Of a stretch of 64,000 bases of DNA, positions 1 through 64,000 are shown one piece after another. How positions within the stretch are numbered: position 1 is the first letter of the stretch; the number at the start of each line of letters is the position of its first letter. A program made the translations under genes and the position numbers. Under the pieces are notes generated by a model. The model was not told the origin of the DNA, searched no databases, and saw only the letters and a program-made list of their open reading frames with translations. Origin of the DNA: Sphingobium boeckii. GTDB lineage: Bacteria; Pseudomonadota; Alphaproteobacteria; Sphingomonadales; Sphingomonadaceae. The stretch spans positions 372,001-436,000 of the forward strand of contig NZ_JACIJC010000004.1 in assembly GCF_014199215.1 (NCBI RefSeq), read 5' to 3'.

Positions 1-2069
1 GTGTAGATCATGCTGCCGCCGACGCTGAAATAATCATGCAGCTTCAGTTCGCTCTGAACCTCGATACCATTGCTCTTGATATTGCCGGCGTTGCGCACGA
101 TCCGGGTCGGATTGACCGCGGTCGGGTTGAGCGTGAACGCCGAAACCTGTGCGTTCGTCCAGTCGACATGGAAAGCCGATATGTTGAGAAGAAGGCGACG
201 ATCGAACAGATGCGTCTTTACACCCGCCTCGTAGGTCCAGTTGGTTTCTTCCTCATACGCGGTTTCATCGGCTAGAATGCCGGTCGGGCTGACGGGATTG
301 GCTGTATTGAACCCGCCTGCGCGCACGCCCTTTGCCGCCGTTGCGTAAAGGAAGATATCGGGCGTCACCTGATAATCCACCGTGAAGCGCGGCGCGAAGC
401 TTTCAAACGTGCGGAAGAATTGCGGCCCCGTGACCGGGAACGCTCCGGCGGCCGGAACCTGCGTGCCATCGATCGGCACGTTGATGCCCGGTGCGCTCAG
501 CGGATTGCTGACCGACAGAACCTGAGCCAGCTTGCGATCGATATTGTAACGACCTTCGGCATTCACGCGGAACGATCCGAAGCTGTAACCCAGCGATCCG
601 AAGATCGACATCGTCTTCGAGCTGGCGCGCGTATAGCTGCTGTAAACCTGGGTGCCCATGAAATCGCTCGAAAGGAACGGGTTGGCCGTAAAGTCATAGG
701 CCCCAAAGCCGGTCGCCGCGGGGGTGCCGACCGGATTGACCTGCACCAGACGCTCGTTGGCGGCGAGACCACTGCTATCCACCCCGATGCCCAGAGCCGC
801 CAGCGGAATCCGCGAATTGAAATAGCTCCCGCCGAAAATCCACTGGAAAGGCGAGCTGTTATCGGACTGGAACCGAATTTCCTGGCTGAACGTGCGCACG
901 CGCTCGCGCCCGGAGCTCAAGAGGTTGACGTTCGTCAAACGGGTATAGGGGCCAGCAGGAAAGCAGCCGGCACCAATGGTGCAAACGCCAAAGGGCGCGC
1001 CGTTCGCCGTGCCGTCATAATCGTTGTAAGACCGGTTTTCCGCTTCGGTGAAGCCGGTGACGCTGGTGACCGAAATGCCATCGCGGCGCCAGTTCATGTT
1101 CAACGAGATCTGCCGGGATTCGGCCTTTGTTTCGGGCTGATCAGCCGTGATGCTGCTGATCTTGGTGGATTTGATCTCGCCGCAATATTGGGTGCGCAAG
1201 CCGGTCGCCGCGTTGACGGCACCACAGTTGAATGCGGACAGGGGCAGAACGGAATAAGCCGAAAGCTCCGATTTCGAGCTGGTCAGAAAACCTGAAAGAC
1301 GCGCTGTGAAATCGGGCGTCGGCGCAAATTCCAAAGCCGCTGTAACAGCATATTTTTCGGTGCCGCCCAGATTGTCGTCCGTATCCGCAGAGTTCGTCCC
1401 AAAGCCGTCATAGGTGAGATAACCACCGCCTACGCGCAACGACAGCGTGTCCGTCAGCGGCGCGGAAATCGAACCGCGGACGCGATAATCCTTATCCTGC
1501 CCGACGGTCGCCTGGATGTTTCCCTCGAAATCGCGCGAAGGCGCCCGGGTCGAAATCGACATCGCGCCGGCAAAGGTGGAACGGCCAAACAGCGCGCTCT
1601 GCGGCCCCTTGGCGATTTCGATCTGCCCGACATCGAGCACCGAAATCATATCCAGCGTGTTGCGGCTCGTCTGATAAATGTCATCGATGAACACGCCGAC
1701 ATTGGCCTCGGTGTTCAGATCGTTGGTGGTATTCGCCGGTGCCAGGCCGCGAATGTAGATCATCTGCATCCCGCCGCCGGTGATCTGGGTGATGGCGACG
1801 CCCGGGGTGGCATTGGTAAGGTCATTCAGATTGCTGATATTGCGATCGGCCAGATCATCCGCGCTCAAGGCCGTGATCGCGATGGGGACGGTCTGGATGC
1901 TTTCTTCGCGGCGACGCGCGGTCACGAAAATCTCGCCGAAGTCTGCTGCTGCTTCAGTCGCTGTCTCGGCAGGTGCCTGGGCGATCGCCGCGCCAGGCAG
2001 CGCAGCCCCGATCGACGCCAAGGCCATGAAAGATGCGCCTCCCAAAGCGCTTTTCTTGAAATATGCCAT
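1..2069 (-). CDS. TonB-dependent outer-membrane receptor, 3' end cut by window
   Basis: Outer-membrane, TonB-powered active importer. My translation starts MAYFKKSALGGASFMALAS and has a signal peptide ending near the AIAQA cleavage site. A TonB-box/plug start (FGEIFVTARRREE, about residues 45-57) follows, then a plug domain with the IYIRGLAP and KGPQSALFGRST motifs, then a long stretch of alternating beta-strand sequence typical of the barrel. About 689 codons are visible and the C-terminal strands lie beyond position 1. The start is chosen at 2069 because AGGGAGAAG stands just upstream. It is divergent from the serine hydrolase at 2317, with an operator-like palindrome between them. The substrate cannot be read from the sequence; the neighbours suggest a catabolic carbon source rather than a siderophore. 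Confidence 0.95.
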   Translation of the reverse strand, partial: MAYFKKSALGGASFMALASIGAALPGAAIAQAPAETATEAAADFGEIFVTARRREESIQTVPIAITALSADDLADRNISNLNDLTNATPGVAITQITGGGMQMIYIRGLAPANTTNDLNTEANVGVFIDDIYQTSRNTLDMISVLDVGQIEIAKGPQSALFGRSTFAGAMSISTRAPSRDFEGNIQATVGQDKDYRVRGSISAPLTDTLSLRVGGGYLTYDGFGTNSADTDDNLGGTEKYAVTAALEFAPTPDFTARLSGFLTSSKSELSAYSVLPLSAFNCGAVNAATGLRTQYCGEIKSTKISSITADQPETKAESRQISLNMNWRRDGISVTSVTGFTEAENRSYNDYDGTANGAPFGVCTIGAGCFPAGPYTRLTNVNLLSSGRERVRTFSQEIRFQSDNSSPFQWIFGGSYFNSRIPLAALGIGVDSSGLAANERLVQVNPVGTPAATGFGAYDFTANPFLSSDFMGTQVYSSYTRASSKTMSIFGSLGYSFGSFRVNAEGRYNIDRKLAQVLSVSNPLSAPGINVPIDGTQVPAAGAFPVTGPQFFRTFESFAPRFTVDYQVTPDIFLYATAAKGVRAGGFNTANPVSPTGILADETAYEEETNWTYEAGVKTHLFDRRLLLNISAFHVDWTNAQVSAFTLNPTAVNPTRIVRNAGNIKSNGIEVQSELKLHDYFSVGGSMIY

Positions 2070-2259
2070 ATGTTCTTCTCCCTGATCTTGAATACCAAAG
2101 CGGCAGGCCGGCGGATTGTCCGCATTGCTGGCTTGCCCACGCCCCCCTTTGGGCACCTGATCCGGAGCATATCGGCCGCACCCGACAAATAACGGCAAAC
2201 GTGCCGTCTATCCGACAGGCGATTGCAGCACGGTATTTTCTGCACACAATTTTGCCGGA

Positions 2260-2276
2260 TGTCCGCAGTGCGGATA
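2260..2276. promoter_or_regulatory. Operator-like inverted repeat TGTCCG-N5-CGGATA
   Basis: Six-base arms, TGTCCG and CGGATA, with one mismatch, are separated by five bases. The site lies in the 247-base gap between the divergent TonB receptor and serine hydrolase genes, about 40 bases before the hydrolase start. A better copy of the same architecture is at 5661-5679, and a half site TATCCG is at 2209-2214. The role as a repressor or activator site is inferred from position and symmetry. Confidence 0.4.
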
Positions 2277-2316
2277 GCATTCGAAATCCCGTTGCGAGCT
2301 TTTGGAACTAGCCAGC

Positions 2317-3606
2317 ATGTCCTTGGTCATGGCCATATTTTCAAAGACGAAGCCCACGTTCAGAACCGCTGTTGTTCGCGGCCTGCTGCGATCGAGCGTG
2401 ATCGTTCCAGCGCTGATGCTGACGGCCGCGAATACCCCACACGCAAATGAGGAAATTTATCGTCAACGCTTCGAAGCCCTGATGAAAAGCGGCGGAATCC
2501 TGACCCGTTATGATCCGATGGAGCGCGTTGAAGGTGCGCGCAAAGCAAGACCGCTGCCGCTTGCCGCCGCCGATGCGCTGTCCGTCACGCCAGAGGCTCT
2601 GGATCAGGCGTCGGCTTATGCCAAGGCCAGCAACGCCAGCGCGATGATCGTGTGGCGCGATGGCAAATTGCAGCGTGCGGATTACTTCAAAGGCAAAGAC
2701 CGGAACAGTCAGATCGTATCCAAATCGCTCTCCAAACCGATCACCGCGATCGCGGTGGGCCGCGCGATTGCGATGGGCAAGATCAAGTCGGTGGATCAGC
2801 CGGTTGCAGATTTCATTCCGGAATGGCGCGGCACGCCCAAGGAACCGATGCTGATCCGTCATCTGCTAGATATGCGTTCGGGCCTGCTGGAGCAGATGTA
2901 TAGCGACGATCCCGAACATCCGATCAACCGCGCCTATATCGATCCCGACCATGGCTGGCACATCATCAACGATTATCCGCTGACTCACGAGCCTGGCCGC
3001 TATTATGGCTATGGCAATGCCGTGGCGGAGCTGATCGCCGTGGTGATCGAGCGGGCCACGGGCACGCGCTACGGGGATTTCATCGGCAAGCAGATCCTGG
3101 CGCCGATCGGCGCGGCGGGCGGCGAAATCTGGGTCAACCGGCCCGGCGGCCTCGCCCATTCGGGCTGCTGCATGACGTTGCCGGCGGAAAGCTGGCTGCG
3201 TCTCGGCATCCTGCTGATGAATGACGGCGTGGCCGATGGGCGCAGGCTTCTGCCCAAGGGCTATGTGGATGACATGGCGCATGGCACCCCTGAAAATCCG
3301 CATTATGGCATGGGCCTGTGGGTCGCCGGCCCCTATCTATCGCGCCGCGGCTTTGCTGCGCCGAGCAAGCCGGGGCCAAAAGTTCTGCACAGCCAGCCCT
3401 ATCTCGACAAAGACCTGTTCATGTTCGACGGCAATGCCAATCAACTGGTATTCATTTCGCGCGCCGCGCGGACGGTCATCCTGCGGATCGGCGATGCGCC
3501 GCCTCCATCGCCGGAATGGGATAACAGCGCCCTGCCCAATATCATCCTGGGCGGAATCATCTGGAAAAAGGGTGAGACCAGACCCGTAGCGCAGGCCGCG
3601 CCCTGA
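2317..3606 (+). CDS. Secreted SxxK serine hydrolase (beta-lactamase / 6-aminohexanoate-dimer hydrolase fold)
   Basis: 429-residue member of the class C beta-lactamase-like serine hydrolases, which include esterases and amidases. The catalytic SxxK is S137-L-S-K140 within SKSLSKPIT, and the second motif YxN is Y232-G-N234. The N-terminus has a long basic stretch followed by a hydrophobic segment (SSVIVPALMLTAANTPHA), so export to the periplasm or membrane is likely. An in-frame TTG exists at 2302, but ATG 2317 is preferred, with GGAA about 9 bases upstream. It is divergent from a TonB receptor, so it may process the imported substrate. True beta-lactamase activity is unlikely; hydrolysis of an ester or amide is the better guess. 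Confidence 0.85.
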   Translation: MSLVMAIFSKTKPTFRTAVVRGLLRSSVIVPALMLTAANTPHANEEIYRQRFEALMKSGGILTRYDPMERVEGARKARPLPLAAADALSVTPEALDQASAYAKASNASAMIVWRDGKLQRADYFKGKDRNSQIVSKSLSKPITAIAVGRAIAMGKIKSVDQPVADFIPEWRGTPKEPMLIRHLLDMRSGLLEQMYSDDPEHPINRAYIDPDHGWHIINDYPLTHEPGRYYGYGNAVAELIAVVIERATGTRYGDFIGKQILAPIGAAGGEIWVNRPGGLAHSGCCMTLPAESWLRLGILLMNDGVADGRRLLPKGYVDDMAHGTPENPHYGMGLWVAGPYLSRRGFAAPSKPGPKVLHSQPYLDKDLFMFDGNANQLVFISRAARTVILRIGDAPPPSPEWDNSALPNIILGGIIWKKGETRPVAQAAP

Positions 3607-3641
3607 TCTGAATCAGCGCGATCGAGCGCCGAGTTCCGGCC

Positions 3642-4505
3642 TCACAGGGTTTTCCACAAAGGTTCGATCAGCGAAGCGGGATCTTCCAGCATTTGCGGGA
3701 AATGCTGTCTGGTGGCCTTGAGCCAGGTTTCGGGCAGTTCGTCCATCGATACGCCATAGCCTCCACTGGTGCTCGCCATCAGCAGATGGCCGGGATGACC
3801 GGCCGGCATCTCCATCCATGGCCGCCAGTCCACTGTGATCGTCACGCTGGTGGGGCAGGTCACTCGCATCGCGCCAGGCTGTTGAAGCTCTTTCAGGCTG
3901 GCGTGCATCGTCACCACCTCATTGTAGGAAAATGGCTTGGTGCCACCCGGAGGCTGCATCGTGACACGATTGATTTCGCTGATCCAGACATCGTCACCGC
4001 GGACCTGCGGCGCGCGAAGCTCGTGATCGAACGTCGCGCCGGGCATGTCGCGCGCGGGCGAGACACCATGATCGGGCAGCACCAGGATGCGGGACGGCGG
4101 CAGATTTCTGCGCGGCTCCGTGATGGTCTTGCCAGTGTAGGGGTTGAAAAAGCGCCCCGGCGCTTCGCCTGTTTTGGGATCAAGAAAATGCGCGATCTCG
4201 CCCGAGACGCCATCATAGCTGCCATCGGGCCGACGCCGGAACCGAGCGAAAGTGACGCCGACGACATCCCATAAAGGGGTCATCTGCCCATCGACGACGC
4301 CGAAATACGCACCGGTGCAATAGCCGATCACCAGCCGTTCATCGAGCGCCCCGCGCATCTGCATGAAGGCCCGGAAGCGATCGTCCTGATTGCTGAAATC
4401 GAGAGGCTTGGCGTTTGTCTTGCGGGCGATCGCCGAGCTTGCGCTGCCAAGCGCAGCCCCCGCGGCCATTGCCGCCATCACGTCGCGTCGTCCAAATTCC
4501 AGCAT
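3642..4505 (-). CDS. DUF1838 family protein, exported (first copy)
   Basis: 287 residues from the chosen start MLEFGRRDVMAAMAAG. A longer frame reaches 4559 but adds a non-conserved leader. The twin-arginine-like start (GRRDVM followed by a hydrophobic Ala-rich stretch) indicates Tat export. The rest is soluble and recognisable as DUF1838, a family of unknown function found near TonB receptors and catabolic genes in sphingomonads. It lies 72 bases downstream of a second DUF1838 gene on the same strand, and the two are probably co-transcribed. Conserved-looking stretches are PYTGK and NRVTMQPPGG. No catalytic motif is known, so no reaction is assigned. Confidence 0.8.
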   Translation of the reverse strand: MLEFGRRDVMAAMAAGAALGSASSAIARKTNAKPLDFSNQDDRFRAFMQMRGALDERLVIGYCTGAYFGVVDGQMTPLWDVVGVTFARFRRRPDGSYDGVSGEIAHFLDPKTGEAPGRFFNPYTGKTITEPRRNLPPSRILVLPDHGVSPARDMPGATFDHELRAPQVRGDDVWISEINRVTMQPPGGTKPFSYNEVVTMHASLKELQQPGAMRVTCPTSVTITVDWRPWMEMPAGHPGHLLMASTSGGYGVSMDELPETWLKATRQHFPQMLEDPASLIEPLWKTL

Positions 4506-4577
4506 CGCCCGCCCTTTCCCGTGTCTATCGCACGTCTGCACGGACAGGCGGCCGGTCACGACCGCCTGTCCATGGCA

Positions 4578-5585
4578 TCACTTCATGGGACCAGCAGCCG
4601 GCGGCGGCTGGGGCGGCGTCCATCCAGCAGGAACCGGCGCAGGCTTCTGATAACGCGCGTAATTTTCGAGGCTGGACAGCGAAGGACCATAATCCTCCGT
4701 CGGCGCATGAAGCCATTTCTCATCCATCGCGCGCGCCGCTTCGCGGATATCGGGTGCAAGCCCGGCAATGCCGTTGGGCACAGAAGCAAAGGCCGTGGTG
4801 TAAAGAATATTTCCGGGCGCGGCACCCATCAGCATCCAGGGCAGCCAAGGCGTGATGCGCTGCCATGCGCCCACATGCGGCACATGAGTCAGATTGGGGT
4901 TCTTCACGTCCTTGAGCTTGGCGGTGTAGGTGAAATGCTCGGAAACGCGGTTCATCCAGCCGGAGGATTCCCGCGGCCATTTATCTGGCCGCAAAGCGTT
5001 GGGATAAACCATGTCGATGCCCGTTTGCAGGATCAGCGTATCGTCCGGCCCATAAACCCAATCGAGCAGATAGGGCCGCTTGGCCACCTTTTCAGTTTGC
5101 AGACCGCCATAAGACGGGGGATCCTGATGGAATTCACTGATCGTGAAATTGAAGGGATCGTTGGCGATCGGGACGACCTTGACCGTCTCGTTCGTATAAG
5201 GATTTTCCCAGCTATCGAGGATCTTGCCGGTTTCCAGATCCCGGTAGAACACGATCTCGCGCAGCAGCCGGCGCCAGCTTCCATCTTCCAGGCGCTTGGT
5301 GCGCACCACGCTGAAACCATCGACGCCGAAGAGCGGACGAACCTTTTCATTGTCTCGCACGCCCATCGCCCGGCCCCTGATCCAGCCCACCTTTTCCTTC
5401 GTCGGATCAAGATCGGCATCCAGCCGCGTAAAGGTGTCACGGTTCCATTTCGGATCCTTGAAATCGATCTTGGAGACGAAATCCACTTTGGGAGCCGCGC
5501 CCATCGCCGGACCGGCTGCCGCCGCGCCCGCGGCAAGCGCTGCCATGCCAAGGCCTTCACGGCGCGTAAAAAGCATATCCTTCAT
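4578..5585 (-). CDS. DUF1838 family protein, exported (second copy)
   Basis: 335 residues from ATG 5585 (MKDMLFTRREGLGM), chosen because GGGAGA lies about 6 bases upstream; longer starts at 5591 or 5648 are possible. The TRREGLGMAALAAGAAAAG start resembles a Tat signal. The body shares features with the neighbouring DUF1838 protein: a DxDLDP segment, NPYTNETVKV, and a Trp-rich C-terminal half ending in a Pro-rich tail. The two genes are tandem and probably arose by duplication, although they have diverged considerably. The divergent promoter region shared with the hydrolase at 5750 carries a perfect palindrome. Function is unknown. Confidence 0.8.
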   Translation of the reverse strand: MKDMLFTRREGLGMAALAAGAAAAGPAMGAAPKVDFVSKIDFKDPKWNRDTFTRLDADLDPTKEKVGWIRGRAMGVRDNEKVRPLFGVDGFSVVRTKRLEDGSWRRLLREIVFYRDLETGKILDSWENPYTNETVKVVPIANDPFNFTISEFHQDPPSYGGLQTEKVAKRPYLLDWVYGPDDTLILQTGIDMVYPNALRPDKWPRESSGWMNRVSEHFTYTAKLKDVKNPNLTHVPHVGAWQRITPWLPWMLMGAAPGNILYTTAFASVPNGIAGLAPDIREAARAMDEKWLHAPTEDYGPSLSSLENYARYQKPAPVPAGWTPPQPPPAAGPMK

Positions 5586-5660
5586 CCCCATTCTCCCGAC
5601 TGTATACAATGCCCGAACCTGCTGCCGATCATTGCCTTGTCGCCACAAGGTTGGCGCATC

Positions 5661-5679
5661 TTATCCGACTGCCGGATAA
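5661..5679. promoter_or_regulatory. Perfect 7+5+7 palindrome, probable operator
   Basis: TTATCCG-actgc-CGGATAA: seven-base arms pair perfectly around five bases. It sits midway in the 164-base gap between the divergent DUF1838 gene (start 5585) and the alpha/beta-hydrolase gene (start 5750), about 70-95 bases from each. This suits a dimeric TetR- or LacI-type regulator acting on both promoters. The same layout occurs at 2260-2276. Confidence 0.5.
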
Positions 5680-5749
5680 GAGAGAACCCGCCTGCGCTCA
5701 AAGCCGGTCGACCGGCGCAATGCAGCGGTGCACGACGGAGGACATCAGA

Positions 5750-6574
5750 GTGAGCCAGGCCTTGAGGATGCGCAGGGGCTATATCGACGGCCCCTATGGA
5801 CAGATCCATTATCTTGACGGATTGGTAGGACGCCCGCTGTTGCTGCTGCATCAGTCCATCATGACCGCCAACCAGTTCGATTATGTGTTTGCCCCGCTCA
5901 TGGCGCACGGCATCCGGCCCATCGCGATCGATTATCCCGGATTTGGCATGTCCGATCCGACACCGTTCGTGCCTGCGATACGCGATTATGCCGAAACCGT
6001 GCCATTGGTGTTCGACGCGCTCGGCCTGGAGCGCGCCGCAATCGGCGGACATCATACCGGTGCGCTTGTAGCCAACGAAGCGGCGGTGCGCTTTCCCGAT
6101 CGCGTCGGTGCGGTGATCCTAGGTGGCCCCTTCATCGTGAGCGAAGACCAGCGTCAGGCGCTCATCGATGATATCCTGGTGCGTGAAAAAGCCTTCACGG
6201 CGTTGCCGGGCGCAGCGCATATGGTGCAGGTCGCCGCCGCGCGCGAACGCTATAGCCTGGGCACGATCAGCCCGGCGCGGATCGGGGATTATGTGGTGCA
6301 GGCGATGGCGGCGCTATCGCACGGTGCCTATTGGTATGGCCATAATGCCGGCTTTTCCTATCGTCAGGAAGAGACGCTGATGCAGATCACGCAGCCCACG
6401 CTGATCCTGACGAACACCGGCGACATGCTCTACGAAAGCGCGCTGACCGCGCACCGGATGCGACCTGATTTCGCCTTCACCGCGCTGAACGGCGGCGGGA
6501 TCGATATCGTTGACCAGCAACCCCAGCAATGGGCCGACGCCATCGCCGCGTTTCTGGCCGACGTGCCGGCGTAA
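5750..6574 (+). CDS. Alpha/beta-hydrolase-fold protein with altered active site
   Basis: 274 residues from GTG 5750, chosen for GGAGG eight bases upstream; the frame opens earlier but without conserved sequence. The fold is clear: LLLLHQS oxyanion-loop strand, AIDYPGFGMSDP, a nucleophile-elbow segment and a C-terminal acid segment (TNTGDMLYES). The elbow reads G100-H-H-T-G104, so histidine 102 stands where Ser, Asp or Cys normally acts. The position of the usual catalytic His near the C-terminus (NGGGIDIVDQQP) also has no histidine. Ordinary esterase or dehalogenase chemistry is therefore doubtful. It may be a lyase, an isomerase or a binding protein. It faces the MaoC-like gene at 6627-7796, 52 bases downstream. 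Confidence 0.8.
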   Translation: MSQALRMRRGYIDGPYGQIHYLDGLVGRPLLLLHQSIMTANQFDYVFAPLMAHGIRPIAIDYPGFGMSDPTPFVPAIRDYAETVPLVFDALGLERAAIGGHHTGALVANEAAVRFPDRVGAVILGGPFIVSEDQRQALIDDILVREKAFTALPGAAHMVQVAAARERYSLGTISPARIGDYVVQAMAALSHGAYWYGHNAGFSYRQEETLMQITQPTLILTNTGDMLYESALTAHRMRPDFAFTALNGGGIDIVDQQPQQWADAIAAFLADVPA

Positions 6575-6626
6575 GCCGGTCAGGGATCCAGCAGGAATCC
6601 CTACCAACCCTCGCCGGCGCGGGGCG

Positions 6627-7796
6627 TCACTTCCGGGTCGGCAGCTCGATCTCGCCCTTGGCGGTCGCCATGGTCTTGCCGAGCTGGTCGGCCATCTTGC
6701 AATCGATCTGCACGACATGCCGGCCCTGCTCATCGACCATCTTGTCGATCACAGTGGCGGTCATGAAGGTGGCATCGCCCGTAAAGGCCGGGCCGCGATA
6801 GGCCGAGTTCACATGGACCACCTGCCCATATTCTCCGGCCCAACCTGCAAGGTAATCGAGAATCCACGCGCCCATGGATGCACCATATCCATAAGGCCGC
6901 GGCATCCCGATGTAGCGCGCCCAGCGGGGAAAGAGGTGTCCGCGTGACGGCCCGAAATAGGCGCCGTCGGTCAGTTCGGGATTGATCCGCTCCATCACCC
7001 CGTCATTCTCGTGACCCGCCATGGCGGGATCGAACCCCAGCGCCTCGAAATCGATCACGGGCCGGTGCGTATCGCCCCACAGGGTGAAGAGATAGGCGCG
7101 CCATTCGGTGGTGATGCTTGCAATGCTGTGAGGCCCGAAGACGCGCACGGGCAGCGCATCGCCGATGCTCACATCTTCCCAATAGCGTTTGCCATGGCCA
7201 AGATCGTGCATCATGTTGATGAATTCGAGCTTGCGCTCCTCCAGCTCGGCGAGCGCCTGATCGGTCCACTCGGGGTCTTCCGTGGCGTCCATGGACCCCA
7301 TCTCGACGGCGAGATCATTGCGATAGCGGATACCGGTGGACCGCTGCTTGGCGATCAGATCGCCATCTTGATTATAATAATTATTGTCGCCCCGCTGGAA
7401 ACAGGTCGGGCCGGCGAATTTGGTCTCCTTGACCACATAATCGAACGGGATCTTTTCATTGTGGATCATGTCGCCGCCAAAGATGCGCGGGCCATAGAAC
7501 CACCATTCATCGCCGCCGAAAATCAGGTGAGAACCGGGGACCCGGCCGACGCACGCGGGGCCGGCGCCATGGCCATCGTCAGTGGCGACGGCGAAGGATT
7601 GCGGTGCCACGAGCCGGCCGTAGCGGCCTTCCTTGGCGAAATCATGATCATAGTGCAGCAGATTGGGATAGTGCATCGCCTGCACCCAGCGCCGAAAATC
7701 ATTGTTATGCAGCGGCTCCTTCATGCGCGCAGGCTGAAGGGGTTTGCCGAGATAATTATCGAGATCCGAGCAATCGAGCGTTCTGTCAGCCACCAT
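6627..7796 (-). CDS. MaoC / FAS1-like double-hotdog dehydratase
   Basis: 389 residues if read from ATG 7796; ATG 7817 and GTG 7793 are alternatives, and GGGAGA just upstream favours 7796 or 7793. The N-terminal half (HDHDFAKEGRYGRLVAPQSF) resembles the FAS1-like dehydratase N domain. The C-terminal half (GHLFPRWARYIGMPRPYGYG ... VHVNSAYRGPAFTGDATF) resembles a MaoC hotdog. Such proteins hydrate or dehydrate enoyl-CoA or hydroxyacyl-CoA thioesters in the cytoplasm, which fits the CoA-based catabolism around it. It is probably read with, or just upstream of, no other minus-strand gene, since the hydrolase at 5750 converges on it. Confidence 0.8.
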   Translation of the reverse strand: MVADRTLDCSDLDNYLGKPLQPARMKEPLHNNDFRRWVQAMHYPNLLHYDHDFAKEGRYGRLVAPQSFAVATDDGHGAGPACVGRVPGSHLIFGGDEWWFYGPRIFGGDMIHNEKIPFDYVVKETKFAGPTCFQRGDNNYYNQDGDLIAKQRSTGIRYRNDLAVEMGSMDATEDPEWTDQALAELEERKLEFINMMHDLGHGKRYWEDVSIGDALPVRVFGPHSIASITTEWRAYLFTLWGDTHRPVIDFEALGFDPAMAGHENDGVMERINPELTDGAYFGPSRGHLFPRWARYIGMPRPYGYGASMGAWILDYLAGWAGEYGQVVHVNSAYRGPAFTGDATFMTATVIDKMVDEQGRHVVQIDCKMADQLGKTMATAKGEIELPTRK

Positions 7797-7994
7797 CGTC
7801 TCCCGGTTTGAATCCATGGGCGCGGGAAATCATCCTCAGCGCTTGATGAGGCTTTCTATCGCTGCGCATCGGCCGCCGCCAGACCATTGGATGGCAAATG
7901 GCAAAGCATCGCCGCAGCGGCTACAGGCTTCAAATAACTGAAATCATTACTTTCCTAAAAGAAGCGCCGGAGAAAGAGGATGAGCGGCCTGCCC

Positions 7995-8909
7995 TCAGCC
8001 ATCCAGAAAGTCCCGCGCCAAAGCGGCAACCTCCGCCGCATGGACGCCGAACGTGCCGCCCGTCCAGGGCAGATCGAGCACACGCCCGTTGGGGACAACG
8101 GCCCGGGCGCGTGACGTGATGGCAAATAAAACATCGTTGGGATTGAGGATCAGTATCGGCTGGGTGATCTGAACCAGCGTTTTTGCAAAGTCATAGTCAA
8201 AGGATGCGGCATAGCCCCAATCCAGGTGCATCGGATCCCGGTTCATCTCCCAAAACAGGAGCCAGGCGCGCTCCTCATTCATGTCGGGCCTGAATTTGCG
8301 GAAAGCCTTCCAGTTTTCAGGGATTCGCGCAGCGGCCGCCTCCAGATCCGACGCCGCGACGTTTGCGACCCCGGCCTTCATCTTGACCAGATCCTCCGGC
8401 GTGAACATCAGCGCCGAATTGAGGATGATCTTGCGCACCAGCCTGGGCCGCTGACGCGCCAGTTCGAGCGCTGTGGCTGAGCTGGTGTGATTGCCCAGCA
8501 GATCGATGCGCTTCAGGCCCATCGCATCGACCAGATCGCCCATGGCCGCTGCAAAATCGCCAATCGTAGACGGGGCCGGAGGGCGATCGGAGAGACCATA
8601 ACCCGGCGTATCGGCGGCGATCGCCAGACGGTCCGTGCCCATCATCGGCAGGAAATCCATATAGCCCCGGCTCGATCCCGGGCTGGCGTGCAGGCAAAGG
8701 AAGGGCAGCTTTCCGCTCGCCTTCTGCGGTTGCGCAAAACGATAATGGACCTGGCCGAAGCGGCAGGGCTGATAGCCATTCAGCATCGCTTGCGGGCCAG
8801 GCGGCGGCGCGGCGCGCACGGAGGCCGTCAGCCCATCAGTGGACAGGGCCAGCCCCGCCGCGGTGATGCCCAGCGCCATCTGGCGGCGGTTCAGGGTGGA
8901 TGCGGTCAC
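7995..8909 (-). CDS. Exported alpha/beta-hydrolase-fold protein with altered active site
   Basis: 304 residues from GTG 8909, preceded by a strong AAGGAGG. The start MTASTLNRRQMALGITAAG is Tat-like, with cleavage likely near VRAAPPP. The fold is shown by LPFLCLHASPGSS, AADTPGYGLSDRP and an elbow at G139-N-H-T-S143, which puts His141 in the nucleophile position. The usual GHF-type catalytic histidine near the C-terminus reads GGTFGVH, so the aligned residue is Thr. It shares this pattern with the protein at 5750, so the two are likely paralogues of a non-classical subgroup, one cytoplasmic and one exported. Substrate unknown. Confidence 0.8.
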   Translation of the reverse strand: MTASTLNRRQMALGITAAGLALSTDGLTASVRAAPPPGPQAMLNGYQPCRFGQVHYRFAQPQKASGKLPFLCLHASPGSSRGYMDFLPMMGTDRLAIAADTPGYGLSDRPPAPSTIGDFAAAMGDLVDAMGLKRIDLLGNHTSSATALELARQRPRLVRKIILNSALMFTPEDLVKMKAGVANVAASDLEAAAARIPENWKAFRKFRPDMNEERAWLLFWEMNRDPMHLDWGYAASFDYDFAKTLVQITQPILILNPNDVLFAITSRARAVVPNGRVLDLPWTGGTFGVHAAEVAALARDFLDG

Positions 8910-9031
8910 GCGGCCTCCTTTTTCATGCTAGGGCTTTCGGGCGTTGAGGCAGCGCAGTGCCTGAGAAAGGGGTCTCGCCCGAAGCCGGTGCGGCCAGCTT
9001 CCGATCGAGGAATTCGCAGATTCGTCATGAT

Positions 9032-9049
9032 ATGTCCCCATGGGGGCAT
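9032..9049. promoter_or_regulatory. 18-base palindrome in a 334-base gene-free stretch
   Basis: ATG-t-CCCCATGGGG-g-CAT: a perfect ten-base core with flanking three-base arms. It lies about 125 bases upstream of the exported hydrolase gene (start 8909), in the gap 8910-9243. Nothing else in this gap is recognisable: short frames lack ribosome sites and no terminator is seen. It may be an operator for the adjacent MarR-like regulator, but this is inference. Confidence 0.35.
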
Positions 9050-9243
9050 GAGGCGATGGTTCGCGAACTGAGGCGAGATTGTTTCGATATGTTTTCGTCA
9101 GGCGGATGTTGTTAGGGCGGATCCTGAACGCGCCGGGATATCGGCATTCCGTTCCGCGGTGCCCCACCGGGATCGTCGTTATAAATCCGGCCCCGTGCTG
9201 GCCTGCAATCGCGCTTCGCGCTTTGAGCCGCGCCCTGCCTCTC

Positions 9244-9735
9244 TCAAACGGCGCTCGAAATGCTCATCAGATAATTGTTCATATCGGCAAACCCCTTGTC
9301 CGTCATCACGATCAGCGTGGATCGGCCATCTGATTTTGATGGATGGGCCTCCAGATATCCGCCTTGGCGCAGCCCTTCGATCCAGCGATGACCAGTCGTA
9401 AGCGGGATGCCGACGCCAAAGGACAGCCCCGTGACCGAAAGATCCTCGCCGTCGATTCGGCAACGGTAGAGTTCGACGAGCATCGGCCACGCCGGCTCCT
9501 TGGTCAGATTGGCCGGAAAGAAATTGTCCCGCGTCATCCGTTCGCGCCCCAGCCGCCGGGCCGTCTGCGCGGGAGATGTGCTGCGCATTGGTGGATTCTG
9601 GAGCGCAGAAACCAAAATGGCGTCAAGCGATTGCTGGGCTTCGGTGAGAAGCCCGCGCGCATGTTCGACGTAGAAATCGGAGTGCGCGCCAAAGCCATCG
9701 CCCGCGGGGAACTGTTCTGAAATCGCTCTTCCCAT
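9244..9735 (-). CDS. MarR-like winged-helix transcriptional regulator
   Basis: 163 residues; ATG 9735 has AAGGAG eight bases upstream. The C-terminal 80 residues form a winged helix (LVELYRCRIDGEDLSVTGLSFG, recognition helix around IPLTTGHRWIEGLRQGGYL, and wing SKSDGRSTLIVMTDKG). The N-terminal half is specific to this subfamily. It is common in sphingomonads as a local regulator. A 13-base palindrome at 9779-9791 in its own upstream region suggests autoregulation. It lies upstream of the exported hydrolase gene on the same strand. Confidence 0.75.
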   Translation of the reverse strand: MGRAISEQFPAGDGFGAHSDFYVEHARGLLTEAQQSLDAILVSALQNPPMRSTSPAQTARRLGRERMTRDNFFPANLTKEPAWPMLVELYRCRIDGEDLSVTGLSFGVGIPLTTGHRWIEGLRQGGYLEAHPSKSDGRSTLIVMTDKGFADMNNYLMSISSAV

Positions 9736-9778
9736 CCCGCAAGCTCCTTGAAATCAGGTTGCTCGATAAGATGCTAAC

Positions 9779-9791
9779 ATACGTTGCGTAT
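9779..9791. promoter_or_regulatory. ATACG-N3-CGTAT inverted repeat upstream of marR-like gene
   Basis: Perfect five-base arms around TTG, about 44 bases upstream of the start codon at 9735, within an AT-rich stretch. Position and symmetry fit an autoregulatory operator. The gene at 9828-10583 ends just upstream and reads in the same direction. Confidence 0.35.
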
Positions 9792-9827
9792 TTCATAAGA
9801 ACATAGATTTATTTAGTACTGCTTGGT

Positions 9828-10583
9828 TCAAAGCGTTTTTTGCTCTCCGCCTGCTTGGTCCAGATGCAGATAAAGCGATGTAAAATCGCCGACATGTTGC
9901 AACCGTTGCCAGTCCCGATATTTTACAAACCGCTTGTCCCGCTCGATCAGTCCTTCGGCCGCGAGCAGCTTGAGCGTCCGATTGACGTGCACGCTGGTCA
10001 GCCCCACGGCATCGCCGATCTGCTCCTGCGTCATCGGCAATTCAAACCCCTCGCCATTGGCCAAGCCAGCCGCCTGCATCCGCAGCGCGAATTCACACAG
10101 GAGATGCGCCACACGCGTCTTGGCGTCGCGCCGCCCCACATTGACGACCCATTCGCGAAACACGGAGCCTTCGATCAGCGCGTCCGTCCACATGGCACGC
10201 CCGACTGCCGGTCGATCGATGATCAACTGCCGCAGGGCCGAGCGCTCGATATCGACCGCTTCCACCCGGCTGAGCGCCTGAACACTGTGATCCGCCCGCT
10301 TGAGAAACAGATGCTGCAGATCGATGAAATCGCCCGCCATATGGATGGAGACGATCTGCCGTGCGCCCGTCAGCGTCACCTTCTGCCGGAAAGCGAGGCC
10401 CGAGAGGATCAAGGTGCAATATGACGTAGGCGGCCCGCCCTCCCTGATGATATAGGCCGGTGCCTCATAGACGCGCACAGCATGGGGCAACGCTATGATC
10501 GCCCGACAATCTTCATCGTCCAGATCGGCCCGTGACCGGAGCCTACGCGCCATCAACTCCAGAATATGTGTTCGTGCAGACAC
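9828..10583 (-). CDS. Crp/Fnr family transcriptional regulator
   Basis: 251 residues from GTG 10583 (GGAG seven bases upstream); ATG 10676 would add 31 residues of unlikely leader. The N-terminal cyclic-nucleotide-type beta-roll is seen in APAYIIREGGPPTSYCTLILSG and SIHMAGDFIDLQHLF. A dimerisation helix follows. The C-terminal helix-turn-helix is MTQEQIGDAVGLTSVHVNRT. There is no Cys cluster of the FNR [4Fe-4S] type, so the signal is not evidently oxygen. This CNMP-type regulator resembles the many Crp/Fnr proteins of sphingomonads with unknown ligands. Its upstream region is unusually AT-rich. Confidence 0.85.
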   Translation of the reverse strand: MSARTHILELMARRLRSRADLDDEDCRAIIALPHAVRVYEAPAYIIREGGPPTSYCTLILSGLAFRQKVTLTGARQIVSIHMAGDFIDLQHLFLKRADHSVQALSRVEAVDIERSALRQLIIDRPAVGRAMWTDALIEGSVFREWVVNVGRRDAKTRVAHLLCEFALRMQAAGLANGEGFELPMTQEQIGDAVGLTSVHVNRTLKLLAAEGLIERDKRFVKYRDWQRLQHVGDFTSLYLHLDQAGGEQKTL

Positions 10584-10660
10584 ATCGGCTCTCCGTCGGG
10601 GCGGGAGCTCAAAGCATCTCTCAGTCGCCGGACACCCATATAGACCGTCAGCGATAATTC

Positions 10661-10740
10661 GCTTTAACATAAGCATTTATAATATATATGACAATTATCT
10701 GATTTTAATTTGCAATATATATTAGTTTATATTCCGCAAT
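10661..10740. promoter_or_regulatory. AT-rich island with 10-base inverted repeats
   Basis: Only 16 of 80 bases are G or C, against a strongly GC-rich background. It contains the perfect inverted pair TAATATATAT (10680-10689) and ATATATATTA (10715-10724). It lies in the 384-base gap (10584-10967) between the divergent Crp/Fnr gene and roxA and probably holds the promoter of one or both, or a bend or nucleoid-protein site. The rest of the gap, 10741-10967, has a strong AGGAGGAGG at 10911-10919 followed by a short TTG frame that ends 6 bases before roxA. Confidence 0.5.
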
Positions 10741-10967
10741 GCTTTCGGTGGCGTCTTTGCTAAAATATGCCAACTTCTCCCTTTCAGATGCAGATATCAT
10801 ACGCAAGCTTCAGACCTGCCTTGGCCCGAGAGGTTACTATCATCGGAACCAAGGCTGCCCTGTTGGAAGTCGGCGGTGCGATGATCGCTTTCTATTCGAG
10901 GCTTTCCGCCATAGGAGGAGGCGCTTTGGCGGCCGGCACCAGGCTGCCGCTTTCGCCGTGAGTTCCT

Positions 10968-12119
10968 ATGCGATTACATGATTTCGACAGCGACGCTTTC
11001 TTGTCGGATATCTGGCAGAAGAAACCGCTGCTGATCAAAAATCCCTGGTCGTTCTGGCGCAATCCGCTTGAACCCGATGAACTCGCTGGACTGGCTTGCG
11101 ACGACGAGATCGAAGCGCGGCTGATCGTGCAGGCGCGCGAGACGCTGAAAATGGAACATGGACCCTTTCCGGAATCGCGCTTTGCCAAGCTCGGCAAAAA
11201 GCCGTGGACGCTGCTCGTGCAAGCCGTCGATCAGGCGGTGCCCGATGTGGCCGCGCTGATCGAAGCCTTTCGCTTCATTCCCAATTGGCGGATCGATGAT
11301 GTGATGGTGAGCTATGCCACCGATGGCGGCGGCGTCGGCCCGCATTTCGATCAATATGACGTGTTTCTGATCCAGGGTCTCGGCAAACGTCGCTGGCAGA
11401 TCGGCGCGCTTTGCGATGAAGACACCGCCTTGCTGCCGCATGACGATTTGCGTCTGCTCGCCCATTTCGAAGCCACGGACGAATGGATTCTGGAACCCGG
11501 CGATATCCTTTACGTGCCACCAGGCGTTGCGCACAATGGCGTGGCCATGGGCGATGATTGCATGACCTATTCGATCGGGTTTCGTGCCCCATCGCGCAGC
11601 GAGCTGATCGGAAGCTGGTGCGACGATCTGATTGCCGAAATGCCGGATGATGACCGCTATGGCGATCCGGATTTGCAAGCCCAGGCCAATCCAGGCGAGA
11701 TTTCCCCAGATGCGATCGCGGCGCTTCATGCGATGATCACCCGGACCATGGGTGACCGCGATGCGTTTGCGCGCTGGTTCGGGCAGTATAACAGCACACC
11801 CAAATATCCCGAGATGGATTGGCGCCCCGAAGAGCCGATCGAGACGGAGGCTTTGCGAGCGCTGATCGCGGGCGATGCGCCGCTCCGCCGCAATCCAGCC
11901 AGTCGCTTTTCCTTCATTCGTCAGCAGACAGGGCCGCTGTTATTGTTCGTCGATGGCGCGTGTTTTGAATGCGCTGGAGAAACCGCCGCCCTGGCCGAGC
12001 AATTGTGCGCACAGGATCACCCGATGATTCCCGATGAGATCAGCCAATCGGAGACGGCGACGGCTTTGCTCACAACGCTGTTCAATCAGGGCAGCATGAC
12101 CCTGTTGTCCGAGGATTGA
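10968..12119 (+). CDS. roxA: Ribosomal protein uL16 3-hydroxylase, RoxA/YcfD-type JmjC cupin
   Basis: 383 residues. An iron- and 2-oxoglutarate-dependent oxygenase that hydroxylates an arginine of ribosomal protein uL16 in the E. coli homologue YcfD. Visible iron ligands are H126-F-D128 in GVGPHFDQYD and H189 in PPGVAHNG. The core spans about residues 85-210 and is followed by a winged-helix-like C-terminal part, the usual length for the family. The stop codon abuts the ATG of rluE (TGAATG), so the two are translationally coupled. The ribosome site before ATG 10968 is weak; a mini-frame with a strong site ends just upstream. Confidence 0.88.
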   Translation: MRLHDFDSDAFLSDIWQKKPLLIKNPWSFWRNPLEPDELAGLACDDEIEARLIVQARETLKMEHGPFPESRFAKLGKKPWTLLVQAVDQAVPDVAALIEAFRFIPNWRIDDVMVSYATDGGGVGPHFDQYDVFLIQGLGKRRWQIGALCDEDTALLPHDDLRLLAHFEATDEWILEPGDILYVPPGVAHNGVAMGDDCMTYSIGFRAPSRSELIGSWCDDLIAEMPDDDRYGDPDLQAQANPGEISPDAIAALHAMITRTMGDRDAFARWFGQYNSTPKYPEMDWRPEEPIETEALRALIAGDAPLRRNPASRFSFIRQQTGPLLLFVDGACFECAGETAALAEQLCAQDHPMIPDEISQSETATALLTTLFNQGSMTLLSED

Positions 12120-12683
12120 ATGCCGCGGCTGATCCTGTTCAACAAGCCCTATGGTGTGCTGTGCCAGTTCACGGATGATAGTCCGGGATCGAAGCGCTCG
12201 ACGCTGGCCGATTTCGTCGACGTGCGGAGCGTCTATCCGGCGGGACGGCTCGATCTCGATAGCGAGGGTTTGCTGCTGCTCACCGATGACGGCCGGCTGC
12301 AGGCGCGCATTGCGGATCCGCGGTTCAAGATGCCGAAAACCTATCTCGTGCAGGTGGAGGGAGACGCGCAGGAGGCCAGCCTCGATCAATTGCGCAAGGG
12401 CGTGCGCCTGAAGGACGGCCTGACCCGTCCGGCAGTGGTCGAGCGCATTGACGATCCTGCCTTGTGGCCCCGCGATCCCCCCGTCCGCTTTCGCAAGAGC
12501 GTGCCCGATTGCTGGCTCAAGCTGACGATCCGGGAAGGGCGAAACCGGCAGGTGCGCCGGATGACCGCGGCCGTCGGCCATCCCACGCTTCGTCTGGTGC
12601 GCTGGCGGATCGGCGACTGGACGATCGACGACCTGCCACCCGGTCAATGGCGCGAAGCACCTATCGCGCACGCCTCCGGATAA
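12120..12683 (+). CDS. rluE: 23S rRNA pseudouridine synthase RluE-type
   Basis: 187 residues, of the RsuA/RluB/E/F family, with no N-terminal S4 domain, as in E. coli RluE, which makes pseudouridine 2457 of 23S rRNA. The catalytic motif [17 protein letters not shown] carries the invariant Asp45. The later motif [19 protein letters not shown] is the family signature. It starts directly at the roxA stop. A small CCGGATAATTCCGG hairpin overlaps the stop codon. Confidence 0.9.
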
Positions 12684-12695
12684 TTCCGGCGTTAA

Positions 12696-12828
12696 AGCGT
12701 GATGACATTACCTGCCTCCGTCATTGCGAGGACCGCAGCGACGCGGCAATCCAGGGTGGCAAAAACCGCTATGGATGGATTCGCTACGCTCGCAATGACG
12801 GGTTGAATCGACCTAAAGTCATCGCGCT
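12696..12828. repeat. Nested palindromic intergenic repeat
   Basis: Inner 13-base arms CCGTCATTGCGAG (12718-12730) and CTCGCAATGACGG (12789-12801) pair perfectly. Outer 11-base arms at 12696-12706 and 12818-12828 pair with one mismatch. The whole can fold into one long hairpin between the convergent rluE and the small gene at 12829. This CGTCATTGCGAG type of repeat is common between genes in sphingomonads. No second copy is seen in the window. It may be a small non-autonomous mobile element or an RNA-stabilising hairpin. Confidence 0.75.
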
Positions 12829-13083
12829 CTAATCCAGATCCTGCGCCATGGGCCATTCGCCGGGCAATTCCAGATAGGCCTCCAGTTCGCGCCAATGCCG
12901 ATCCCAGCCTGGGCCGCGCCGCGCCTCGGGCACTTCCTGTTCGACCCGGATGCGCGCGCGGGTGACGGGATTGGCGATCTGGGTCTGCAGCCGAAGGACG
13001 ATATCACGCACGTCCAGCGCGGCGGTGTCTTCAATGGCCTCTTTGCCATGGTCTGAAAGGGGTTTGGCGGTGGCGTCGGTCAT
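12829..13083 (-). CDS. Small conserved-looking protein of unknown function
   Basis: 84 residues, rich in charged residues, with no signal peptide, membrane segment or Cys. A predicted helical stretch runs from about 20 to 50 (LDVRDIVLRLQTQIANPVTRAR), followed by a Trp/Gly-containing end (GPGWDRHWRELEAYL). It lies 56 bases after the carboxylesterase gene on the same strand and may be its operon partner. I do not recognise the family. Its stop codon touches the palindromic repeat. Confidence 0.5.
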   Translation of the reverse strand: MTDATAKPLSDHGKEAIEDTAALDVRDIVLRLQTQIANPVTRARIRVEQEVPEARRGPGWDRHWRELEAYLELPGEWPMAQDLD

Positions 13084-13139
13084 CTTCGCCGCCTACCGAC
13101 CGTCATCCGGCGCGGCAATGCCAAAGCTTAGCGATGACG

Positions 13140-14603
13140 CTAATTCGCCATGCCGACGCCCACATCATGTCCGGCCCAGGCGGCGAAGCGGGCCGCATCG
13201 GGATTGGCCTCCAGCCGGTCTTCCAGATTGAAAATCATCACGGGCTTTCCGTCCTGCGCATAAGAGGGCCAGCCAGCGCCCGGCGTTCCATGACGGACGA
13301 AATGCGCATAATGGCCCGTCATCCGAGCGCCGAGCGCCGCTCTTTCACCCGTCATCCGGCCACCGCGCGCCAGCGCTGCGCGAAAGCCGGACATCGGCCA
13401 GGTGAGCGTCAGATCCAGCCCATGGGTCGCGCCCGCGATCGGGTGGCTATAGTCGAAACGATAAAACCAGGCCGGGCTATGCCGCGCGTGGCGTTCGGCA
13501 AAATTGCGCGCGGGCATCAGGAATGTGAGATCGCTCGCCAAGGCCCGCCGCCCCGCTTTGGTGCGCGGATAGGTCGCCAGGATTTGCGCCGCGTGCTCGG
13601 CGCCCAATTGATCGTTCAGCAGCGCCTCAAGCACGGCCCATCGGGTCGGCAGGATATCGCCCGGCATGAGTTCGAATAGGCGGATCTCATCGCGGGCCGC
13701 GCCGGCCAGAAGAGGAACGGAGGCCGATGGACTTGCATGGGCATCGGCCAGCGATGCGGGCAACAGATCGTCATCGAACCAGGGTGCGGACGGGATCGAC
13801 CCTGGATTGGCCGCACCAACCACGCCCTGCGCCTCGAACAGCCGCCTGATATCCATCGTCCGCAACGGCTCCAGCCTGCCCTGATCGAGGTCCAGCACTT
13901 TGGCATATTGCCGTGCGATCGTGCGGCTCTTTTCGCGGCTGTGAACCAGGCTGACCGCGCCGCTCTGCATGATCGCTCCCTGGAAGAGCGGCCAGGCGGC
14001 TGGTGCCTGGAGCAGCAAGGATACCGACATCGAACCCGCCGATTGGCCGCCGATCGTCACCCGCCCCGGATCGCCGCCGAATGCGGCGATATTATCCCTG
14101 ATCCACGTCAGCGCAGCAATCTGGTCCCGCAGCCCGAGGTTGGACGGGATTTCCGGCAAGCCCAGCGCTTCGCCGAAATTGACGAAACCGAGCACGCCAA
14201 GCCGATAGTTGATCGTGACTACGATAATGTCGCCATTCTTCGCCATCGCCGAACCGTCATAGGGATTGCCGCTGCCCGCCACGAACGCCCCGCCATGGAT
14301 CCAGACATAGACGGGCTTGCGTCCTTCATCCGCGCCGCCCTCGGGCACATGGATGTTGAGCGTAAGGCAGTCTTCAGCAAAACCGGGGGCGTCCAGATGC
14401 GCGCGCTTGGCCGAATTGCCATACATTTGCGGACATTGCGGGCCATGCACCGAAGCGTCGCGCTCGTCCTCCCAGGGTTTGGGCGGCTGCGGCGCAGCAA
14501 AGCGCGCAGCGTGCGCATAAGGCAGACCCAGCCAGCGCCGGACCCCGCCGCTGACCATCCCGCGCACCGCGCCGCTTTTGGTGACGATCGTCAGATTGCC
14601 CAT
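13140..14603 (-). CDS. Type B carboxylesterase
   Basis: 487 residues from ATG 14603, preceded by GGAGGGGG; the frame runs on to 14654 without a better start. Carboxylesterase/cholinesterase family: oxyanion-hole HGGAF at 103-107, EDCLTLNIHVP before it, and nucleophile elbow GQSAG with Ser188 in GDPGRVTIGGQSAG. A His in the GATHGLDL segment near the C-terminus is the likely base. No signal peptide, so a cytoplasmic enzyme. It would hydrolyse carboxylic esters of the imported substrate. It is divergent in regulation from the TetR gene upstream on the same strand, 107 bases away. Confidence 0.9.
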   Translation of the reverse strand: MGNLTIVTKSGAVRGMVSGGVRRWLGLPYAHAARFAAPQPPKPWEDERDASVHGPQCPQMYGNSAKRAHLDAPGFAEDCLTLNIHVPEGGADEGRKPVYVWIHGGAFVAGSGNPYDGSAMAKNGDIIVVTINYRLGVLGFVNFGEALGLPEIPSNLGLRDQIAALTWIRDNIAAFGGDPGRVTIGGQSAGSMSVSLLLQAPAAWPLFQGAIMQSGAVSLVHSREKSRTIARQYAKVLDLDQGRLEPLRTMDIRRLFEAQGVVGAANPGSIPSAPWFDDDLLPASLADAHASPSASVPLLAGAARDEIRLFELMPGDILPTRWAVLEALLNDQLGAEHAAQILATYPRTKAGRRALASDLTFLMPARNFAERHARHSPAWFYRFDYSHPIAGATHGLDLTLTWPMSGFRAALARGGRMTGERAALGARMTGHYAHFVRHGTPGAGWPSYAQDGKPVMIFNLEDRLEANPDAARFAAWAGHDVGVGMAN

Positions 14604-14710
14604 GGCCCCCTCCTGCTTTGGGCGGCAGGCTAAGGCCAACGACCCGGCGCGCATAATGCCAACTGAGGCGAACGGCGCTCATCGTCCATGCGATGCCCGC
14701 CCTGTGGCGA

Positions 14711-15274
14711 TCAATCCACCGTCATGGCCGGCGCCACCACAAGACGATCGAGGATTTCGGCAATCTTCGGGATCGGAAAATCAGCGCCTTGCTGCAACCA
14801 CCAAGCCAGGATTTCGACCGCGGCGCTCACCGCGAAGATCACGCGCAACTCATCAGGCAGCCAGCCATCGACTCCGCCCCTTTGCTCCGCGACCCGCCTG
14901 GCCTGCGCCGTGAACTCCTGTTTCAGCATGGTCGCGGCCCCGCCGGTGAGCAGCGCCGACCACAAGGCCCGCCGTTCATCGACATATTCGAACAGAGTGA
15001 TGCAGGATTGCCGGCTATCGACCGCGAAAAGCACCGGCAGCGCCTGACCCAGAAGGGCGCTGATCTGCCCTGCGGCCAGATCGTGAAGCAACGCTTCCTT
15101 GGCCGGATAGTGGCGAAAGAAGGTCGCATAACCGATCTTCGCCTCCAGCGCGATCTCGCGGATCGTCACCTGCTCGAAGGGACGCGTTTCAAGCAGGCGC
15201 AGCAGCGCATCGAGCAGATTGCGGCGCGTGCGCACCTGCCGCGCGTCCTTGAGGGTGGAAGGCTCTCCGATCAT
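14711..15274 (-). CDS. TetR family transcriptional regulator
   Basis: 187 residues from ATG 15274 (MIGEPSTLKDARQVRTRR); a longer frame to 15307 is less likely. The N-terminal helix-turn-helix is VTIREIALEAKIGYATFFRHYPAKEALL, a classic TetR signature. The C-terminal ligand and dimer domain is variable. It is divergent from the SDR gene at 15465. The 190-base gap holds a 14-base palindrome, the likely operator for its own gene and the SDR operon. Confidence 0.88.
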   Translation of the reverse strand: MIGEPSTLKDARQVRTRRNLLDALLRLLETRPFEQVTIREIALEAKIGYATFFRHYPAKEALLHDLAAGQISALLGQALPVLFAVDSRQSCITLFEYVDERRALWSALLTGGAATMLKQEFTAQARRVAEQRGGVDGWLPDELRVIFAVSAAVEILAWWLQQGADFPIPKIAEILDRLVVAPAMTVD

Positions 15275-15306
15275 CCGGCGCGCACCCTTCACGGTTATCG
15301 CGAACA

Positions 15307-15320
15307 TCGCAAGGTTGCGA
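15307..15320. promoter_or_regulatory. TetR-type operator candidate TCGCAA-GG-TTGCGA
   Basis: Perfect six-base arms with a two-base centre, 33 bases upstream of the TetR start (15274) and about 145 bases before the SDR start (15465). The size and placement are typical of TetR autoregulatory operators. A TTGACA hexamer at 15373-15378 could be the SDR -35 element, though no good -10 follows. Confidence 0.5.
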
Positions 15321-15464
15321 CAATCCCGGCCCGCACGGAATATTCGCCGAGGCGATTACACGGTTGCGCCGGTTGACACCGGAAGGAACGATCCTGTTGA
15401 TGCGCCGCAATGCACCAGCCGGGCCATGAAGCGGCATTCAGAATAAACACGGGAAGGAATTGCG

Positions 15465-16217
15465 ATGACGAGGTCTCTGAATGGCAAGGTCGCCGTGGTC
15501 ACCGGCGCTGGTTCCGGCATCGGGCGCGGCATCGCGATCCGCCTCGCCGAAGATACGGCCAAGATCGCCATCTGGGATATCAACGCCGTCGGCGCGGCCG
15601 AAACCGCCAGGTTGATCGAGGAGGCGGGCGGCACCGCGATCGCGCTTGATGCGGATTGCTCCGACAAGGCCGCGATCCATGCCGCCGCGGAGGAAACCCG
15701 CACCCGATTGGGGCCGATCGCGATCCTCGTGAACAATGCCGGGATCGCGCCCTTCACGCCCTTCATGGACATTGAAGACGATCTGTTTGACAAGACCGTC
15801 CATATCAACTTGCGCGGTCCCTATCTGCTGACCAAGGAAGTGCTGCCGGATATGCTGGCGGCGGGATGGGGCCGGGTGGTCAACATCACCTCCTCCTCGG
15901 TCCAGTCGGGTTCCTTCGCCCAGGTCCATTATGTTTCGTCCAAAGGCGGGCTGATGGGCATGACCAAGGCATTGGCACTGGAATTCGCGGCTTCGGGCGT
16001 AACCTTCAACATGGTGCCACCGGGCTTCATCGACACGCCGATGCTGCGCTCGGCACCGATTGACGTCGATGCCTTTGCGCAGACGCTGCCGATGAAGCGC
16101 GTCGGCACGCCCGAGGATATCGCCGCCGCCGTCGCCTATCTGGCCTCGGAAGAAGCAAGCTACATCACCGGGCAGACGATCAGCACCAATGGCGGCCGCT
16201 ACATGGGCTCTCACTGA
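15465..16217 (+). CDS. Short-chain dehydrogenase/reductase (SDR)
   Basis: 250 residues; ATG with GGAAGGA upstream. Classical SDR: nucleotide-binding TGAGSGIG at 13-20, NNAG at 90-93, catalytic Ser near 143-145 (ITSSSVQ), Y156-V-S-S-K160. An Asp after the second strand (WDIN) points to NAD(H). The C-terminal TGQTISTNGGRYM is of the 3-oxoacyl reductase/hydroxysteroid dehydrogenase type. It is first of a plus-strand run with a second SDR, a TetR gene and a TauD-type oxygenase. Probable role: oxidation of an alcohol on a ring or an acyl-CoA. Confidence 0.9.
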   Translation: MTRSLNGKVAVVTGAGSGIGRGIAIRLAEDTAKIAIWDINAVGAAETARLIEEAGGTAIALDADCSDKAAIHAAAEETRTRLGPIAILVNNAGIAPFTPFMDIEDDLFDKTVHINLRGPYLLTKEVLPDMLAAGWGRVVNITSSSVQSGSFAQVHYVSSKGGLMGMTKALALEFAASGVTFNMVPPGFIDTPMLRSAPIDVDAFAQTLPMKRVGTPEDIAAAVAYLASEEASYITGQTISTNGGRYMGSH

Positions 16218-16220
16218 TCC

Positions 16221-17021
16221 ATGCGGCTGGCAGGCAAGATCGCCATCATCACCGGCGCAGCCGGTGGCATGGGCGAGGCGGCGGCGCTGCTCTTCGCGCG
16301 CGAAGGCGCGAAGGTCGCCGCGGTTGATCTGGACGAAGCACGCGTGGCGCCGGTGGTCGAATCCGTCCGCGCCGCGGGCGGGGAGGCCATCGCCATCGGC
16401 GCGGACATCAGCAAGACGGCGGACGTGCTGCGCATCGCCGCGCGCACCGTGGGCGAGCTTGGCGTGCCCAACATCCTGTTCAACAATGCCGGGGTCGATA
16501 CGGAAAACAAGCAGTCCATTCTCGACATCTCCGAAGAGGCTTTCGACAGATGCGTCGAGGTCAATCTCAAGGGGGTGTGGCTGATGATCAAGCATATCGC
16601 GCCGCTCATGATCCCCGCCGGCGGCGGCTCGATCGTCAACACCGCGTCGATCGCAGCCTCCATAGCCGCGGGCACGGCAGGCTATTGCGCCGCCAAGGCA
16701 GGCGTGGTCTCGCTCACGCGGGTCGCCGCGGTCGAACTGGGGCGGCATAATATCCGCGTCAACGCGCTCTGTCCCGGTGCCACCGAAACGCCCATGGCCA
16801 AGCATCAGCGCGAGGAGATGGAGAAAGCGGGACTGCCCACTTCGAATGAGCTCATCGACCGCATGGGCGTGCTGGGCCGCATGGCCCGGCCCGAGGAGAT
16901 GGCGATGATGGCGCTGTTCCTCGCCAGCGACGAAGCCAGCTTCGCCACCGGCGCGGCGTTCAACAATGACGCCGGATGGACCGCGATGAGCGGCATTTCG
17001 GTTCAGATGTTCGCCAAATAA
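16221..17021 (+). CDS. Short-chain dehydrogenase/reductase (SDR)
   Basis: 266 residues, three bases after the preceding SDR stop, so an operon partner. Classical motifs: TGAAGGMG at 11-18, NNAG at 88-91, Ser143 in NTASIAAS, Y155-C-A-A-K159, and Asp36 (VDLD) for NAD(H) preference. It differs enough from the first SDR not to be a recent copy. Likely acts on a second hydroxyl or keto position of the same substrate. Confidence 0.9.
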   Translation: MRLAGKIAIITGAAGGMGEAAALLFAREGAKVAAVDLDEARVAPVVESVRAAGGEAIAIGADISKTADVLRIAARTVGELGVPNILFNNAGVDTENKQSILDISEEAFDRCVEVNLKGVWLMIKHIAPLMIPAGGGSIVNTASIAASIAAGTAGYCAAKAGVVSLTRVAAVELGRHNIRVNALCPGATETPMAKHQREEMEKAGLPTSNELIDRMGVLGRMARPEEMAMMALFLASDEASFATGAAFNNDAGWTAMSGISVQMFAK

Positions 17022-17080
17022 CCAAAGCGCCAAAGCGCCAACGAACTTGCGCCAGGCCTATTGCCATCTATGCTGGTGCG

Positions 17081-17656
17081 ATGGTCCAGAAACGTCGCGT
17101 GGGCGCGGAAAGCTCAGAAACCCGTGCCCGGATCGTTGATGCGGCCGAACAGGTGATCCGCGACGAGGGCTATGCCGCCGCCAGTTCGCGGCGGGTCGCC
17201 TTGCGCGCCCAACTGCCCCCTTCGCTGGTCCATTATTATTTCCCCACGACCGATGATCTGTTGCTCGCCGTGTTCCGGCGCGGCGCGGCGCAGAGCGATG
17301 TAATGATCGAGCAGGCGCTGGGCAGCGACGATCCGGTCCGCGCGCTATGGCGCTTTTTCGCCGACGCCAGCCGCACCGCTCTGGCGATGGAGTTCGTGGC
17401 GCTCGCCAATCACCGCAAGACCATCCAGGCGGAAATCGCGCGCCACAGCGACGCCATGCGCGCACGCCAGGCCGATCTGCTCGAACGGCTGCTGGGGGAT
17501 CGGCTGGCTGCTTACGGGCTGACGGCCGCGGGCCTCGGGCTGCTGCTCGCGGGCGTTGGCCGGACGCTCGTCATGGAAGGCGGACTCGGGGTCAGCGCAG
17601 GCCATGATGAAGCGCGCGCATCCGTCGAGGCCTGGCTGGATCGGCTGCTATCTTGA
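17081..17656 (+). CDS. TetR family transcriptional regulator
   Basis: 191 residues from ATG 17081 (MVQKRRVGAESSETRAR); an upstream frame overlapping the SDR is rejected because it lacks family sequence. The helix-turn-helix is ASSRRVALRAQLPPSLVHYYFPTT, with a helical C-terminal ligand domain. The gap before it contains a short tandem CCAAAGCGC. Directly downstream, a palindrome precedes the TauD-type gene, its probable target. Confidence 0.85.
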   Translation: MVQKRRVGAESSETRARIVDAAEQVIRDEGYAAASSRRVALRAQLPPSLVHYYFPTTDDLLLAVFRRGAAQSDVMIEQALGSDDPVRALWRFFADASRTALAMEFVALANHRKTIQAEIARHSDAMRARQADLLERLLGDRLAAYGLTAAGLGLLLAGVGRTLVMEGGLGVSAGHDEARASVEAWLDRLLS

Positions 17657-17675
17657 CTCCCGCAATCCATTGTGC

Positions 17676-17689
17676 TGAACATGTGTTCA
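17676..17689. promoter_or_regulatory. Operator TGAACA-TG-TGTTCA overlapping a promoter
   Basis: A perfect 14-base palindrome 30 bases before the TauD-type start. A TTGACT hexamer at 17653-17658 lies exactly 17 bases upstream, so the palindrome covers the expected -10 position; this suits repression by the TetR protein encoded immediately upstream. Binding itself is inferred. Confidence 0.55.
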
Positions 17690-17718
17690 ACAAAAGGGCA
17701 CGCACAGGAGAGCACGCC

Positions 17719-18564
17719 ATGTCCGTCACTACGATGACACGTTTTGTCCATGAAAAGATCAAGCCGACGATCGGCAGCCGCATCCTCAACAGCAAGGCAG
17801 AACTGCTGGCGGGTGATCTTGGTTCCCAGATCCGCGAACTGCTCGAGCAGCGCGGCGTGCTGGTGTTCAAGGAAATCAATTTCAACGATGAAGAGCAGAT
17901 CGCCTTCACCAAGACGCTGGGCACCTTTGCGCCCGAGATGCAGGACGGCACGGATCACAAGATCCACAAGATCACGCTCGATGTGAAGGAAAATCCCCAG
18001 AGCGCCGAATATCTCAAAGGCTCGCTCTACTGGCATATCGATGGCACGATGAACGATACGCCGATCCTGGCATCGCTGTTGTCGTGCAAGGTGCCCGCGA
18101 CCTGGGGCGGCAATACCGGCTTCTGCAATACCTATGCCGCCTATGACGCCCTGACCGACGAGCAAAAGGCCGAATATGAGCCGCTGCGCGTGATGCACTC
18201 GGTCTGGTCATCGCTGCTGTATTACGAGCCCGAGCCGCCATTGGCCAAGTTGACCGGCTTCCAGCGGATCGGCGAAAATGAATTGCCGCTGGTTTGGAAT
18301 CACCGCTCCGGCCGTAAGTCACTGGTATTGGGTTGCACCGCGCACCGCGTGCTCGACGAGGAGCCGATGAAGAGCGCGCAGCTTCTGGTGGGCCTGCGCG
18401 AATGGGCGACCCGCGAAGAGTTTAGCTACAGCCACGAATGGTCCGTCGGCGATCTGGTGATCTGGGACAATACCGGCACGATGCACCGCGCCGAGAAATA
18501 TGATCCCGATTGCAACCGCATGATGCACCGCACCAAGCTGCAGGGCGAAGAGCCTTTCGAATAA
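17719..18564 (+). CDS. TauD/TfdA-family 2-oxoglutarate-dependent dioxygenase
   Basis: 281 residues from ATG 17719 (AGGAGA seven bases upstream). Non-haem iron oxygenase using 2-oxoglutarate: iron ligands H106-I-D108 in YWHIDGT and H256 in GTMHRAEKYDP, with a 2-oxoglutarate-binding Arg likely at 267 or 271 (NRMMHRTKL). The TauD/TfdA family hydroxylates unactivated carbons, often leading to cleavage of ether, sulfonate or amine bonds. Here it probably hydroxylates the catabolic substrate. It has its own promoter and operator and ends at a good terminator. Confidence 0.88.
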   Translation: MSVTTMTRFVHEKIKPTIGSRILNSKAELLAGDLGSQIRELLEQRGVLVFKEINFNDEEQIAFTKTLGTFAPEMQDGTDHKIHKITLDVKENPQSAEYLKGSLYWHIDGTMNDTPILASLLSCKVPATWGGNTGFCNTYAAYDALTDEQKAEYEPLRVMHSVWSSLLYYEPEPPLAKLTGFQRIGENELPLVWNHRSGRKSLVLGCTAHRVLDEEPMKSAQLLVGLREWATREEFSYSHEWSVGDLVIWDNTGTMHRAEKYDPDCNRMMHRTKLQGEEPFE

Positions 18565-18588
18565 GCCAGGCCATTCAACGCCAACAAG

Positions 18589-18621
18589 GCCCGCCGCCAT
18601 GCAGATGGGGGCGGGCTTTTT
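18589..18621 (+). terminator. Rho-independent terminator after TauD-type gene
   Basis: Stem GCCCGCC (18589-18595) with GGCGGGC (18610-18616), extended by CCAT/ATGG, followed by TTTTT. It lies between the convergent TauD-type and Rieske oxygenase genes. Confidence 0.75.
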
Positions 18622-18634
18622 CGATTGCGCGGCC

Positions 18635-19987
18635 TCAATCCATCACGGTCGGTGCCCCCGCCCCCATGAAGCGCGCCAGATTGAAATGCAGGCTCGCCAC
18701 CGCGCGCTCCATATAGGGATTGGGCTGCGTGCCGCGGAAGCCGACATTCTTCATGCCTTGCTGGACCGCCGCCATATTGGCGAAATCCTGTTGCAGCACG
18801 GGCGGCCAGTTTTCCGCGGCGGTATAATCCCATTCGGTGTCCGGCGCTTCGCCTTGGGGATACAGTTCGTAGACGGCCGCCTCGAAGATGCACTTGTCCG
18901 GATCGTCGCCAAAGGGCCGTGCGCTGTAGCAAAGCATGTTGTTGACCGCGTGGCCGATCTGGAAATTGGGAAACACCTGCCATGCCGTTCCCGCCTTGGC
19001 GGTGTGCTCCGCCGCGATCACCGGCCAGACAACCCCGCGCTTCTCATCGGCGGCGCGCGCAGACTGTATCCAGTGGCGTGACACTTCGGTCGCCGGCGTG
19101 CCCTCGGGCAATTCGTCCTTCAGCCGGTTGGCCGCATCGACCAGCGTCTGCGTGGTGTTGGTATTGGCATTCGCCCAGGTGAAATTCTGCATGTCCGCCG
19201 TGGTCAGCCGGGGGTCTGCCCCGCTGCCCACGCGCAGCTTGCCGCTATCCTCCTCCATCCCCTTGGGCGCTTCATAGCCGATATTGGTATGCAGCCCGTG
19301 AGTGTGCGCCCAGCCACGAAACTGGCCGAAATCGTTGAATTCGGGATGGGTGCTGAACACATGATAGGTCTCGGCGAACGCTTCCATCGCCACTTTCCAA
19401 TTGCAATCGAAGACGATCCATTTGCGCCAGCGGTAACGCATGTTCTGAAGCTGATAGGGATCGAGCATCTCGGGAATGGCGCCCAGATAATCGCCGAGTG
19501 GTGCGCAATCGGGATCGAGATTGATCCACAGCCAGCCGCCCCATGTATCGACCTGCACCTTGCCTAGGCTGGTGCGCGCGTCGCTCAAAGCCCCCTGCCA
19601 ATCATCCTTATGCTCGATATAGGTGCAGCGCCCCTCCAGATTGAACGTCCAGGCATGATAGCCGCAGATGAAGCTCATCCTTTTGCCTTTGGCGTTGCGC
19701 TTGCCCGGTGGCGTATCGATCAGGCGGCGGCCGCGATGCGGGCAGACATTGTGAAAGGCGCGAATCTCATCCGCCCCGGCGCGCGAGATGATCACCGAAT
19801 CCGGGCCGATCTCATAAGTGATGAAATCGCCGATCTCTGGAATGTCCTCGATCCGGCCGGCCTGAAGCCAGGTCTTGCGCCACAGCCGGTGCTGCTCGGC
19901 CCGCGCATAATCGCTGGAGATATAAGCTTCGGCGGGCACGGTGACCGGTCCGATCAGATCTTCAGCGCTCTGGACGATTTTGGCCAT
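18635..19987 (-). CDS. Rieske non-haem iron oxygenase, alpha subunit
   Basis: 450 residues. The N-terminal Rieske [2Fe-2S] domain has ligands C82, H84, C108 and H111 (NVCPHRGRR ... FICGYHAW). The catalytic domain has iron-binding His209 and His214 in ETYHVFSTH. The residue that usually bridges the two centres, Asp, is Glu206 here. The family adds oxygen to rings or oxidatively demethylates. No beta-subunit gene follows, so it is probably a homomeric alpha-only enzyme that takes electrons from the ferredoxin at 29394 or one elsewhere. It is the last gene of a minus-strand run with crotonase, CoA-transferase, lyase and acyl-CoA dehydrogenase. Confidence 0.9.
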   Translation of the reverse strand: MAKIVQSAEDLIGPVTVPAEAYISSDYARAEQHRLWRKTWLQAGRIEDIPEIGDFITYEIGPDSVIISRAGADEIRAFHNVCPHRGRRLIDTPPGKRNAKGKRMSFICGYHAWTFNLEGRCTYIEHKDDWQGALSDARTSLGKVQVDTWGGWLWINLDPDCAPLGDYLGAIPEMLDPYQLQNMRYRWRKWIVFDCNWKVAMEAFAETYHVFSTHPEFNDFGQFRGWAHTHGLHTNIGYEAPKGMEEDSGKLRVGSGADPRLTTADMQNFTWANANTNTTQTLVDAANRLKDELPEGTPATEVSRHWIQSARAADEKRGVVWPVIAAEHTAKAGTAWQVFPNFQIGHAVNNMLCYSARPFGDDPDKCIFEAAVYELYPQGEAPDTEWDYTAAENWPPVLQQDFANMAAVQQGMKNVGFRGTQPNPYMERAVASLHFNLARFMGAGAPTVMD

Positions 19988-20002
19988 GTCGTGTGTCGCA
20001 CC

Positions 20003-20022
20003 TTCGTTCCTGCAAGGACGAA
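20003..20022. promoter_or_regulatory. 20-base imperfect palindrome upstream of Rieske gene
   Basis: TTCGT-N-C-N-TGCA-N-G-N-ACGAA symmetry with 16 of 20 positions paired, 16 bases upstream of the Rieske oxygenase start at 19987. It is close to the start codon, so repression, or a hairpin in the leader of the multigene transcript, are both possible. Confidence 0.35.
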
Positions 20023-20053
20023 CGATAGCATTTCGCGCCGCTTATCCGTATCG

Positions 20054-20821
20054 CTACCGCGATTTCCAGTCTGGCGGACGCTTCTCGGCAAAGGCCCGTG
20101 GCCCCTCCTGCGCATCATCGCTGCGATAGGTATATTCGGAGGCCGCGCGCGCCGCCTGCAGCGCCGCCGCCCGCCCCATTTCGGTCGCCAGCATCACGGT
20201 ATCGCGCCCGGATTTCACGGACAGCGGCGCGCCTTCCAATATCTCCCCGGCCAATTCCAGCGCCTTGTCCATCAGCGCGTCCGGCTCGGCCAGACGGTTG
20301 ACCAGTCCGATCTCATAGGCGCGCTGTGCGGTGATCGGTTTGCCGGTCAGAATGATCTCCATCATGATCCGCTGCGGAATCATGTGGATCAGCGGCGCGG
20401 CCCAGGGCGAACTGCGGCCGACCTTCACCTCGGTAATGGCAAAGCGCGCGGTGGTGCTCGCCACGCACAGATCGCACGCCTGGGCGATCATCCATCCGCC
20501 AGCGAACGCCACCCCGTTGACGGCCGCGATCGTCGGCTTGGAGAGTTCGATCGTATCATAGGGCAAGGGAAACATGTCACGCGGCGGCACCTGCATCCCC
20601 GTCTCGACCATCTCCTTCAGATCGCCACCCGCACAGAAAGCCTTTTCCCCCGCGCCGGTGAGGATCGCGACCCGCAGCGCTGGATCACGCTCGAACCGTT
20701 CCCATGCCGCGAACAGCCCCTCGCGGATTTCGCGGCCCAGCGCATTGCGGTTTTCGGGCTGGTTGAGCGTGATGATCGCAATTCCGTCATCCCGCGCGTC
20801 GAACAGGACCGCATCGTTCAT
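20054..20821 (-). CDS. Enoyl-CoA hydratase/isomerase (crotonase)
   Basis: 255 residues, full crotonase length. Oxyanion-hole segments are AFCAGGDLKEM and AAVNGVAFAGGWMIAQACD. Downstream VGRSSPWAAPLIHMIPQR stands in the region that carries catalytic Glu in hydratases; no Glu is seen there, so isomerase, thioesterase or decarboxylase activity is also possible. It starts one base after the CoA-transferase stop, indicating an operon. Cytoplasmic beta-oxidation step. Confidence 0.88.
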   Translation of the reverse strand: MNDAVLFDARDDGIAIITLNQPENRNALGREIREGLFAAWERFERDPALRVAILTGAGEKAFCAGGDLKEMVETGMQVPPRDMFPLPYDTIELSKPTIAAVNGVAFAGGWMIAQACDLCVASTTARFAITEVKVGRSSPWAAPLIHMIPQRIMMEIILTGKPITAQRAYEIGLVNRLAEPDALMDKALELAGEILEGAPLSVKSGRDTVMLATEMGRAAALQAARAASEYTYRSDDAQEGPRAFAEKRPPDWKSR

Positions 20822-20822
20822 T

Positions 20823-22085
20823 TCAGAATCCCCTCTGGAAAATATCGTGCGCCGCCCGCTCCAGCCCTTCGCGAAAATCGGGATGAGCGATGGCGATCAG
20901 GCGGCGGGCGCGTTCGGCCAGCATCTGCCCCTTCAGCTCCGCCGCGCCATATTCCGTCACGATCACATCCACATCGCTGCGTGCGGTGGTGACCGGGCCG
21001 GAGAGCGCGGAAACGATCTTGCTGATCGCGCCGCCCTTTGCCGTGGCGGAAAGCGCGATGATCGAGCGGCCACCGGGCGACCGCGCACCAGCCCGCACGA
21101 AATCCACCTGCCCGCCCGTGCCGCCCAGATAGGCCGCGCCCGATTGTTCGGCATTCACCTGCCCCGTAAGATCCACCTCCAACGCGGAATTGATCGTGAC
21201 GAGGCGGGAGAGTTTGCCCAGCACAGCGGCGTCATGGGTATAGCTGGTGGTGCACATGCGGATGGCCGGATTGCGATCCGCCCAGTCATAGAGCCGCCTG
21301 GTGCCGATCAGCGCGCCATTGATCGAAATGCCCGCGTCCACTTCCTTGCGCGCGTTGGTGATCACTCCGGCCTCGACCAACTCCACCAGTCCGTCGCCCA
21401 GCATCCCCGAATGCACACCCAGATCCTTGCGATCGCCGAGCAGCCGCAGGATCGCATCGGGCACCGCGCCCACCCCGGTCTGGATCACCGATCCGTCCCC
21501 GATATACGCGGCGCAATGGCGCGCGATGATCTCGTCGGTCTCGCCGATTTTCGCAGGTGCGACCTCGACCGGCGCGCGCGAGACATGCACCGCCACGTCA
21601 ATGGCCGAGGCCGGGATGAGTTCGCCCGGCGTGTAGGGGACAGCCTCATTCACCTCGGCGATCACGACGCGCGCCTTCTCCACCGCGGCGCGCACATAAT
21701 CGCCGATCAGGCCGCAACTGTGATTGCCATCCGCATCCGCCGGGCTCACCTGAATCATCGCGACGTCGCAGCCGATGATATCGGCCGTGATCAACGGGCC
21801 GATCTGGCTCACATGTACGGGGATGATCGCGAGCTTGCCCGCCCTGGTCATGGATCGCAAAGCGCCGATCGCGCCCATGCTGGAAAGCGCGACGCTGGCC
21901 GCACTTTCGGGCGTGAAGAGACCCGAGAAACTGGTGGCGATGAAGGCTGACAGATCGCCAATGCCCTGCCCTTGCGCGATCAGCGCCTCGACCAGAGTCG
22001 TCGGCTCGCCGCAGGCCTGGCCAAACACGATCCGATCGCCTCGACGCAGAATGCGGCTGAGATCGAGCGCGGCCGCGTCGATCAC
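20823..22085 (-). CDS. Acetyl-CoA hydrolase/4-hydroxybutyrate CoA-transferase family protein
   Basis: 420 residues. Family I-type CoA-transferase fold with GQACGEPTTLVEAL, an AMIQVSPADADGNHSCG segment, TGVGAVPDAIL and the C-terminal VTEYGAAELKGQ. The position that holds the catalytic Glu in 4-hydroxybutyrate CoA-transferase (HTEM) reads H225-S-G-M228 here, so the transfer mechanism may differ. ATG overlaps the upstream HpcH gene stop by four bases (ATGA). Likely transfers or releases CoA from a short or branched acyl intermediate of the pathway. Confidence 0.85.
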   Translation of the reverse strand: MIDAAALDLSRILRRGDRIVFGQACGEPTTLVEALIAQGQGIGDLSAFIATSFSGLFTPESAASVALSSMGAIGALRSMTRAGKLAIIPVHVSQIGPLITADIIGCDVAMIQVSPADADGNHSCGLIGDYVRAAVEKARVVIAEVNEAVPYTPGELIPASAIDVAVHVSRAPVEVAPAKIGETDEIIARHCAAYIGDGSVIQTGVGAVPDAILRLLGDRKDLGVHSGMLGDGLVELVEAGVITNARKEVDAGISINGALIGTRRLYDWADRNPAIRMCTTSYTHDAAVLGKLSRLVTINSALEVDLTGQVNAEQSGAAYLGGTGGQVDFVRAGARSPGGRSIIALSATAKGGAISKIVSALSGPVTTARSDVDVIVTEYGAAELKGQMLAERARRLIAIAHPDFREGLERAAHDIFQRGF

Positions 22086-22969
22086 AGGCGGCCGGCGGAT
22101 TTCAGTAATTGTTCGGCCCGGCTGAGATAGGGGCGATCGAGCATCCCGCCCTTGTAACCGATTGCGCCGACGCCGGGATTGGCGGCGAAGATATCGACGA
22201 TGGCCTGCGCCTCGGCAATCTCCTCCTCGGTCGGCGTGAAGGCGGCATTGATTACATCCACCTGCGCCGGATGGATCGCCAGCATCCCGCGATAGCCGTC
22301 GCGCCGCACCTTTTCGGCGCGCGCCTTCAGCCCTTCAAGATCGCGGAAATCGCCCTGGATCGTCTCGATCGCTGGCACGCCGGCCGTTGCGGCACCCAGC
22401 AGGCAGAGACTGCGCGCCAGTTCGTAAGTGAAGCCATAGCTGCCATCGGGATTGCGGTTTGAGCTGGCCCCGATCGAATCGGCCAGATCCTCAGCGCCCC
22501 AGGTGAGCGCGATCACGCGCGGCGCGCCCTTGTAGCTGCCGGTGTGGAACATCGCTTCGGCCGTCTCGGTGATCAGCACGATCACGGGCGTCGACCCCTT
22601 TTCGATGCCGTTCGCCACTTCCAGCGCGGAGAGATAATGATCCAGCAATTCCACGTCCTGCCGGCCATACACCTTGGGCAGCATGATCCCGCCCGGCCGC
22701 GCCGGCATGATCGCCGCCAGATCGTCCAGCGTATAGGGACCATCAAGCGGGTTGATGCGCACCCATAGCCGCTCTCGCCCAGAGGGGTTCGCCTTCAGGA
22801 AATCATGGACCATCTGGCGGGCGACCGCCTTGTTTTCGGTAGCGACCGCATCTTCGAGATCGAACAGCGCAATGTCTGCGGTGCCCTCGGCGGCCTTGGC
22901 CATCTTCTTCTCGCTGTCGCCGGGTGCAAACAACCAGGACCGCATCTTGGGCAAAGGGGTATCAGGCAT
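22082..22969 (-). CDS. HpcH/HpaI aldolase / CitE-like lyase
   Basis: 295 residues. Cytoplasmic Mg2+-dependent lyase of the citrate-lyase-beta/malyl-CoA type, cleaving or hydrolysing beta-hydroxyacyl-CoA esters. Motifs: MRSWLFAPGDSEKKMAKA, ALFDLEDAV with acidic metal ligands, LWVRINPLDG, and GGIMLPKV. Full family length. Overlaps the CoA-transferase gene, and the acyl-CoA dehydrogenase gene lies 15 bases upstream, so a lyase plus CoA-transferase module acting on one intermediate is likely. Confidence 0.88.
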   Translation of the reverse strand: MPDTPLPKMRSWLFAPGDSEKKMAKAAEGTADIALFDLEDAVATENKAVARQMVHDFLKANPSGRERLWVRINPLDGPYTLDDLAAIMPARPGGIMLPKVYGRQDVELLDHYLSALEVANGIEKGSTPVIVLITETAEAMFHTGSYKGAPRVIALTWGAEDLADSIGASSNRNPDGSYGFTYELARSLCLLGAATAGVPAIETIQGDFRDLEGLKARAEKVRRDGYRGMLAIHPAQVDVINAAFTPTEEEIAEAQAIVDIFAANPGVGAIGYKGGMLDRPYLSRAEQLLKSAGRL

Positions 22970-22984
22970 CCGTTCTCTCGTCCT

Positions 22985-24151
22985 TCAATAGGATTTGGGC
23001 AATTCCAGCACTTTTTCAGCCAGGAAATTGAGGATCATGTGCGGACTGACAGGCGCGGTGCGCGGGATCAAGACCTCCCGCAGCAGACGCTCCACATGAT
23101 ATTCCTGCGCATAGCCCATCCCGCCCAGCGTCAGCATCGCGGTGTGGCAGGCCTCGAAGGCATTTTCCGCCGCGAGATATTTGCCCGCATTGGCCTCGAC
23201 GCCGCAGTCCTCGCCCTTGTCGAACAAGGTGGCCGCCTTCATCACCATGAGGTTCGCCGCCTCGAGCTGCGCCCAGCATTTGGCAAGCGGGTGCTGTATC
23301 CCCTGGTTCATGCCGATCGGACGATCGAACACGATCCGTTCACGCGCATAGCGGGCGGCGCGCTGGATCGCGTTGCGGCCGATGCCGACCGCCTCGGCGC
23401 CCAGCAGGATACGCTCCGGATTCAGCCCCTTGAGGATGATCTTGAACCCCTCGCCCTCGGCACCGATCCGGTCTTCCTCGGGGATCCAGAGATCGTTGAT
23501 GAACAGCATGTTGGAGCCGACCGCATGGCGGCCCATCTTCGGAATCAGGCGATGCTCGATCTTCGATCGGTCTAGACAGGTAAAAAACAGCGACAGCCCC
23601 TGCGTCTTGCGCGCCACCTGATCCAGTGGCGTGGTGCGGGCAAGCAGCATCATCCTGTCTGCCACATGCGCATTGGTGATCCAGATCTTCTCGCCATTGA
23701 CGAGATAGCCGCCGTCCTGCTTTTCCGCCCGCGTCTTGAGCTTGGTCGTGTCGAGGCCCGCATTGGGTTCGGTCACCGCGAAACACATTTTCTCCACGCC
23801 GGACAAGATCGGCGGGATCATCCGCTGTTTCTGCTCCTCAGTGCCAAACAACGCGATCGGCTCAAGGCTGAAGACCGGGCCGTGGATGCTCGACGCCGCG
23901 GTCATCCCGCCGCCCGCTTCCGCCACCGCCTGCATCATGATCGCCGCCTCGGTGATCCCGAGGCCGGCACCGCCCACGGATTCCGGCATCGCCACGCCGA
24001 GCCAGCCGGCGTCCGCCATGGATTTGTAGAAATCGAGCGGGAACAGGCCTTCACGATCCCGCTCCAGCCAGTAATCGTCCGAAAACTGACTGCACTGGTT
24101 CAGGATCGCATCCCTGATATTCTGCTGATCCTGAGTGTAGGAAAAATCCAC
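22985..24151 (-). CDS. Acyl-CoA dehydrogenase, single-gene type
   Basis: 388 residues from GTG 24151 (VDFSYTQDQQNIRDA), with GAGG nine bases upstream; an ATG at 24229 would add a foreign leader. FAD enzyme for alpha,beta-desaturation of acyl-CoA: MCFAVTEPNAGLDTTKLKT, ARERIVFDRPIGMNQGIQHPLA and TLGGMGYAQEYHVERLLREV. At the place where medium-chain enzymes have the catalytic Glu of YEGTSQ, this one has RTAPVSPHM, with no Glu. The base must come from elsewhere, as in isovaleryl-CoA dehydrogenase, or the protein is atypical. First gene of the minus-strand operon down to 18635. Confidence 0.88.
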   Translation of the reverse strand: MDFSYTQDQQNIRDAILNQCSQFSDDYWLERDREGLFPLDFYKSMADAGWLGVAMPESVGGAGLGITEAAIMMQAVAEAGGGMTAASSIHGPVFSLEPIALFGTEEQKQRMIPPILSGVEKMCFAVTEPNAGLDTTKLKTRAEKQDGGYLVNGEKIWITNAHVADRMMLLARTTPLDQVARKTQGLSLFFTCLDRSKIEHRLIPKMGRHAVGSNMLFINDLWIPEEDRIGAEGEGFKIILKGLNPERILLGAEAVGIGRNAIQRAARYARERIVFDRPIGMNQGIQHPLAKCWAQLEAANLMVMKAATLFDKGEDCGVEANAGKYLAAENAFEACHTAMLTLGGMGYAQEYHVERLLREVLIPRTAPVSPHMILNFLAEKVLELPKSY

Positions 24152-24311
24152 GGCTCGATGCCTCAAATAAGCGCCCCAACAGTGGATTGCGGGTAGCAGC
24201 CGCGCCCAAGGCGCACAATCAGATGCCATCGATATCGGCGGGGCGAAGGCGTCATGCTAGATTTCACCGCCAGCATCCTCTAGCCGCCTAGGCTGGACTG
24301 AGGAGACGGGG

Positions 24312-25490
24312 ATGGGCGACACTATCGGGCATGGCGGGCCGCTATCGGGTGTGCGCGTCGTGGATCTCACCAGCATGGTTTTTGGTCCCTATGCCACGCA
24401 GATCATGGCGGACATGGGCGCGGACGTGATCAAGATCGAGCCGCCCGCGGGCGATAATACGCGGTTCATCAATGCTGGCCCCGCGCCCGATCTCGGCGGC
24501 GTGTTCATGAACGTCAATCGCGGCAAGCGCAGCGTGGTGCTGGATCTGCGGCAGGAGGCGGATAAAGAATCGCTCCGCGCGCTGATCGCTACAGCAGATG
24601 TCTTCATCCATTCGATGCGATCCAAGGCGATCGGCCGGCTGGGTTTCGATTATACGGCCGTGAAAGCCATCAAGCCCGATATCGTCTATACCAATTGCTA
24701 TGGCTACAGCCGTCGCGGCCCGGATGGCGACAAGCCCGCCTATGACGATACGATCCAGGCGGAATGCGGCATCCCGCACCTTCAGAATTTGATGACCGGC
24801 AAGCCCGATTTCGTCGCGACGATCATCGCGGACAAGGTGGCGGGTCTGACCGGCCTTTATGCCACGATGATGGCGTTGTTCCACCGCGAGCGCACCGGCG
24901 AGGGGCAGGAAGTGGAGGTCGGCATGTTCGAGACAATGGCGTCGTTCATGCTCACCGAACATGCCAGCGGGATGCTGTTTCAACCGCCGCTCGGCCCGGC
25001 CCATTATCACCGCGTGGTGGCGCGCAATCGCAAGCCATATCGGACGAAGGACGGCTATGTCGCGGCGCTCGTTTACAATGACAAGCATTGGAGCGCCTTT
25101 GTCGATGCGGTGAAGCCCGCCTGGGCGACAGACGAATTCGATACGCTCGCCAAGCGCGCCGGGCAGATCGACCGGGTTTACGGCCTGCTGGGCGAAACCT
25201 TCGTCCAGCGCACGACGCAGGAGTGGCTGGATTTGCTCGAACGGCTCAACATCCCGGCCGCCCCGCTGCGCACCACCGATGAATTGTTCGACAATGAACA
25301 TCTCAACGCGATCGGATTTTTCGAGACCGTCGAGACGGACACCGGACCGGTGCGCTTTCCGGGCGTGCCGACCTGGTTTTCGCGGACGCCGGGCAAGGTA
25401 GCGGGCGGCGCCCCCGGTCTGGGCGAGCATACGCAATCCGTGCTCGGCGATATCAGCCTGCCCAGCGGCGAGGCCGAAGACCTGTCCTGA
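24312..25490 (+). CDS. Family III (CaiB/BaiF) CoA-transferase
   Basis: 392 residues. Begins LSGVRVVDLTSMVFGPYATQIMADMGADVIKIEPP, the family hallmark. The catalytic Asp is D174 in IIADKVAGLTGLY. C-terminal ERTGEGQEVEVGMFETM and DGYVAALVYNDKHW complete the fold. Transfers CoA between carboxylic acids in the cytoplasm, activating the substrate without ATP. The start has GGAGAC upstream. It is divergent from the acyl-CoA dehydrogenase and 111 bases before a Rieske oxygenase on the same strand. Confidence 0.92.
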   Translation: MGDTIGHGGPLSGVRVVDLTSMVFGPYATQIMADMGADVIKIEPPAGDNTRFINAGPAPDLGGVFMNVNRGKRSVVLDLRQEADKESLRALIATADVFIHSMRSKAIGRLGFDYTAVKAIKPDIVYTNCYGYSRRGPDGDKPAYDDTIQAECGIPHLQNLMTGKPDFVATIIADKVAGLTGLYATMMALFHRERTGEGQEVEVGMFETMASFMLTEHASGMLFQPPLGPAHYHRVVARNRKPYRTKDGYVAALVYNDKHWSAFVDAVKPAWATDEFDTLAKRAGQIDRVYGLLGETFVQRTTQEWLDLLERLNIPAAPLRTTDELFDNEHLNAIGFFETVETDTGPVRFPGVPTWFSRTPGKVAGGAPGLGEHTQSVLGDISLPSGEAEDLS

Positions 25491-25601
25491 GCCTCATTCT
25501 ATCGGGGTGGCGATGGAATGGGCGCGGCGTGACGGTATGCTTGCGCGCGCGCGCCCACACTTTACCATTCTTGCCCAAGCAAGACATGGGTGAGGTATCG
25601 G

Positions 25602-27002
25602 ATGCTAGACGATGTGAAGACGGCCCGCGATTCGGTGCCTTTCGAGATCACCGATCCCGAACGCATCCCCACGCCGCGCTATTATGACGAGGCCTTTTAC
25701 AAGCGCGAATGCGAGGAGCTATGGCCGCATGTGTGGCAGATGGCCTGCCGCGTGGAGCAGATTCCCGAGATCGGCGACTGGATCGAATATAGCAATCTCG
25801 GCAAGTCGGTCATCATCGTGCGCACCAAGGATGGCATCAAGGCGCATCACAATGCCTGCCGCCATCGCGGCGTGCCGCTGACCGAGGGGCCGCACGGCAA
25901 TTGCAAGGGCAAGGGCTTCATCTGCCCCTTCCACGGCTGGCGCTGGAATGTCGAGGGGAAGAATACCTTCGTTTATGGTCGTCACATGTTCAGTGAAAGC
26001 CAGCTCGATGAAAGCGATCTGGCGCTGCGCCCATGCCGCACCGAAATCGAGATGGGCTGCGTCTTCATCAATTTCGACGACAATGCGCCATCCTTGCGCG
26101 AAAACCTGGGTCCGCTCGCGATCGGGCTGGACGCCTATAATGCCGACAAGATGCGCGCCGAATGGTGCTACGCCACTGTGCTGCCCGCCAATTGGAAGAT
26201 CGCGATGGAAGCCTTTATGGAAGGCTATCATGTGATGCGCACGCATCCGCAGCTTCAGAAGAAGGTGCCGATGATATACAATATGATGTATGGCATGGAT
26301 ACGGGCGGCATCGGCGATCCGATCAATCCGAACCGCTCCATGAAGGAGAATATCGAAGATCAGGTGGAGCATATGCAATTGCTGAGCGACGGCATGTCCG
26401 GCATGTGCCACGCCAAGGATGTGGCGGTGGCCCGCACGCTGATCGATGTCGATCTGCCCGAGGATCCGGGTCAGGCGATCATGCAATGGTTCGGCATGGT
26501 CAATCACTTCGTCACCCAGGCCGGCCAGGCGCGCGGCGAGCCGACTCCCGATCTCAACAAGATCGCCGTGGAGACCCCGGTCAAGGCGGTGGAGTTCATC
26601 TTCCCCAATTATTTCGTTCTGCCGTTCCTTTCGAGCATGGCCGCTTACCGCATTCGCCCGCTGGGACCGGAAAGCTGCATGTTCGAATTGTGGTCGCTCA
26701 CGCATTTTGCCGAGGGCCAGGAACCCGCACCCGTGATGGACCCGGTGATACTGCCCTATGACAGCGATCAATTCCCCATGATCCCCCGGCAGGATTATTC
26801 CAATATCCCGCAGCAGCAAAAGGGTATGCACGCCGAAGGCTTCGATTTCATGCGCCTCTCAAAGGATATCGAAGGGCTGATCAGCAATTATCAGCGCATC
26901 ATAGACGGCTATCTGAAGGACGTGCCCCAGGACAAACTGGCCGCCGCAACGCAGAAGCTGGCCGGCAATTTCGATGGCCCGATCGTGGATCTGGGCTTCT
27001 GA
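25602..27002 (+). CDS. Rieske non-haem iron oxygenase, alpha subunit
   Basis: 466 residues from ATG 25602. Rieske ligands are C86, H88, C108 and H111 (ACRHRGVPL ... FICPFHGWRW). Catalytic His210 and His215 lie in EGYHVMRTH. As in the oxygenase at 18635, Glu (207) replaces the usual bridging Asp. There is no beta-subunit gene. A Rieske ferredoxin at 29394 and none of the usual reductases are nearby. Probable ring or N/O-demethylating oxygenase of the pathway. The 112-base gap after it shows no clear terminator. Confidence 0.9.
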   Translation: MLDDVKTARDSVPFEITDPERIPTPRYYDEAFYKRECEELWPHVWQMACRVEQIPEIGDWIEYSNLGKSVIIVRTKDGIKAHHNACRHRGVPLTEGPHGNCKGKGFICPFHGWRWNVEGKNTFVYGRHMFSESQLDESDLALRPCRTEIEMGCVFINFDDNAPSLRENLGPLAIGLDAYNADKMRAEWCYATVLPANWKIAMEAFMEGYHVMRTHPQLQKKVPMIYNMMYGMDTGGIGDPINPNRSMKENIEDQVEHMQLLSDGMSGMCHAKDVAVARTLIDVDLPEDPGQAIMQWFGMVNHFVTQAGQARGEPTPDLNKIAVETPVKAVEFIFPNYFVLPFLSSMAAYRIRPLGPESCMFELWSLTHFAEGQEPAPVMDPVILPYDSDQFPMIPRQDYSNIPQQQKGMHAEGFDFMRLSKDIEGLISNYQRIIDGYLKDVPQDKLAAATQKLAGNFDGPIVDLGF

Positions 27003-27114
27003 CGATATCGGAAGGCATTTGACCCGTCGGTTTGCGCGTCGAAAAAGCGCAGACGGTCGACCGATCGGGTCCGAAACTTTATGCCGTCATAGCCCGGCGT
27101 CGGATCATATCGCC

Positions 27115-28032
27115 CTAACCCCAGATCGCATCCGCTGCCGCAAGCCCCTGCGCGCCACGGCCACCCAAGGCACCAATCAGCGCCTTGAGGCGATAGGTCC
27201 ACAGATGCAGCGGATGCTCCAGCGTCATGCCCATGGCACCCAGGAATTGATGGAAATCATAGACCGTCGCCCGCGCTGATTCCTGTGCGTGCAACGCCGC
27301 CAGCGCGGCATCGCCGGGATCCAGCGTGCCCGCCGCCTTCATCGCCAGCCAATAGACGCCATTGGTTCTCACCTGCGCCTCGGCCAGCCTATGGCGAATG
27401 GCCTGGAAAGTGGCGAGCGGACGGCCGAATTGCTGGCGATCGGTCACATAGGTCGCGGTGCTGCCCAGCGCCGCGGCCAGCAGACCCGCCGCCTCCGCCG
27501 CAAGCCCAACCCGCCAGCGGACAAGAACCGCCTCGGGTGACACATCGGGACACGGCATCGCCACCGTCGCCGGATCGATCAGCAGCGTGCCCATCGGATA
27601 GCCGAACAGCGTGTCTTCAGCGCGCGCCTGATCCTGGCTTACGGTGAAACTGGAGACAGTCTCGTGGCCCGTGACGATCACCGTGGCTCCGGCCTTGAGG
27701 AAACGGATCGGCCGCGCGTGCTTTCCCTCCATCACCAGGCAGAGCGGACGCGACACATCATCCCCCAGCAGCGGCCGCACGAGCGCGCTCGCCGCTGCCT
27801 CGATCGCATAAGGCAGGCGCGCCAGCCGTTCGATGATCAGCGCGGCCGATACCGCACCCAGATCCGGATCGAAGGCGACATCCAGAAAACCACCCTCGGC
27901 CAGTTCACGGTCTAGGGCGTCACTGACCATCGCAAAGCCGGCCTCATGCGTAGGCGCAGCCGCATAGGGCTTCGCAAGAGAGTCGATCGCGTCGAGAATG
28001 GCGATCTGATCGGAGGACAGAGCCAGATCCAT
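27115..28032 (-). CDS. Acyl-CoA dehydrogenase, short subunit of a tandem pair
   Basis: 305 residues from ATG 28032 (MDLALSSDQIAILDAIDS), shorter than the 380-400 of a complete enzyme. The middle beta-domain is reduced; the C-terminal helical domain has DRQQFGRPLATFQAIRH and AMGMTLEHPLHLW. Its ATG overlaps the stop of the partner gene (TGATG), so the two are made together. The layout matches the heteromeric alpha2beta2 acyl-CoA dehydrogenases of steroid degradation, in which one subunit supplies catalysis. A longer frame to 28317 overlaps the partner and is rejected. Confidence 0.85.
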   Translation of the reverse strand: MDLALSSDQIAILDAIDSLAKPYAAAPTHEAGFAMVSDALDRELAEGGFLDVAFDPDLGAVSAALIIERLARLPYAIEAAASALVRPLLGDDVSRPLCLVMEGKHARPIRFLKAGATVIVTGHETVSSFTVSQDQARAEDTLFGYPMGTLLIDPATVAMPCPDVSPEAVLVRWRVGLAAEAAGLLAAALGSTATYVTDRQQFGRPLATFQAIRHRLAEAQVRTNGVYWLAMKAAGTLDPGDAALAALHAQESARATVYDFHQFLGAMGMTLEHPLHLWTYRLKALIGALGGRGAQGLAAADAIWG

Positions 28033-29177
28033 CAGCGCGGCTCCCTGGGCAGTTTCAGCACGTCGGTCGCGATGATGTTGAGCTGGATTTCGGCCGCCCC
28101 CGCCGCAATCCCAGCCACGATCCCGCGTTGATGGTGCATTTTGAGATAGGGATGCGCGTCGGCCAGCGCCTCCGGCAGATATTCCACCACGAACTCGGCC
28201 ACCTTGCGCTCCGCCATCACGGTGGCAAAGCGTGCGGAGCTGGATTCCGCGCCGATCGCCTCGCCGCGGCTGCGACAATCGATGATCGCATAGCTCGCCA
28301 TACGCGCGGCCTCGCACAATGCAGCGGCATGGGCGGCCTCCAGCTTCACGGCCTCGCTGGCAAATTCCGCCTGCGCCTGCAAAAGGCTCACCGCACGATC
28401 AAGCGCCGCGCGCGCGAGCGCATATCGCGGAATACCCAACCGTTCGTTGGTGAGCGAATAGCCGATGATTTCCCAGGCCTGCCCCTCATCGCCGAGACGC
28501 GCGCTGACGGGCACGACGCAATCATCGAAAAAGACCTCATGGATATCCCCCTCGCCGATCAGCGAGGGGATCTGCCGCACGGTGATGCCCGGCGTATCCA
28601 TCGGCACGAGCAGGATGGAGATGCCCTTCTTGCGATCGTCGCTGGTGCGGCATACGAGAAAGCAGGTGTCGGCCAGCCCGGCATAGCTCGTCCAGATCTT
28701 TTGACCTGAGACCCGGTAATTGTCTCCATCCAGCACGGCGCGGGTGCGGAGCGACGCCAGATCGGAGCCCGAGCCGGGCTCGGAAAAGCCTTGGCACCAG
28801 AGCGCCTTGCCTTCGGAAATCGGTGGCAAATAGCGTGCCTGCTGGTCCGCCGAACCATATTTGATCAACGTGGGGCCGACCCAATTGACGTTCATATATT
28901 GGCCGCCGCGCGGCTCGCCCGCGATCCACATTTCCTCGGCCAGGATCGCCTGATGCCAGGGATCCAGCCCCTGCCCGCCGATCGCCTTGGGCCAGTGCGG
29001 CGTCAGCAGACCCTCTTCAGCCAGCTTGCCGCAAAACGTCTCGGCATATTTGGTGAGCGCGGGAGAGGCCGGGCCGTGCTGCGAAAAGCGCTCCCAATCG
29101 TCGGGCAGCGTGACGGCCAGGAAATCCTGCAGCCGCTGGCGAAACGCGGCTTCCTCTGGGGTCCATTCGAAGTTCAT
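28032..29177 (-). CDS. Acyl-CoA dehydrogenase, long subunit of a tandem pair
   Basis: 381 residues from ATG 29177 (MNFEWTPEEAAFRQRLQDF); ATG 29195 is an alternative. FAD domain: WCQGFSEPGSGSDLASLRTRA and GQKIWTSYAG. The C-terminus GAAEIQLNIIATDVLKLPREP is of the type found in actinobacterial FadE pairs. Partner of the 305-residue subunit just downstream. It is divergent from a Rieske ferredoxin gene, with a 216-base gap in which nothing distinctive is seen. Confidence 0.88.
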   Translation of the reverse strand: MNFEWTPEEAAFRQRLQDFLAVTLPDDWERFSQHGPASPALTKYAETFCGKLAEEGLLTPHWPKAIGGQGLDPWHQAILAEEMWIAGEPRGGQYMNVNWVGPTLIKYGSADQQARYLPPISEGKALWCQGFSEPGSGSDLASLRTRAVLDGDNYRVSGQKIWTSYAGLADTCFLVCRTSDDRKKGISILLVPMDTPGITVRQIPSLIGEGDIHEVFFDDCVVPVSARLGDEGQAWEIIGYSLTNERLGIPRYALARAALDRAVSLLQAQAEFASEAVKLEAAHAAALCEAARMASYAIIDCRSRGEAIGAESSSARFATVMAERKVAEFVVEYLPEALADAHPYLKMHHQRGIVAGIAAGAAEIQLNIIATDVLKLPREPR

Positions 29178-29393
29178 GGGGCAGTTCATTTCCACATGCG
29201 GCGCATCTTGGGCCTGATATATCCCTTCAATCCGTTAATGGACACATGGGCGGGGGAACAGGGGCGGCGTGCGTGATCGGCGGCGCGGCGGCAAGACACC
29301 GCCCCGGTGATATGATCCCGATCCGCCCGCCCTTGCAAGCACCACGCGGCTCCGTCCATGGCATGGAGCGCAATCACAGCAGCGGGATCGAGG

Positions 29394-29708
29394 ATGAGCG
29401 AACAGCAATTTATCGCGGTGGCGCAGATCGGGGAGGTAGAGCCCGGCAAGGCGAAGCGGGTGGAAGCCGGCGGCCGCGCGATCCTGCTGTGCAACAGCGA
29501 CGGGCAAATTTATGCCGTCGAAAATCTCTGCTCTCACGCGCAGGAGCCGCTCGAATGCGGGCGGATTCGCTATGGCTGGATCGCCTGCCCGGCGCATGGC
29601 GCGCGCTTCGATCTGGAAACGGGTGAGCCGCTGAACCCGCCGGCGACGGATCCCATCGCTATTTTCCCGGTAAGGATCGTCGGAGAGACGATCGAAATCG
29701 CGGTCTAG
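29394..29708 (+). CDS. Rieske [2Fe-2S] ferredoxin
   Basis: 104 residues from ATG 29394 (CGAGG upstream). A single Rieske domain with ligands C46, H48, C65 and H68 (NLCSHAQEP ... IACPAHGARF). Small electron carrier for Rieske oxygenases, as BphA3-type ferredoxins. It is the only ferredoxin in the window and the likely partner for one or both oxygenases at 18635 and 25602. No ferredoxin reductase is present. Confidence 0.9.
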   Translation: MSEQQFIAVAQIGEVEPGKAKRVEAGGRAILLCNSDGQIYAVENLCSHAQEPLECGRIRYGWIACPAHGARFDLETGEPLNPPATDPIAIFPVRIVGETIEIAV

Positions 29709-29867
29709 CCCGCAAAAATGGGCCGCGATCCGGCATCGCCTTGCCGATATTCATGGCCATGGCTTGCGGCGTTCCTGTGAATTGAGGCCTAGCATGAGAC
29801 AGAATGGAAGCGCGCTCCGGCTCAGGCCGATCTGGATGCGTAAATCACGCTGGAGGAGGCTGGTTTT

Positions 29868-31061
29868 TTGACCGACGCACTCGAAACGCTGCGCCAGGAT
29901 GTGCGCCGCTGGCTCGCCGCCCATGCGCCGCAGGGCTGGCGGGAATATTGCACCAGCAACGAAGCGTTTCTCGATCTGCAGCGTCGCTGGTTCGCCACGC
30001 TGGCGGGCGGCGGCTATGCCGTGCCGCACTGGCCCGCCGAATGGCCGGGCGGCGGCCGCAGCCTGGCCGAACAGAAGGTCATTTACGAAGAATTTGCCCG
30101 CGCCGATACACCGCGCCTGCTGCTCTCCTTCATGTCCACCTATCATGCCGCCTCCACCCTGTTCGAATGGGGCAGCGCGGCGCAGCAGCAGCGTTACATC
30201 CCCCGGATTCTGGAGGGGGAAATCTGGTGCCAGGGCTTTTCGGAGCCCAATGCGGGATCCGACCTCGCCAGCCTCAAGACCCGTGCGGAGCGGCAGGGCG
30301 ACGTCTATATCGTGAACGGGCAGAAGCTCTGGTCCACCATGGGCCAATTCGCCGACAAATGCCTGCTGCTGGTGCGCACCAGCAATGAAGGTGCGAAACA
30401 GGCGGGGCTGACCTATCTCCTGCTCGATCTCAAGGCCAGGGGCGTCACCGCACGCCCGATCCACCAGATCCATGGCGATGAGGAATTTGCCGAACTGTTT
30501 CTCGATAATGTCGAAATTCCGGTGGAGGATCGTCTGGGCGCGGAAGGCCAGGGCTGGGCGGTCGCACAATCCACGCTTTCTTCCGAACGCGGCCTGACGC
30601 TTCTCGAGCTGAGTGCGCGGATGCGGGGTGCGCTCTGGCGGATCGCCGATCTGATCCGCGCGGGCGGGCGGGAGAATGATCCCGGCATCTTGCGCGATTT
30701 CGGTCGTCTCGCCACCAAGATCGACGCAACCTGCGCGATCGCCGATCAGTTCCTGGCCAACCGGATCGCGGGCGAGGAACGCGTGGGCGACGCCTCGATC
30801 GTCAAACTCTCTTATTCCCGCACGCTACGCGAATTCACGCTGCTCGGCCTCCGGCTGGGCGGGATGGATGCCCAATATCATGAGCCCATCACCTTTGGCG
30901 GCGGCATGGAAACAGGCAATTGGATGGCGGATTTCATGAACAGCTATGCCTGGACCATTGCGGGCGGCAGCGACGAGGTTCAGCGTAACATCATCGCGGA
31001 GCGTCTGCTCAATATGCCACGCGAACCCAAAAGCTGGACGCTGGCCGGAGACGCCGCATGA
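29868..31061 (+). CDS. Acyl-CoA dehydrogenase, long subunit of second tandem pair
   Basis: 397 residues starting at TTG 29868, accepted because GGAGGAGG stands eight bases upstream and the protein begins as the family does. Motifs: WCQGFSEPNAGSDLASLKT, VNGQKLWSTMGQFAD and the C-terminal GGSDEVQRNIIAERLLNMP. Its stop overlaps the ATG of the next gene by four bases. The layout mirrors the minus-strand pair at 27115-29177, so the two modules may act on successive intermediates or side chains. Confidence 0.88.
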   Translation: MTDALETLRQDVRRWLAAHAPQGWREYCTSNEAFLDLQRRWFATLAGGGYAVPHWPAEWPGGGRSLAEQKVIYEEFARADTPRLLLSFMSTYHAASTLFEWGSAAQQQRYIPRILEGEIWCQGFSEPNAGSDLASLKTRAERQGDVYIVNGQKLWSTMGQFADKCLLLVRTSNEGAKQAGLTYLLLDLKARGVTARPIHQIHGDEEFAELFLDNVEIPVEDRLGAEGQGWAVAQSTLSSERGLTLLELSARMRGALWRIADLIRAGGRENDPGILRDFGRLATKIDATCAIADQFLANRIAGEERVGDASIVKLSYSRTLREFTLLGLRLGGMDAQYHEPITFGGGMETGNWMADFMNSYAWTIAGGSDEVQRNIIAERLLNMPREPKSWTLAGDAA

Positions 31062-32044
31062 GCATGACCCGCGCCGAATTGCAGGATGCCGCGCACAAGG
31101 CGTTCGATCCGGCCGATCTGGTGCCCGATGCCGCCAAAAGCTGGGGCCTGATCGCGGAGATGGGCTGGCTGATGATGGCGGTGCCCGAAGAATTGGGCGG
31201 GCTCGGGCTTGGCGTGGAAGCGGCCGGTGTCACGCACATGGCCCTGGGCCGCGCGCTCGTCCCCGGCCCTGCCATCGCGCAGATGCTGGTGATCACGGCG
31301 CTGACGGCGGCCGACGGGTTGCCGGAGCGCGATGATCTGCTCACGCAAGCCATGGGTGGCGCGGTGATGACCGCATCGCTGGCGGGCTACAGCGTTGCCG
31401 GGGGACTGACCTGCGTGCCGGATGCCGACCGCGCCAGTCACGTTCTTGTGATCGAGGATCGGCGCATTGCGCTCATGCCCGTGGATGCGCAAACCCTCAC
31501 GGCGCGCGCCACTTGGGACAAGACCCGGCGCCTGTTCGACATCGCGATCGATGCGAGTGCCACAGGGTTTACGCTGGCGGAGGGCGACGCTGCGACGGCG
31601 CTGGCCGAACGGCTTCAGGCGCAGCGCCTGTTCGCGCTTTCGGGAGACTCGCTAGGGGGGGCGGATGCCATTCTGCGCCTCACCATCGAATATCTCGAAA
31701 CACGCCGTCAGTTCGATCGGCCACTGGCCATGTTTCAGGCCTTGAAGCACCGCGTGGCGGATATGAAGACCTGGCTTGCCGCTGCCGAAGCGCTGTTCTG
31801 GGCGCGTGGAAACGATCCCGCGGTTACACTGGCCGAGATGGGTGCGCTGAAGGCGCACACCACGACCGTCTATCGGACCATCGCCGAGGAGGCTGTTCAG
31901 CTTCACGGCGGCATTGGCCTTACGATGGAGCACCATTGCCATCTGTTCCTCAAGCGCGCGCTGCTCAATTGCGCGCTCGGCGGCGATGCGGATCAATGGG
32001 AAGAAATGGCGGGCAGGCAGGCGCTGGCACAAGCGACCGCCTGA
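31058..32044 (+). CDS. Acyl-CoA dehydrogenase, short subunit of second tandem pair
   Basis: 328 residues, shorter than a complete family member. Begins by overlapping the partner (ATGA). Conserved helical-domain motifs are RRQFDRPLAMFQALKH and VQLHGGIGLTMEHHCHLF. The N-terminal and middle domains are compressed. Together with the 397-residue partner it likely forms a heterotetramer with one set of active sites per dimer. Followed 25 bases later by a secreted esterase gene. Confidence 0.86.
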   Translation: MSMTRAELQDAAHKAFDPADLVPDAAKSWGLIAEMGWLMMAVPEELGGLGLGVEAAGVTHMALGRALVPGPAIAQMLVITALTAADGLPERDDLLTQAMGGAVMTASLAGYSVAGGLTCVPDADRASHVLVIEDRRIALMPVDAQTLTARATWDKTRRLFDIAIDASATGFTLAEGDAATALAERLQAQRLFALSGDSLGGADAILRLTIEYLETRRQFDRPLAMFQALKHRVADMKTWLAAAEALFWARGNDPAVTLAEMGALKAHTTTVYRTIAEEAVQLHGGIGLTMEHHCHLFLKRALLNCALGGDADQWEEMAGRQALAQATA

Positions 32045-32069
32045 CCCCGATATCAGGGGAGGATGAAGC

Positions 32070-34199
32070 ATGAGGACAATTGCGACGGCGTCATATCTGG
32101 CGGCCTCGGTGCTGGCGCTGGCCGCGCCCGTTCATGCCGGCGAACCAGCAGCGCCCACGGCTGTCAGCGCGGCGGCGGATCCCCTGTTCAAGGAACCCTA
32201 TATCGACGTTGACGAGTGGCGCGATGCCCCCGTTCGCCATCGTTATGTGCACGGTGGCTTCAAGGGCACCGACACCCGCTTTTCCTTCTATTTTCCGGAC
32301 AAGGCGCAATATCGGGACCGCTTCTTCCAACATATCACGCCCGTGCCCGATGACGAGAATCTGGCGCAGAAAATGGCCCCAGGCGAAGAAGACAAGATCG
32401 GCTTTGCGATCGCTTCGGGCGGCTATTTCGTTGAAACCAATGGCGGCGGGCGCGGCATGGTGGGGATGCCGGGCCAGCCGGTGGACGCGACCATTGCCGC
32501 CTATCGCGCCAATGCCGCGGCGGCCGATTATTCGCGCGTCGTCGCGCAGCAGATGTACGGCGGCAAGCGTCCTTATGGCTATGCCTTTGGCGGCAGTGGC
32601 GGCGGCTTCCGTACGGTCGGCGCGATCGAAAATGCGCAAGGGGTGTGGGATGGCGTCGTTCCCTATGTGCTCGGATCGCCCATGGCCCCGCCCAATATGT
32701 TCACCGTGCGGCTGCGCGCGATGCGCGTGCTGCAGGACAAATTTCCCCATATCCTCAATGCCGTTGAACCCGGCGGCAGCGGCGATCCCTATGCCGGCCT
32801 GACACCGGAGCAAGCGTCGGTGCTGCGCGAAGTGACGAATATGGGCTTCCCCACGCCCTCCTGGTTTGGCTGGCGCACGATGGGCATCCATGGCTTTGCC
32901 GCGCTCTATGGCGGGATGCTGATGGCCGATCCGGGCTATTTCAACGATTTCTGGAGCAAGCCCGGTTATCTGGGCCATGATGCGCCACAGGCGTTCGCGG
33001 GCTATCGTCTGCAACATGATTCGACCGTCGCCGCGACGATCTCGGCGAGCGATGCCGCGGCGTTGAAGCTCGACACGCGGGTGACCAACGGCACCTCCAA
33101 TGTCGACAACGCCTTTGCCGCGCTGCAGGGCGCAGCCGCCCGCCGGATCGTCGCCTTCCGTCTCGCCAGCGCACCGCCACCCACCTATTTCGTCGGCGGT
33201 GATCTGATCGTCGGATCTGGGGCGGCTGCCGGCCAGCGGCTGACGATCAGCCGGATCGTCGGTGATGTGGTCGTGCTCGGCGTTGTCGATGACACGGTCG
33301 CGGCGAAGCTCCAGGGCGGCGACAAAGTGCGGATCGACAACAGCAATTTCCTCGCCGCCGAAACCTATCACTGGCATCAGGTGCCGCCCAGGGACGCCGG
33401 CTATGCCGTGTGGGATCAGTTTCGCAAGCCGGATGGCACGCCGCTCCATCCACAGCGCGCCTTCCTGCTCGGTCCCTTGTTCACCGCCTCCACCACGGGC
33501 AGGCCGTTTGGACAGCCGCCGATGACCGGGCAGTTCAGCGGCAAGATGATCCTCGTCGAATCGCTATGGGATCGCGAGGCGATGCCATGGCAGGGCGATT
33601 GGTATCGCAGGCAGGTCGAAGCCAGCCAGGGGGCTGCGGCCGCCGACACGTTCCGGATCTGGATGATCGATCACGCGCTGCACGGCGACGACAGCCAGCA
33701 GGAGGATCCGACCCGGACGGTCAGCTATCTCGGCGTCTTGCACCAGGCGCTGCGCGATCTTTCCCTCTGGGTGGAACAGGGCGTCACGCCACCCGCCAGC
33801 ACCGCCTACGTCATAAAGGACGGGCAGGTGATTGTTCCGGCCACCGCATCCGCCCGGATGGGCATTCAGCCAGTGGCCATGGTCAAGGCCGATGGCGGTG
33901 CCAAGGCGTCGGCGAAGCCCGGTCAGTCGGTCCGCTTTTCCGCGACGATCGAAGTGCCCCCCAGCGCGGGCCGGATCATCGCGGCGGAATGGGATTTCGA
34001 AGGGGACGGCGCATTCCCGCTCAAGGCTAGGCTGCCGAAGACCCAAAAAGCGAAGATCACGCTCAAGGCCAGCCACAGCTTTCTCAAGCCGGGCACCTAT
34101 TTTCCGGCGCTCCGCGTGACGGCGGAGCGCCATGGAAATGCCGCCTCGCCTTATGCTCATATCCAGAATCTGGGGCGGGTAAGAGTCGTGGTGGAATGA
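32070..34199 (+). CDS. Secreted alpha/beta hydrolase with C-terminal PKD-like domain
   Basis: 709 residues; GGGGAGG precedes ATG 32070. Signal peptide ends near PVHAG (24). The nucleophile elbow is G174-G-S176-G-G178 in YAFGGSGGGFRT, so a serine hydrolase, tannase/feruloyl-esterase-like in size. A late His (MIDHALHG) may be the base. Residues about 610-700 form an immunoglobulin-like PKD domain (AEWDFEGDGAFPLKAR). Periplasmic or outside. It could free an acid or alcohol from the ester form of the substrate before import. I do not know a characterised homologue. Confidence 0.75.
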   Translation: MRTIATASYLAASVLALAAPVHAGEPAAPTAVSAAADPLFKEPYIDVDEWRDAPVRHRYVHGGFKGTDTRFSFYFPDKAQYRDRFFQHITPVPDDENLAQKMAPGEEDKIGFAIASGGYFVETNGGGRGMVGMPGQPVDATIAAYRANAAAADYSRVVAQQMYGGKRPYGYAFGGSGGGFRTVGAIENAQGVWDGVVPYVLGSPMAPPNMFTVRLRAMRVLQDKFPHILNAVEPGGSGDPYAGLTPEQASVLREVTNMGFPTPSWFGWRTMGIHGFAALYGGMLMADPGYFNDFWSKPGYLGHDAPQAFAGYRLQHDSTVAATISASDAAALKLDTRVTNGTSNVDNAFAALQGAAARRIVAFRLASAPPPTYFVGGDLIVGSGAAAGQRLTISRIVGDVVVLGVVDDTVAAKLQGGDKVRIDNSNFLAAETYHWHQVPPRDAGYAVWDQFRKPDGTPLHPQRAFLLGPLFTASTTGRPFGQPPMTGQFSGKMILVESLWDREAMPWQGDWYRRQVEASQGAAAADTFRIWMIDHALHGDDSQQEDPTRTVSYLGVLHQALRDLSLWVEQGVTPPASTAYVIKDGQVIVPATASARMGIQPVAMVKADGGAKASAKPGQSVRFSATIEVPPSAGRIIAAEWDFEGDGAFPLKARLPKTQKAKITLKASHSFLKPGTYFPALRVTAERHGNAASPYAHIQNLGRVRVVVE

Positions 34200-34208
34200 T
34201 CTGAACAC

Positions 34209-34244
34209 CGCCCCCCCGTCCATCCGGACAGGGGGCGCGTTTTG
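34209..34244. terminator. Bidirectional terminator between convergent genes
   Basis: CGCCCCC-type arm pairs with GGGGGCG around GTCC-ATCC-GGAC and is followed by TTTTG on the plus strand. CTGAAC and GTTCAG flank it and can lengthen the stem. It serves the esterase gene (+) and the E1-beta gene (-), whose stop codon it touches. Confidence 0.65.
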
Positions 34245-34245
34245 T

Positions 34246-35235
34246 TCAGCCCATCAGGCCCTTCACCGCCTCGACAATCTGTTCCGGCGTGACGAGGAAG
34301 GCGTCTTCCAGCGGCTTGGAGAAGGGCACGGGCGAGTAGGGCCCGCCCAGCCGGCGCACCGGCCCCTTGAGCTGACCGTAAAGTTCTTCGTTGATGGTCG
34401 CCGCGATTTCGGCACCGGGGCCGAAATTGCGCACGGCCTCATGAACGATGACGACACGGCCCGTTTTAGCGGCGGAGTCCAGCACGGCCTGCTTGTCCCA
34501 TGGCGAGATCGTGCGCAGATCGATGAGTTCAGCGGAGATGCCCGCTTCCGCCAGGCCGGCGAGTGCAGCTTGGCAGCGCAGCATCATCGTCGAATAGCTG
34601 ATGATGGTGACGTCCGTGCCCTCCTGCACGATCCGCGCCTTGCCCAGCGGGATCGGCCCCTGATCGACCGCGACCTCGCCAGGCACGAACAATGTGCCGC
34701 CGGTTTCGACGAACAGGCAGGGATCGGGATCCTGAATGCAGGAAAGCAGCAAGCCCTTATAATCCGCGGGGTTCGAAGGACAGACGACCTTGATGCCCGC
34801 CGCGTGCGCGAACCAGCCTTCGAGATGATCCGCATGTTGGCCCGCCGTCTGCCAGCCAGCGCCTGTCAGCGTGCGGATGGTCAAAGGCACGCTGGTCTGC
34901 CCGCCAGACATGAAACGCAGCTTGGCCGCATGATTGAAGATCATGTCCATCGCGACCGTGGTGAAATTCATCAGCATGATCTCGGCGACGGGCTTATAGC
35001 CGTTGATCGCCACGCCGATGGCCGCGCCGATGATCGCCTGCTCCGAGATCGGCGTCGTGCAGACCCGGTGATCGCCGAATTTGGTCGAAAGACCGCGCAT
35101 CGTGCCGGTGACGCCACCGCCTTCGCGATCGGCGATATCCTCGCCCAGCACGAGCACCTTGGGATCGGCCTCCATCGCCTCGAACATGGCGGCGTTGATG
35201 GCCTGCAGGCCGTTCATTTTTACCATCTCGCTCAC
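34246..35235 (-). CDS. 2-oxoacid dehydrogenase E1 beta subunit (acetoin/pyruvate type)
   Basis: 329 residues from GTG 35235, which overlaps the E1-alpha stop by four bases (GTGA), with GAGGAGA upstream. Transketolase central and C-terminal domains: VLVLGEDIADREGGGVTGT, TTPISEQAIIGAAIGVAINGYKPVAEIM, and a C-terminal VIVHEAVRNFGPGAEIAATI. Together with E1 alpha it makes the ThDP-dependent decarboxylase of a 2-oxoacid or acetoin dehydrogenase complex. Catalytic E2 and E3 genes are not in the window; a free lipoyl domain is at 40428. Confidence 0.9.
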   Translation of the reverse strand: MSEMVKMNGLQAINAAMFEAMEADPKVLVLGEDIADREGGGVTGTMRGLSTKFGDHRVCTTPISEQAIIGAAIGVAINGYKPVAEIMLMNFTTVAMDMIFNHAAKLRFMSGGQTSVPLTIRTLTGAGWQTAGQHADHLEGWFAHAAGIKVVCPSNPADYKGLLLSCIQDPDPCLFVETGGTLFVPGEVAVDQGPIPLGKARIVQEGTDVTIISYSTMMLRCQAALAGLAEAGISAELIDLRTISPWDKQAVLDSAAKTGRVVIVHEAVRNFGPGAEIAATINEELYGQLKGPVRRLGGPYSPVPFSKPLEDAFLVTPEQIVEAVKGLMG

Positions 35236-36227
35236 GCGGGAATCTCCTCGGCAAAGATATCGCGGCGCAGCTCATCGGCCGACGGGAAAGGACTGTTCAG
35301 CCCGAATTCCTGGGCATCGGCGATTTCGGCCTCGATATCGGCCTGCATCTTGGCAAGCCGGTCTTCGGTCGCATGGCCGTCCGCGATCAGTTTCGCGCGG
35401 AATTTGGGCAAGGGGTCGTCGGCCATCGCCGCGGCCTTTTCTTCCTTGGTCATGTAGAAATCGTCGTCGCCCAGCACGTGGCCGAAGAAACGGAACGTCT
35501 TGCACTCAAGCAGCGTCGGCCCCTCGCCATCGCGGGCGCGGGCGATGGCGGTGTGCGCGGCAGCATACATCGCCACGGGATCATTGCCGTCCACGGTAAA
35601 GCCCGGCATCGCATAGCCAGCGGCGCGCTTGGATATGAAATCGACCGACGTGGCGTTTTCATAGCGGGTATGCTCGGCAAAGCCATTATTCTGGCAAACG
35701 AAGATCACTGGCAGCTTCCAGAGCGACGCCAGATTGAGGCTTTCGTGAAATGCGCCGATGTTCGATGCGCCATCGCCGAAATAGGCGATCGCAACGCGCT
35801 TGCTGCCATCGAGCTTCGCGGCCCAGGCCAGGCCATTGGCGATCGGCATCGAAGAGCCGACCACGCCCGTCGTGACCATCACGCCGCTTTCGGGATGGGT
35901 GAGGTGCATCGGTCCGCCCTTGCCCTTGCAGGTGCCATCGATCCGGCCCGCAATCTCGGCCCAGAGCGGGCGCAACGGCATATCCTTGGCCACCATATCG
36001 TGGATACCACGATAGATCGTACAGATCTGGTCTTCCTTGTTCAGCAGCGCCGAGATGGTCGATGGAATCACTTCCTGACCGCGCGCGGAATAATAAGGCA
36101 TCGTCAGGCGACCGAGGCGGACCGTCTTGCGGATGGCGTCATCATTGCGCTCGATGCGGATCATGCGACGGTAGATATCGACCAGTGTCTCGGCATCTGG
36201 CACCGGGGCGTTTTTGAGATCTGCCAT
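35232..36227 (-). CDS. 2-oxoacid dehydrogenase E1 alpha subunit (acetoin/pyruvate type)
   Basis: 331 residues from ATG 36227 (GAGGAA seven bases upstream). Thiamine diphosphate motif GDG (151-153) to NN (180-181) in GDGASNIGAFHESLNLASL ... CQNN. The YRGIHDM and KGKGGPMHL segments are typical of the E1-alpha of acetoin or branched-chain complexes. It is co-transcribed with E1 beta. Substrate cannot be set from sequence; a 2-oxoacid formed in the catabolic pathway, or acetoin, are options. Confidence 0.9.
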   Translation of the reverse strand: MADLKNAPVPDAETLVDIYRRMIRIERNDDAIRKTVRLGRLTMPYYSARGQEVIPSTISALLNKEDQICTIYRGIHDMVAKDMPLRPLWAEIAGRIDGTCKGKGGPMHLTHPESGVMVTTGVVGSSMPIANGLAWAAKLDGSKRVAIAYFGDGASNIGAFHESLNLASLWKLPVIFVCQNNGFAEHTRYENATSVDFISKRAAGYAMPGFTVDGNDPVAMYAAAHTAIARARDGEGPTLLECKTFRFFGHVLGDDDFYMTKEEKAAAMADDPLPKFRAKLIADGHATEDRLAKMQADIEAEIADAQEFGLNSPFPSADELRRDIFAEEIPA

Positions 36228-36394
36228 GGGGTTCCTCGATGGCCGTTGGACTGCCCTCATCAATTGGCTGTCAGCCTCTGGAGGTCAACTCGCCCCGGCG
36301 ATATGTGGAGCGCATCACCCCGTCCGGATGCACCCAGGTTTCGTTGCGATGCGTAATCGCTTTATGATCGGGGCGATCATCGATTGGAGCCGGC

Positions 36395-36664
36395 ATGGAT
36401 AAAGACGATACGATACAACAGGCGGCGGACCGCATTCTTCAGCTTGAAGCCGAGCTGGAAGCTGCCGGAGACGCCAGCACAGGCGGCGATCGACTCGCCT
36501 TTGCGCGCGCTGAACTGCACAAATGGGTGGATAGCGTGGTGGGCGTGGTCGCCTCGCCCGGTGTCGGCCGCGTGACTCTGATTCACGATGACGGGCATGA
36601 ATCCAAGATTGCCTCACCCAGCCTTCCCTATCGCCTCTCCAAACCGGTGACCTTCGGGAATTAG
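36395..36664 (+). CDS. Small acidic protein of unknown function
   Basis: 89 residues; ATG 36395 with GGAGCC seven bases upstream. Helical N-terminal half (QQAADRILQLEAELEAAGD), then a beta-rich end with VGVVASPGVGRVTLIHDDGHE. No signal, membrane segment or Cys. Not recognised. It stands alone between minus-strand E1 and the flavoprotein gene, whose stop is three bases from its own. Reading on the opposite strand gives only poorer frames. Confidence 0.5.
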   Translation: MDKDDTIQQAADRILQLEAELEAAGDASTGGDRLAFARAELHKWVDSVVGVVASPGVGRVTLIHDDGHESKIASPSLPYRLSKPVTFGN

Positions 36665-36667
36665 GCG

Positions 36668-38353
36668 CTAAAGCTGGTTGCCCAGCCCCGCGGCGTGCTT
36701 GGCCGCGATATAGCCAAATGTCATTGACGGGCCGATGCTGGCCCCGGCACCCGGATAGGCATTGCCCATCGGCGATGCGGTGGAAACGCCGGTGGCATAC
36801 AGCCCCTCGATCGGCGAACCGTCGGCCTTCACCACCCGGCTATGCGCATCGGTCACCGCGCCGCCATAGGTGGAGACATCCCCCGGAACGACGGGCACCG
36901 CATAAAATGGCCCTTTCTCGACCGTACCCAATGCGGGATTGGGGCCGTGATAGGGATCACCCAGCCAGCTATCATAAGCACGCTCGCCGCGATGGAAATC
37001 CTCGTCCCGGCCCGCCGCCACAAACCCGTTCCAGCGATCGATCGTGGCTTTCAGCGCGACGGGATCCACCTTGATGCTGCGTGCCAGCGCCTCGATGCTG
37101 TCGGCCCGGTGCAGATAATTCTGCTCGATCCAGCCTGCCGGGACCTTCTTGTCGATCCATTTGTCGGCGACCTTGTACATCTCGACATATTGCCGATCCA
37201 GAATCGCCCAGCTCGGCACCGCCGGAACGCTGGCGTTGCGCTTCAGCATGGTCTCGCAATACAGCTCATAAGAGCCGCCCTCGTTCATGTAGCGCACGCC
37301 CGATTGATCGACGAGGATGGCGTGCGGCTTGCCCGTGAGGCCTTGCGCTGGCGGGGTCACATATATTTTTTCCCAGCCTGGAGCAGGCGTGGTCTGATAT
37401 CCGACCATCTGATCCATCTGCGCCAGCACACCACCGATCCGCTCCATTTCCATGTGCATCTCGCCAGTGTCGCCCTCGGGCGTCTGCGACCATGCGCTGC
37501 GCGTGCCGGGCATGTAGCGATCACGCATCGCCTGATTCTGCGCGAAACCGCCGGCATTGACGAGCACGCCCAGCCGGCCGCCGACACGCCAGGGCTTTCC
37601 ATCCTTCTGGGTCAGGATGCCGGTCACCTTGCCATTCTCGACGATGAGTTCGGAAACCGGGCTTTCAATGCGAAAATCGACGCCCGCCGCCAGCGCGGCC
37701 TTCAACATCCGTCCCTGCAGGGCGGCACCAGCGGTGACATAATGCTGGCCCATCAGCCGGGTGCGGATGGTGCGCCAGACGATCCGGAGCTGCGCCTTTT
37801 TCAGCGCCGGATCGCGCCGGATATAATTGAGCTTCATCGCCTCACCAAGCCGGACCGGAAATTCCGCAAATCCCTTGCGCAGCGTCTTTGCCCAGGGACC
37901 GAGTTCCTTCTTATTGAAGGGTTCGGCCACCACGGTCCGGCTGGTTTTGCAGCCGCCTGGCAGTTCGTCATAATAATCCGGCCAGAAATCGGGGCCGCGC
38001 TCCAGCGCGACGCCCTGATCGACCAGGAAATCGATCATCTTGGGCGCTTCATTGACATAGGCGCGGCGCTTTTCGGCGCTGCTGCCTGGTGCTTCGGCAC
38101 TTTCGGTGGCCATCAGCGCATCGAGATAGGTGATCGCCGCCTCCGCGCTATCGGCCTCGCCTTGTTCGCGCATGAAGCGGTTGTTGGGGATCCACATCAC
38201 CCCGCCCGATTTGGCGGTGGTGCCGCCAAGGAACGGTTCTTTTTCAAGCACGATCACGGACTTGCCCGCCTTGCGCATCACGAGCGCCGAACTCATCGAC
38301 CCTGCGCCGCTGCCCACGACCACCCAGTCGAACATCTCGTCGAACCCGCCCAT
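36668..38353 (-). CDS. FAD-dependent dehydrogenase, 3-ketosteroid delta1-dehydrogenase-like
   Basis: 561 residues from ATG 38353, with GGAGAGG six bases upstream; the frame to 38428 has no family sequence. FAD-binding GSGAGSMSSAL follows the first strand (DWVVVGSGAG). Then VLEKEPFLGGTTAKSGGVMWIPNN and a C-terminal GLYATGVSTASPMGNAYPGAG, the second FAD motif. This is the FAD_binding_2 family that includes KstD and fumarate-reductase-like flavoproteins. It may introduce a ring double bond next to a ketone. Steroid activity is inference from family and context. Confidence 0.85.
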   Translation of the reverse strand: MGGFDEMFDWVVVGSGAGSMSSALVMRKAGKSVIVLEKEPFLGGTTAKSGGVMWIPNNRFMREQGEADSAEAAITYLDALMATESAEAPGSSAEKRRAYVNEAPKMIDFLVDQGVALERGPDFWPDYYDELPGGCKTSRTVVAEPFNKKELGPWAKTLRKGFAEFPVRLGEAMKLNYIRRDPALKKAQLRIVWRTIRTRLMGQHYVTAGAALQGRMLKAALAAGVDFRIESPVSELIVENGKVTGILTQKDGKPWRVGGRLGVLVNAGGFAQNQAMRDRYMPGTRSAWSQTPEGDTGEMHMEMERIGGVLAQMDQMVGYQTTPAPGWEKIYVTPPAQGLTGKPHAILVDQSGVRYMNEGGSYELYCETMLKRNASVPAVPSWAILDRQYVEMYKVADKWIDKKVPAGWIEQNYLHRADSIEALARSIKVDPVALKATIDRWNGFVAAGRDEDFHRGERAYDSWLGDPYHGPNPALGTVEKGPFYAVPVVPGDVSTYGGAVTDAHSRVVKADGSPIEGLYATGVSTASPMGNAYPGAGASIGPSMTFGYIAAKHAAGLGNQL

Positions 38354-38501
38354 GCGCCGCCTCTCCTGTGTCTCTTCACGCGCCTTATCGCAGAGCGGCG
38401 GACTAAAACCCCGCCCGATGAACTGCACAAGGGCTTATCGCCCGGGCGGCCTTCGCATATCGCCCCGGCGTGATAAGGGAGCGGGAAGGAGATTCGCGTT
38501 C

Positions 38502-39302
38502 ATGAGCCAAGACCTTCCGGAATTCCGCACGATCCTGCTCGAACGCCGCAGCCGGCTGCTGGTGCTGACGTTCAACCGGCCCGATGCGATGAATGCGGTC
38601 AATCTCGATCTGCACGATGATTTGCCCGAAGCACTGGCCTTTGCGGGACGGGACAATGGCTCCGATGTCATCCTGATCACCGGGGCCGGCCGCGCCTTCT
38701 CGGCGGGCGGCGATATCGCGCATATGGAGCATAATGCCGCCAACCCCCATCTGTTCGATCATGAGGCGCGGCAGGCGAAGCGCATCGTGTTTGCGCTGCT
38801 CGATATCGAAAAGCCCGTGGTGTGCCGGATGAATGGCCATGCGATAGGATTGGGCGCGAGCGTCGCGCTTCTTTGCGATGTCATCTTCGCCGCGGACACG
38901 GCGAAGATCGGCGATCCGCATGTCGGCATCGGGCTGGTGGCGGGCGACGGCGGCGCGGTAATCTGGGCGCAGCGCATCGGCCTCACACGCGCCAAGGAAT
39001 ATCTGCTGACGGGTGAACTGCTGAGCGCGCAAAAGGCGGCGGATATCGGCCTGATCAATCATTGCCTGCCCGCAGCCGAACTGGACGGCGCAGTCGACGC
39101 CTTTTGTCAGCGTCTGTTGGAAGGCGCGCCCAATGCGATCCGCTGGACCAAGGTGCTCACGAATATGGAGCTCAAGCGGATCGCCGGCGCGGTGATGGAG
39201 GCGGGCATCGCCTATGAATCCGTCAGCGTGCGCAGCGCCGACCATCGCGAGGGCATCGCCGCGCTCAAAGACAAGCGCAAACCCCGCTTCACCGGCAAAT
39301 AG
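38502..39302 (+). CDS. Enoyl-CoA hydratase/isomerase (crotonase)
   Basis: 266 residues from ATG 38502 (GGAAGGAG upstream); the frame opens far earlier but only inside the opposing flavoprotein gene. Oxyanion-hole motifs: AFSAGGDIAHME and CRMNGHAIGLGASVALLCD. The GDPHVGIGLVAGDGGAV segment lacks a Glu at the first hydratase position but has Asp and His nearby, so exact activity is open. Beta-oxidation step in the cytoplasm. The 148 bases before it hold several CTTATC/GATAAG elements. Confidence 0.88.
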   Translation: MSQDLPEFRTILLERRSRLLVLTFNRPDAMNAVNLDLHDDLPEALAFAGRDNGSDVILITGAGRAFSAGGDIAHMEHNAANPHLFDHEARQAKRIVFALLDIEKPVVCRMNGHAIGLGASVALLCDVIFAADTAKIGDPHVGIGLVAGDGGAVIWAQRIGLTRAKEYLLTGELLSAQKAADIGLINHCLPAAELDGAVDAFCQRLLEGAPNAIRWTKVLTNMELKRIAGAVMEAGIAYESVSVRSADHREGIAALKDKRKPRFTGK

Positions 39303-39311
39303 CGCAGGATT

Positions 39312-40415
39312 TCAGACGATATCGGCGATCCTGATCCAGCGCCGTTCGAGGCTCGAAATCCGGATCGCTTCCTGAATGCGCTCCACTTCAAGCGCCTGCG
39401 CAAAATCAGGCGAAGCCTGCCCGCGCCCATGGATCGCCTCGACCATCGCCTGCATCGAAAGCGCCATCGGGAAACTGGGCTGCGGTTCGCTCTGCCAGTC
39501 GAGCGCAATGTCTGGCGATTTCAGAAACGCCTCCGGAATATCGATCGGGCCAAGCGCACCGCCCAATGCACCACCGCGCAATAGGCAATCGCGCGCGGTG
39601 GGGAATGTGGGCGAGGATGCAATCAGCCGCCCCTTTTCGCCAAACACGTCGAGCAGCCAGCCGTCATGCAGCGCCATGCTCCAGCTTATCTGCATCTGCA
39701 TCGTCATCCCGCTGACAAAGCGCAGGATCACATTGGCGAAATCATTCGTCTCCGGCGTGATGCTGTCCCCATCCGCAAAATTCCATTGCTTGAGGATCTG
39801 GCTGTCATCGGCCACCAGTTCGGCGACCGGCCCGAACATGTGCAGCAGCATATACAGCGCATGGCTGCCATTGTTGCGCACTGCGGACACGCCCAGCCCG
39901 GCTTGCGCGAACCAATTATAAGGGAATTGCTTGATCGGCTGGTTGAACAGCGAGATGTTGAAATGGCAGGTGCCCCCGAGCGGTGCCCCGAGATAGCCCT
40001 CATCCACCATCGCCTTCATCTGGCGATGCGCGGGGATCCACTGCGAAAAGGCATCGACCACGCCGGCAGCACCACTTGCACGCCAGGCGGAGTCGATCGC
40101 CTTGGCCCCGGCCCAGTCCGGCGCATGGGGACTGGCGTTATAGACATGTTTGCCATGCGCCAGTGCTGCCAGAATCATGGGCAGGCGCACGCTGGGCCGC
40201 GTGCCCAGATCGACGATATCGATATCCGGATCCGCGCACATCTGCTCGGCATTCCAGAAGGCGCGCGGCAATCCCAACCGTTGCTGCGCCGCCTCCGCCG
40301 TTTCCTGGCGCGAGGTGCAGATCGCCGTCACCTCGACCCCCGGGATGGCGCGCCAGGCAGGGAGATGCGCAAAGCCCCCCCATGCAGCGCTGACGATCCC
40401 CACACGAAGGGTCAC
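39312..40415 (-). CDS. Gfo/Idh/MocA family NAD(P)-dependent oxidoreductase
   Basis: 367 residues. The N-terminal Rossmann part (LRVGIVSAAWGGFAHLPAWRAIPGVEVTAICT) has a degenerate glycine motif. The HGKHVYNASPHAPDWAGAKA segment replaces the usual EKP, so the catalytic Lys is absent from its common place. The C-terminal beta-sheet domain is present (NGSHALYMLLHMFG). Substrate unknown; the family oxidises sugars, inositols and other cyclic alcohols. Last gene of the minus-strand run beginning at 44749. Confidence 0.82.
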   Translation of the reverse strand: MTLRVGIVSAAWGGFAHLPAWRAIPGVEVTAICTSRQETAEAAQQRLGLPRAFWNAEQMCADPDIDIVDLGTRPSVRLPMILAALAHGKHVYNASPHAPDWAGAKAIDSAWRASGAAGVVDAFSQWIPAHRQMKAMVDEGYLGAPLGGTCHFNISLFNQPIKQFPYNWFAQAGLGVSAVRNNGSHALYMLLHMFGPVAELVADDSQILKQWNFADGDSITPETNDFANVILRFVSGMTMQMQISWSMALHDGWLLDVFGEKGRLIASSPTFPTARDCLLRGGALGGALGPIDIPEAFLKSPDIALDWQSEPQPSFPMALSMQAMVEAIHGRGQASPDFAQALEVERIQEAIRISSLERRWIRIADIV

Positions 40416-40427
40416 AGTCTATGATCC

Positions 40428-40658
40428 CTATTCGATCGTGCCGAGGACGGTCCCGACTTCATGGGTTTCCCCGGCTTCGATGATGATGCGCAGCGTGCCG
40501 CTGGCCGGCGCTTCGACTTCATTGGCCGATTTATCGGCTTCGAGCAGATAGAGCGGCTGGCCTTCGGTCACTTCGCTGCCATCTTCGGCCAGCCATTCGG
40601 CAATTTCGCCCTCGGTCATCGAAAAGCCGATTTTAGGAAGCAGGATTTCTGTAGCCAC
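40428..40658 (-). CDS. Free-standing biotin/lipoyl-attachment domain protein
   Basis: 76 residues from GTG 40658, with AAGGGA nine bases upstream; a frame to 40691 gives an unlikely leader. One lipoyl domain only: ATEILLPKIGFSMTEGEIAEW, with the attachment Lys43 in EADKSANEVEAP. It matches E2 lipoyl domains of acetoin/pyruvate complexes, but no catalytic acyltransferase domain follows. It may serve the E1 alpha/beta pair 4 kb away or another acyl-carrying step. Twelve bases before the Gfo/Idh gene. Confidence 0.85.
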   Translation of the reverse strand: MATEILLPKIGFSMTEGEIAEWLAEDGSEVTEGQPLYLLEADKSANEVEAPASGTLRIIIEAGETHEVGTVLGTIE

Positions 40659-40789
40659 GTCTGTTGATCCCTTTCGAAAATGCCGATCCATTGATCTTGT
40701 TCATGTGCCTATCGCGCATTGAAAGCGGAACCATCCGAAAACCGCGCCTGCCCATCTCGATATCGTTGCCGCGATCCGAAGGGCCAGGT

Positions 40790-41443
40790 TCAATATCCCC
40801 GGCTGTCCGTCCAATCCTCGGTTTCGCCGGGCTTGTAGGTCTTGCCCGGTATCTTGCCCGATTCGGTGCGCAGATCAAAGCCGATCCGGTCCGCAGCGCC
40901 CTCGATCTGTACGCCAAAGGACGACAACGCCCAACTCGTCATCACATAATGCCCGATGGAAAAGACCAGATCCATCTTCTGCTGGGTATTGAAATGCCTG
41001 CCGAGCGTTTCCCATGTCGCGTCGCTCAGCGTGCCGTCATTCTTCAGTTCGTCGACCGATCGCATCACGGCGGCATCCGGCTCGTCCCAATCCCCGCCCT
41101 CCGGAAAATCCCGGATCGCGGCGATGTCCTTCAGCGTTAGCCCGGCATTCAGGGCATAGCCGACGTGATTGTGCCATTCATAGGCCGATTTCACCAGCCA
41201 GGCGACGCGCAGGATCAAGATCTCCAGATGTCGTGTGGACAGCGTGTTCGCCATCAGCAGATGCTTGCCCCAGATATTGTACACTTTGCCGAGGCCGGGG
41301 TGATTGCCCATCACCATCAGGACATTGGTCTTCGACCCTTCCTCCCAGGCATTGGGCTCGCCCCAATAGGCGAAGACCTCGCGCGCATCGTCCGTCCATT
41401 CCGCACGCGGCAGCGGCGGGATGCGGGGCTTGATGTCACTCAT
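40790..41443 (-). CDS. Carboxymuconolactone decarboxylase (CMD) family protein
   Basis: 217 residues. The CMD core lies at about 45-135: HPGLGKVYNIWGKHLLMANTLSTRHLEILILRVAWLVKSAYEWHNHV. The EWxxH motif is present, and the CxxC of the peroxidase-type AhpD is absent. Family members act in protocatechuate breakdown or as redox proteins; this longer form is common beside sphingomonad degradation genes and has no settled function. Operon with the phosphatase upstream (29-base gap). Confidence 0.82.
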   Translation of the reverse strand: MSDIKPRIPPLPRAEWTDDAREVFAYWGEPNAWEEGSKTNVLMVMGNHPGLGKVYNIWGKHLLMANTLSTRHLEILILRVAWLVKSAYEWHNHVGYALNAGLTLKDIAAIRDFPEGGDWDEPDAAVMRSVDELKNDGTLSDATWETLGRHFNTQQKMDLVFSIGHYVMTSWALSSFGVQIEGAADRIGFDLRTESGKIPGKTYKPGETEDWTDSRGY

Positions 41444-41472
41444 GATCTTTCACTCCTTCGATGTCTGGCGGA

Positions 41473-42261
41473 TCAGGGCGCGCCGAGTGTCTGCGCTTCG
41501 CTGTCGCACCCTTCCGGCGACGCCTTGGCTTTCTTCAGTTCAGCGCGGGCGGCCTTGATATCCTTCTGAAACACGGGATCGGCATTGAGGCGCGCGAAGG
41601 TCGCCGCCGCCGCGATGCGGCCCTCCTCCACATCGCTCAGCCAATGCGCGTTGCAGATGCGGCGGCTGTCGCCAAAGGCCCGGCCACGCGCGACGATCTT
41701 CGCGGCGCGCTCCGGGCGGAGTTCTGCGACGATGAGGCTCCAGCCATAACCGATCGCGCTATGGCCCGAAGGATAGGAACCGTCCTTGCGCAGCACCGGC
41801 TCCCAATCCGGCGTACAGGTCGGCTGGCCGTTGACCATGAACGGGCGCGGGCGTTGATAAGCGCGCTTGATGGCGGAGGTGGACATGCCCAGATCAGCGA
41901 TCGTCTTGCGGAGCAGACGATCCAGCCGGGGCGTCGTCTTGGGGCCGATCGCGACGCCGGCGGCGCAGGAGAGCGTTGCGGTGGCCTGCGGCCCGAACAG
42001 ATCGGCGTCCGCCGTGGCCAGCGCCCAACGCGGGCTCCCGCTGAGCGCAAGCCCGGCTTTCGATGCCTCGATATCCCGCGCCTCCGCGGCCGATCCCGCA
42101 GCGGGCGGGGGCGGAGACAGCGCGATGCTGTCGGTCATGGCGGCGCCCTTCAGATAGCCTTCGCCCAGCCGCGGTGCCGCCATCGGCGGCGCGGGCGCTG
42201 CGGCGGCAGCCGTATGGCAAGCCGCCGAAAACAGGCAGCACAGCGCGAAAACGAACCTCAT
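41473..42261 (-). CDS. Secreted class A non-specific acid phosphatase (PAP2 family)
   Basis: 262 residues with a signal peptide (MRFVFALCCLFSAACHTAAA). All three parts of the phosphatase signature are present: K132-x6-R139-P140 (KRAYQRPRP), PSGH at 164-167, and SRRICNAHWLSD with His206 and Asp210. PhoN-like periplasmic enzyme removing phosphate from diverse monoesters. Odd in a catabolic run; it may dephosphorylate an external substrate. It overlaps no neighbour and sits 15 bases after the DUF1330 gene. Confidence 0.9.
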   Translation of the reverse strand: MRFVFALCCLFSAACHTAAAAAPAPPMAAPRLGEGYLKGAAMTDSIALSPPPPAAGSAAEARDIEASKAGLALSGSPRWALATADADLFGPQATATLSCAAGVAIGPKTTPRLDRLLRKTIADLGMSTSAIKRAYQRPRPFMVNGQPTCTPDWEPVLRKDGSYPSGHSAIGYGWSLIVAELRPERAAKIVARGRAFGDSRRICNAHWLSDVEEGRIAAAATFARLNADPVFQKDIKAARAELKKAKASPEGCDSEAQTLGAP

Positions 42262-42276
42262 CTGCTTCTCCTCCTG

Positions 42277-42579
42277 TTACAGCCCTTCGACGAGCAATGC
42301 CCGGTACGGCGCACCTTTCTTGCGATGCTCGGCCGCGGCCTGATATTCTGGGCTGTTATACCAGGCGCGCGCATCGTCAGCGCTGGGGAATTCCAGGATG
42401 ACGACGCCTTCCGGCCCCGCACCCTCCAATGTTTCCAGTGCACCATAGATGGCGAGCGGTTTCAGCCCGTATTTCTCCACCGACTGGCCAGCCTCGCTGC
42501 GGTTGCGGCTGCTATAGGCCTCCATCTCGGCCTGGTTGAAAATTGGCCCTTCGCGGGTGAAGATCATATAGGCTGGCAT
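42277..42579 (-). CDS. DUF1330 domain protein
   Basis: 100 residues, a complete DUF1330 (dimeric alpha/beta-barrel, ferredoxin-like fold). Typical segments: PAYMIFTREGPIFNQAEM, VVILEFPSADDARAWYNSPEYQAAAEHR. The role is unknown; related folds act as small isomerases or monooxygenases. Position between the MFS and phosphatase genes suggests it belongs to the same transcript. Confidence 0.88.
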   Translation of the reverse strand: MPAYMIFTREGPIFNQAEMEAYSSRNRSEAGQSVEKYGLKPLAIYGALETLEGAGPEGVVILEFPSADDARAWYNSPEYQAAAEHRKKGAPYRALLVEGL

Positions 42580-42597
42580 CGTCTATCCTCCAGTGTT

Positions 42598-43935
42598 TCA
42601 ATGGGCCACAGCATGTTTCATCGCAGCGCCGCCCCATCCGCCGACCGTGGCGAAATCCTCTCTGCAGGTGCGGCTCGCCATCCATGACAGGATCGTGCTG
42701 GGGATGCCGACCAGCAACACCCAGCGCATCGCCATGCCCAGCGATTCCTCGCCATAGGTGGGCCGCAGCATATCGCTCAGCCAGCCGACGAACACGGGTC
42801 CGCCGCCCAGCCCGATCACCTGTATGGCGACCATCAGCACCGCGATCGCGGTGGAGCGCGAGCGGGCCGGGACCAATCCTGCGACCACTGCCATCAGCGG
42901 CGCCGCGGAAATCCCGCCAACCAGAAGATTGAGGCCGAACAGCGGAAACACGCGGTTCGCCGGCCCGGTCAGGATCAGCCACCCTACCCCCGTGGCGATC
43001 GCGCCGCTCAAGGTGAGGATCCAGATATACCAGCGCAAATCCCTGCGCCCCAGGAAATCGGCCAGTGGTCCACCCAGCGTATGGCCGATCACCGAACCGA
43101 CGAACAGCGCGCTGCCCAATTGCAGACCGGCCTGGTTCGCGGGCATCCCATGGGTGCGCTCCATAAAGGCGGGTGCCCAGCTTACCACGCCCATGGTCAG
43201 CAGCGCATTGAGCGATGCCGCCAGGATCAGCAGGGGCAGCGTCTTGATCGCCATTAGCTCGCGCGCCGTCTGCATGAAAGACACGGGAATTTTAGGCGCG
43301 ACGGGCGCGCCATCGGCCAGGCCCGACCGGGTATCGCGCAAGGTGAACCACACGATCGGTGCCAGAATGAAGCCCGGAATGCTCGCGAAGATCAGCGCGT
43401 TGCGCCAGCCATATTCAAGTGCAGCCCATCCGCCGATCGCCGGCCCCAGAAAATTGCCGAGCGATGCGCCCAGCAGAAAGATCGACAGCGCGGTGGCGCG
43501 CTGGCTCACCGGAAACAGATCGGCGATCCACGCCTGGGACGGTGAGGTGAAACCGCCTTCACCAAGACCGATCCCTGCGCGGCCGATCAGCAGCATCCAG
43601 AAATTCTTGGCAGCGCCGCACATGATGACGGCCACGCTCCATACCACCGCAGATATGGCGACGACCTTGCGCTTCGACCAGCGATCGGCCAGCCGCGCCA
43701 ATGGAATGATGGCCAGGATGTAAATGATGGCGATCGCCATATCCTTGACCATGGCGATTGCGGTGTCGCTCAGTTGAAGCTCGCGGCGGATGGGTTCGAC
43801 CATCACCACCATCATGTAGCGTTCGCCGATGACCGATGCCGAGACCAGCACCATGATGAACAGGAAATAGGATCGATAGAGCATCCCGGGCAATTGTTCG
43901 GGCGGGGTGAGCGGACGCGTTTCGGGATCGGTCAT
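42598..43935 (-). CDS. Major facilitator superfamily transporter
   Basis: 445 residues from ATG 43935 (CAGGAG upstream). Twelve hydrophobic segments can be drawn. MFS signature ARLADRWSKRKVVAISA follows helix 2, and GRAGIGLGEGGFTSPSQAWIADLFP follows in helices 4-5. It resembles the sphingomonad MFS carriers often called spinster-like or aromatic-acid transporters. Probably moves a degradation substrate or product across the inner membrane. 58 bases after the SDR gene on the same strand. Confidence 0.9.
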   Translation of the reverse strand: MTDPETRPLTPPEQLPGMLYRSYFLFIMVLVSASVIGERYMMVVMVEPIRRELQLSDTAIAMVKDMAIAIIYILAIIPLARLADRWSKRKVVAISAVVWSVAVIMCGAAKNFWMLLIGRAGIGLGEGGFTSPSQAWIADLFPVSQRATALSIFLLGASLGNFLGPAIGGWAALEYGWRNALIFASIPGFILAPIVWFTLRDTRSGLADGAPVAPKIPVSFMQTARELMAIKTLPLLILAASLNALLTMGVVSWAPAFMERTHGMPANQAGLQLGSALFVGSVIGHTLGGPLADFLGRRDLRWYIWILTLSGAIATGVGWLILTGPANRVFPLFGLNLLVGGISAAPLMAVVAGLVPARSRSTAIAVLMVAIQVIGLGGGPVFVGWLSDMLRPTYGEESLGMAMRWVLLVGIPSTILSWMASRTCREDFATVGGWGGAAMKHAVAH

Positions 43936-43993
43936 GCTCTGCTCCTGAACTTGTCTTCGCACGTCGTTGCGTGCTTCGCCCCCCTCGCCGTCA

Positions 43994-44749
43994 CTACATC
44001 GGGGCCGTATCGATGGTGGGGCGTATCAGTATCTGCGACACGTTCACACGCGCGGGCAGCGATGCGATGAAAACGATCGCATCCGCGATGTCCGAAGGCT
44101 GCATCGCGCCATCCTTGGTCACATGCTGCGCCATCGCGGCACGCATGGCAGGGTCGGTGATGCCGCCCGCAACTTCGGTCGCGGTCGCCCCCGGCTCAAC
44201 GATGCTCACGCGGATGCCAGCGCCCCCCACTTCCTGCCGCAGCCCTTCGGTAAGGCCGGTCAATCCGAATTTGCTCGTCGAATACGGGCCAAACATCCCC
44301 GCTGCCCGCCGTCCCGACGTCGACGAGATATTGATGATGTCGCCCGCCCCTTGCGCCTTCATCGGCCAGATCGCCGCCTTGCATGTGTAAAGCGTGCCCA
44401 TCAGGTTGATCTCGATCACCCGCCGCCATTCATCCAGCGACAGACTCTCCACCCCGCCCGCCTGGATCACGCCGGCCGAATTGACCAGAATGTCGATGCG
44501 CCCCAGTTGCGCGATCGTGTCGGCCACGGCTTTGCTCGCTTCGGCCTCCACCGCGATGTCGCCCGGCAGCGCCAGCGCCCTGCCGCCCGCGCTTTCGATT
44601 CGCGCGACCAGCGTGTGCAACCGATCGGCGCGCCGCGCGGACAGGGCGACGACCGCGCCTGCTTCAGCGAGGCCGAGCGCCGTTGCCTCGCCAATGCCCG
44701 ACGATGCCCCGGTGACAAGGGCCACCTTGCCCGCAAGTCCAATCGCCAT
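43994..44749 (-). CDS. Short-chain dehydrogenase/reductase (SDR)
   Basis: 251 residues. TGASSGIG at 13-20, NSAG near 89, Ser in INISSTSG, and Y-S-T-S-K (PYSTSKFGLTG). The R-R-A after strand 2 (LSARRADRL) suggests NADP(H). It belongs to the common classical SDR group with broad carbonyl substrates. First gene of the long minus-strand run. It is divergent from another SDR at 44959, with a 209-base gap in which no clean operator is visible. Confidence 0.9.
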   Translation of the reverse strand: MAIGLAGKVALVTGASSGIGEATALGLAEAGAVVALSARRADRLHTLVARIESAGGRALALPGDIAVEAEASKAVADTIAQLGRIDILVNSAGVIQAGGVESLSLDEWRRVIEINLMGTLYTCKAAIWPMKAQGAGDIINISSTSGRRAAGMFGPYSTSKFGLTGLTEGLRQEVGGAGIRVSIVEPGATATEVAGGITDPAMRAAMAQHVTKDGAMQPSDIADAIVFIASLPARVNVSQILIRPTIDTAPM

Positions 44750-44958
44750 GATCGCGTCTCTCCTTTGATTTGGCCCTGTGATCGCGCGGCGGCGCGGCGC
44801 TGTAAAATCTTTCGGAATAGGATTTGGCAGATATCGCTCAGGCGTCTCCGCGGATCCGTCGCGCCGGGCGATAGCGCGGGGCGGTTTGCATCGAGCGGCC
44901 CGAAATGCTGTTCCTGCTCTGGCGCAAGAAGGACAACCGCGTTGAAGGAGGCCATGGC

Positions 44959-45828
44959 GTGAGCGACGCGACGACCAAAAAGCTTGCCATCGTAACGGGT
45001 GCCAGCGCGGGCATCGGCAAAGCGGCGGCCCGCGCCCTCATCGAACGAGGATGGCGCGTGATCGGCATCGGACGCGATCCGGGACGGTGCGCCGATGCAG
45101 AGGCGACGCTGCGCGCGCTGCCCGATTCCGATTTCACCATGATCCGCGCCGATCTCTCGTCCTTGTCGGAAACTGCCCGGGCGGCGGATAAGATCGCGCA
45201 GATGGGCCCGTTCGTAGACGTGCTGCTCAACAATGCAGGCGGGGTTTTCTCCCGGCGAATCATCACGCCGGAAGGGCATGAGGCCACCTTTGCCTCCAAT
45301 CATCTCGCCGCCTTCCTGCTGACCCGCAAGCTCATGCCTCAGCTCAAAGCCGCAGCCGCGCGATCGAGGCCGGGCGCGGTCCGCATCGTGGCGGTCTCCT
45401 CGACAGGGCACGCGCAATGCGCGGGTGTGCAATGGGACGATCTCACCTTGGCCCACGGCTTCACCGGCGGCGCTGCCTATTGCCATGCCAAGCTCGCCAA
45501 TATCCTGTTCGCCCGTGAACTGGCGCGGCGCATGGCCGATGACGGGATCGTTTCCCACGCGATGCACCCCGGCGTGGTCGCCAGCAATTTCGCCAGCCAC
45601 TGCGATGCGCCGATGCAGGCCTATATGGAGTCGCTCAGGGATCGCTCGGTCACCCCCGAAGCCGCCGCCGATACATTGATCTGGCTGGCCTGCGCCCATG
45701 AACCCGGCGAGACGACCGGCGGCTATTATCATGAGCGGCAATGGCTCATGCCCTCTCCCGCGGCGCAGGACGATAGCGCCGCGCATCGATTATGGGAATT
45801 GAGCGAGACGCTGGTGGCGGGTTATTGA
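44959..45828 (+). CDS. Short-chain dehydrogenase/reductase, retinol-dehydrogenase-like
   Basis: 289 residues from GTG 44959, chosen for AAGGAGG seven bases upstream. TGASAGIG near 13-20, LNNAGG, and Y-C-H-A-K in AAYCHAKLANILFAREL, which is the form seen in retinol dehydrogenase/WW-domain oxidoreductase-like SDRs. The C-terminal AHEPGETTGGYYHERQW is also typical. Likely oxidises or reduces a bulky lipophilic alcohol or ketone, which fits the cluster. It converges on the DapB-like gene (16-base gap, no terminator seen). Confidence 0.88.
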   Translation: MSDATTKKLAIVTGASAGIGKAAARALIERGWRVIGIGRDPGRCADAEATLRALPDSDFTMIRADLSSLSETARAADKIAQMGPFVDVLLNNAGGVFSRRIITPEGHEATFASNHLAAFLLTRKLMPQLKAAAARSRPGAVRIVAVSSTGHAQCAGVQWDDLTLAHGFTGGAAYCHAKLANILFARELARRMADDGIVSHAMHPGVVASNFASHCDAPMQAYMESLRDRSVTPEAAADTLIWLACAHEPGETTGGYYHERQWLMPSPAAQDDSAAHRLWELSETLVAGY

Positions 45829-45843
45829 TCCACCCGCCTGGCT

Positions 45844-46881
45844 TCACAATTGCGCGATCACCTGCGGCAGGTCCACCGTGGTGCGAATGCCCGACGGCGC
45901 GGCGCACACCGCGGCCACGGCGTTCACCGCACGATGGCCGGTCAAGCCGGGCGTAAAGGCGGCATAGTCCTCGGGCTTGACCGGGAAGGTGATATGCACG
46001 TCGAGCGGGGTATCCCCCTCGACCCGGATCCGCCAGCCGGACTCGCGCAATTCCCATTCGGAATGCTCGATATCGCGCGCGCAATACCAGTTCGCGCGGA
46101 AACGCAGCGCCGGCTTGCCCTTGGCCATTCCCGTGATGGTGATGCGCTGGGCGGCGACGGTGCCTGCCTTGATCGTGCCGGCTGCAATCTCCACATCATG
46201 GCGCGCCGCAGAATTTTCTCCGATGGCATCCCATTCATCGATATCAAGCCCGATGGCATCGGCAAGCTGCGCGAGCGAACCGGCAAAATCATGCTTCACA
46301 TAATCGATCTTGCGCTGGTCGAATTGCGCCGGTGCCACGCCATAGCCCATGATGTTGAAGAGCAGATCCGGCGAATTCCGGCTGGTCATATCGCCAAATT
46401 CGTCGATCGTCAGGCAATCGAGCCGGCGCGACAAGGACAGCAGAACGATCGGCAGCGCTTCGGTCACGAAGCCCGGGCTGATCCCGGTGCTGTAGATGGA
46501 GCTGTCGCCGATCGCACAGGCCTCTTCGATCCGCGCGCGCATGACGGGATCCATCGAGCGCGGATGATGGAAATCGCCACGGGTGGTCACGATATTCTTG
46601 CCCGAGGCGAGCAGCGCACAAACCTCGTCGATATCGGTGCCCTGCCGCATGTAGAGCACGCAATCGGCATCGGTGGCGATCATCGCCTGGACATCATTGG
46701 TCGCCGCGATCCCGCATGGCGCGGTGCCAGCGATGTCACCGGCGTCGCGGCCCACCTTGTCCGGCGCACTCACCCACAGACCCACCAGTTCCAGCTCCGG
46801 ATGCTCGATCACCGCGCGCAGCGCGCGCCTGCCGATATTGCCCGTGGCCCATTGGATCACCTTTAGACGCGCGTTGCCCAT
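45844..46881 (-). CDS. DapB-N-like NAD(P)-dependent oxidoreductase (diaminopentanoate-dehydrogenase type)
   Basis: 345 residues. Rossmann start LKVIQWATGNIGRRALRAVIEHPELELVGLWV, the N domain of dihydrodipicolinate reductase, within the family that includes 2,4-diaminopentanoate dehydrogenase. The GISPGFVTEALPIVLLSL stretch is conserved in the family. Catabolic members in mycobacteria and sphingomonads have unknown substrates. Its ATG overlaps the TonB-receptor stop (TGATG), an unusual and tight coupling that ties it to the imported compound. Confidence 0.85.
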   Translation of the reverse strand: MGNARLKVIQWATGNIGRRALRAVIEHPELELVGLWVSAPDKVGRDAGDIAGTAPCGIAATNDVQAMIATDADCVLYMRQGTDIDEVCALLASGKNIVTTRGDFHHPRSMDPVMRARIEEACAIGDSSIYSTGISPGFVTEALPIVLLSLSRRLDCLTIDEFGDMTSRNSPDLLFNIMGYGVAPAQFDQRKIDYVKHDFAGSLAQLADAIGLDIDEWDAIGENSAARHDVEIAAGTIKAGTVAAQRITITGMAKGKPALRFRANWYCARDIEHSEWELRESGWRIRVEGDTPLDVHITFPVKPEDYAAFTPGLTGHRAVNAVAAVCAAPSGIRTTVDLPQVIAQL

Positions 46882-49070
46882 CAGAACTTCACTCCCGCCT
46901 GCACGCCCCAGCTCGCCGGCGCGCTGTAGATATTGCCGATGCCGAAATTATTGTACTGAACCTGCGTCCGATAACGATTGTTGGTGACGTTATCGCCGTA
47001 AACCGCGAGCGTGTAACGCTCCGACGGATCGGTCCACTGCGCGCGCAGGGCCAGCACCTCATAGCCCTTTTCCTTGAACTGGGTGCCGGAGGGTCCGAAA
47101 AAGAAACTCGACGTGTAATAAAGATTGCCGGAGAGCGCGAGTTCACCCCCGCCCACTTCCGTAGCATAGCGCATACCCGCATTGCCGGTGAACTCGGGTG
47201 TCCGCTGCATGTTCACATTCTGCAGCAGCGCGGGGGTGATCACGAACGAAATGCCCTGTGCCGCACAAGCCGGTAGTGTGCAGCGCGTGTAGATCGGCGC
47301 ATCGACGAACGTCTTGTAGCGGCCGTGCGTATAGGCAGCACCAAGATTGAAGGAGAGATGATCGCTCAACCGGTAAGCGAGCTGGCCTTCGGCACCATAA
47401 ATTTCCGAAGAGGCGGCGTTAATGATCTGGGCCGAGGGCGGATTGCCCCGGAACAGAGACACCTGCAGATTCTTGTAATCATAATAATAAGCCGAAAGAT
47501 CGAACGACAGCCGCCGGTCATCAAATTTATAGCCGATTTCGTAGGCGTTGATATCCTCCGGCTTCACGATATTTCCGGTCGCCCCGCCGACATCGAGGAT
47601 GCCCGATTTATAGCCCTTGGAGAAGGATGCGTAGACGCTGGATTCCTCGCTCGGCTTGTAGCGCAAGACCACGCGCGGCGTCACTTTGTCGCCTTTCAGC
47701 TTGGGCACATAAGTCCGAACGCCTGAGAAGGGGACGATGAAATAGGGATCGTCCACCACATCATGGCTGTATCGTGCGCCCGCGGTGACAAACAGCCTTG
47801 GCGTGATTTCATAGGTGGCGTCGGCGAAGGCCGCATAGGATTTGCTGTCCGTGCCTGAGCCGCCCAGCGCAAGGCTCGCCAGCCTGTCCGTCGCGGTCGG
47901 CGTGCCGAGCGCGGTGCGCCAAGTATCCTGGTTGTGGAAATAGAAGAGGCCAGCCGTCCATTGCAGCGGACCTCCGGGCTTAGACGTCAACAGCATTTCC
48001 TGCGAAAAGGTCTTCGCCCGCACGGGGATGTGCAGCAGGAAGATGTTCACGGCCGTGTGATCCAGATCTTCCACGATCAGTGATTTTTCATCGCGATATT
48101 GCGTGTAGGACGTCAGATTGGCGAAGCCGAGATCGGCCTTCAGCGTGGCTTGCAGCACATCGCCGTTGAAACGGAATTCCGATGGGCCGGATGATGCCAC
48201 CTCGTCAGGATCGGTCGCATAGAAGCCGGCGGGCACGTTGGTGCCCGCGCCCCCGATATCGGCCCCCTCATAGATATTGGTGTTCATCAGCGTGGGATCG
48301 TTGCTGTCGCTATGGGTATAGCGGAGCAGCAAAGACACCGAATCCGAAAAATCCATTTTCAGGCCGCTCCTGAAAGACCAATTGCGGTAATTGCCGTCAT
48401 TATCGCTGCCGGTGGTGATATTACGGACAAAGCCATCCCCGCGGCGGAACATCGCTTCGACATCCATGGCCACATTGTCGATTACGCCAAAGGTGGAATA
48501 GCCCTGCACGGCCAGCGTATCGAAGCGGCCATAGCTCGTCTTGAACTCACCATGCGCGTCCGCGCTCGGTTCCGCCGTGGTCAGCAGGATCGCGCCGCCC
48601 GTGGTATTGCGGCCAAATAGCGTGCCTTGCGGCCCTTTCAAAACCTGCACGCTTTGCAGGCTCATCAACTGGAAATCGGCTGCCAGCGAGTTGGGCGAGT
48701 AAAAGCCATCGACATAGATGCCCACATTCGCGCCGCTGCCCGAGCTGGCGACCGCGGTGCCCACGCCGCGGATGGTCGGCTGCACGAAGGTGGCCGCGCT
48801 GTCGAAGCGAAGCGCGGGGGTCACGTTGGCGATATCGGAAAGCTGATTGGCGCCCGACGTGGTGAGCTGATCCTGGGAAAGCGTCGTGATGCTGATCGGC
48901 ACGTCGCGCGAGCGTTCCGAACGGCGCTGCGCGGTCACGAATATCTCGCCACCTTCGCTGGCCTGCGTTTCATCGGCTGCCTGCGCGACAGCGGTCTGCG
49001 GCGTGAGAACCAGAAGGGCCGCCAGCCCGATCATGGATGATGTCGCGCTCAAGCGCATTAGTCCGGCCAT
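46881..49070 (-). CDS. TonB-dependent outer-membrane receptor
   Basis: 729 residues, complete. Signal peptide to about AVAQA (30), then GGEIFVTAQRRSERSRDVP as TonB-box and plug start. The plug has TIRGVGTAVASSGSG, KGPQGTLFGRNTTGG, and the barrel ends with the aromatic-terminal WGVQAGVKF. Strong GGGGAGG before ATG 49070. Imports a substrate too large for porins. Coupled to the DapB-like oxidoreductase. Different from the receptor at the window start in its plug details, so each may handle another compound. Confidence 0.95.
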   Translation of the reverse strand: MAGLMRLSATSSMIGLAALLVLTPQTAVAQAADETQASEGGEIFVTAQRRSERSRDVPISITTLSQDQLTTSGANQLSDIANVTPALRFDSAATFVQPTIRGVGTAVASSGSGANVGIYVDGFYSPNSLAADFQLMSLQSVQVLKGPQGTLFGRNTTGGAILLTTAEPSADAHGEFKTSYGRFDTLAVQGYSTFGVIDNVAMDVEAMFRRGDGFVRNITTGSDNDGNYRNWSFRSGLKMDFSDSVSLLLRYTHSDSNDPTLMNTNIYEGADIGGAGTNVPAGFYATDPDEVASSGPSEFRFNGDVLQATLKADLGFANLTSYTQYRDEKSLIVEDLDHTAVNIFLLHIPVRAKTFSQEMLLTSKPGGPLQWTAGLFYFHNQDTWRTALGTPTATDRLASLALGGSGTDSKSYAAFADATYEITPRLFVTAGARYSHDVVDDPYFIVPFSGVRTYVPKLKGDKVTPRVVLRYKPSEESSVYASFSKGYKSGILDVGGATGNIVKPEDINAYEIGYKFDDRRLSFDLSAYYYDYKNLQVSLFRGNPPSAQIINAASSEIYGAEGQLAYRLSDHLSFNLGAAYTHGRYKTFVDAPIYTRCTLPACAAQGISFVITPALLQNVNMQRTPEFTGNAGMRYATEVGGGELALSGNLYYTSSFFFGPSGTQFKEKGYEVLALRAQWTDPSERYTLAVYGDNVTNNRYRTQVQYNNFGIGNIYSAPASWGVQAGVKF

Positions 49071-49227
49071 TCAAGCCTCCCCTATTGTGACGGCCATTCT
49101 TGGCCGCTCTTATGGAAGGAGACTTCATATACCGCCGGGATGGCGCTTACATTTGCAATCTTCTCAAACGCATCTGACATCGCCCCCGCGTTTTGCCCCG
49201 CGCTTTGACACTGCGTTCGGCATCACG

Positions 49228-50898
49228 TCATGGCCCCATATAGCCAATGGAGCCCTGTTTGGGATCCGGCGAATCCGCGCGCCAGCGCACCGAGCCGAAC
49301 GGGCGTTCGAGCCGCCGTCGCACGCGCAATTCGCTCGCGTCGCGGTTGAACGACCGGGCATGTTGCTGAACCGCCTTGTCCGCCAGGGTGAAGCGCACGC
49401 GCATGTGCAGATAATCCCCCCAGGTCGGGCATTGATAGCGCTCCGTCCATAAAGCGGGATCGGCGATGTCGCGCGAGAGCGACCAATCAAAGCCGCCATT
49501 GCGCAATCGCGTGCGCTGAACCTTGAGCATCGCATCATAGAAATCGCGCGCCTGCGCCGGATCGACTTCATAGTCGATCTCGATGACCACCGGCCCCGAA
49601 CGCTGGGTGAGCGCCAGCGCGACCTCCGGCTCATTCGCCAGTTCGAAGGGCGCGACATCCGCCTCGCTCGCCTCCGGCAGCGGCAGAATGAAACCCAGCA
49701 ACGGCATGGCCCCCAGCGCGACACCCGATACAACCATCGCCACATCGACCGACCAGATCCCGGCCACGCTGCCCCACAGCACAGCGCCCAACGCGATGCC
49801 GCCCGTCAACGCCGATGAGAAGAGGGACAGCGCGCGCGCCGTGACCCAGCGCGGCACCGCGAGCTGGACGGACACGTTGAACAGCGCGATCGTGAGGATG
49901 TTCGCGCCGCCCGCGACGAACAGGGCGAAGCAGGTGAGCGGCACCGAGCGGCTCAAGCCCGCGGCCACCAGCGCCAACCCGCCGACCACCGCCATCGCGC
50001 TGGTCGTGTTCTGCGTGCCGAACCGCGTGCGCGCAGGGCTGACCATCAGCGCGCCGACAACTGCCCCCACACCGCCGGCACCTAGCATCAGGCCATAGGT
50101 GCTGGCGTCTCCACCGAGCAAATTCTTCGCCACAAGCGGTGCCAGTGCGGTGGCTGACGCCCCCGTCAGCCCGAACAGGAATGACCGCAGCAGCACGGTG
50201 CGGATCGGGCCTGAATGAAAGGCGTAGCGCGCGCCCGAAACGATGGCACGGTGCATCTGCTCCGGTGGCAGGCGGGAGGGAACATGCCTCCGCTTCCACA
50301 GGAAAAACGCCAGGAAGAGCGGAACATAACAAACGGCGTTGATTGCAAACGCCGCCTGAGCGCCGGCCGCCAGCACGATGAGACCACCCAGCGCCGGACC
50401 GAAGCTGCGCGCGACATTATAGCTGATCGTGCCCAGCGCGACCGCGGCGGGCAAATGCCGGGGTTCCACCTGTTCGCTTATCGAGGCCTGCCACGCGGGC
50501 GAATAGAGCGCCACCCCACCGCCGATGAGCGAGCAGAAAGCGAGCAGCATCCAGGGCGAGGTATAGCCCCAGGCGGCCAGAGCCGTGAGCGTCGCCGCGC
50601 AGACCATCGAAAAACCGAGGCCCGCCAACGCGATCCGCCGTCGATCGAACATGTCCGCGATCGCCCCCGCCGGCAACGCGACCAGCATCAGCGGCAGCAT
50701 CAGCGCCGTCTGAACCAAGGCGACCATGCTGGGCGAGGGCGTGAGCCGCATCATCTCCCAGGCGGCCCCCACGCCCAGGATAAGCTGGCCGAAATTGGAA
50801 AGGACGCTGGCGGACCAGATGCGCCTGAACACGGGTTCGCGCAGCGGCTCGAAAGCGCCGCCCTGCCCCGGTCCGTCGTCGACGCCAGGTGCCCCCAT
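49228..50898 (-). CDS. EntS-like MFS exporter with C-terminal ferredoxin-like domain
   Basis: 556 residues. Residues about 20-415 are an MFS_3 (EntS/DUF894) transporter: FRRIWSASVLSNFGQLILGVGAAW, PAGAIADMFDRRRIALAG and SYNVARSFGPALGG. The C-terminal about 110 residues (VIEIDYEVDPAQARDFYDAMLKV ...) are soluble and resemble a small dimeric alpha/beta-barrel domain, a fusion seen in this subfamily. Probable proton-driven efflux of a toxic intermediate, or transport of a product. It is divergent from the thiolase gene. Confidence 0.87.
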   Translation of the reverse strand: MGAPGVDDGPGQGGAFEPLREPVFRRIWSASVLSNFGQLILGVGAAWEMMRLTPSPSMVALVQTALMLPLMLVALPAGAIADMFDRRRIALAGLGFSMVCAATLTALAAWGYTSPWMLLAFCSLIGGGVALYSPAWQASISEQVEPRHLPAAVALGTISYNVARSFGPALGGLIVLAAGAQAAFAINAVCYVPLFLAFFLWKRRHVPSRLPPEQMHRAIVSGARYAFHSGPIRTVLLRSFLFGLTGASATALAPLVAKNLLGGDASTYGLMLGAGGVGAVVGALMVSPARTRFGTQNTTSAMAVVGGLALVAAGLSRSVPLTCFALFVAGGANILTIALFNVSVQLAVPRWVTARALSLFSSALTGGIALGAVLWGSVAGIWSVDVAMVVSGVALGAMPLLGFILPLPEASEADVAPFELANEPEVALALTQRSGPVVIEIDYEVDPAQARDFYDAMLKVQRTRLRNGGFDWSLSRDIADPALWTERYQCPTWGDYLHMRVRFTLADKAVQQHARSFNRDASELRVRRRLERPFGSVRWRADSPDPKQGSIGYMGP

Positions 50899-51006
50899 AT
50901 TTTCGCTCTCCTTCCATCGCCATGCCCTTGGCGCAAGGCCGACCTGCTAGCACGGGAACGCCCTGCCCTGTCTTCCATCGTCGATCAATCGCCCGCGCGA
51001 TTTACC

Positions 51007-51025
51007 GGGGAGTGGCGCGCTCCCC
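51007..51025. promoter_or_regulatory. GGGGAG-N7-CTCCCC inverted repeat before thiolase gene
   Basis: Six-base arms pair perfectly, 58 bases upstream of the thiolase start, in the 184-base gap between the divergent exporter and thiolase genes. It could be an operator or a leader hairpin. Nothing else clear is in the gap. Confidence 0.3.
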
Positions 51026-51082
51026 ATGTCCATGCGATAGCTGTTGAAAATGCTCCATGCGAGCCCGATCAGGAGATGAGCC

Positions 51083-52339
51083 TTGGCCGTTGCCTATATC
51101 ATTGACGCCGTCCGCACCCCCCGCAGCATCGGAAAGATGGGCAAGGGCGCACTGTCCACGATGCACCCGCAGCATGTTGCTGCAACAGTGCTCAAGGCGC
51201 TCAGGGACCGCAACGCGTTTGATACCGCCGATGTGGACGATGTGATCTGGGGCACCAGTGCGCAAGCGGGCCTGCAGGGCGGCGATATGGGCCGCATGGC
51301 GGCGCTTGATGCCGGCTATGACGTGAAAGTATCCGGCGTCACGCTGGATCGCTTCTGCGGCAGCGGGATCACGGCGACCAATCTGGCGGCGGGCCAGATC
51401 ATGTCTGGCATGGAGGATCTGGTGATCGCCGGCGGCACCGAGATGATGTCCTACGTCACCCATTATGGCCAGAGCCTGCGCGAAGCGGGCATCAAGTCTG
51501 CGGGCGGGATCGGCACCGGTAATATGCGGCTGCAGGACAAGCATCCCCAGACCAATCAGGGCGTGGCCGCAGATGCGATTGCCGCGATTGAAGGGATCAC
51601 CCGCGAAGAGCTGGACGCATTCGGAGTGGAGAGCCAGCGCCGGGCCGCCGTAGCGATGAGCGAGGGCCGCTTCGACGGATCGACCGTGCCGGTGGTTGCC
51701 GATGATGGCAGCGTGATCCTCGACAAGGAGGAATATCCGCGCCCCGGCACCACAGCCGAACAATTGGCGGGGCTCAAACCCGCCTTCGGCCTGTTCCGCG
51801 ACATGCCGTCGCGCGAGGACGGCCCCACCTTCGGTGAATTGGTCAAGCAGCGCTATCCCGATGTCGAGATCGAACCGCTGCATCATGCCGGAACCTCCTC
51901 CGGCGTGGTGGATGGCGCTGCGGCGATCCTGCTGGCGTCCGATGCCTATGTGAAGCGAACCGGGATCAAGCCCCGCGCGCGCGTCGTGGCGATGGCCAAT
52001 GTCGGGGATGATCCCACGCTGATGCTCAATGCGCCCGTTCCGGCGGCGAAGAAGGTGCTCGCCAAGGCCGGGCTGACCGTGGCCGATATCGACGTGTGGG
52101 AAGTCAATGAGGCCTTCGCGGTGGTCGTCGAGAAATTCATCCGCGATCTCGGGATCGACCGGGCGAAGATCAACATCAATGGCGGCGCGATCGCGCTCGG
52201 CCATCCGATCGGCGCGACCGGGGCGGTGCTGATCGGCACTGCGCTTGACGAGCTGGAGCGGTCGGGCGGCCGCTATGGCCTGATCACCATGTGCGCAGCA
52301 GGCGGCATGGCCCCCGCGATCATCATCGAGCGCGTGTGA
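51083..52339 (+). CDS. Acetyl-CoA acetyltransferase (thiolase)
   Basis: 418 residues starting at TTG 51083 with AGGAG seven bases upstream; no in-frame ATG near the conserved start fits better. Thiolase: nucleophile C92 in LDRFCGSGITATN, catalytic His in INGGAIALGHPIGATGA, and the second Cys in MCAAGGMAPA. Cleaves 3-oxoacyl-CoA with CoA, the last step of beta-oxidation-like degradation. It is followed by a MarR gene 68 bases on. Confidence 0.92.
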   Translation: MAVAYIIDAVRTPRSIGKMGKGALSTMHPQHVAATVLKALRDRNAFDTADVDDVIWGTSAQAGLQGGDMGRMAALDAGYDVKVSGVTLDRFCGSGITATNLAAGQIMSGMEDLVIAGGTEMMSYVTHYGQSLREAGIKSAGGIGTGNMRLQDKHPQTNQGVAADAIAAIEGITREELDAFGVESQRRAAVAMSEGRFDGSTVPVVADDGSVILDKEEYPRPGTTAEQLAGLKPAFGLFRDMPSREDGPTFGELVKQRYPDVEIEPLHHAGTSSGVVDGAAAILLASDAYVKRTGIKPRARVVAMANVGDDPTLMLNAPVPAAKKVLAKAGLTVADIDVWEVNEAFAVVVEKFIRDLGIDRAKININGGAIALGHPIGATGAVLIGTALDELERSGGRYGLITMCAAGGMAPAIIIERV

Positions 52340-52407
52340 GCAAGTGTCCGGCGAACGGGGATGATGCGGCTTTAGTTTCGCCGCGGCGACGTTATGGTGC
52401 CACGGCC

Positions 52408-52872
52408 ATGGGGAAGATAGCGCACGAAATCACGGCGGATGAGCCGACCGATTTGCGGCGCAATGCGTCTCTCAAGCTGTCGATCATCGCCCGGCAGTTG
52501 CGCGCGCATTTCGACCAGTCGGTGGTACGGCTCGGCGTCACCCGTTCCCAATGGACCGCGATCGCGGTCGTGGCGCGTCATCCCGGGATCACCCAACGCT
52601 CGATCGCCGACTTTCTGGAGGTCACCGAAGTCTCCGCCGGAAGGCTGATCGACCGGCTCTGTGCAGATGGCCTGGCCGAACGCCGGCCCAAGGATGATGA
52701 TCGCCGGGCGCATACGGTGTTCCTCACCGAAGCGGGTCAGGGGATCACCGTGCAATTGGGGGCAATTGCGCGCTCCAATGAGGATATCGCCTTTGCGGGC
52801 GTCGGGATGGACGATCTGGAACGCCTTAACGCGCTGCTCGACACGATTTCGGAGAATATCAGCAAATCCTGA
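52408..52872 (+). CDS. MarR family transcriptional regulator
   Basis: 154 residues from ATG 52408; the frame extends upstream but without family sequence. Winged helix: LGVTRSQWTAIAVVARHPGITQRSIADFLEVTEVSAGRLIDRL, with the wing KDDDRRAHTVFLTEAGQG holding the conserved D-R-R. Such regulators answer to phenolic or lipophilic ligands. Its targets may be the upstream thiolase or the small secreted protein downstream, whose promoter carries tandem repeats. Confidence 0.9.
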   Translation: MGKIAHEITADEPTDLRRNASLKLSIIARQLRAHFDQSVVRLGVTRSQWTAIAVVARHPGITQRSIADFLEVTEVSAGRLIDRLCADGLAERRPKDDDRRAHTVFLTEAGQGITVQLGAIARSNEDIAFAGVGMDDLERLNALLDTISENISKS

Positions 52873-52916
52873 GCGGAGGCCGTCGCTTCCAGCACCGGGA
52901 TTTGTTCAACATATGA

Positions 52917-52947
52917 AAAAGGGCCACCCGATGCGGGCGGCCCTTTT
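52917..52947. terminator. Strong bidirectional terminator
   Basis: AAAAGGGCC-A-CCCG-ATG-CGGG-C-GGCCCTTTT: near-perfect stem with A and T tracts on both sides. Lies between the marR gene (+) and the small secreted protein gene (-) and can end both transcripts. Confidence 0.9.
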
Positions 52948-52998
52948 CAATTCAATGCGCCAGGGCTTGGGCGAATGCCGCCAAGCCCTGTCACGATG

Positions 52999-53292
52999 TC
53001 ACCGGGCGGTCAGCAGCTCGCGCTTGGTCAGGCTGGTGCTCAGCTTGCCATCGGCAGCAGCCAGGCTGGACGCAGGCACGCTGACCATCTTGCCATTGAT
53101 GATGATCTGGGCGGAGCCATCCTGACCCACGCGATAAACAGCCGCCAGCCGTTCACCAGCCGGGCCGTAAAGCATCTTGCCCTTGAATTCGGTCGCGCTG
53201 GCGGCAGGGGCTGCCTGAGCCACAGCAGCGTGCGGTGCGATCGCGACGAGCGCGAGCGACAAGGGAAGAGCGATCTTGGCGAGGATGTGCAT
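52999..53292 (-). CDS. Small secreted protein of unknown function
   Basis: 97 residues; ATG 53292 has AAGAGG eight bases upstream. Signal peptide with cleavage near VAQAAPA (residue 26). The mature part (about 70 residues) is KMLYGPAGERLAAVYRVGQDGSAQIIINGKMVSVPASSLAAADGKLSTSLTK, a short beta-rich, PRC-barrel-like pattern. Periplasmic or surface location likely. A clear promoter with a double operator-like repeat precedes it and a strong terminator follows, so it is a monocistronic, regulated gene. Confidence 0.75.
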   Translation of the reverse strand: MHILAKIALPLSLALVAIAPHAAVAQAAPAASATEFKGKMLYGPAGERLAAVYRVGQDGSAQIIINGKMVSVPASSLAAADGKLSTSLTKRELLTAR

Positions 53293-53343
53293 TGGGGTGC
53301 CTCTTGAACAATGAATGATGTCACGAATAAGCGTGCTAACACT

Positions 53344-53382
53344 AACCTAGCTTAGTTGTTCAAAATGTCAAGCTAGCTTAGT
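53344..53382 (-). promoter_or_regulatory. Promoter with two direct operator-like repeats
   Basis: Reading the minus strand: ACTAAGCTAG at 53382-53373, then TTGACA (-35, 53371-53366), a 16-base spacer, and TAGGTT (-10, 53349-53344). A second ACTAAGCTAG at 53356-53347 overlaps the spacer and -10. Two identical ten-base sites 26 bases apart, bracketing the -35, indicate binding of a regulator, perhaps the MarR protein encoded next door. Confidence 0.6.
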
Positions 53383-53483
53383 ATATTTTTTTGCATGTGC
53401 GAACATAGCCGCGCGCAGCCATCTACCCGCGCGCGCGGCCCTGCGCGCAGCGTACTTCATCCTTCAGGAATTGCGGAATGCGT

Positions 53484-54275
53484 TCAGCGCGGTGGCATCC
53501 GGATAGCGCCATCGACCCGGATCGTCTGGGCGTTCAGATAGGTATTGCGCACCAATTCCATGGCCAGGCTGGCAAATTCATCGGGCTTTCCGAGCCGCTT
53601 GGGAAAGGGGACCGAATTGTTCAGCCCTTCCCACATCGCAGGGTTCATATCCTTGAAGCGCAGCATCGGGGGAGTCGCGAAGATCCCCGGCATGATCGAA
53701 TTGACTCGAATGCCCAAGTCCATGAGGTCACGGGCCATCGGCAGCACCAGTCCGTTGACACCGGCCTTCAGCGAGCCATAGGCCACCTGCCCCACCTGCC
53801 CATCCTGCGCTGCAGCACTGGACGTGAGCACGATCGTACCGCGCTCGCCATCCTCGAGCGGCCCCAGTCCGGCCATTCCCAGCGCCGCGATCGAGGCCAT
53901 GCGATAGCTCGCGACCAGCACGCCTTCGGCGGAAAATGCGTAGTCTTCTGTGGAAAAGCGCTTGAAGCCGCCGGTTTCCTTATCCTTGCCCACCGTCTTG
54001 CCGCCCTTGGCGACCACGGCGCAATGCACCAGGATGCGCTCCTGCCCATGAGCGGCGCGCGCCTTTTCGAAACCGGCCAACGCACTGTCTTCGGACATGA
54101 TATCGACCTTGCAGAACAACGCGCCGATTTCATCGGCGATTGTCTGGCCGCTTTCCTCATTCACATCGAAGATCGCGACTTTGACGCCGGCGTCGCAGAG
54201 CGCCCTCACGGTCGCCAATCCCAATCCCGAAGCCCCACCCGTGACCACGGCGGAGAGCGATGAGTCGATTTTCAC
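53484..54275 (-). CDS. Short-chain dehydrogenase, 3-hydroxyacyl-CoA dehydrogenase type 2-like
   Basis: 263 residues. TGGASGLG at 12-19, Asp37 (FDVN) for NAD(H), Ser in VLTSSAAAQDGQ, and Y-G-S-L-K (VAYGSLKAGVNG). The motifs and PMLRFKDMNPAMWEGLNNSVPFPKRLG match the HSD17B10-like 3-hydroxyacyl-CoA dehydrogenases, which also act on hydroxysteroids. The NNAG site is changed to HCAVVAKG. Likely oxidises a 3-hydroxyacyl-CoA of the pathway. It is divergent from a CoA-transferase gene. Confidence 0.9.
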   Translation of the reverse strand: MKIDSSLSAVVTGGASGLGLATVRALCDAGVKVAIFDVNEESGQTIADEIGALFCKVDIMSEDSALAGFEKARAAHGQERILVHCAVVAKGGKTVGKDKETGGFKRFSTEDYAFSAEGVLVASYRMASIAALGMAGLGPLEDGERGTIVLTSSAAAQDGQVGQVAYGSLKAGVNGLVLPMARDLMDLGIRVNSIMPGIFATPPMLRFKDMNPAMWEGLNNSVPFPKRLGKPDEFASLAMELVRNTYLNAQTIRVDGAIRMPPR

Positions 54276-54506
54276 AATGTTTCTCCCGAACCTTATAGGA
54301 TGCGGCTATCAGCACAGATGCCGCGCTTCTCAAGCGCCCGCCCACCCGCCGGGGATGGATATCGCCACGGCGTTAGGCATTCGCCGGTATCGTGCTAGCG
54401 ATAGCCAGACGCCCAAACCAACTTGGGGCTTGCGGCGTTGGCCCCAGCTTTTAGGCTTTAAGGCATAGGGTCGCGCCGTGCGACATGCGAGGGGATTTCG
54501 AAAATT

Positions 54507-55733
54507 ATGACCCAGGTCATGAAAGGGGTGCGCGTATTGGAAGTGGCGCAATTTACCTTTGTGCCCGCCGCCGGCGGCATATTGGCTGATTGGGGCGCGG
54601 ACGTCATCAAGGTGGAGCATCCCGTGCGCGGCGATACGCAGCGCGGCTTCCTCAACATGGGCGGCGTGACGCTTGATCCTTTGCGCCACACGCTATTCGA
54701 ACATCCAAACCGCGGCAAACGCAGCGTCGGCATCGATATTTCGACGCCAGAGGGCCAGGAAGTGCTCTATGAGCTGGCCAAGACCGCCGACGTGTTCCTG
54801 ACCAACTATCTGCCGCAGGTGCGCCAGAAGAACAAATTCGATGTCGAGCATATCCGCGCGGTCAATCCCAATATCGTTTACGCCCGCGGCAGCGCGCTGG
54901 GTAATAAGGGGCCGGAACGCGAAGTGGGTGGCTTTGACGGCACCTGTTTCTGGTCCAGAAGCGGCATCGCCCATGCCATGACACCGGCGGAATTGTCCGG
55001 CCCGCTGACCCAGGGCATCCCGGCCTTTGGCGATTCGATCGGCGGCATGTTCATCGCTGGCGGGATCGCCGGCGCACTGCTGCACCGCGAAAAGACCGGT
55101 GAAGGCGTTGAGATGGACGTATCGCTGCTCAGCGCCGCCTGGTGGGCGTCGGGCACGTTGGTGTCCCAGGTCATGGAGACCGACATCCTCACGCGAAACG
55201 GGATGCCCAGTTCGGGCGGGTCATTGCGCAACCCCTTCATGGGCAATTTCCAGACCGCCGACGGCGGCACGATCAATCTGTGCATGGTCAGCCCCACCGG
55301 CCTGATCCGCGATACCTTCGAGCATGTCGGCGTGCCCCAAGCCGCGGACGATCCGCGCTTCGCCGACGTGCTGCTGTTGATCGAAAATGCAGGCGCTGCG
55401 AGCGACATTCTGGTCAAGGCCTTCGCATCAAAGCCCTTCGCTTACTGGCGCGATCATCTGAAGACGATGAAGGGGCAATGGGCACCCATTCAGAGCTTCC
55501 GGGATCTGCTGACCGATGAGCAGGCGCTGGCCAATGACATGATCATCGAAGTGGAAGGCGCTGATGGCGGCAAGCCGCTTCGGCTGGTGCGCGGCCCGGT
55601 CCAATATGACGGACAGCCACTGGAAACCACGCGCTCGCCCCAGGCATCCGAACATACCGAACTGGTGCTGATGGAGCTTGGGCTTGAGTGGGACCGGATC
55701 GAAGCGCTAAAGGCCAAGGGCGCGATCGCCTGA
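54507..55733 (+). CDS. Family III (CaiB/BaiF) CoA-transferase
   Basis: 408 residues. Core MKGVRVLEVAQFTFVPAAGG, WGADVIKVEHP, and catalytic D176 in IPAFGDSIGGMF. C-terminal half complete. First of a plus-strand operon with a 96-residue protein, an acyl-CoA synthetase, a permuted CoA-transferase and an amidohydrolase. The gap upstream (231 bases) has a TATCG-N6-CGATA pair at 54388-54403. Activates a carboxylic acid by CoA exchange. Confidence 0.9.
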   Translation: MTQVMKGVRVLEVAQFTFVPAAGGILADWGADVIKVEHPVRGDTQRGFLNMGGVTLDPLRHTLFEHPNRGKRSVGIDISTPEGQEVLYELAKTADVFLTNYLPQVRQKNKFDVEHIRAVNPNIVYARGSALGNKGPEREVGGFDGTCFWSRSGIAHAMTPAELSGPLTQGIPAFGDSIGGMFIAGGIAGALLHREKTGEGVEMDVSLLSAAWWASGTLVSQVMETDILTRNGMPSSGGSLRNPFMGNFQTADGGTINLCMVSPTGLIRDTFEHVGVPQAADDPRFADVLLLIENAGAASDILVKAFASKPFAYWRDHLKTMKGQWAPIQSFRDLLTDEQALANDMIIEVEGADGGKPLRLVRGPVQYDGQPLETTRSPQASEHTELVLMELGLEWDRIEALKAKGAIA

Positions 55734-55752
55734 GGGCCGGAAGGAACACAGC

Positions 55753-56043
55753 ATGAAACCGGGAACGAAACTGAAAAGCGCGGTATGCGATACCGAGGTG
55801 ATGATCATCCGCTGCGGCGAGGGCGCGATCGAATGCGGTGGCGCGCCAATGGGGGATGCAAAGCCTGAGACGCTAGGCACGCCAAGCGCGGATCATGCCA
55901 ATGGCACGCTGATGGGCAAGCGTTATGTCGATGCCGCGGGCGCATTCGAGCTGCTGTGCGTGAAGCCCGGCAAGGGTTCGCTCTCCGTGAGCGGGGCTGC
56001 GCTTTCCACCAAGGATGCCAAGCCGCTTCCGGCTTCGGATTGA
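55753..56043 (+). CDS. Small soluble protein of unknown function
   Basis: 96 residues; GGAAGGAA precedes ATG 55753. Three Cys (two close in VMIIRCGEGAIECGG), Gly-rich, with no signal or membrane segment. CDTEVMIIRCGEGAIECGGAPM looks like a compact beta-rich module. Held between a CoA-transferase and a CoA-ligase with 10-20 base gaps, so co-expressed with them. I do not know its function; a partner or scaffold for the ligase is one thought. Confidence 0.7.
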   Translation: MKPGTKLKSAVCDTEVMIIRCGEGAIECGGAPMGDAKPETLGTPSADHANGTLMGKRYVDAAGAFELLCVKPGKGSLSVSGAALSTKDAKPLPASD

Positions 56044-56053
56044 TCCGCAACCG

Positions 56054-57550
56054 ATGAACATCGCCTTGTTTCTTGAAATGGCCGCCGAGGCCGCGCCCGA
56101 TCGCATCGGGGTGGTGTGCGACGGCCGGCGATGGACCTATGCCGAATTGCTGGGGGGGGCGCGCGGTGCCGCCGCCCTGATCCGGGAGAGCGGGTGCACG
56201 CATGTCGCTCTGCTTGATGAAAGCAGCGAAGCGGCGGCGATGGCGCTGTTCGGCGCGGCGCTGGCGGGCGTGCCCTATGTGCCCCTCAATTATCGTCTGG
56301 CCGACGCCGATCTGGCCGCGCTGCTGGATCGGATCACACCGGCGCTGATCGTGGGCGACGTGGACCGGGTGGCGCGCCTTTATCCATCAGAGGCCAACAC
56401 GCTTTACAGCCGCGCCGATTTCGTGACGGCGGCGCTCGCGCGCAGCGCGGATGCGCCCGCCGAGGGCGAAGACGGCGAGGGCATCGCGATCCAGCTTTTC
56501 ACCAGCGGCACGACGGCTGCGCCCAAGGCGGCGATCCTGCGGCACGCCAATCTGGTATCCTACATTCTCGGCACGGTGGAATTCGCGTCGGCGCCGGAAG
56601 AAGACGCCGCGCTGGTGAGCGTGCCGCCCTATCATATCGCGGGCATTGCCGCGCTGCTCAGCTCCATTTATGCGTTGCGCCGCATCCTGCTGCTGCCTGC
56701 CTTCGATCCCAAGGCCTGGCTCGATCTCGCGGCGGCGGAAAAGGCGAGCAACGCCTTTGTGGTGCCGACCATGCTTTCCCGCATCATCGACACGATGGAC
56801 AAGGGTCATGCGCCCGATCTCTCCTCATTGCGCTCCTTTGCCTATGGCGGTGGCAAGATGCCGCTGGAACTGATCCATCATGCGCTGGATCTGTTTCCGG
56901 AAACGGGGTTCACCAATGCCTATGGCCTGACAGAAACCAGCTCGACGATCGCGCTGCTCGGGCCGGATGAGCACCGCGCCGCTCATGCCTCGAACGATCC
57001 CGCGGTCAGCGCCCGGCTCGCTTCGGTCGGCCGTCCATTGCCCACTGTGGAAATCGAGATCCGGGACGAGGATGGTCATGTCTTGCCCGCCGGCGAGCAG
57101 GGCGAAATCTATGTGCGCGGTGAGCAGGTTTCCGGCGAATATCGCGAACGCAGCGCGTTGAATGCCGAAGGCTGGTTTCCCACGCGCGATGCCGGCTGGA
57201 TCGACGAGGAGGGTTATCTGTTCCTGTCCGGCCGGGCTGACGATGTGATCGTGCGCGGCGGCGAGAATATCTCGCCCGGCGAAATCGAGGATGTGGTGCT
57301 TGCGCATCCCGCCATCGCCGACGCCGCCGCGGTGGCCATTCCCTCGCTGGAATGGGGCGAGGCGGTCGGGCTGATCGTCGTCATCCGCGAAGGCCATGAA
57401 CGGCCTGGCGACGATGAACTGAACGCGCTTGTCCGCGCGCGCCTGCGCTCGTCGCGCGTGCCGGAGAAATTGCTGTTTGCCGATACGCTGCCGTATAATG
57501 AGATGGGCAAACTCCTCCGGCGTGAGATCAAGAAGCTGTTTGCCGCGTAA
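56054..57550 (+). CDS. Acyl-CoA synthetase (AMP-binding)
   Basis: 498 residues from ATG 56054. ATP/AMP-binding motifs: LFTSGTTAAPKAA at 149-160, GLTETSSTIAL, TRDAGWIDEEGYLFLSGRADD and GGENISPGEIED, and the late Lys in EMGKLLRREIKK. It makes an acyl-adenylate and then the CoA thioester, in the cytoplasm. The substrate pocket cannot be read. Nine bases after the small protein gene. Confidence 0.92.
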   Translation: MNIALFLEMAAEAAPDRIGVVCDGRRWTYAELLGGARGAAALIRESGCTHVALLDESSEAAAMALFGAALAGVPYVPLNYRLADADLAALLDRITPALIVGDVDRVARLYPSEANTLYSRADFVTAALARSADAPAEGEDGEGIAIQLFTSGTTAAPKAAILRHANLVSYILGTVEFASAPEEDAALVSVPPYHIAGIAALLSSIYALRRILLLPAFDPKAWLDLAAAEKASNAFVVPTMLSRIIDTMDKGHAPDLSSLRSFAYGGGKMPLELIHHALDLFPETGFTNAYGLTETSSTIALLGPDEHRAAHASNDPAVSARLASVGRPLPTVEIEIRDEDGHVLPAGEQGEIYVRGEQVSGEYRERSALNAEGWFPTRDAGWIDEEGYLFLSGRADDVIVRGGENISPGEIEDVVLAHPAIADAAAVAIPSLEWGEAVGLIVVIREGHERPGDDELNALVRARLRSSRVPEKLLFADTLPYNEMGKLLRREIKKLFAA

Positions 57551-57551
57551 G

Positions 57552-58715
57552 GTGACCCCGCCATTCGCCATTCCCCTGTCCGGCTGGGCGGATGCGCAAT
57601 TGGCGGCGATGGCAGCATTCACCACATCCTCCAGGCTCACAGCGGTGTCGGGCACGATGCTGCTGGGCGAACGCGCCGCGCTTAATGGTTTCGTCATCCC
57701 TGGACGCCATTCCTGTGGCGGCGGCTGCCGCCTCTTCGATACGCGGGACGCGCCGGTCGCGCTCACGCTGGCCCGGCCTGACGACCGCACGCTGCTGCCC
57801 GCGCTGTTCGGAGACGCCTCGGTCGATCCTGATGACAATGGCGATATCGCTCAACGATTACGCCGCGAAAGCGCCGCCGATATCGTCGCGCGCGGACGGG
57901 TGCTTGGTCTTGCCATGGCAGCGCTGGACGAACATCCCGTCAGCCCCGCCGCCACAATCACGGCCCAGGGACTCCCGGCCGCGCCCGCAACCGGTCTACC
58001 GCTGGTGATCGACCTTTCCGCCCTCTGGGCCGGGCCGCTGGCGGCGCATCTGCTCGACATGAGCGGCGCGCAGGTGATCAAGGTCGAAAGCGTCAACCGC
58101 CCCGATCGGATGCGCCAGGGCGATCCGGCGCTATTTGCGCGGTTGAATCAGGACAAGGCGAATGTCGCGCTGGATCTGCGCCAATCCGCTGATCGGGACG
58201 CGCTGATCGCGCTCATCCGGCGCGCGGACATTGTGATAGAGGCGGCCCGCCCCCGCGCTCTGCTGCAACTCGGCATCGATGCCGATCGGTTGGTGACGGA
58301 AACGCCGGGATTGGTGTGGGTCACGATCACGGGCCATGGCGCTGCGGGTGACGCCGCCCAATGGATCGGGTTTGGCGATGATTGCAGCGTGGGGGGTGGC
58401 TTGAGCGCCGCATTGCACACAGCCACCGGCGCGACCGGTTTTGGCGGGGACGCCTGCGCCGATCCGCTGACCGGCATTTACGCCGCGCGCGCCGCGCTCA
58501 CACAGCGTACACGCGGCGTGGGCGCGCGGCTGATTCTCTCGATGAGCGGGATCGTCGCCGAAGCGCTGTCGAACGAGGGTGAAGAAACTCTTCAGGCGAT
58601 GCTGATCCATTGGGCGGCATCGGTCGGCCAGCCGTTTCCCGCCGTCCCCGGGCGGATCGCAGGATCGGTCGCCGCGCTCGGCGCTGACACTGCCGCGTGG
58701 CTGGCGTCATGCTGA
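57552..58715 (+). CDS. CoA-transferase of CaiB type with swapped (permuted) domain order
   Basis: 388 residues from GTG 57552; a TTG at 57540 is an alternative. Residues about 150-330 hold the canonical N-terminal core LVIDLSALWAGPLAAHLLDM, GAQVIKVESVNRPD, with catalytic D304 in CADPLTGIYAA. The part usually at the C-terminus appears instead ahead of it (CRLFDTRDAPVALTLARPDD, residues 59-78), so the domains are in reverse order. Overlaps the amidohydrolase gene by seven bases. Confidence 0.85.
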   Translation: MTPPFAIPLSGWADAQLAAMAAFTTSSRLTAVSGTMLLGERAALNGFVIPGRHSCGGGCRLFDTRDAPVALTLARPDDRTLLPALFGDASVDPDDNGDIAQRLRRESAADIVARGRVLGLAMAALDEHPVSPAATITAQGLPAAPATGLPLVIDLSALWAGPLAAHLLDMSGAQVIKVESVNRPDRMRQGDPALFARLNQDKANVALDLRQSADRDALIALIRRADIVIEAARPRALLQLGIDADRLVTETPGLVWVTITGHGAAGDAAQWIGFGDDCSVGGGLSAALHTATGATGFGGDACADPLTGIYAARAALTQRTRGVGARLILSMSGIVAEALSNEGEETLQAMLIHWAASVGQPFPAVPGRIAGSVAALGADTAAWLASC

Positions 58716-60103
58716 TCCGCAACGCCGAAATCTGGCGGCAGGGTATCGCCGATATACGGATCGCGTCTGGCTCAATCGCCGAGATCGGGCATTTGTCACC
58801 GCTGGATGGCGAGGATGTCCGCGACGCCCATGGCGGGCTGCTGCTGCCCGGCCTGCATGATCATCATATCCATATGGCCGCGCTGGCCGTCGCCAAGGCC
58901 TCAGTTCCGTGCGGTCCGCCGGATGTCACGGATGAGGCGGGACTGGCCCGGGCGCTGGCGCAGCCGGGCGCGGCATGGCTGCGCGGGATCGGCTATCATG
59001 AGAGCGTCGCGGGGATGCCGGACGTCGCCTTGCTCGATCGCCTGGCACCGCATCGCCCCATTCGCATCCAGCATCGTTCGGGGCGGATGTGGTTTCTCAA
59101 CAGCCTGGCGCTGGATCGGTTGCTCGAAAGCGCCGCACCGCCAGCCGGGCTGGAGCGCGAAGGCGGCCGATGGACGGGCCGGCTGTTCGATGAAGACCGC
59201 TGGCTGCGCGAGGCTTTGGGAAGCAGTCCCCCCGCCTTTGCCGCCATTGGCGCAGAACTGGCGGCGATGGGCGTCACCGGCATCACGGATATGTCGCCCG
59301 CCAATGACGCGATCATGGCTGCGCATTTCGCCCGGGAGCAGGCATCCGGCCACCTGCCTCAGCTTACGGTTTTGGCAGGCACGCTGGCGCTGGCGGACGC
59401 GGGATTCAGCAACACCCTGCGCCTCGGTCCTGCCAAGCTGCATCTTCATGAAAACGCGCTGCCCGATTTTGACGAAACCGCGGGCTTCCTGAGCGCGGCA
59501 CATGCGCAGGACCGTGCCACCGCCATTCATTGCACCACAGAAACCGAACTGGTCTTCGCGCTCGCCGCGCTCGAAGCCGCCGGGCCGCGACCGGGCGACC
59601 GGATCGAACATGCCGGCGTCGCGCCTGATACGCTGGTGGAGGAGATGGCGCGGATGGCGGTTCAAGTGGTCACCCAGCCGCATTTCATCGCCGAGCGCGG
59701 CGATCATTATCTGCGCGATGTGGAGCCACGCGATCACGCCTTGCTCTATCGGCTGGGCGCGTTGCGGCGCGCGGGGCTGACCGTGGCCGCGGGCAGCGAC
59801 GCGCCTTATGGCACGCATGATCCCTGGGCCGCCATGCGCGCGGCGATCACGCGACGCACCGGCGCAGGCGTGGTGGTCGGCCTGGATGAAGCGCTGACCC
59901 CGGAAGCCGCGCTGGCACTCTATCTCGGCGATCCGCTGGATTTGACGGTGGAGCGCCGCATCGCGCCGGGCGCACCAGCCCACCTCTGTCTGCTTGACCG
60001 AACGTGGGCAGCGGCGCGGACACGCTTGCGGGCAGAGGATGTCCGCCTGACTTTCATCGCCGGCTCAATCGTCCACGATCGCGTCGATCAATCCCCAATC
60101 TAG
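58709..60103 (+). CDS. Amidohydrolase family 3 (YtcJ-like)
   Basis: 464 residues from ATG 58709, overlapping the previous gene by seven bases. Metal site HDHHIHM at 50-56, further GIGYHESVAG, a late His (IHCTTETELVF, RIEHAGV) and AAGSDAPYGTHDPW with the final metal-ligand Asp. Typical family size 450-550. Hydrolyses a C-N or C-O bond in a ring or amide. In this operon it may open a lactone, lactam or similar ring. Its last 39 bases overlap the end of the crotonase gene on the other strand. Confidence 0.88.
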   Translation: MLIRNAEIWRQGIADIRIASGSIAEIGHLSPLDGEDVRDAHGGLLLPGLHDHHIHMAALAVAKASVPCGPPDVTDEAGLARALAQPGAAWLRGIGYHESVAGMPDVALLDRLAPHRPIRIQHRSGRMWFLNSLALDRLLESAAPPAGLEREGGRWTGRLFDEDRWLREALGSSPPAFAAIGAELAAMGVTGITDMSPANDAIMAAHFAREQASGHLPQLTVLAGTLALADAGFSNTLRLGPAKLHLHENALPDFDETAGFLSAAHAQDRATAIHCTTETELVFALAALEAAGPRPGDRIEHAGVAPDTLVEEMARMAVQVVTQPHFIAERGDHYLRDVEPRDHALLYRLGALRRAGLTVAAGSDAPYGTHDPWAAMRAAITRRTGAGVVVGLDEALTPEAALALYLGDPLDLTVERRIAPGAPAHLCLLDRTWAAARTRLRAEDVRLTFIAGSIVHDRVDQSPI

Positions 60104-60994
60104 TGCGATCCGGGCATTAATCCGCTTGCCCGACAGCATCATCAGCGCCGCGCGCTGCCGGCCGATCCGGCGGGACAGCGAGACGCAGCCCCCCGCCCCG
60201 GGGATCACCCCCATGGCAAGCTCGGGCAGATGGAACCAGGCCGTGGGGCTCGCCGTGATCCGCCGCCCGAAAGCCGCCATTTCCAGACCGGATCCCACGC
60301 AGCCCCCCTGCACATGCACTTCGAGCTTGTGGCAGCAGCGCGCCATCACATGTGCGGGCAGCGTCTGCATCCTTATCGCATGGGCGGTGGCAGGATCGCG
60401 CGTGGTGCCGAATTCGGAGAGATCGGCCCCCAATGAAAATGTCTTCCCCGCGCCGCGCAGCGTGATCCGCTCGATCTCCGGATCCAGCGCGGCCAGTTCG
60501 AACGCTTCGCGCAGCCCATCGCGCATGATGCGGTCTATCGCATTATGCGCCGCCGCCCGGTCGAGACGGATATCGAGCACCTTTTCCCTCCGCTCCATCA
60601 CCACCCGCCCCGGTGGTGCCGTGGAAGCAACCGTCTGCGCAGCCAGCCATTGGGCATGGCCATCGCTCCCTTGCAGCAGCCCATAGGCCATGGATTCCGC
60701 CACCAGCGCAGCCTGCAACTCCATTCCCTCAATCAGGCGCAGCAATTGCACCAGCACCGCCGCGGCCGCGGGCTGATCCCGGACCGCTTCCAGTATCGCC
60801 TCCAGCGTGACGGGCGCTTCGATGAGTGCATCCATCTGCCAAGCGATCGGATGAAGGGGATCGCCGATACCGATCAGCGGGAAGGGCGGCAGCGCAAGCG
60901 TCGCGCCCTCATCGCGCGCAGCATCCAGATCGATCACGCCGATCGGCATGGCATCCCCGGACCAGGGGAGCAGAAGATCGCGGGGATCAATCAT
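60065..60994 (-). CDS. Crotonase with an N-terminal extension
   Basis: 309 residues from ATG 60994; a longer frame to 61879 overlaps the divergent synthetase and is rejected. Crotonase core from about residue 130: EKVLDIRLDRAAAHNAIDR, FSLGADLSEFG, GGCVGSGLEMAAFG and LPELAMGVIPGAGG, with Glu at a hydratase-like site. The first 120 residues form an extra domain (LIEGMELQAALVAESMAYGLLQG). The size is above the usual 260. It could hydrate, isomerise or, like dihydroxyphenylacetyl-CoA oxygenases, use a different reaction. Confidence 0.82.
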   Translation of the reverse strand: MIDPRDLLLPWSGDAMPIGVIDLDAARDEGATLALPPFPLIGIGDPLHPIAWQMDALIEAPVTLEAILEAVRDQPAAAAVLVQLLRLIEGMELQAALVAESMAYGLLQGSDGHAQWLAAQTVASTAPPGRVVMERREKVLDIRLDRAAAHNAIDRIMRDGLREAFELAALDPEIERITLRGAGKTFSLGADLSEFGTTRDPATAHAIRMQTLPAHVMARCCHKLEVHVQGGCVGSGLEMAAFGRRITASPTAWFHLPELAMGVIPGAGGCVSLSRRIGRQRAALMMLSGKRINARIALDWGLIDAIVDD

Positions 60995-61138
60995 GAAAGG
61001 CGCTATCGTCACGCGGCGCAGACTAGAGGCGTCGGCACCGCCGTCAAACGTCTGGAAGCGCAAACATCGCTGCGGCGTTGCGGGCTTTCTGGCGTTCCGG
61101 GCTACCCTCCGGCAGAGGTTCGTGAAGGGAGAATGGCG

Positions 61139-62644
61139 ATGAGCCTGCAGGCATTGGCGGCCCAAGCGCTGGAGCGGAATCCGGAAATTCCCGCGATCGA
61201 ATTCGCGCATCACTGGCATGATTGGGGTGCGATCCGGCGTGTGGCGGAAAGCGTGCAGGCAGCGCTTGAAGCCAGCGGCATCGCGGCCGATGCCCCGGTG
61301 GCCTTCGTGCCGCGAAACAGACCTGGTGCGATCGCCGCGTTGCTGGGGCTGATCGCGCAGGGGCGCACGATCCGGATGATCTATGCCTTTCAATCGGCCA
61401 CCGGCATCGCGCGGAATATCGAGCACCTTCAGTCCGCCGCGGTGATCGCCTATCGGGAGGATTTTTCCCCCGAAGTGCGCGCGGCGATGGAACGGCAGGG
61501 CATGGCGGCGGTCGCGCTGGATGACATGACGGCAGCCCCGCTTACTGGCTTCGAACGCGCCACCGGCGCTGCACTCGCCCGCACTGGCCCCGCAGAGCCA
61601 CAGATCGAGATCCTGACCAGCGGCACGACCGGACCGCCCAAGTCCTTTCCCGTGGCTTACAGACTGCTGGAGCAGCATTTCATCAACAGCGCCCTGACAA
61701 GGCAACAGGGCGATGCTCCCGCGCAATCGCCCCCCTTCTTGCTCTTCTTTCCGCTCGGCAATATTTCGGGTCTGTATTCCACCTTGCCGATGGTCATCCG
61801 CGGACAACCCATCGTGCTGCTCGAACGCTTCACGATCGGGGCGTGGCGCGATCACGTCGTGCGTTTCAGGCCTGCCCATTCAGGCCTGCCGCCCTCTTGC
61901 GTGCAGCTAGTGTTGGATGCGGATATCCCCAAGGAGGATCTGGCCTCGATCAAGGCCATCGGCGTCGGCGCGGCGCCGCTCGATCCCACGGTGCAAAAGG
62001 CGTTCGAGGATCGCTATGGCATCCCGATCCTGATATCCTATGGCGCGACCGAATTTGCCGGCCCGGTCGCCGCGATGACCGCCGATCTTCACGCCGCATG
62101 GGGCAATCGCAAATGCGGCACCGTGGGGCGCGCCATGCCGGGTGCGCGTCTGCGCATCGTCGATCCGCAGACGGGCGCTGAACTGCCGCGCGGGGTGGAG
62201 GGGCTGCTGGAGGTCGTTTCACCGCGGATCGGCCCCGAATGGATCCGCACGTCGGACATGGCGATGATCGACGAGGATGACTTTCTGTTCCATCGCGGGC
62301 GGGCAGACGGCGCGATCATGCGCGGCGGATTCAAGGTGCTGCCCGAATCGATCGAACGCGCGCTGATGTTACATCCCTCGGTGTCCGAGGCGGCAGTGAT
62401 CGGCATTGCGGATCGCCGGCTGGGACAGGTGCCGGCCGCTGCGATCAGGGTAAAGCCCGGCTGCGATGTTCCTGCTGCAGACGCGTTGGAGGCTCATTTG
62501 AGGCACCATGTTCTCGCAACGCACATTCCGATAAAATGGCTATTTTGCGAAGAATTACCCCGCACACCCTCGCTCAAGCTGGATCGTCCCGCACTGCAGC
62601 GTCTTTTCGAGCCTGATCCCGACGCGAAACCCGGCCCGCTTTGA
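61139..62644 (+). CDS. Acyl-CoA synthetase (AMP-binding)
   Basis: 501 residues from ATG 61139, with GGGAGA upstream; the frame runs far upstream but only opposite the crotonase gene. Motifs: ILTSGTTGPPKSFPV at 159-173, YGATEFAGPVAAM, IRTSDMAMIDEDDFLFHRGRADGAI and GGFKVLPESIER, with a final Lys-containing segment (TPSLKLDRP). Only distantly like the synthetase at 56054. Divergent from the crotonase gene. A weak GAGA-CCG-TCTC-A-TTTTT element follows at 62664. Confidence 0.9.
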   Translation: MSLQALAAQALERNPEIPAIEFAHHWHDWGAIRRVAESVQAALEASGIAADAPVAFVPRNRPGAIAALLGLIAQGRTIRMIYAFQSATGIARNIEHLQSAAVIAYREDFSPEVRAAMERQGMAAVALDDMTAAPLTGFERATGAALARTGPAEPQIEILTSGTTGPPKSFPVAYRLLEQHFINSALTRQQGDAPAQSPPFLLFFPLGNISGLYSTLPMVIRGQPIVLLERFTIGAWRDHVVRFRPAHSGLPPSCVQLVLDADIPKEDLASIKAIGVGAAPLDPTVQKAFEDRYGIPILISYGATEFAGPVAAMTADLHAAWGNRKCGTVGRAMPGARLRIVDPQTGAELPRGVEGLLEVVSPRIGPEWIRTSDMAMIDEDDFLFHRGRADGAIMRGGFKVLPESIERALMLHPSVSEAAVIGIADRRLGQVPAAAIRVKPGCDVPAADALEAHLRHHVLATHIPIKWLFCEELPRTPSLKLDRPALQRLFEPDPDAKPGPL

Positions 62645-62738
62645 CATCAAAAGTTACAAAACAGAGACCGTCTCATTTTTAATTGACAGCCCCTTGTCCT
62701 TAGTGAACAACTGTGTTGATAAACAGAAGGAGAGGGAT

Positions 62739-63575
62739 ATGGCTCTAGTGGAGTCCAACAAGGCAAAGATTGCCAAGCGGGTCATCGAGGTGCTCGAATT
62801 CTTCGATGAAGAGCATCCCCAGGCGACGGTCATGGACATCGTTCGCCGCTTTGATCGGCCGCAGTCGAGCACATCCGAACTTCTCTCGAGCCTCGTGGAC
62901 CTCGGCCTGTTGCACAAGGATCCTTGCTCGCGCTCTTATTCGCCCACGCCGCGCGCCGCCATGCTGGGCTGCGCCGTGCAGCCGGGCCTCGTGCGCGATG
63001 GCCGCCTGACCGATCTGATCGATCGCCTTTCCGCCCAGACGGGCCTTGGCGTCGCGGTGTTCGGCATGGTCGGCCTCAAAATCCAGGTGTTCAACTGGCG
63101 CAGCGGCAAACGCACCTTCCGCACCTCGGGCCTCAGCGGCTTCTGCGGCGGCCAGCAGGAGCATCTCTCGGACTCCGCGGCTGGCATGTTGCTGCTTTCC
63201 ACCGTGGCCCAGCCAAGGCGCGACGGCATGATCCGTCGCCTGAACGCCGAAGCGGCCACCGAGCGCAAATTCTCCTTTACCGATATGGCCGCCCGCGTGC
63301 AGCAATGCCGGGACGGCGGGAATGTGAGCGGTGCTGTGGGCTTTGGATCGATCGCGGACGTGACCGCGGTCCTCCTTCCGGATCTGCCCGAAAACCAACC
63401 TCTGGCGATCGGGTTCGTCTACGAACCTTCCGAACATATCGACACCGCAATCCTGATGCACACGCTCAACGAAGCCGTTGGTCGCTGCATCGAGGGACAC
63501 ACATCAGCGCCCGACACCGTACAGCCGCTCTTTGACGCAGCCTGGCGGCCCCGGCTGGAGAAAATGCATGGCTGA
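62739..63575 (+). CDS. IclR-type transcriptional regulator
   Basis: 278 residues from ATG 62739 (AAGGAGAGG upstream). N-terminal winged helix: AKRVIEVLEFFDEEHPQATVMDIVRRFDRPQSSTSELLSSLVDLGLLHKD. The C-terminal effector domain has IclR-like spacing with GLSGFCGGQQEHLSDSAAGM. It overlaps the following amidohydrolase gene by eight bases, so it is the first gene of that operon and may control it. A TTGACA at 62683-62688 lies upstream but without a clear -10. Confidence 0.8.
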   Translation: MALVESNKAKIAKRVIEVLEFFDEEHPQATVMDIVRRFDRPQSSTSELLSSLVDLGLLHKDPCSRSYSPTPRAAMLGCAVQPGLVRDGRLTDLIDRLSAQTGLGVAVFGMVGLKIQVFNWRSGKRTFRTSGLSGFCGGQQEHLSDSAAGMLLLSTVAQPRRDGMIRRLNAEAATERKFSFTDMAARVQQCRDGGNVSGAVGFGSIADVTAVLLPDLPENQPLAIGFVYEPSEHIDTAILMHTLNEAVGRCIEGHTSAPDTVQPLFDAAWRPRLEKMHG

Positions 63576-64000
63576 AACCAAAGAACCTGAAATCGCCACC
63601 GAAGAACCGGAAATGGCCGCGAATGCGCGCAAATACTGGTCTGCGGAAGGATATACGCCGGGCGGCGTGATCCGCGAGGTCGATTATGCGTCGCAATCCG
63701 GCGGCATGGATCCGTCGCTGGCGGGCATCAAGATCGTCGATACCGATACGCACATCACCGAGGCGCCCGATCTGTTCACCTCGCGCGCGCCAGCCGCGCT
63801 CAAAGACAAGATGCCCTATGTGAAGCTGGACGCCGATGGCGTCGAGCGCTGGTATGTTGGTGATCGCAATTTCGGATCGATGGGCGGCAACGTCATTCGC
63901 GCCGACAATAACAAATTGCTGGGTCGCCTCGCCTTTCCCAAGCTGGAAGAAGCGCATCCCGGCGGACACAAGATCAAGGAACGCATCCAGGCGATGGACG
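63568..64000 (+). CDS. Amidohydrolase 2 family protein, cut by window end
   Basis: First 144 residues visible (MAETKEPEIATEEPEMAANA...). After an acidic leader the metal-dependent TIM-barrel begins: IKIVDTDTHITEAPDLFTSR, with the HxxE-type start (D-T-H-I-T-E) in place of HxH. The family includes decarboxylases and hydrolases (ACMSD, gamma-resorcylate decarboxylase type). Coupled to the IclR gene by an eight-base overlap. The rest lies outside the window. Confidence 0.85.
   Translation, partial: MAETKEPEIATEEPEMAANARKYWSAEGYTPGGVIREVDYASQSGGMDPSLAGIKIVDTDTHITEAPDLFTSRAPAALKDKMPYVKLDADGVERWYVGDRNFGSMGGNVIRADNNKLLGRLAFPKLEEAHPGGHKIKERIQAMD

Follow-up and report, generated by a model that had tools for sequence, protein, structure and literature searches.

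Two proteins with a histidine elbow

The 64,000-nucleotide stretch of the Sphingobium boeckii genome analysed here (the window) encodes two alpha/beta-hydrolase-fold proteins in which a histidine stands at the nucleophile elbow. Protein 1 (5750..6574, forward strand; 274 aa) is predicted to be cytoplasmic, and protein 2 (7995..8909, reverse strand; 304 aa) has a Tat-like N-terminal signal. Both match PF00561 above its cut-off, at 38.6 and 40 bits, respectively, and both have a plausible ribosome-binding site: GGAGG at 5737-5741, 8 nt 5' of the GTG at 5750, for protein 1, and GGAGG at 8914-8918, 4 nt 5' of the GTG at 8909, for protein 2. The N-terminus of protein 2, read by eye from the sequence, is a twin-arginine-like signal (NRRQMALGITAAGLALS...ASVRAA), which is disordered in the AlphaFold2 model. 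Protein 1 is under purifying selection (pN/pS 0.27-0.50), and this, together with the ribosome-binding sites and the full-length models, rules out a sequencing or frame artefact.

The two genes are separated by one for a MaoC/hot-dog-like protein (FAS1_DH_region; 6627..7817, reverse strand; PF13452, 2.2e-21), which is probably co-transcribed with the gene of protein 2. Divergent from protein 1 is a DUF1838 protein with a Tat-like signal (4578..5648, reverse strand; PF08894, 2.6e-39), accompanied by a second DUF1838 protein, also with a Tat-like signal (3642..4559, reverse strand; PF08894, 4.1e-14), and by a serine beta-lactamase-fold hydrolase (2302..3606, forward strand; PF00144). A Crp/Fnr-type regulator recognized in the domain scan (9828..10676, reverse strand) adjoins the cluster, its membership being uncertain. 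We found nothing relevant in the literature on DUF1838, and these neighbours within the window, DUF1838 and MaoC-like, are uninformative on substrate.

The elbow of protein 1 reads GHHTG (residues 100-104; 6047..6061, forward strand; His102 codon at 6053-6055) and that of protein 2 reads GNHTS (residues 139-143; 8481..8495, reverse strand; His141 codon at 8487-8489). In AlphaFold2 models built from family alignments (mean pLDDT 96.6 for protein 1 and 89.2 for protein 2), H102 falls in the turn from strand 96-101 to helix 103-114, and H141 in that from strand 135-140 to helix 142-153. As modelled, the histidine truly occupies the nucleophile position, the strand 5-to-helix turn, in both proteins, and the models rule out any other residue as the elbow of either one. 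The alpha/beta-hydrolase fold is itself supported by these models, by PF00561 and by Foldseek, which matched 1,500-1,700 PDB chains at E<=0.001. From the canonical triad, both proteins have the acid after strand 7: Asp225 in protein 1 (6422..6424, forward strand), placed by the model and by family conservation, and Asp259 in protein 2 (8133..8135, reverse strand), which aligns with it. Neither has a Ser/Asp/Cys elbow or the classical catalytic His of the post-strand-8 loop, which reads GGGIDI in protein 1 and WTGGTFG in protein 2; in protein 2 a His (GVH) does follow a few residues beyond the loop. The initial annotation had claimed a His at both elbows, replacement of the usual catalytic His near both C-termini and retention of the rest of the fold. 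Translation and the AlphaFold2 placement bear out the first of these, the two loop sequences the second, and the models, Foldseek matches and PF00561 the third; the structure prediction it had asked for, in search of a substitute elbow residue, left His at the elbow in both models.

According to a review of this fold, its catalytic sets are Ser, Asp or Cys nucleophiles and D/E-H dyads; a His elbow is not among them (PMC11878206). Within the Abhydrolase_1 (PF00561) Ser/Asp hydrolases we compared haloalkane/fluoroacetate dehalogenases, epoxide hydrolases, 3-oxoadipate enol-lactonase (PcaD) and Est1. These share the fold, strand order, HG-like loop, DxPGxGxS motif and strand-7 Asp, but they have a Ser/Asp nucleophile and an obligatory post-strand-8 His, and they reach at most about 114 bits to the profile described below, compared with at least 135 bits for members of the family typified by a G-x-H-T elbow (hereafter GxHT). 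Identity as a haloalkane/fluoroacetate dehalogenase or epoxide hydrolase fails because the elbow is His, not Asp, and the equivalog-level score is missed; in an NCBIfam scan of both proteins no model reached its cut-off (best 54.6 versus 390 bits needed). The nearest solved structures are 8v16/6eb3 (Est1) by sequence, and 4uhc, 5o2g and 1brt by fold. The rank 10 fold match of protein 1, 3kxp, an E-2-(acetamidomethylene)succinate hydrolase of vitamin B6 catabolism, is distant in sequence (21% identity) and offers a case of catabolic C-N hydrolysis in the same fold; both the sequence and the elbow of 3kxp are of the canonical type. The hydroxynitrile lyases AtHNL and HbHNL retain the full Ser-His-Asp triad, unlike GxHT, and use the triad His as general base and the elbow backbone as oxyanion hole (AtHNL: PMC3444685).

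A family with histidine at the elbow

The source genome has 34 PF00561 matches, 11 of which are of the GxHT kind (10 single-domain proteins and one two-domain protein). Profile scoring took in 30 of the 34 loci, with the two-domain protein scored separately (284 bits): GxHT members score at least about 231 bits (protein 1, 290.6; protein 2, 230.6) and the other hydrolases there no more than 79. The close relatives of protein 1 in this genome have G-x-H-T-[GS] elbows, as does every close paralogue and orthologue that we looked at. Proteins 1 and 2 both fit our definition of the family, which asks for a profile score well above that of all Ser/Asp hydrolases, a His elbow and a strand-7 acid. Across genomes, 137 non-redundant domains score at least 135 bits to the family profile, and 124 of these have His at the elbow, the remainder having Ala (5), Trp (3), Arg (2), Gly (2) or Gln (1). 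None of the 137 has Ser, Asp or Cys, and canonical Ser/Asp-elbow hydrolases from the same loci score at most 113.6 bits. As the seed alignment had been picked by its His elbow, the search was repeated with the elbow columns masked. His was then found in 75 of 75 domains above 250 bits and in 143 of 152 above 150 bits, the non-His domains above 150 bits carrying Ala, Arg, Trp, Gly or Gln; GxSxG proteins of the canonical type began at 108.5 bits. A quick tree puts the family and 21 canonical hydrolases on opposite sides of a branch with an SH-aLRT of 84, slightly below strong support, and assigns proteins 1 and 2 to separate subclades. The suggestion that these proteins form a coherent subfamily and not a case of decay is upheld by the profile gap to the Ser/Asp hydrolases, which persists with the elbow masked; the homologue alignment, set beforehand as a check on it, returned His in 124 of 137 and Ser/Asp/Cys in 0 of 137.

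Neither Pfam nor NCBIfam contains a model specific to the GxHT family, and no solved structure in the PDB copy searched belongs to it (best match 106 bits, a Ser esterase). In the open-access literature searched, there was no description of a GxHTG elbow family or of a His nucleophile in this fold, and we found no family member with an assayed activity. This large bacterial family is apparently uncharacterized, and the open-access literature searched suggests that His at the nucleophile position is a use of this common fold without earlier description.

GxHT domains occur mainly in Pseudomonadota, with a few in Actinomycetota. At a profile threshold of E<=1e-40 the family was found in 30 of 150 genomes of Sphingomonadaceae, 23 of 289 of Alphaproteobacteria and 6 of 398 across Pseudomonadota, and the evidence for its presence beyond Pseudomonadota consists of two Actinomycetota plasmids. 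Plasmid-borne members were seen in Novosphingobium, Sphingobium, Azospirillum, Shinella, Variovorax, Comamonas, Antarctobacter, Streptomyces and Rhodococcus. Two alphaproteobacterial genomes of 3.1-3.7 Mb (G361 and G480) encode 43 domains each.

Conserved residues and tandem domains

Conservation was counted over the 124 His-elbow domains, which are 20-71% identical to protein 1. D61, G66 and H102 are invariant, and H34, S68, G64, H20, G104 (97%) and G100 (96%) are conserved at 96-99%. Position 225 is Asp in 115 of 124 domains (93%) and Glu in six (5%), so that one or the other acid is present in 121 (98%). At position 103, Thr (82%) and Ser (12%) are joined by Gly, Asn, Ala, Leu and Phe; the HT pair pointed out in the initial annotation is therefore shared in general, with His alone invariant. 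As neither Thr nor Ser is universal there, Thr103 is unlikely to be a hidden nucleophile. His20 (97%) was rejected as a family-specific catalytic residue; it lies in mid-strand 2, where His is common in related hydrolases, and is presumably structural. A His occurs somewhere in the post-strand-8 region in 37 of 124 members (~30%), compared with nine of nine canonical proteins, and it falls near the classical position in some clades (GYHTG...GHG type, L019, L138). A few members, with GRATG or GHRGG, lack the elbow His, which is, to judge from their sequences, dispensable in some lineages. Read from the alignment, the triad in this family has kept its acid and exchanged its nucleophile for a fixed His, the post-strand-8 His having become dispensable.

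The cap motif DGxHLxxxW is also well represented, with its Gly, His and Trp at 74-88%. The elbow His might belong to a metal site in which cap His157 and the strand-7 Asp could act as further ligands, and the conservation of H157 (74%) and D225 (93%) is in keeping with such a site. We consider this very improbable: Tyr, Gln and other residues replace H157 in a quarter of members, H34 is part of an ordinary HG-type loop, and we know of no metal-dependent member of this kind.

Many family members consist of two hydrolase domains in tandem, and these proteins bear on whether the family is catalytic at all. Each of 60 distinct tandem proteins has at least one His elbow, found in the first domain in 58 of 60 and in the second in 18 of 60; second domains without it have Gly, Trp, Gln, Asp, Glu or Ser, or no aligned elbow. 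Within one polypeptide, then, one domain preserves the motif and its partner drifts; this is an active-site pattern, and it argues against neutral decay or a purely structural His. Together with the family profile and the masked search, it rules out chance or decay as the origin of the His elbow. Non-catalytic receptors with the hydrolase fold exist, and our proteins could likewise be pseudoenzymes or ligand-binding proteins that have lost catalysis and use the His for ligand recognition. Two of the three canonical triad positions are broken in both proteins, and the partner domains of tandem members do decay, as this reading would have it. It nonetheless seems quite unlikely, given that every tandem protein has the His in the domain that is kept and that an acid is retained in nearly all domains (D or E, as above); moreover, the presence of as many as 43 domains in genomes of 3-4 Mb, together with the metabolic-enzyme operons described next, suits enzymes better than receptors.

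Gene neighbourhoods of relatives

Parts of the S. boeckii arrangement recur elsewhere. In Novosphingobium P6W a DUF1838 gene follows the GxHT orthologue, and in another genome (G025:C214, L157) DUF1838 and a homologue of the beta-lactamase-fold protein of the 2302..3606 type lie near a protein-1-type gene. Other relatives sit in catabolic clusters, the neighbour sets varying between subclades. These include lyases and hydratases (a LeuCD-type hydratase, an isocitrate-lyase/PEP-mutase-type lyase and an HMG-CoA-lyase-like enzyme), an FAD-binding oxidoreductase, a CaiB-type CoA transferase, an aldehyde dehydrogenase, MFS or TonB transporters and, among enzymes that act on C-N bonds, an isochorismatase, a PuuE-like deacetylase and a nitrilase. 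In Comamonas, for example, genes for an acyl-CoA dehydrogenase, the GxHT hydrolase, an isochorismatase and a pair of PuuE-like deacetylases stand in a row. In seven genomes, a member of one particular SAM-methyltransferase family is found no more than 12 kb from a GxHT gene in 13 of 23 cases, where 0.78 would be expected; in Antarctobacter a relative of this methyltransferase has a 4-base overlap with the GxHT gene, and the methyltransferase family is co-expanded with GxHT, with 42 copies in G361 and 41 in G480. Taken together, these contexts point to a catabolic enzyme, often in settings that deal with C-N bonds and alkylated dicarboxylic acids. Degradation of tetrapyrrole fragments (alkylmaleimides) was considered for the LeuCD/PuuE/isochorismatase clusters and set aside as speculation, no support having been found in the literature.

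The C-N-directed neighbours also bear on the cofactor-free dioxygenases HOD and AqdC, which work in this fold on a His-Asp base with a dispensable nucleophile that is sometimes Ala (PMC10548524). By analogy, GxHT proteins could be cofactor-free oxygenases or decarboxylases that deprotonate a heterocyclic or beta-dicarbonyl substrate before reaction with O2 or loss of CO2; isochorismatase, nitrilase and PuuE-like neighbours would be compatible with this, and HOD demonstrates that such a base suffices without a nucleophile. The arrangement, however, is unlike that of GxHT: in HOD and AqdC the base His lies on the loop that follows strand 8, and the elbow is Ser or Ala. Identity as a HOD-type dioxygenase fails outright, the post-strand-8 His being absent from both proteins. 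As aerobic hosts and C-N neighbours are not specific for oxygenation, we regard even the broader HOD-like chemistry as rather improbable.

A possible catalytic role for the elbow histidine

The initial annotation had left it between pseudoenzymes, binding proteins and enzymes of new chemistry. An enzyme is now better supported than the other two, and is favoured by a His and an Asp that are nearly invariant at ~25% identity, by the tandem pattern and by the catabolic operons. Our tentative proposal, to which we give somewhat less than an even chance, is that these are active enzymes in which an elbow-His/Asp dyad serves as general acid-base and no covalent Ser/Asp intermediate is formed. The elbow imidazole would fill roughly the gap that separates the usual nucleophile from the usual catalytic His and would pair with the strand-7 Asp; acting as general acid-base, it could activate water or deprotonate the substrate, while the intact oxyanion-hole region would stabilize the developing negative charge. 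HOD (PMC10548524) and AtHNL (PMC3444685) provide precedents for a His-Asp base in this fold, though there the His belongs to the post-strand-8 loop. The neighbours suggest that this may be a hydrolytic or lyase-type step in the catabolism of nitrogen-containing or alkylated dicarboxylic intermediates, with protein 1 working in the cytoplasm and protein 2 beyond the inner membrane. Two observations count against the proposal: the His near the classical position in the clades named above is not needed by a pure replacement model, and a few members have lost the elbow His altogether.

The main chemical rival to the dyad is a covalent His nucleophile, in which an acyl- or alkyl-imidazole intermediate at the elbow would be hydrolysed or handed to an acceptor. 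His is known as a covalent nucleophile in other folds, and here it occupies the exact site of Ser/Asp/Cys attack, beside intact small residues and the oxyanion region. We nevertheless think such a nucleophile unlikely, as the classical His is usually missing, leaving no other conserved base for attack or deacylation, and as a precedent in this fold is absent from the review cited above (PMC11878206).

Significance

Few enzyme folds are as large as the alpha/beta-hydrolase fold, and any protein that has it is labelled a hydrolase by automatic annotation. It is about an even call, in our judgement, whether a large, widespread branch of this fold has moved its catalytic His to the elbow, creating a His-Asp centre (or a His nucleophile) that is not known in this fold and that Alphaproteobacteria, having expanded the branch to as many as ~43 domains per genome, use for catabolism. 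The function can be tested directly through the recurring methyltransferase partner and through the tandem proteins, in which one domain is kept and one has decayed. If the proposal is true for the whole clade, the mechanism implied by the annotation of many genes is wrong, and the family would provide a natural example of a fold changing its catalytic strategy.

Gene neighbourhoods of the GxHT family

Around genes for GxHT domains (alpha/beta-hydrolase-fold domains with histidine at the nucleophile elbow), a catabolic cluster recurs at eight loci (L063, L065, L001, L176, L180, L181, L174 and L215), with LeuCD, a PEP-mutase lyase, a CoA transferase, an isochorismatase, a PuuE-like protein and an FAD oxidase. 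As pure speculation, this cluster might take an alkylated cyclic imide, or an N-heterocycle resembling one, through an alkylmaleate to central metabolites. A further catabolic gene set, at 17653-22969, lies near the GxHT genes of the window, encoding a TauD-type dioxygenase, a Rieske ring hydroxylase, an enoyl-CoA hydratase, an acetyl-CoA hydrolase/transferase and an HpcH/HpaI-type lyase. Two adjoining DUF1838 genes with Tat-like signals occupy 3642-5648; an open literature search found no function for DUF1838.

Methyltransferase-fold genes of neighbour cluster c3 are recurrently found near GxHT genes. The member at L174 (12270-13451) has relatives elsewhere, and an N-terminal part of about 190 residues in these proteins is without a Pfam match.

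Family expansion and loss of the elbow histidine

Genomes G361, G480 and G573 (family code f102) carry 13-43 GxHT domains each, and one methyltransferase family reaches 16-42 copies in the same genomes, possibly for degradation of diverse dissolved compounds. These genomes are small and alphaproteobacterial (e.g. loci L138, L140, L141 and L143), and the joint expansion is striking.

Some single-domain family members have lost the elbow histidine, the motif reading GHRGG (L131, L132), GRATG (L103, L150) or GEAVG (L089). These candidate secondary pseudoenzymes are useful natural controls.
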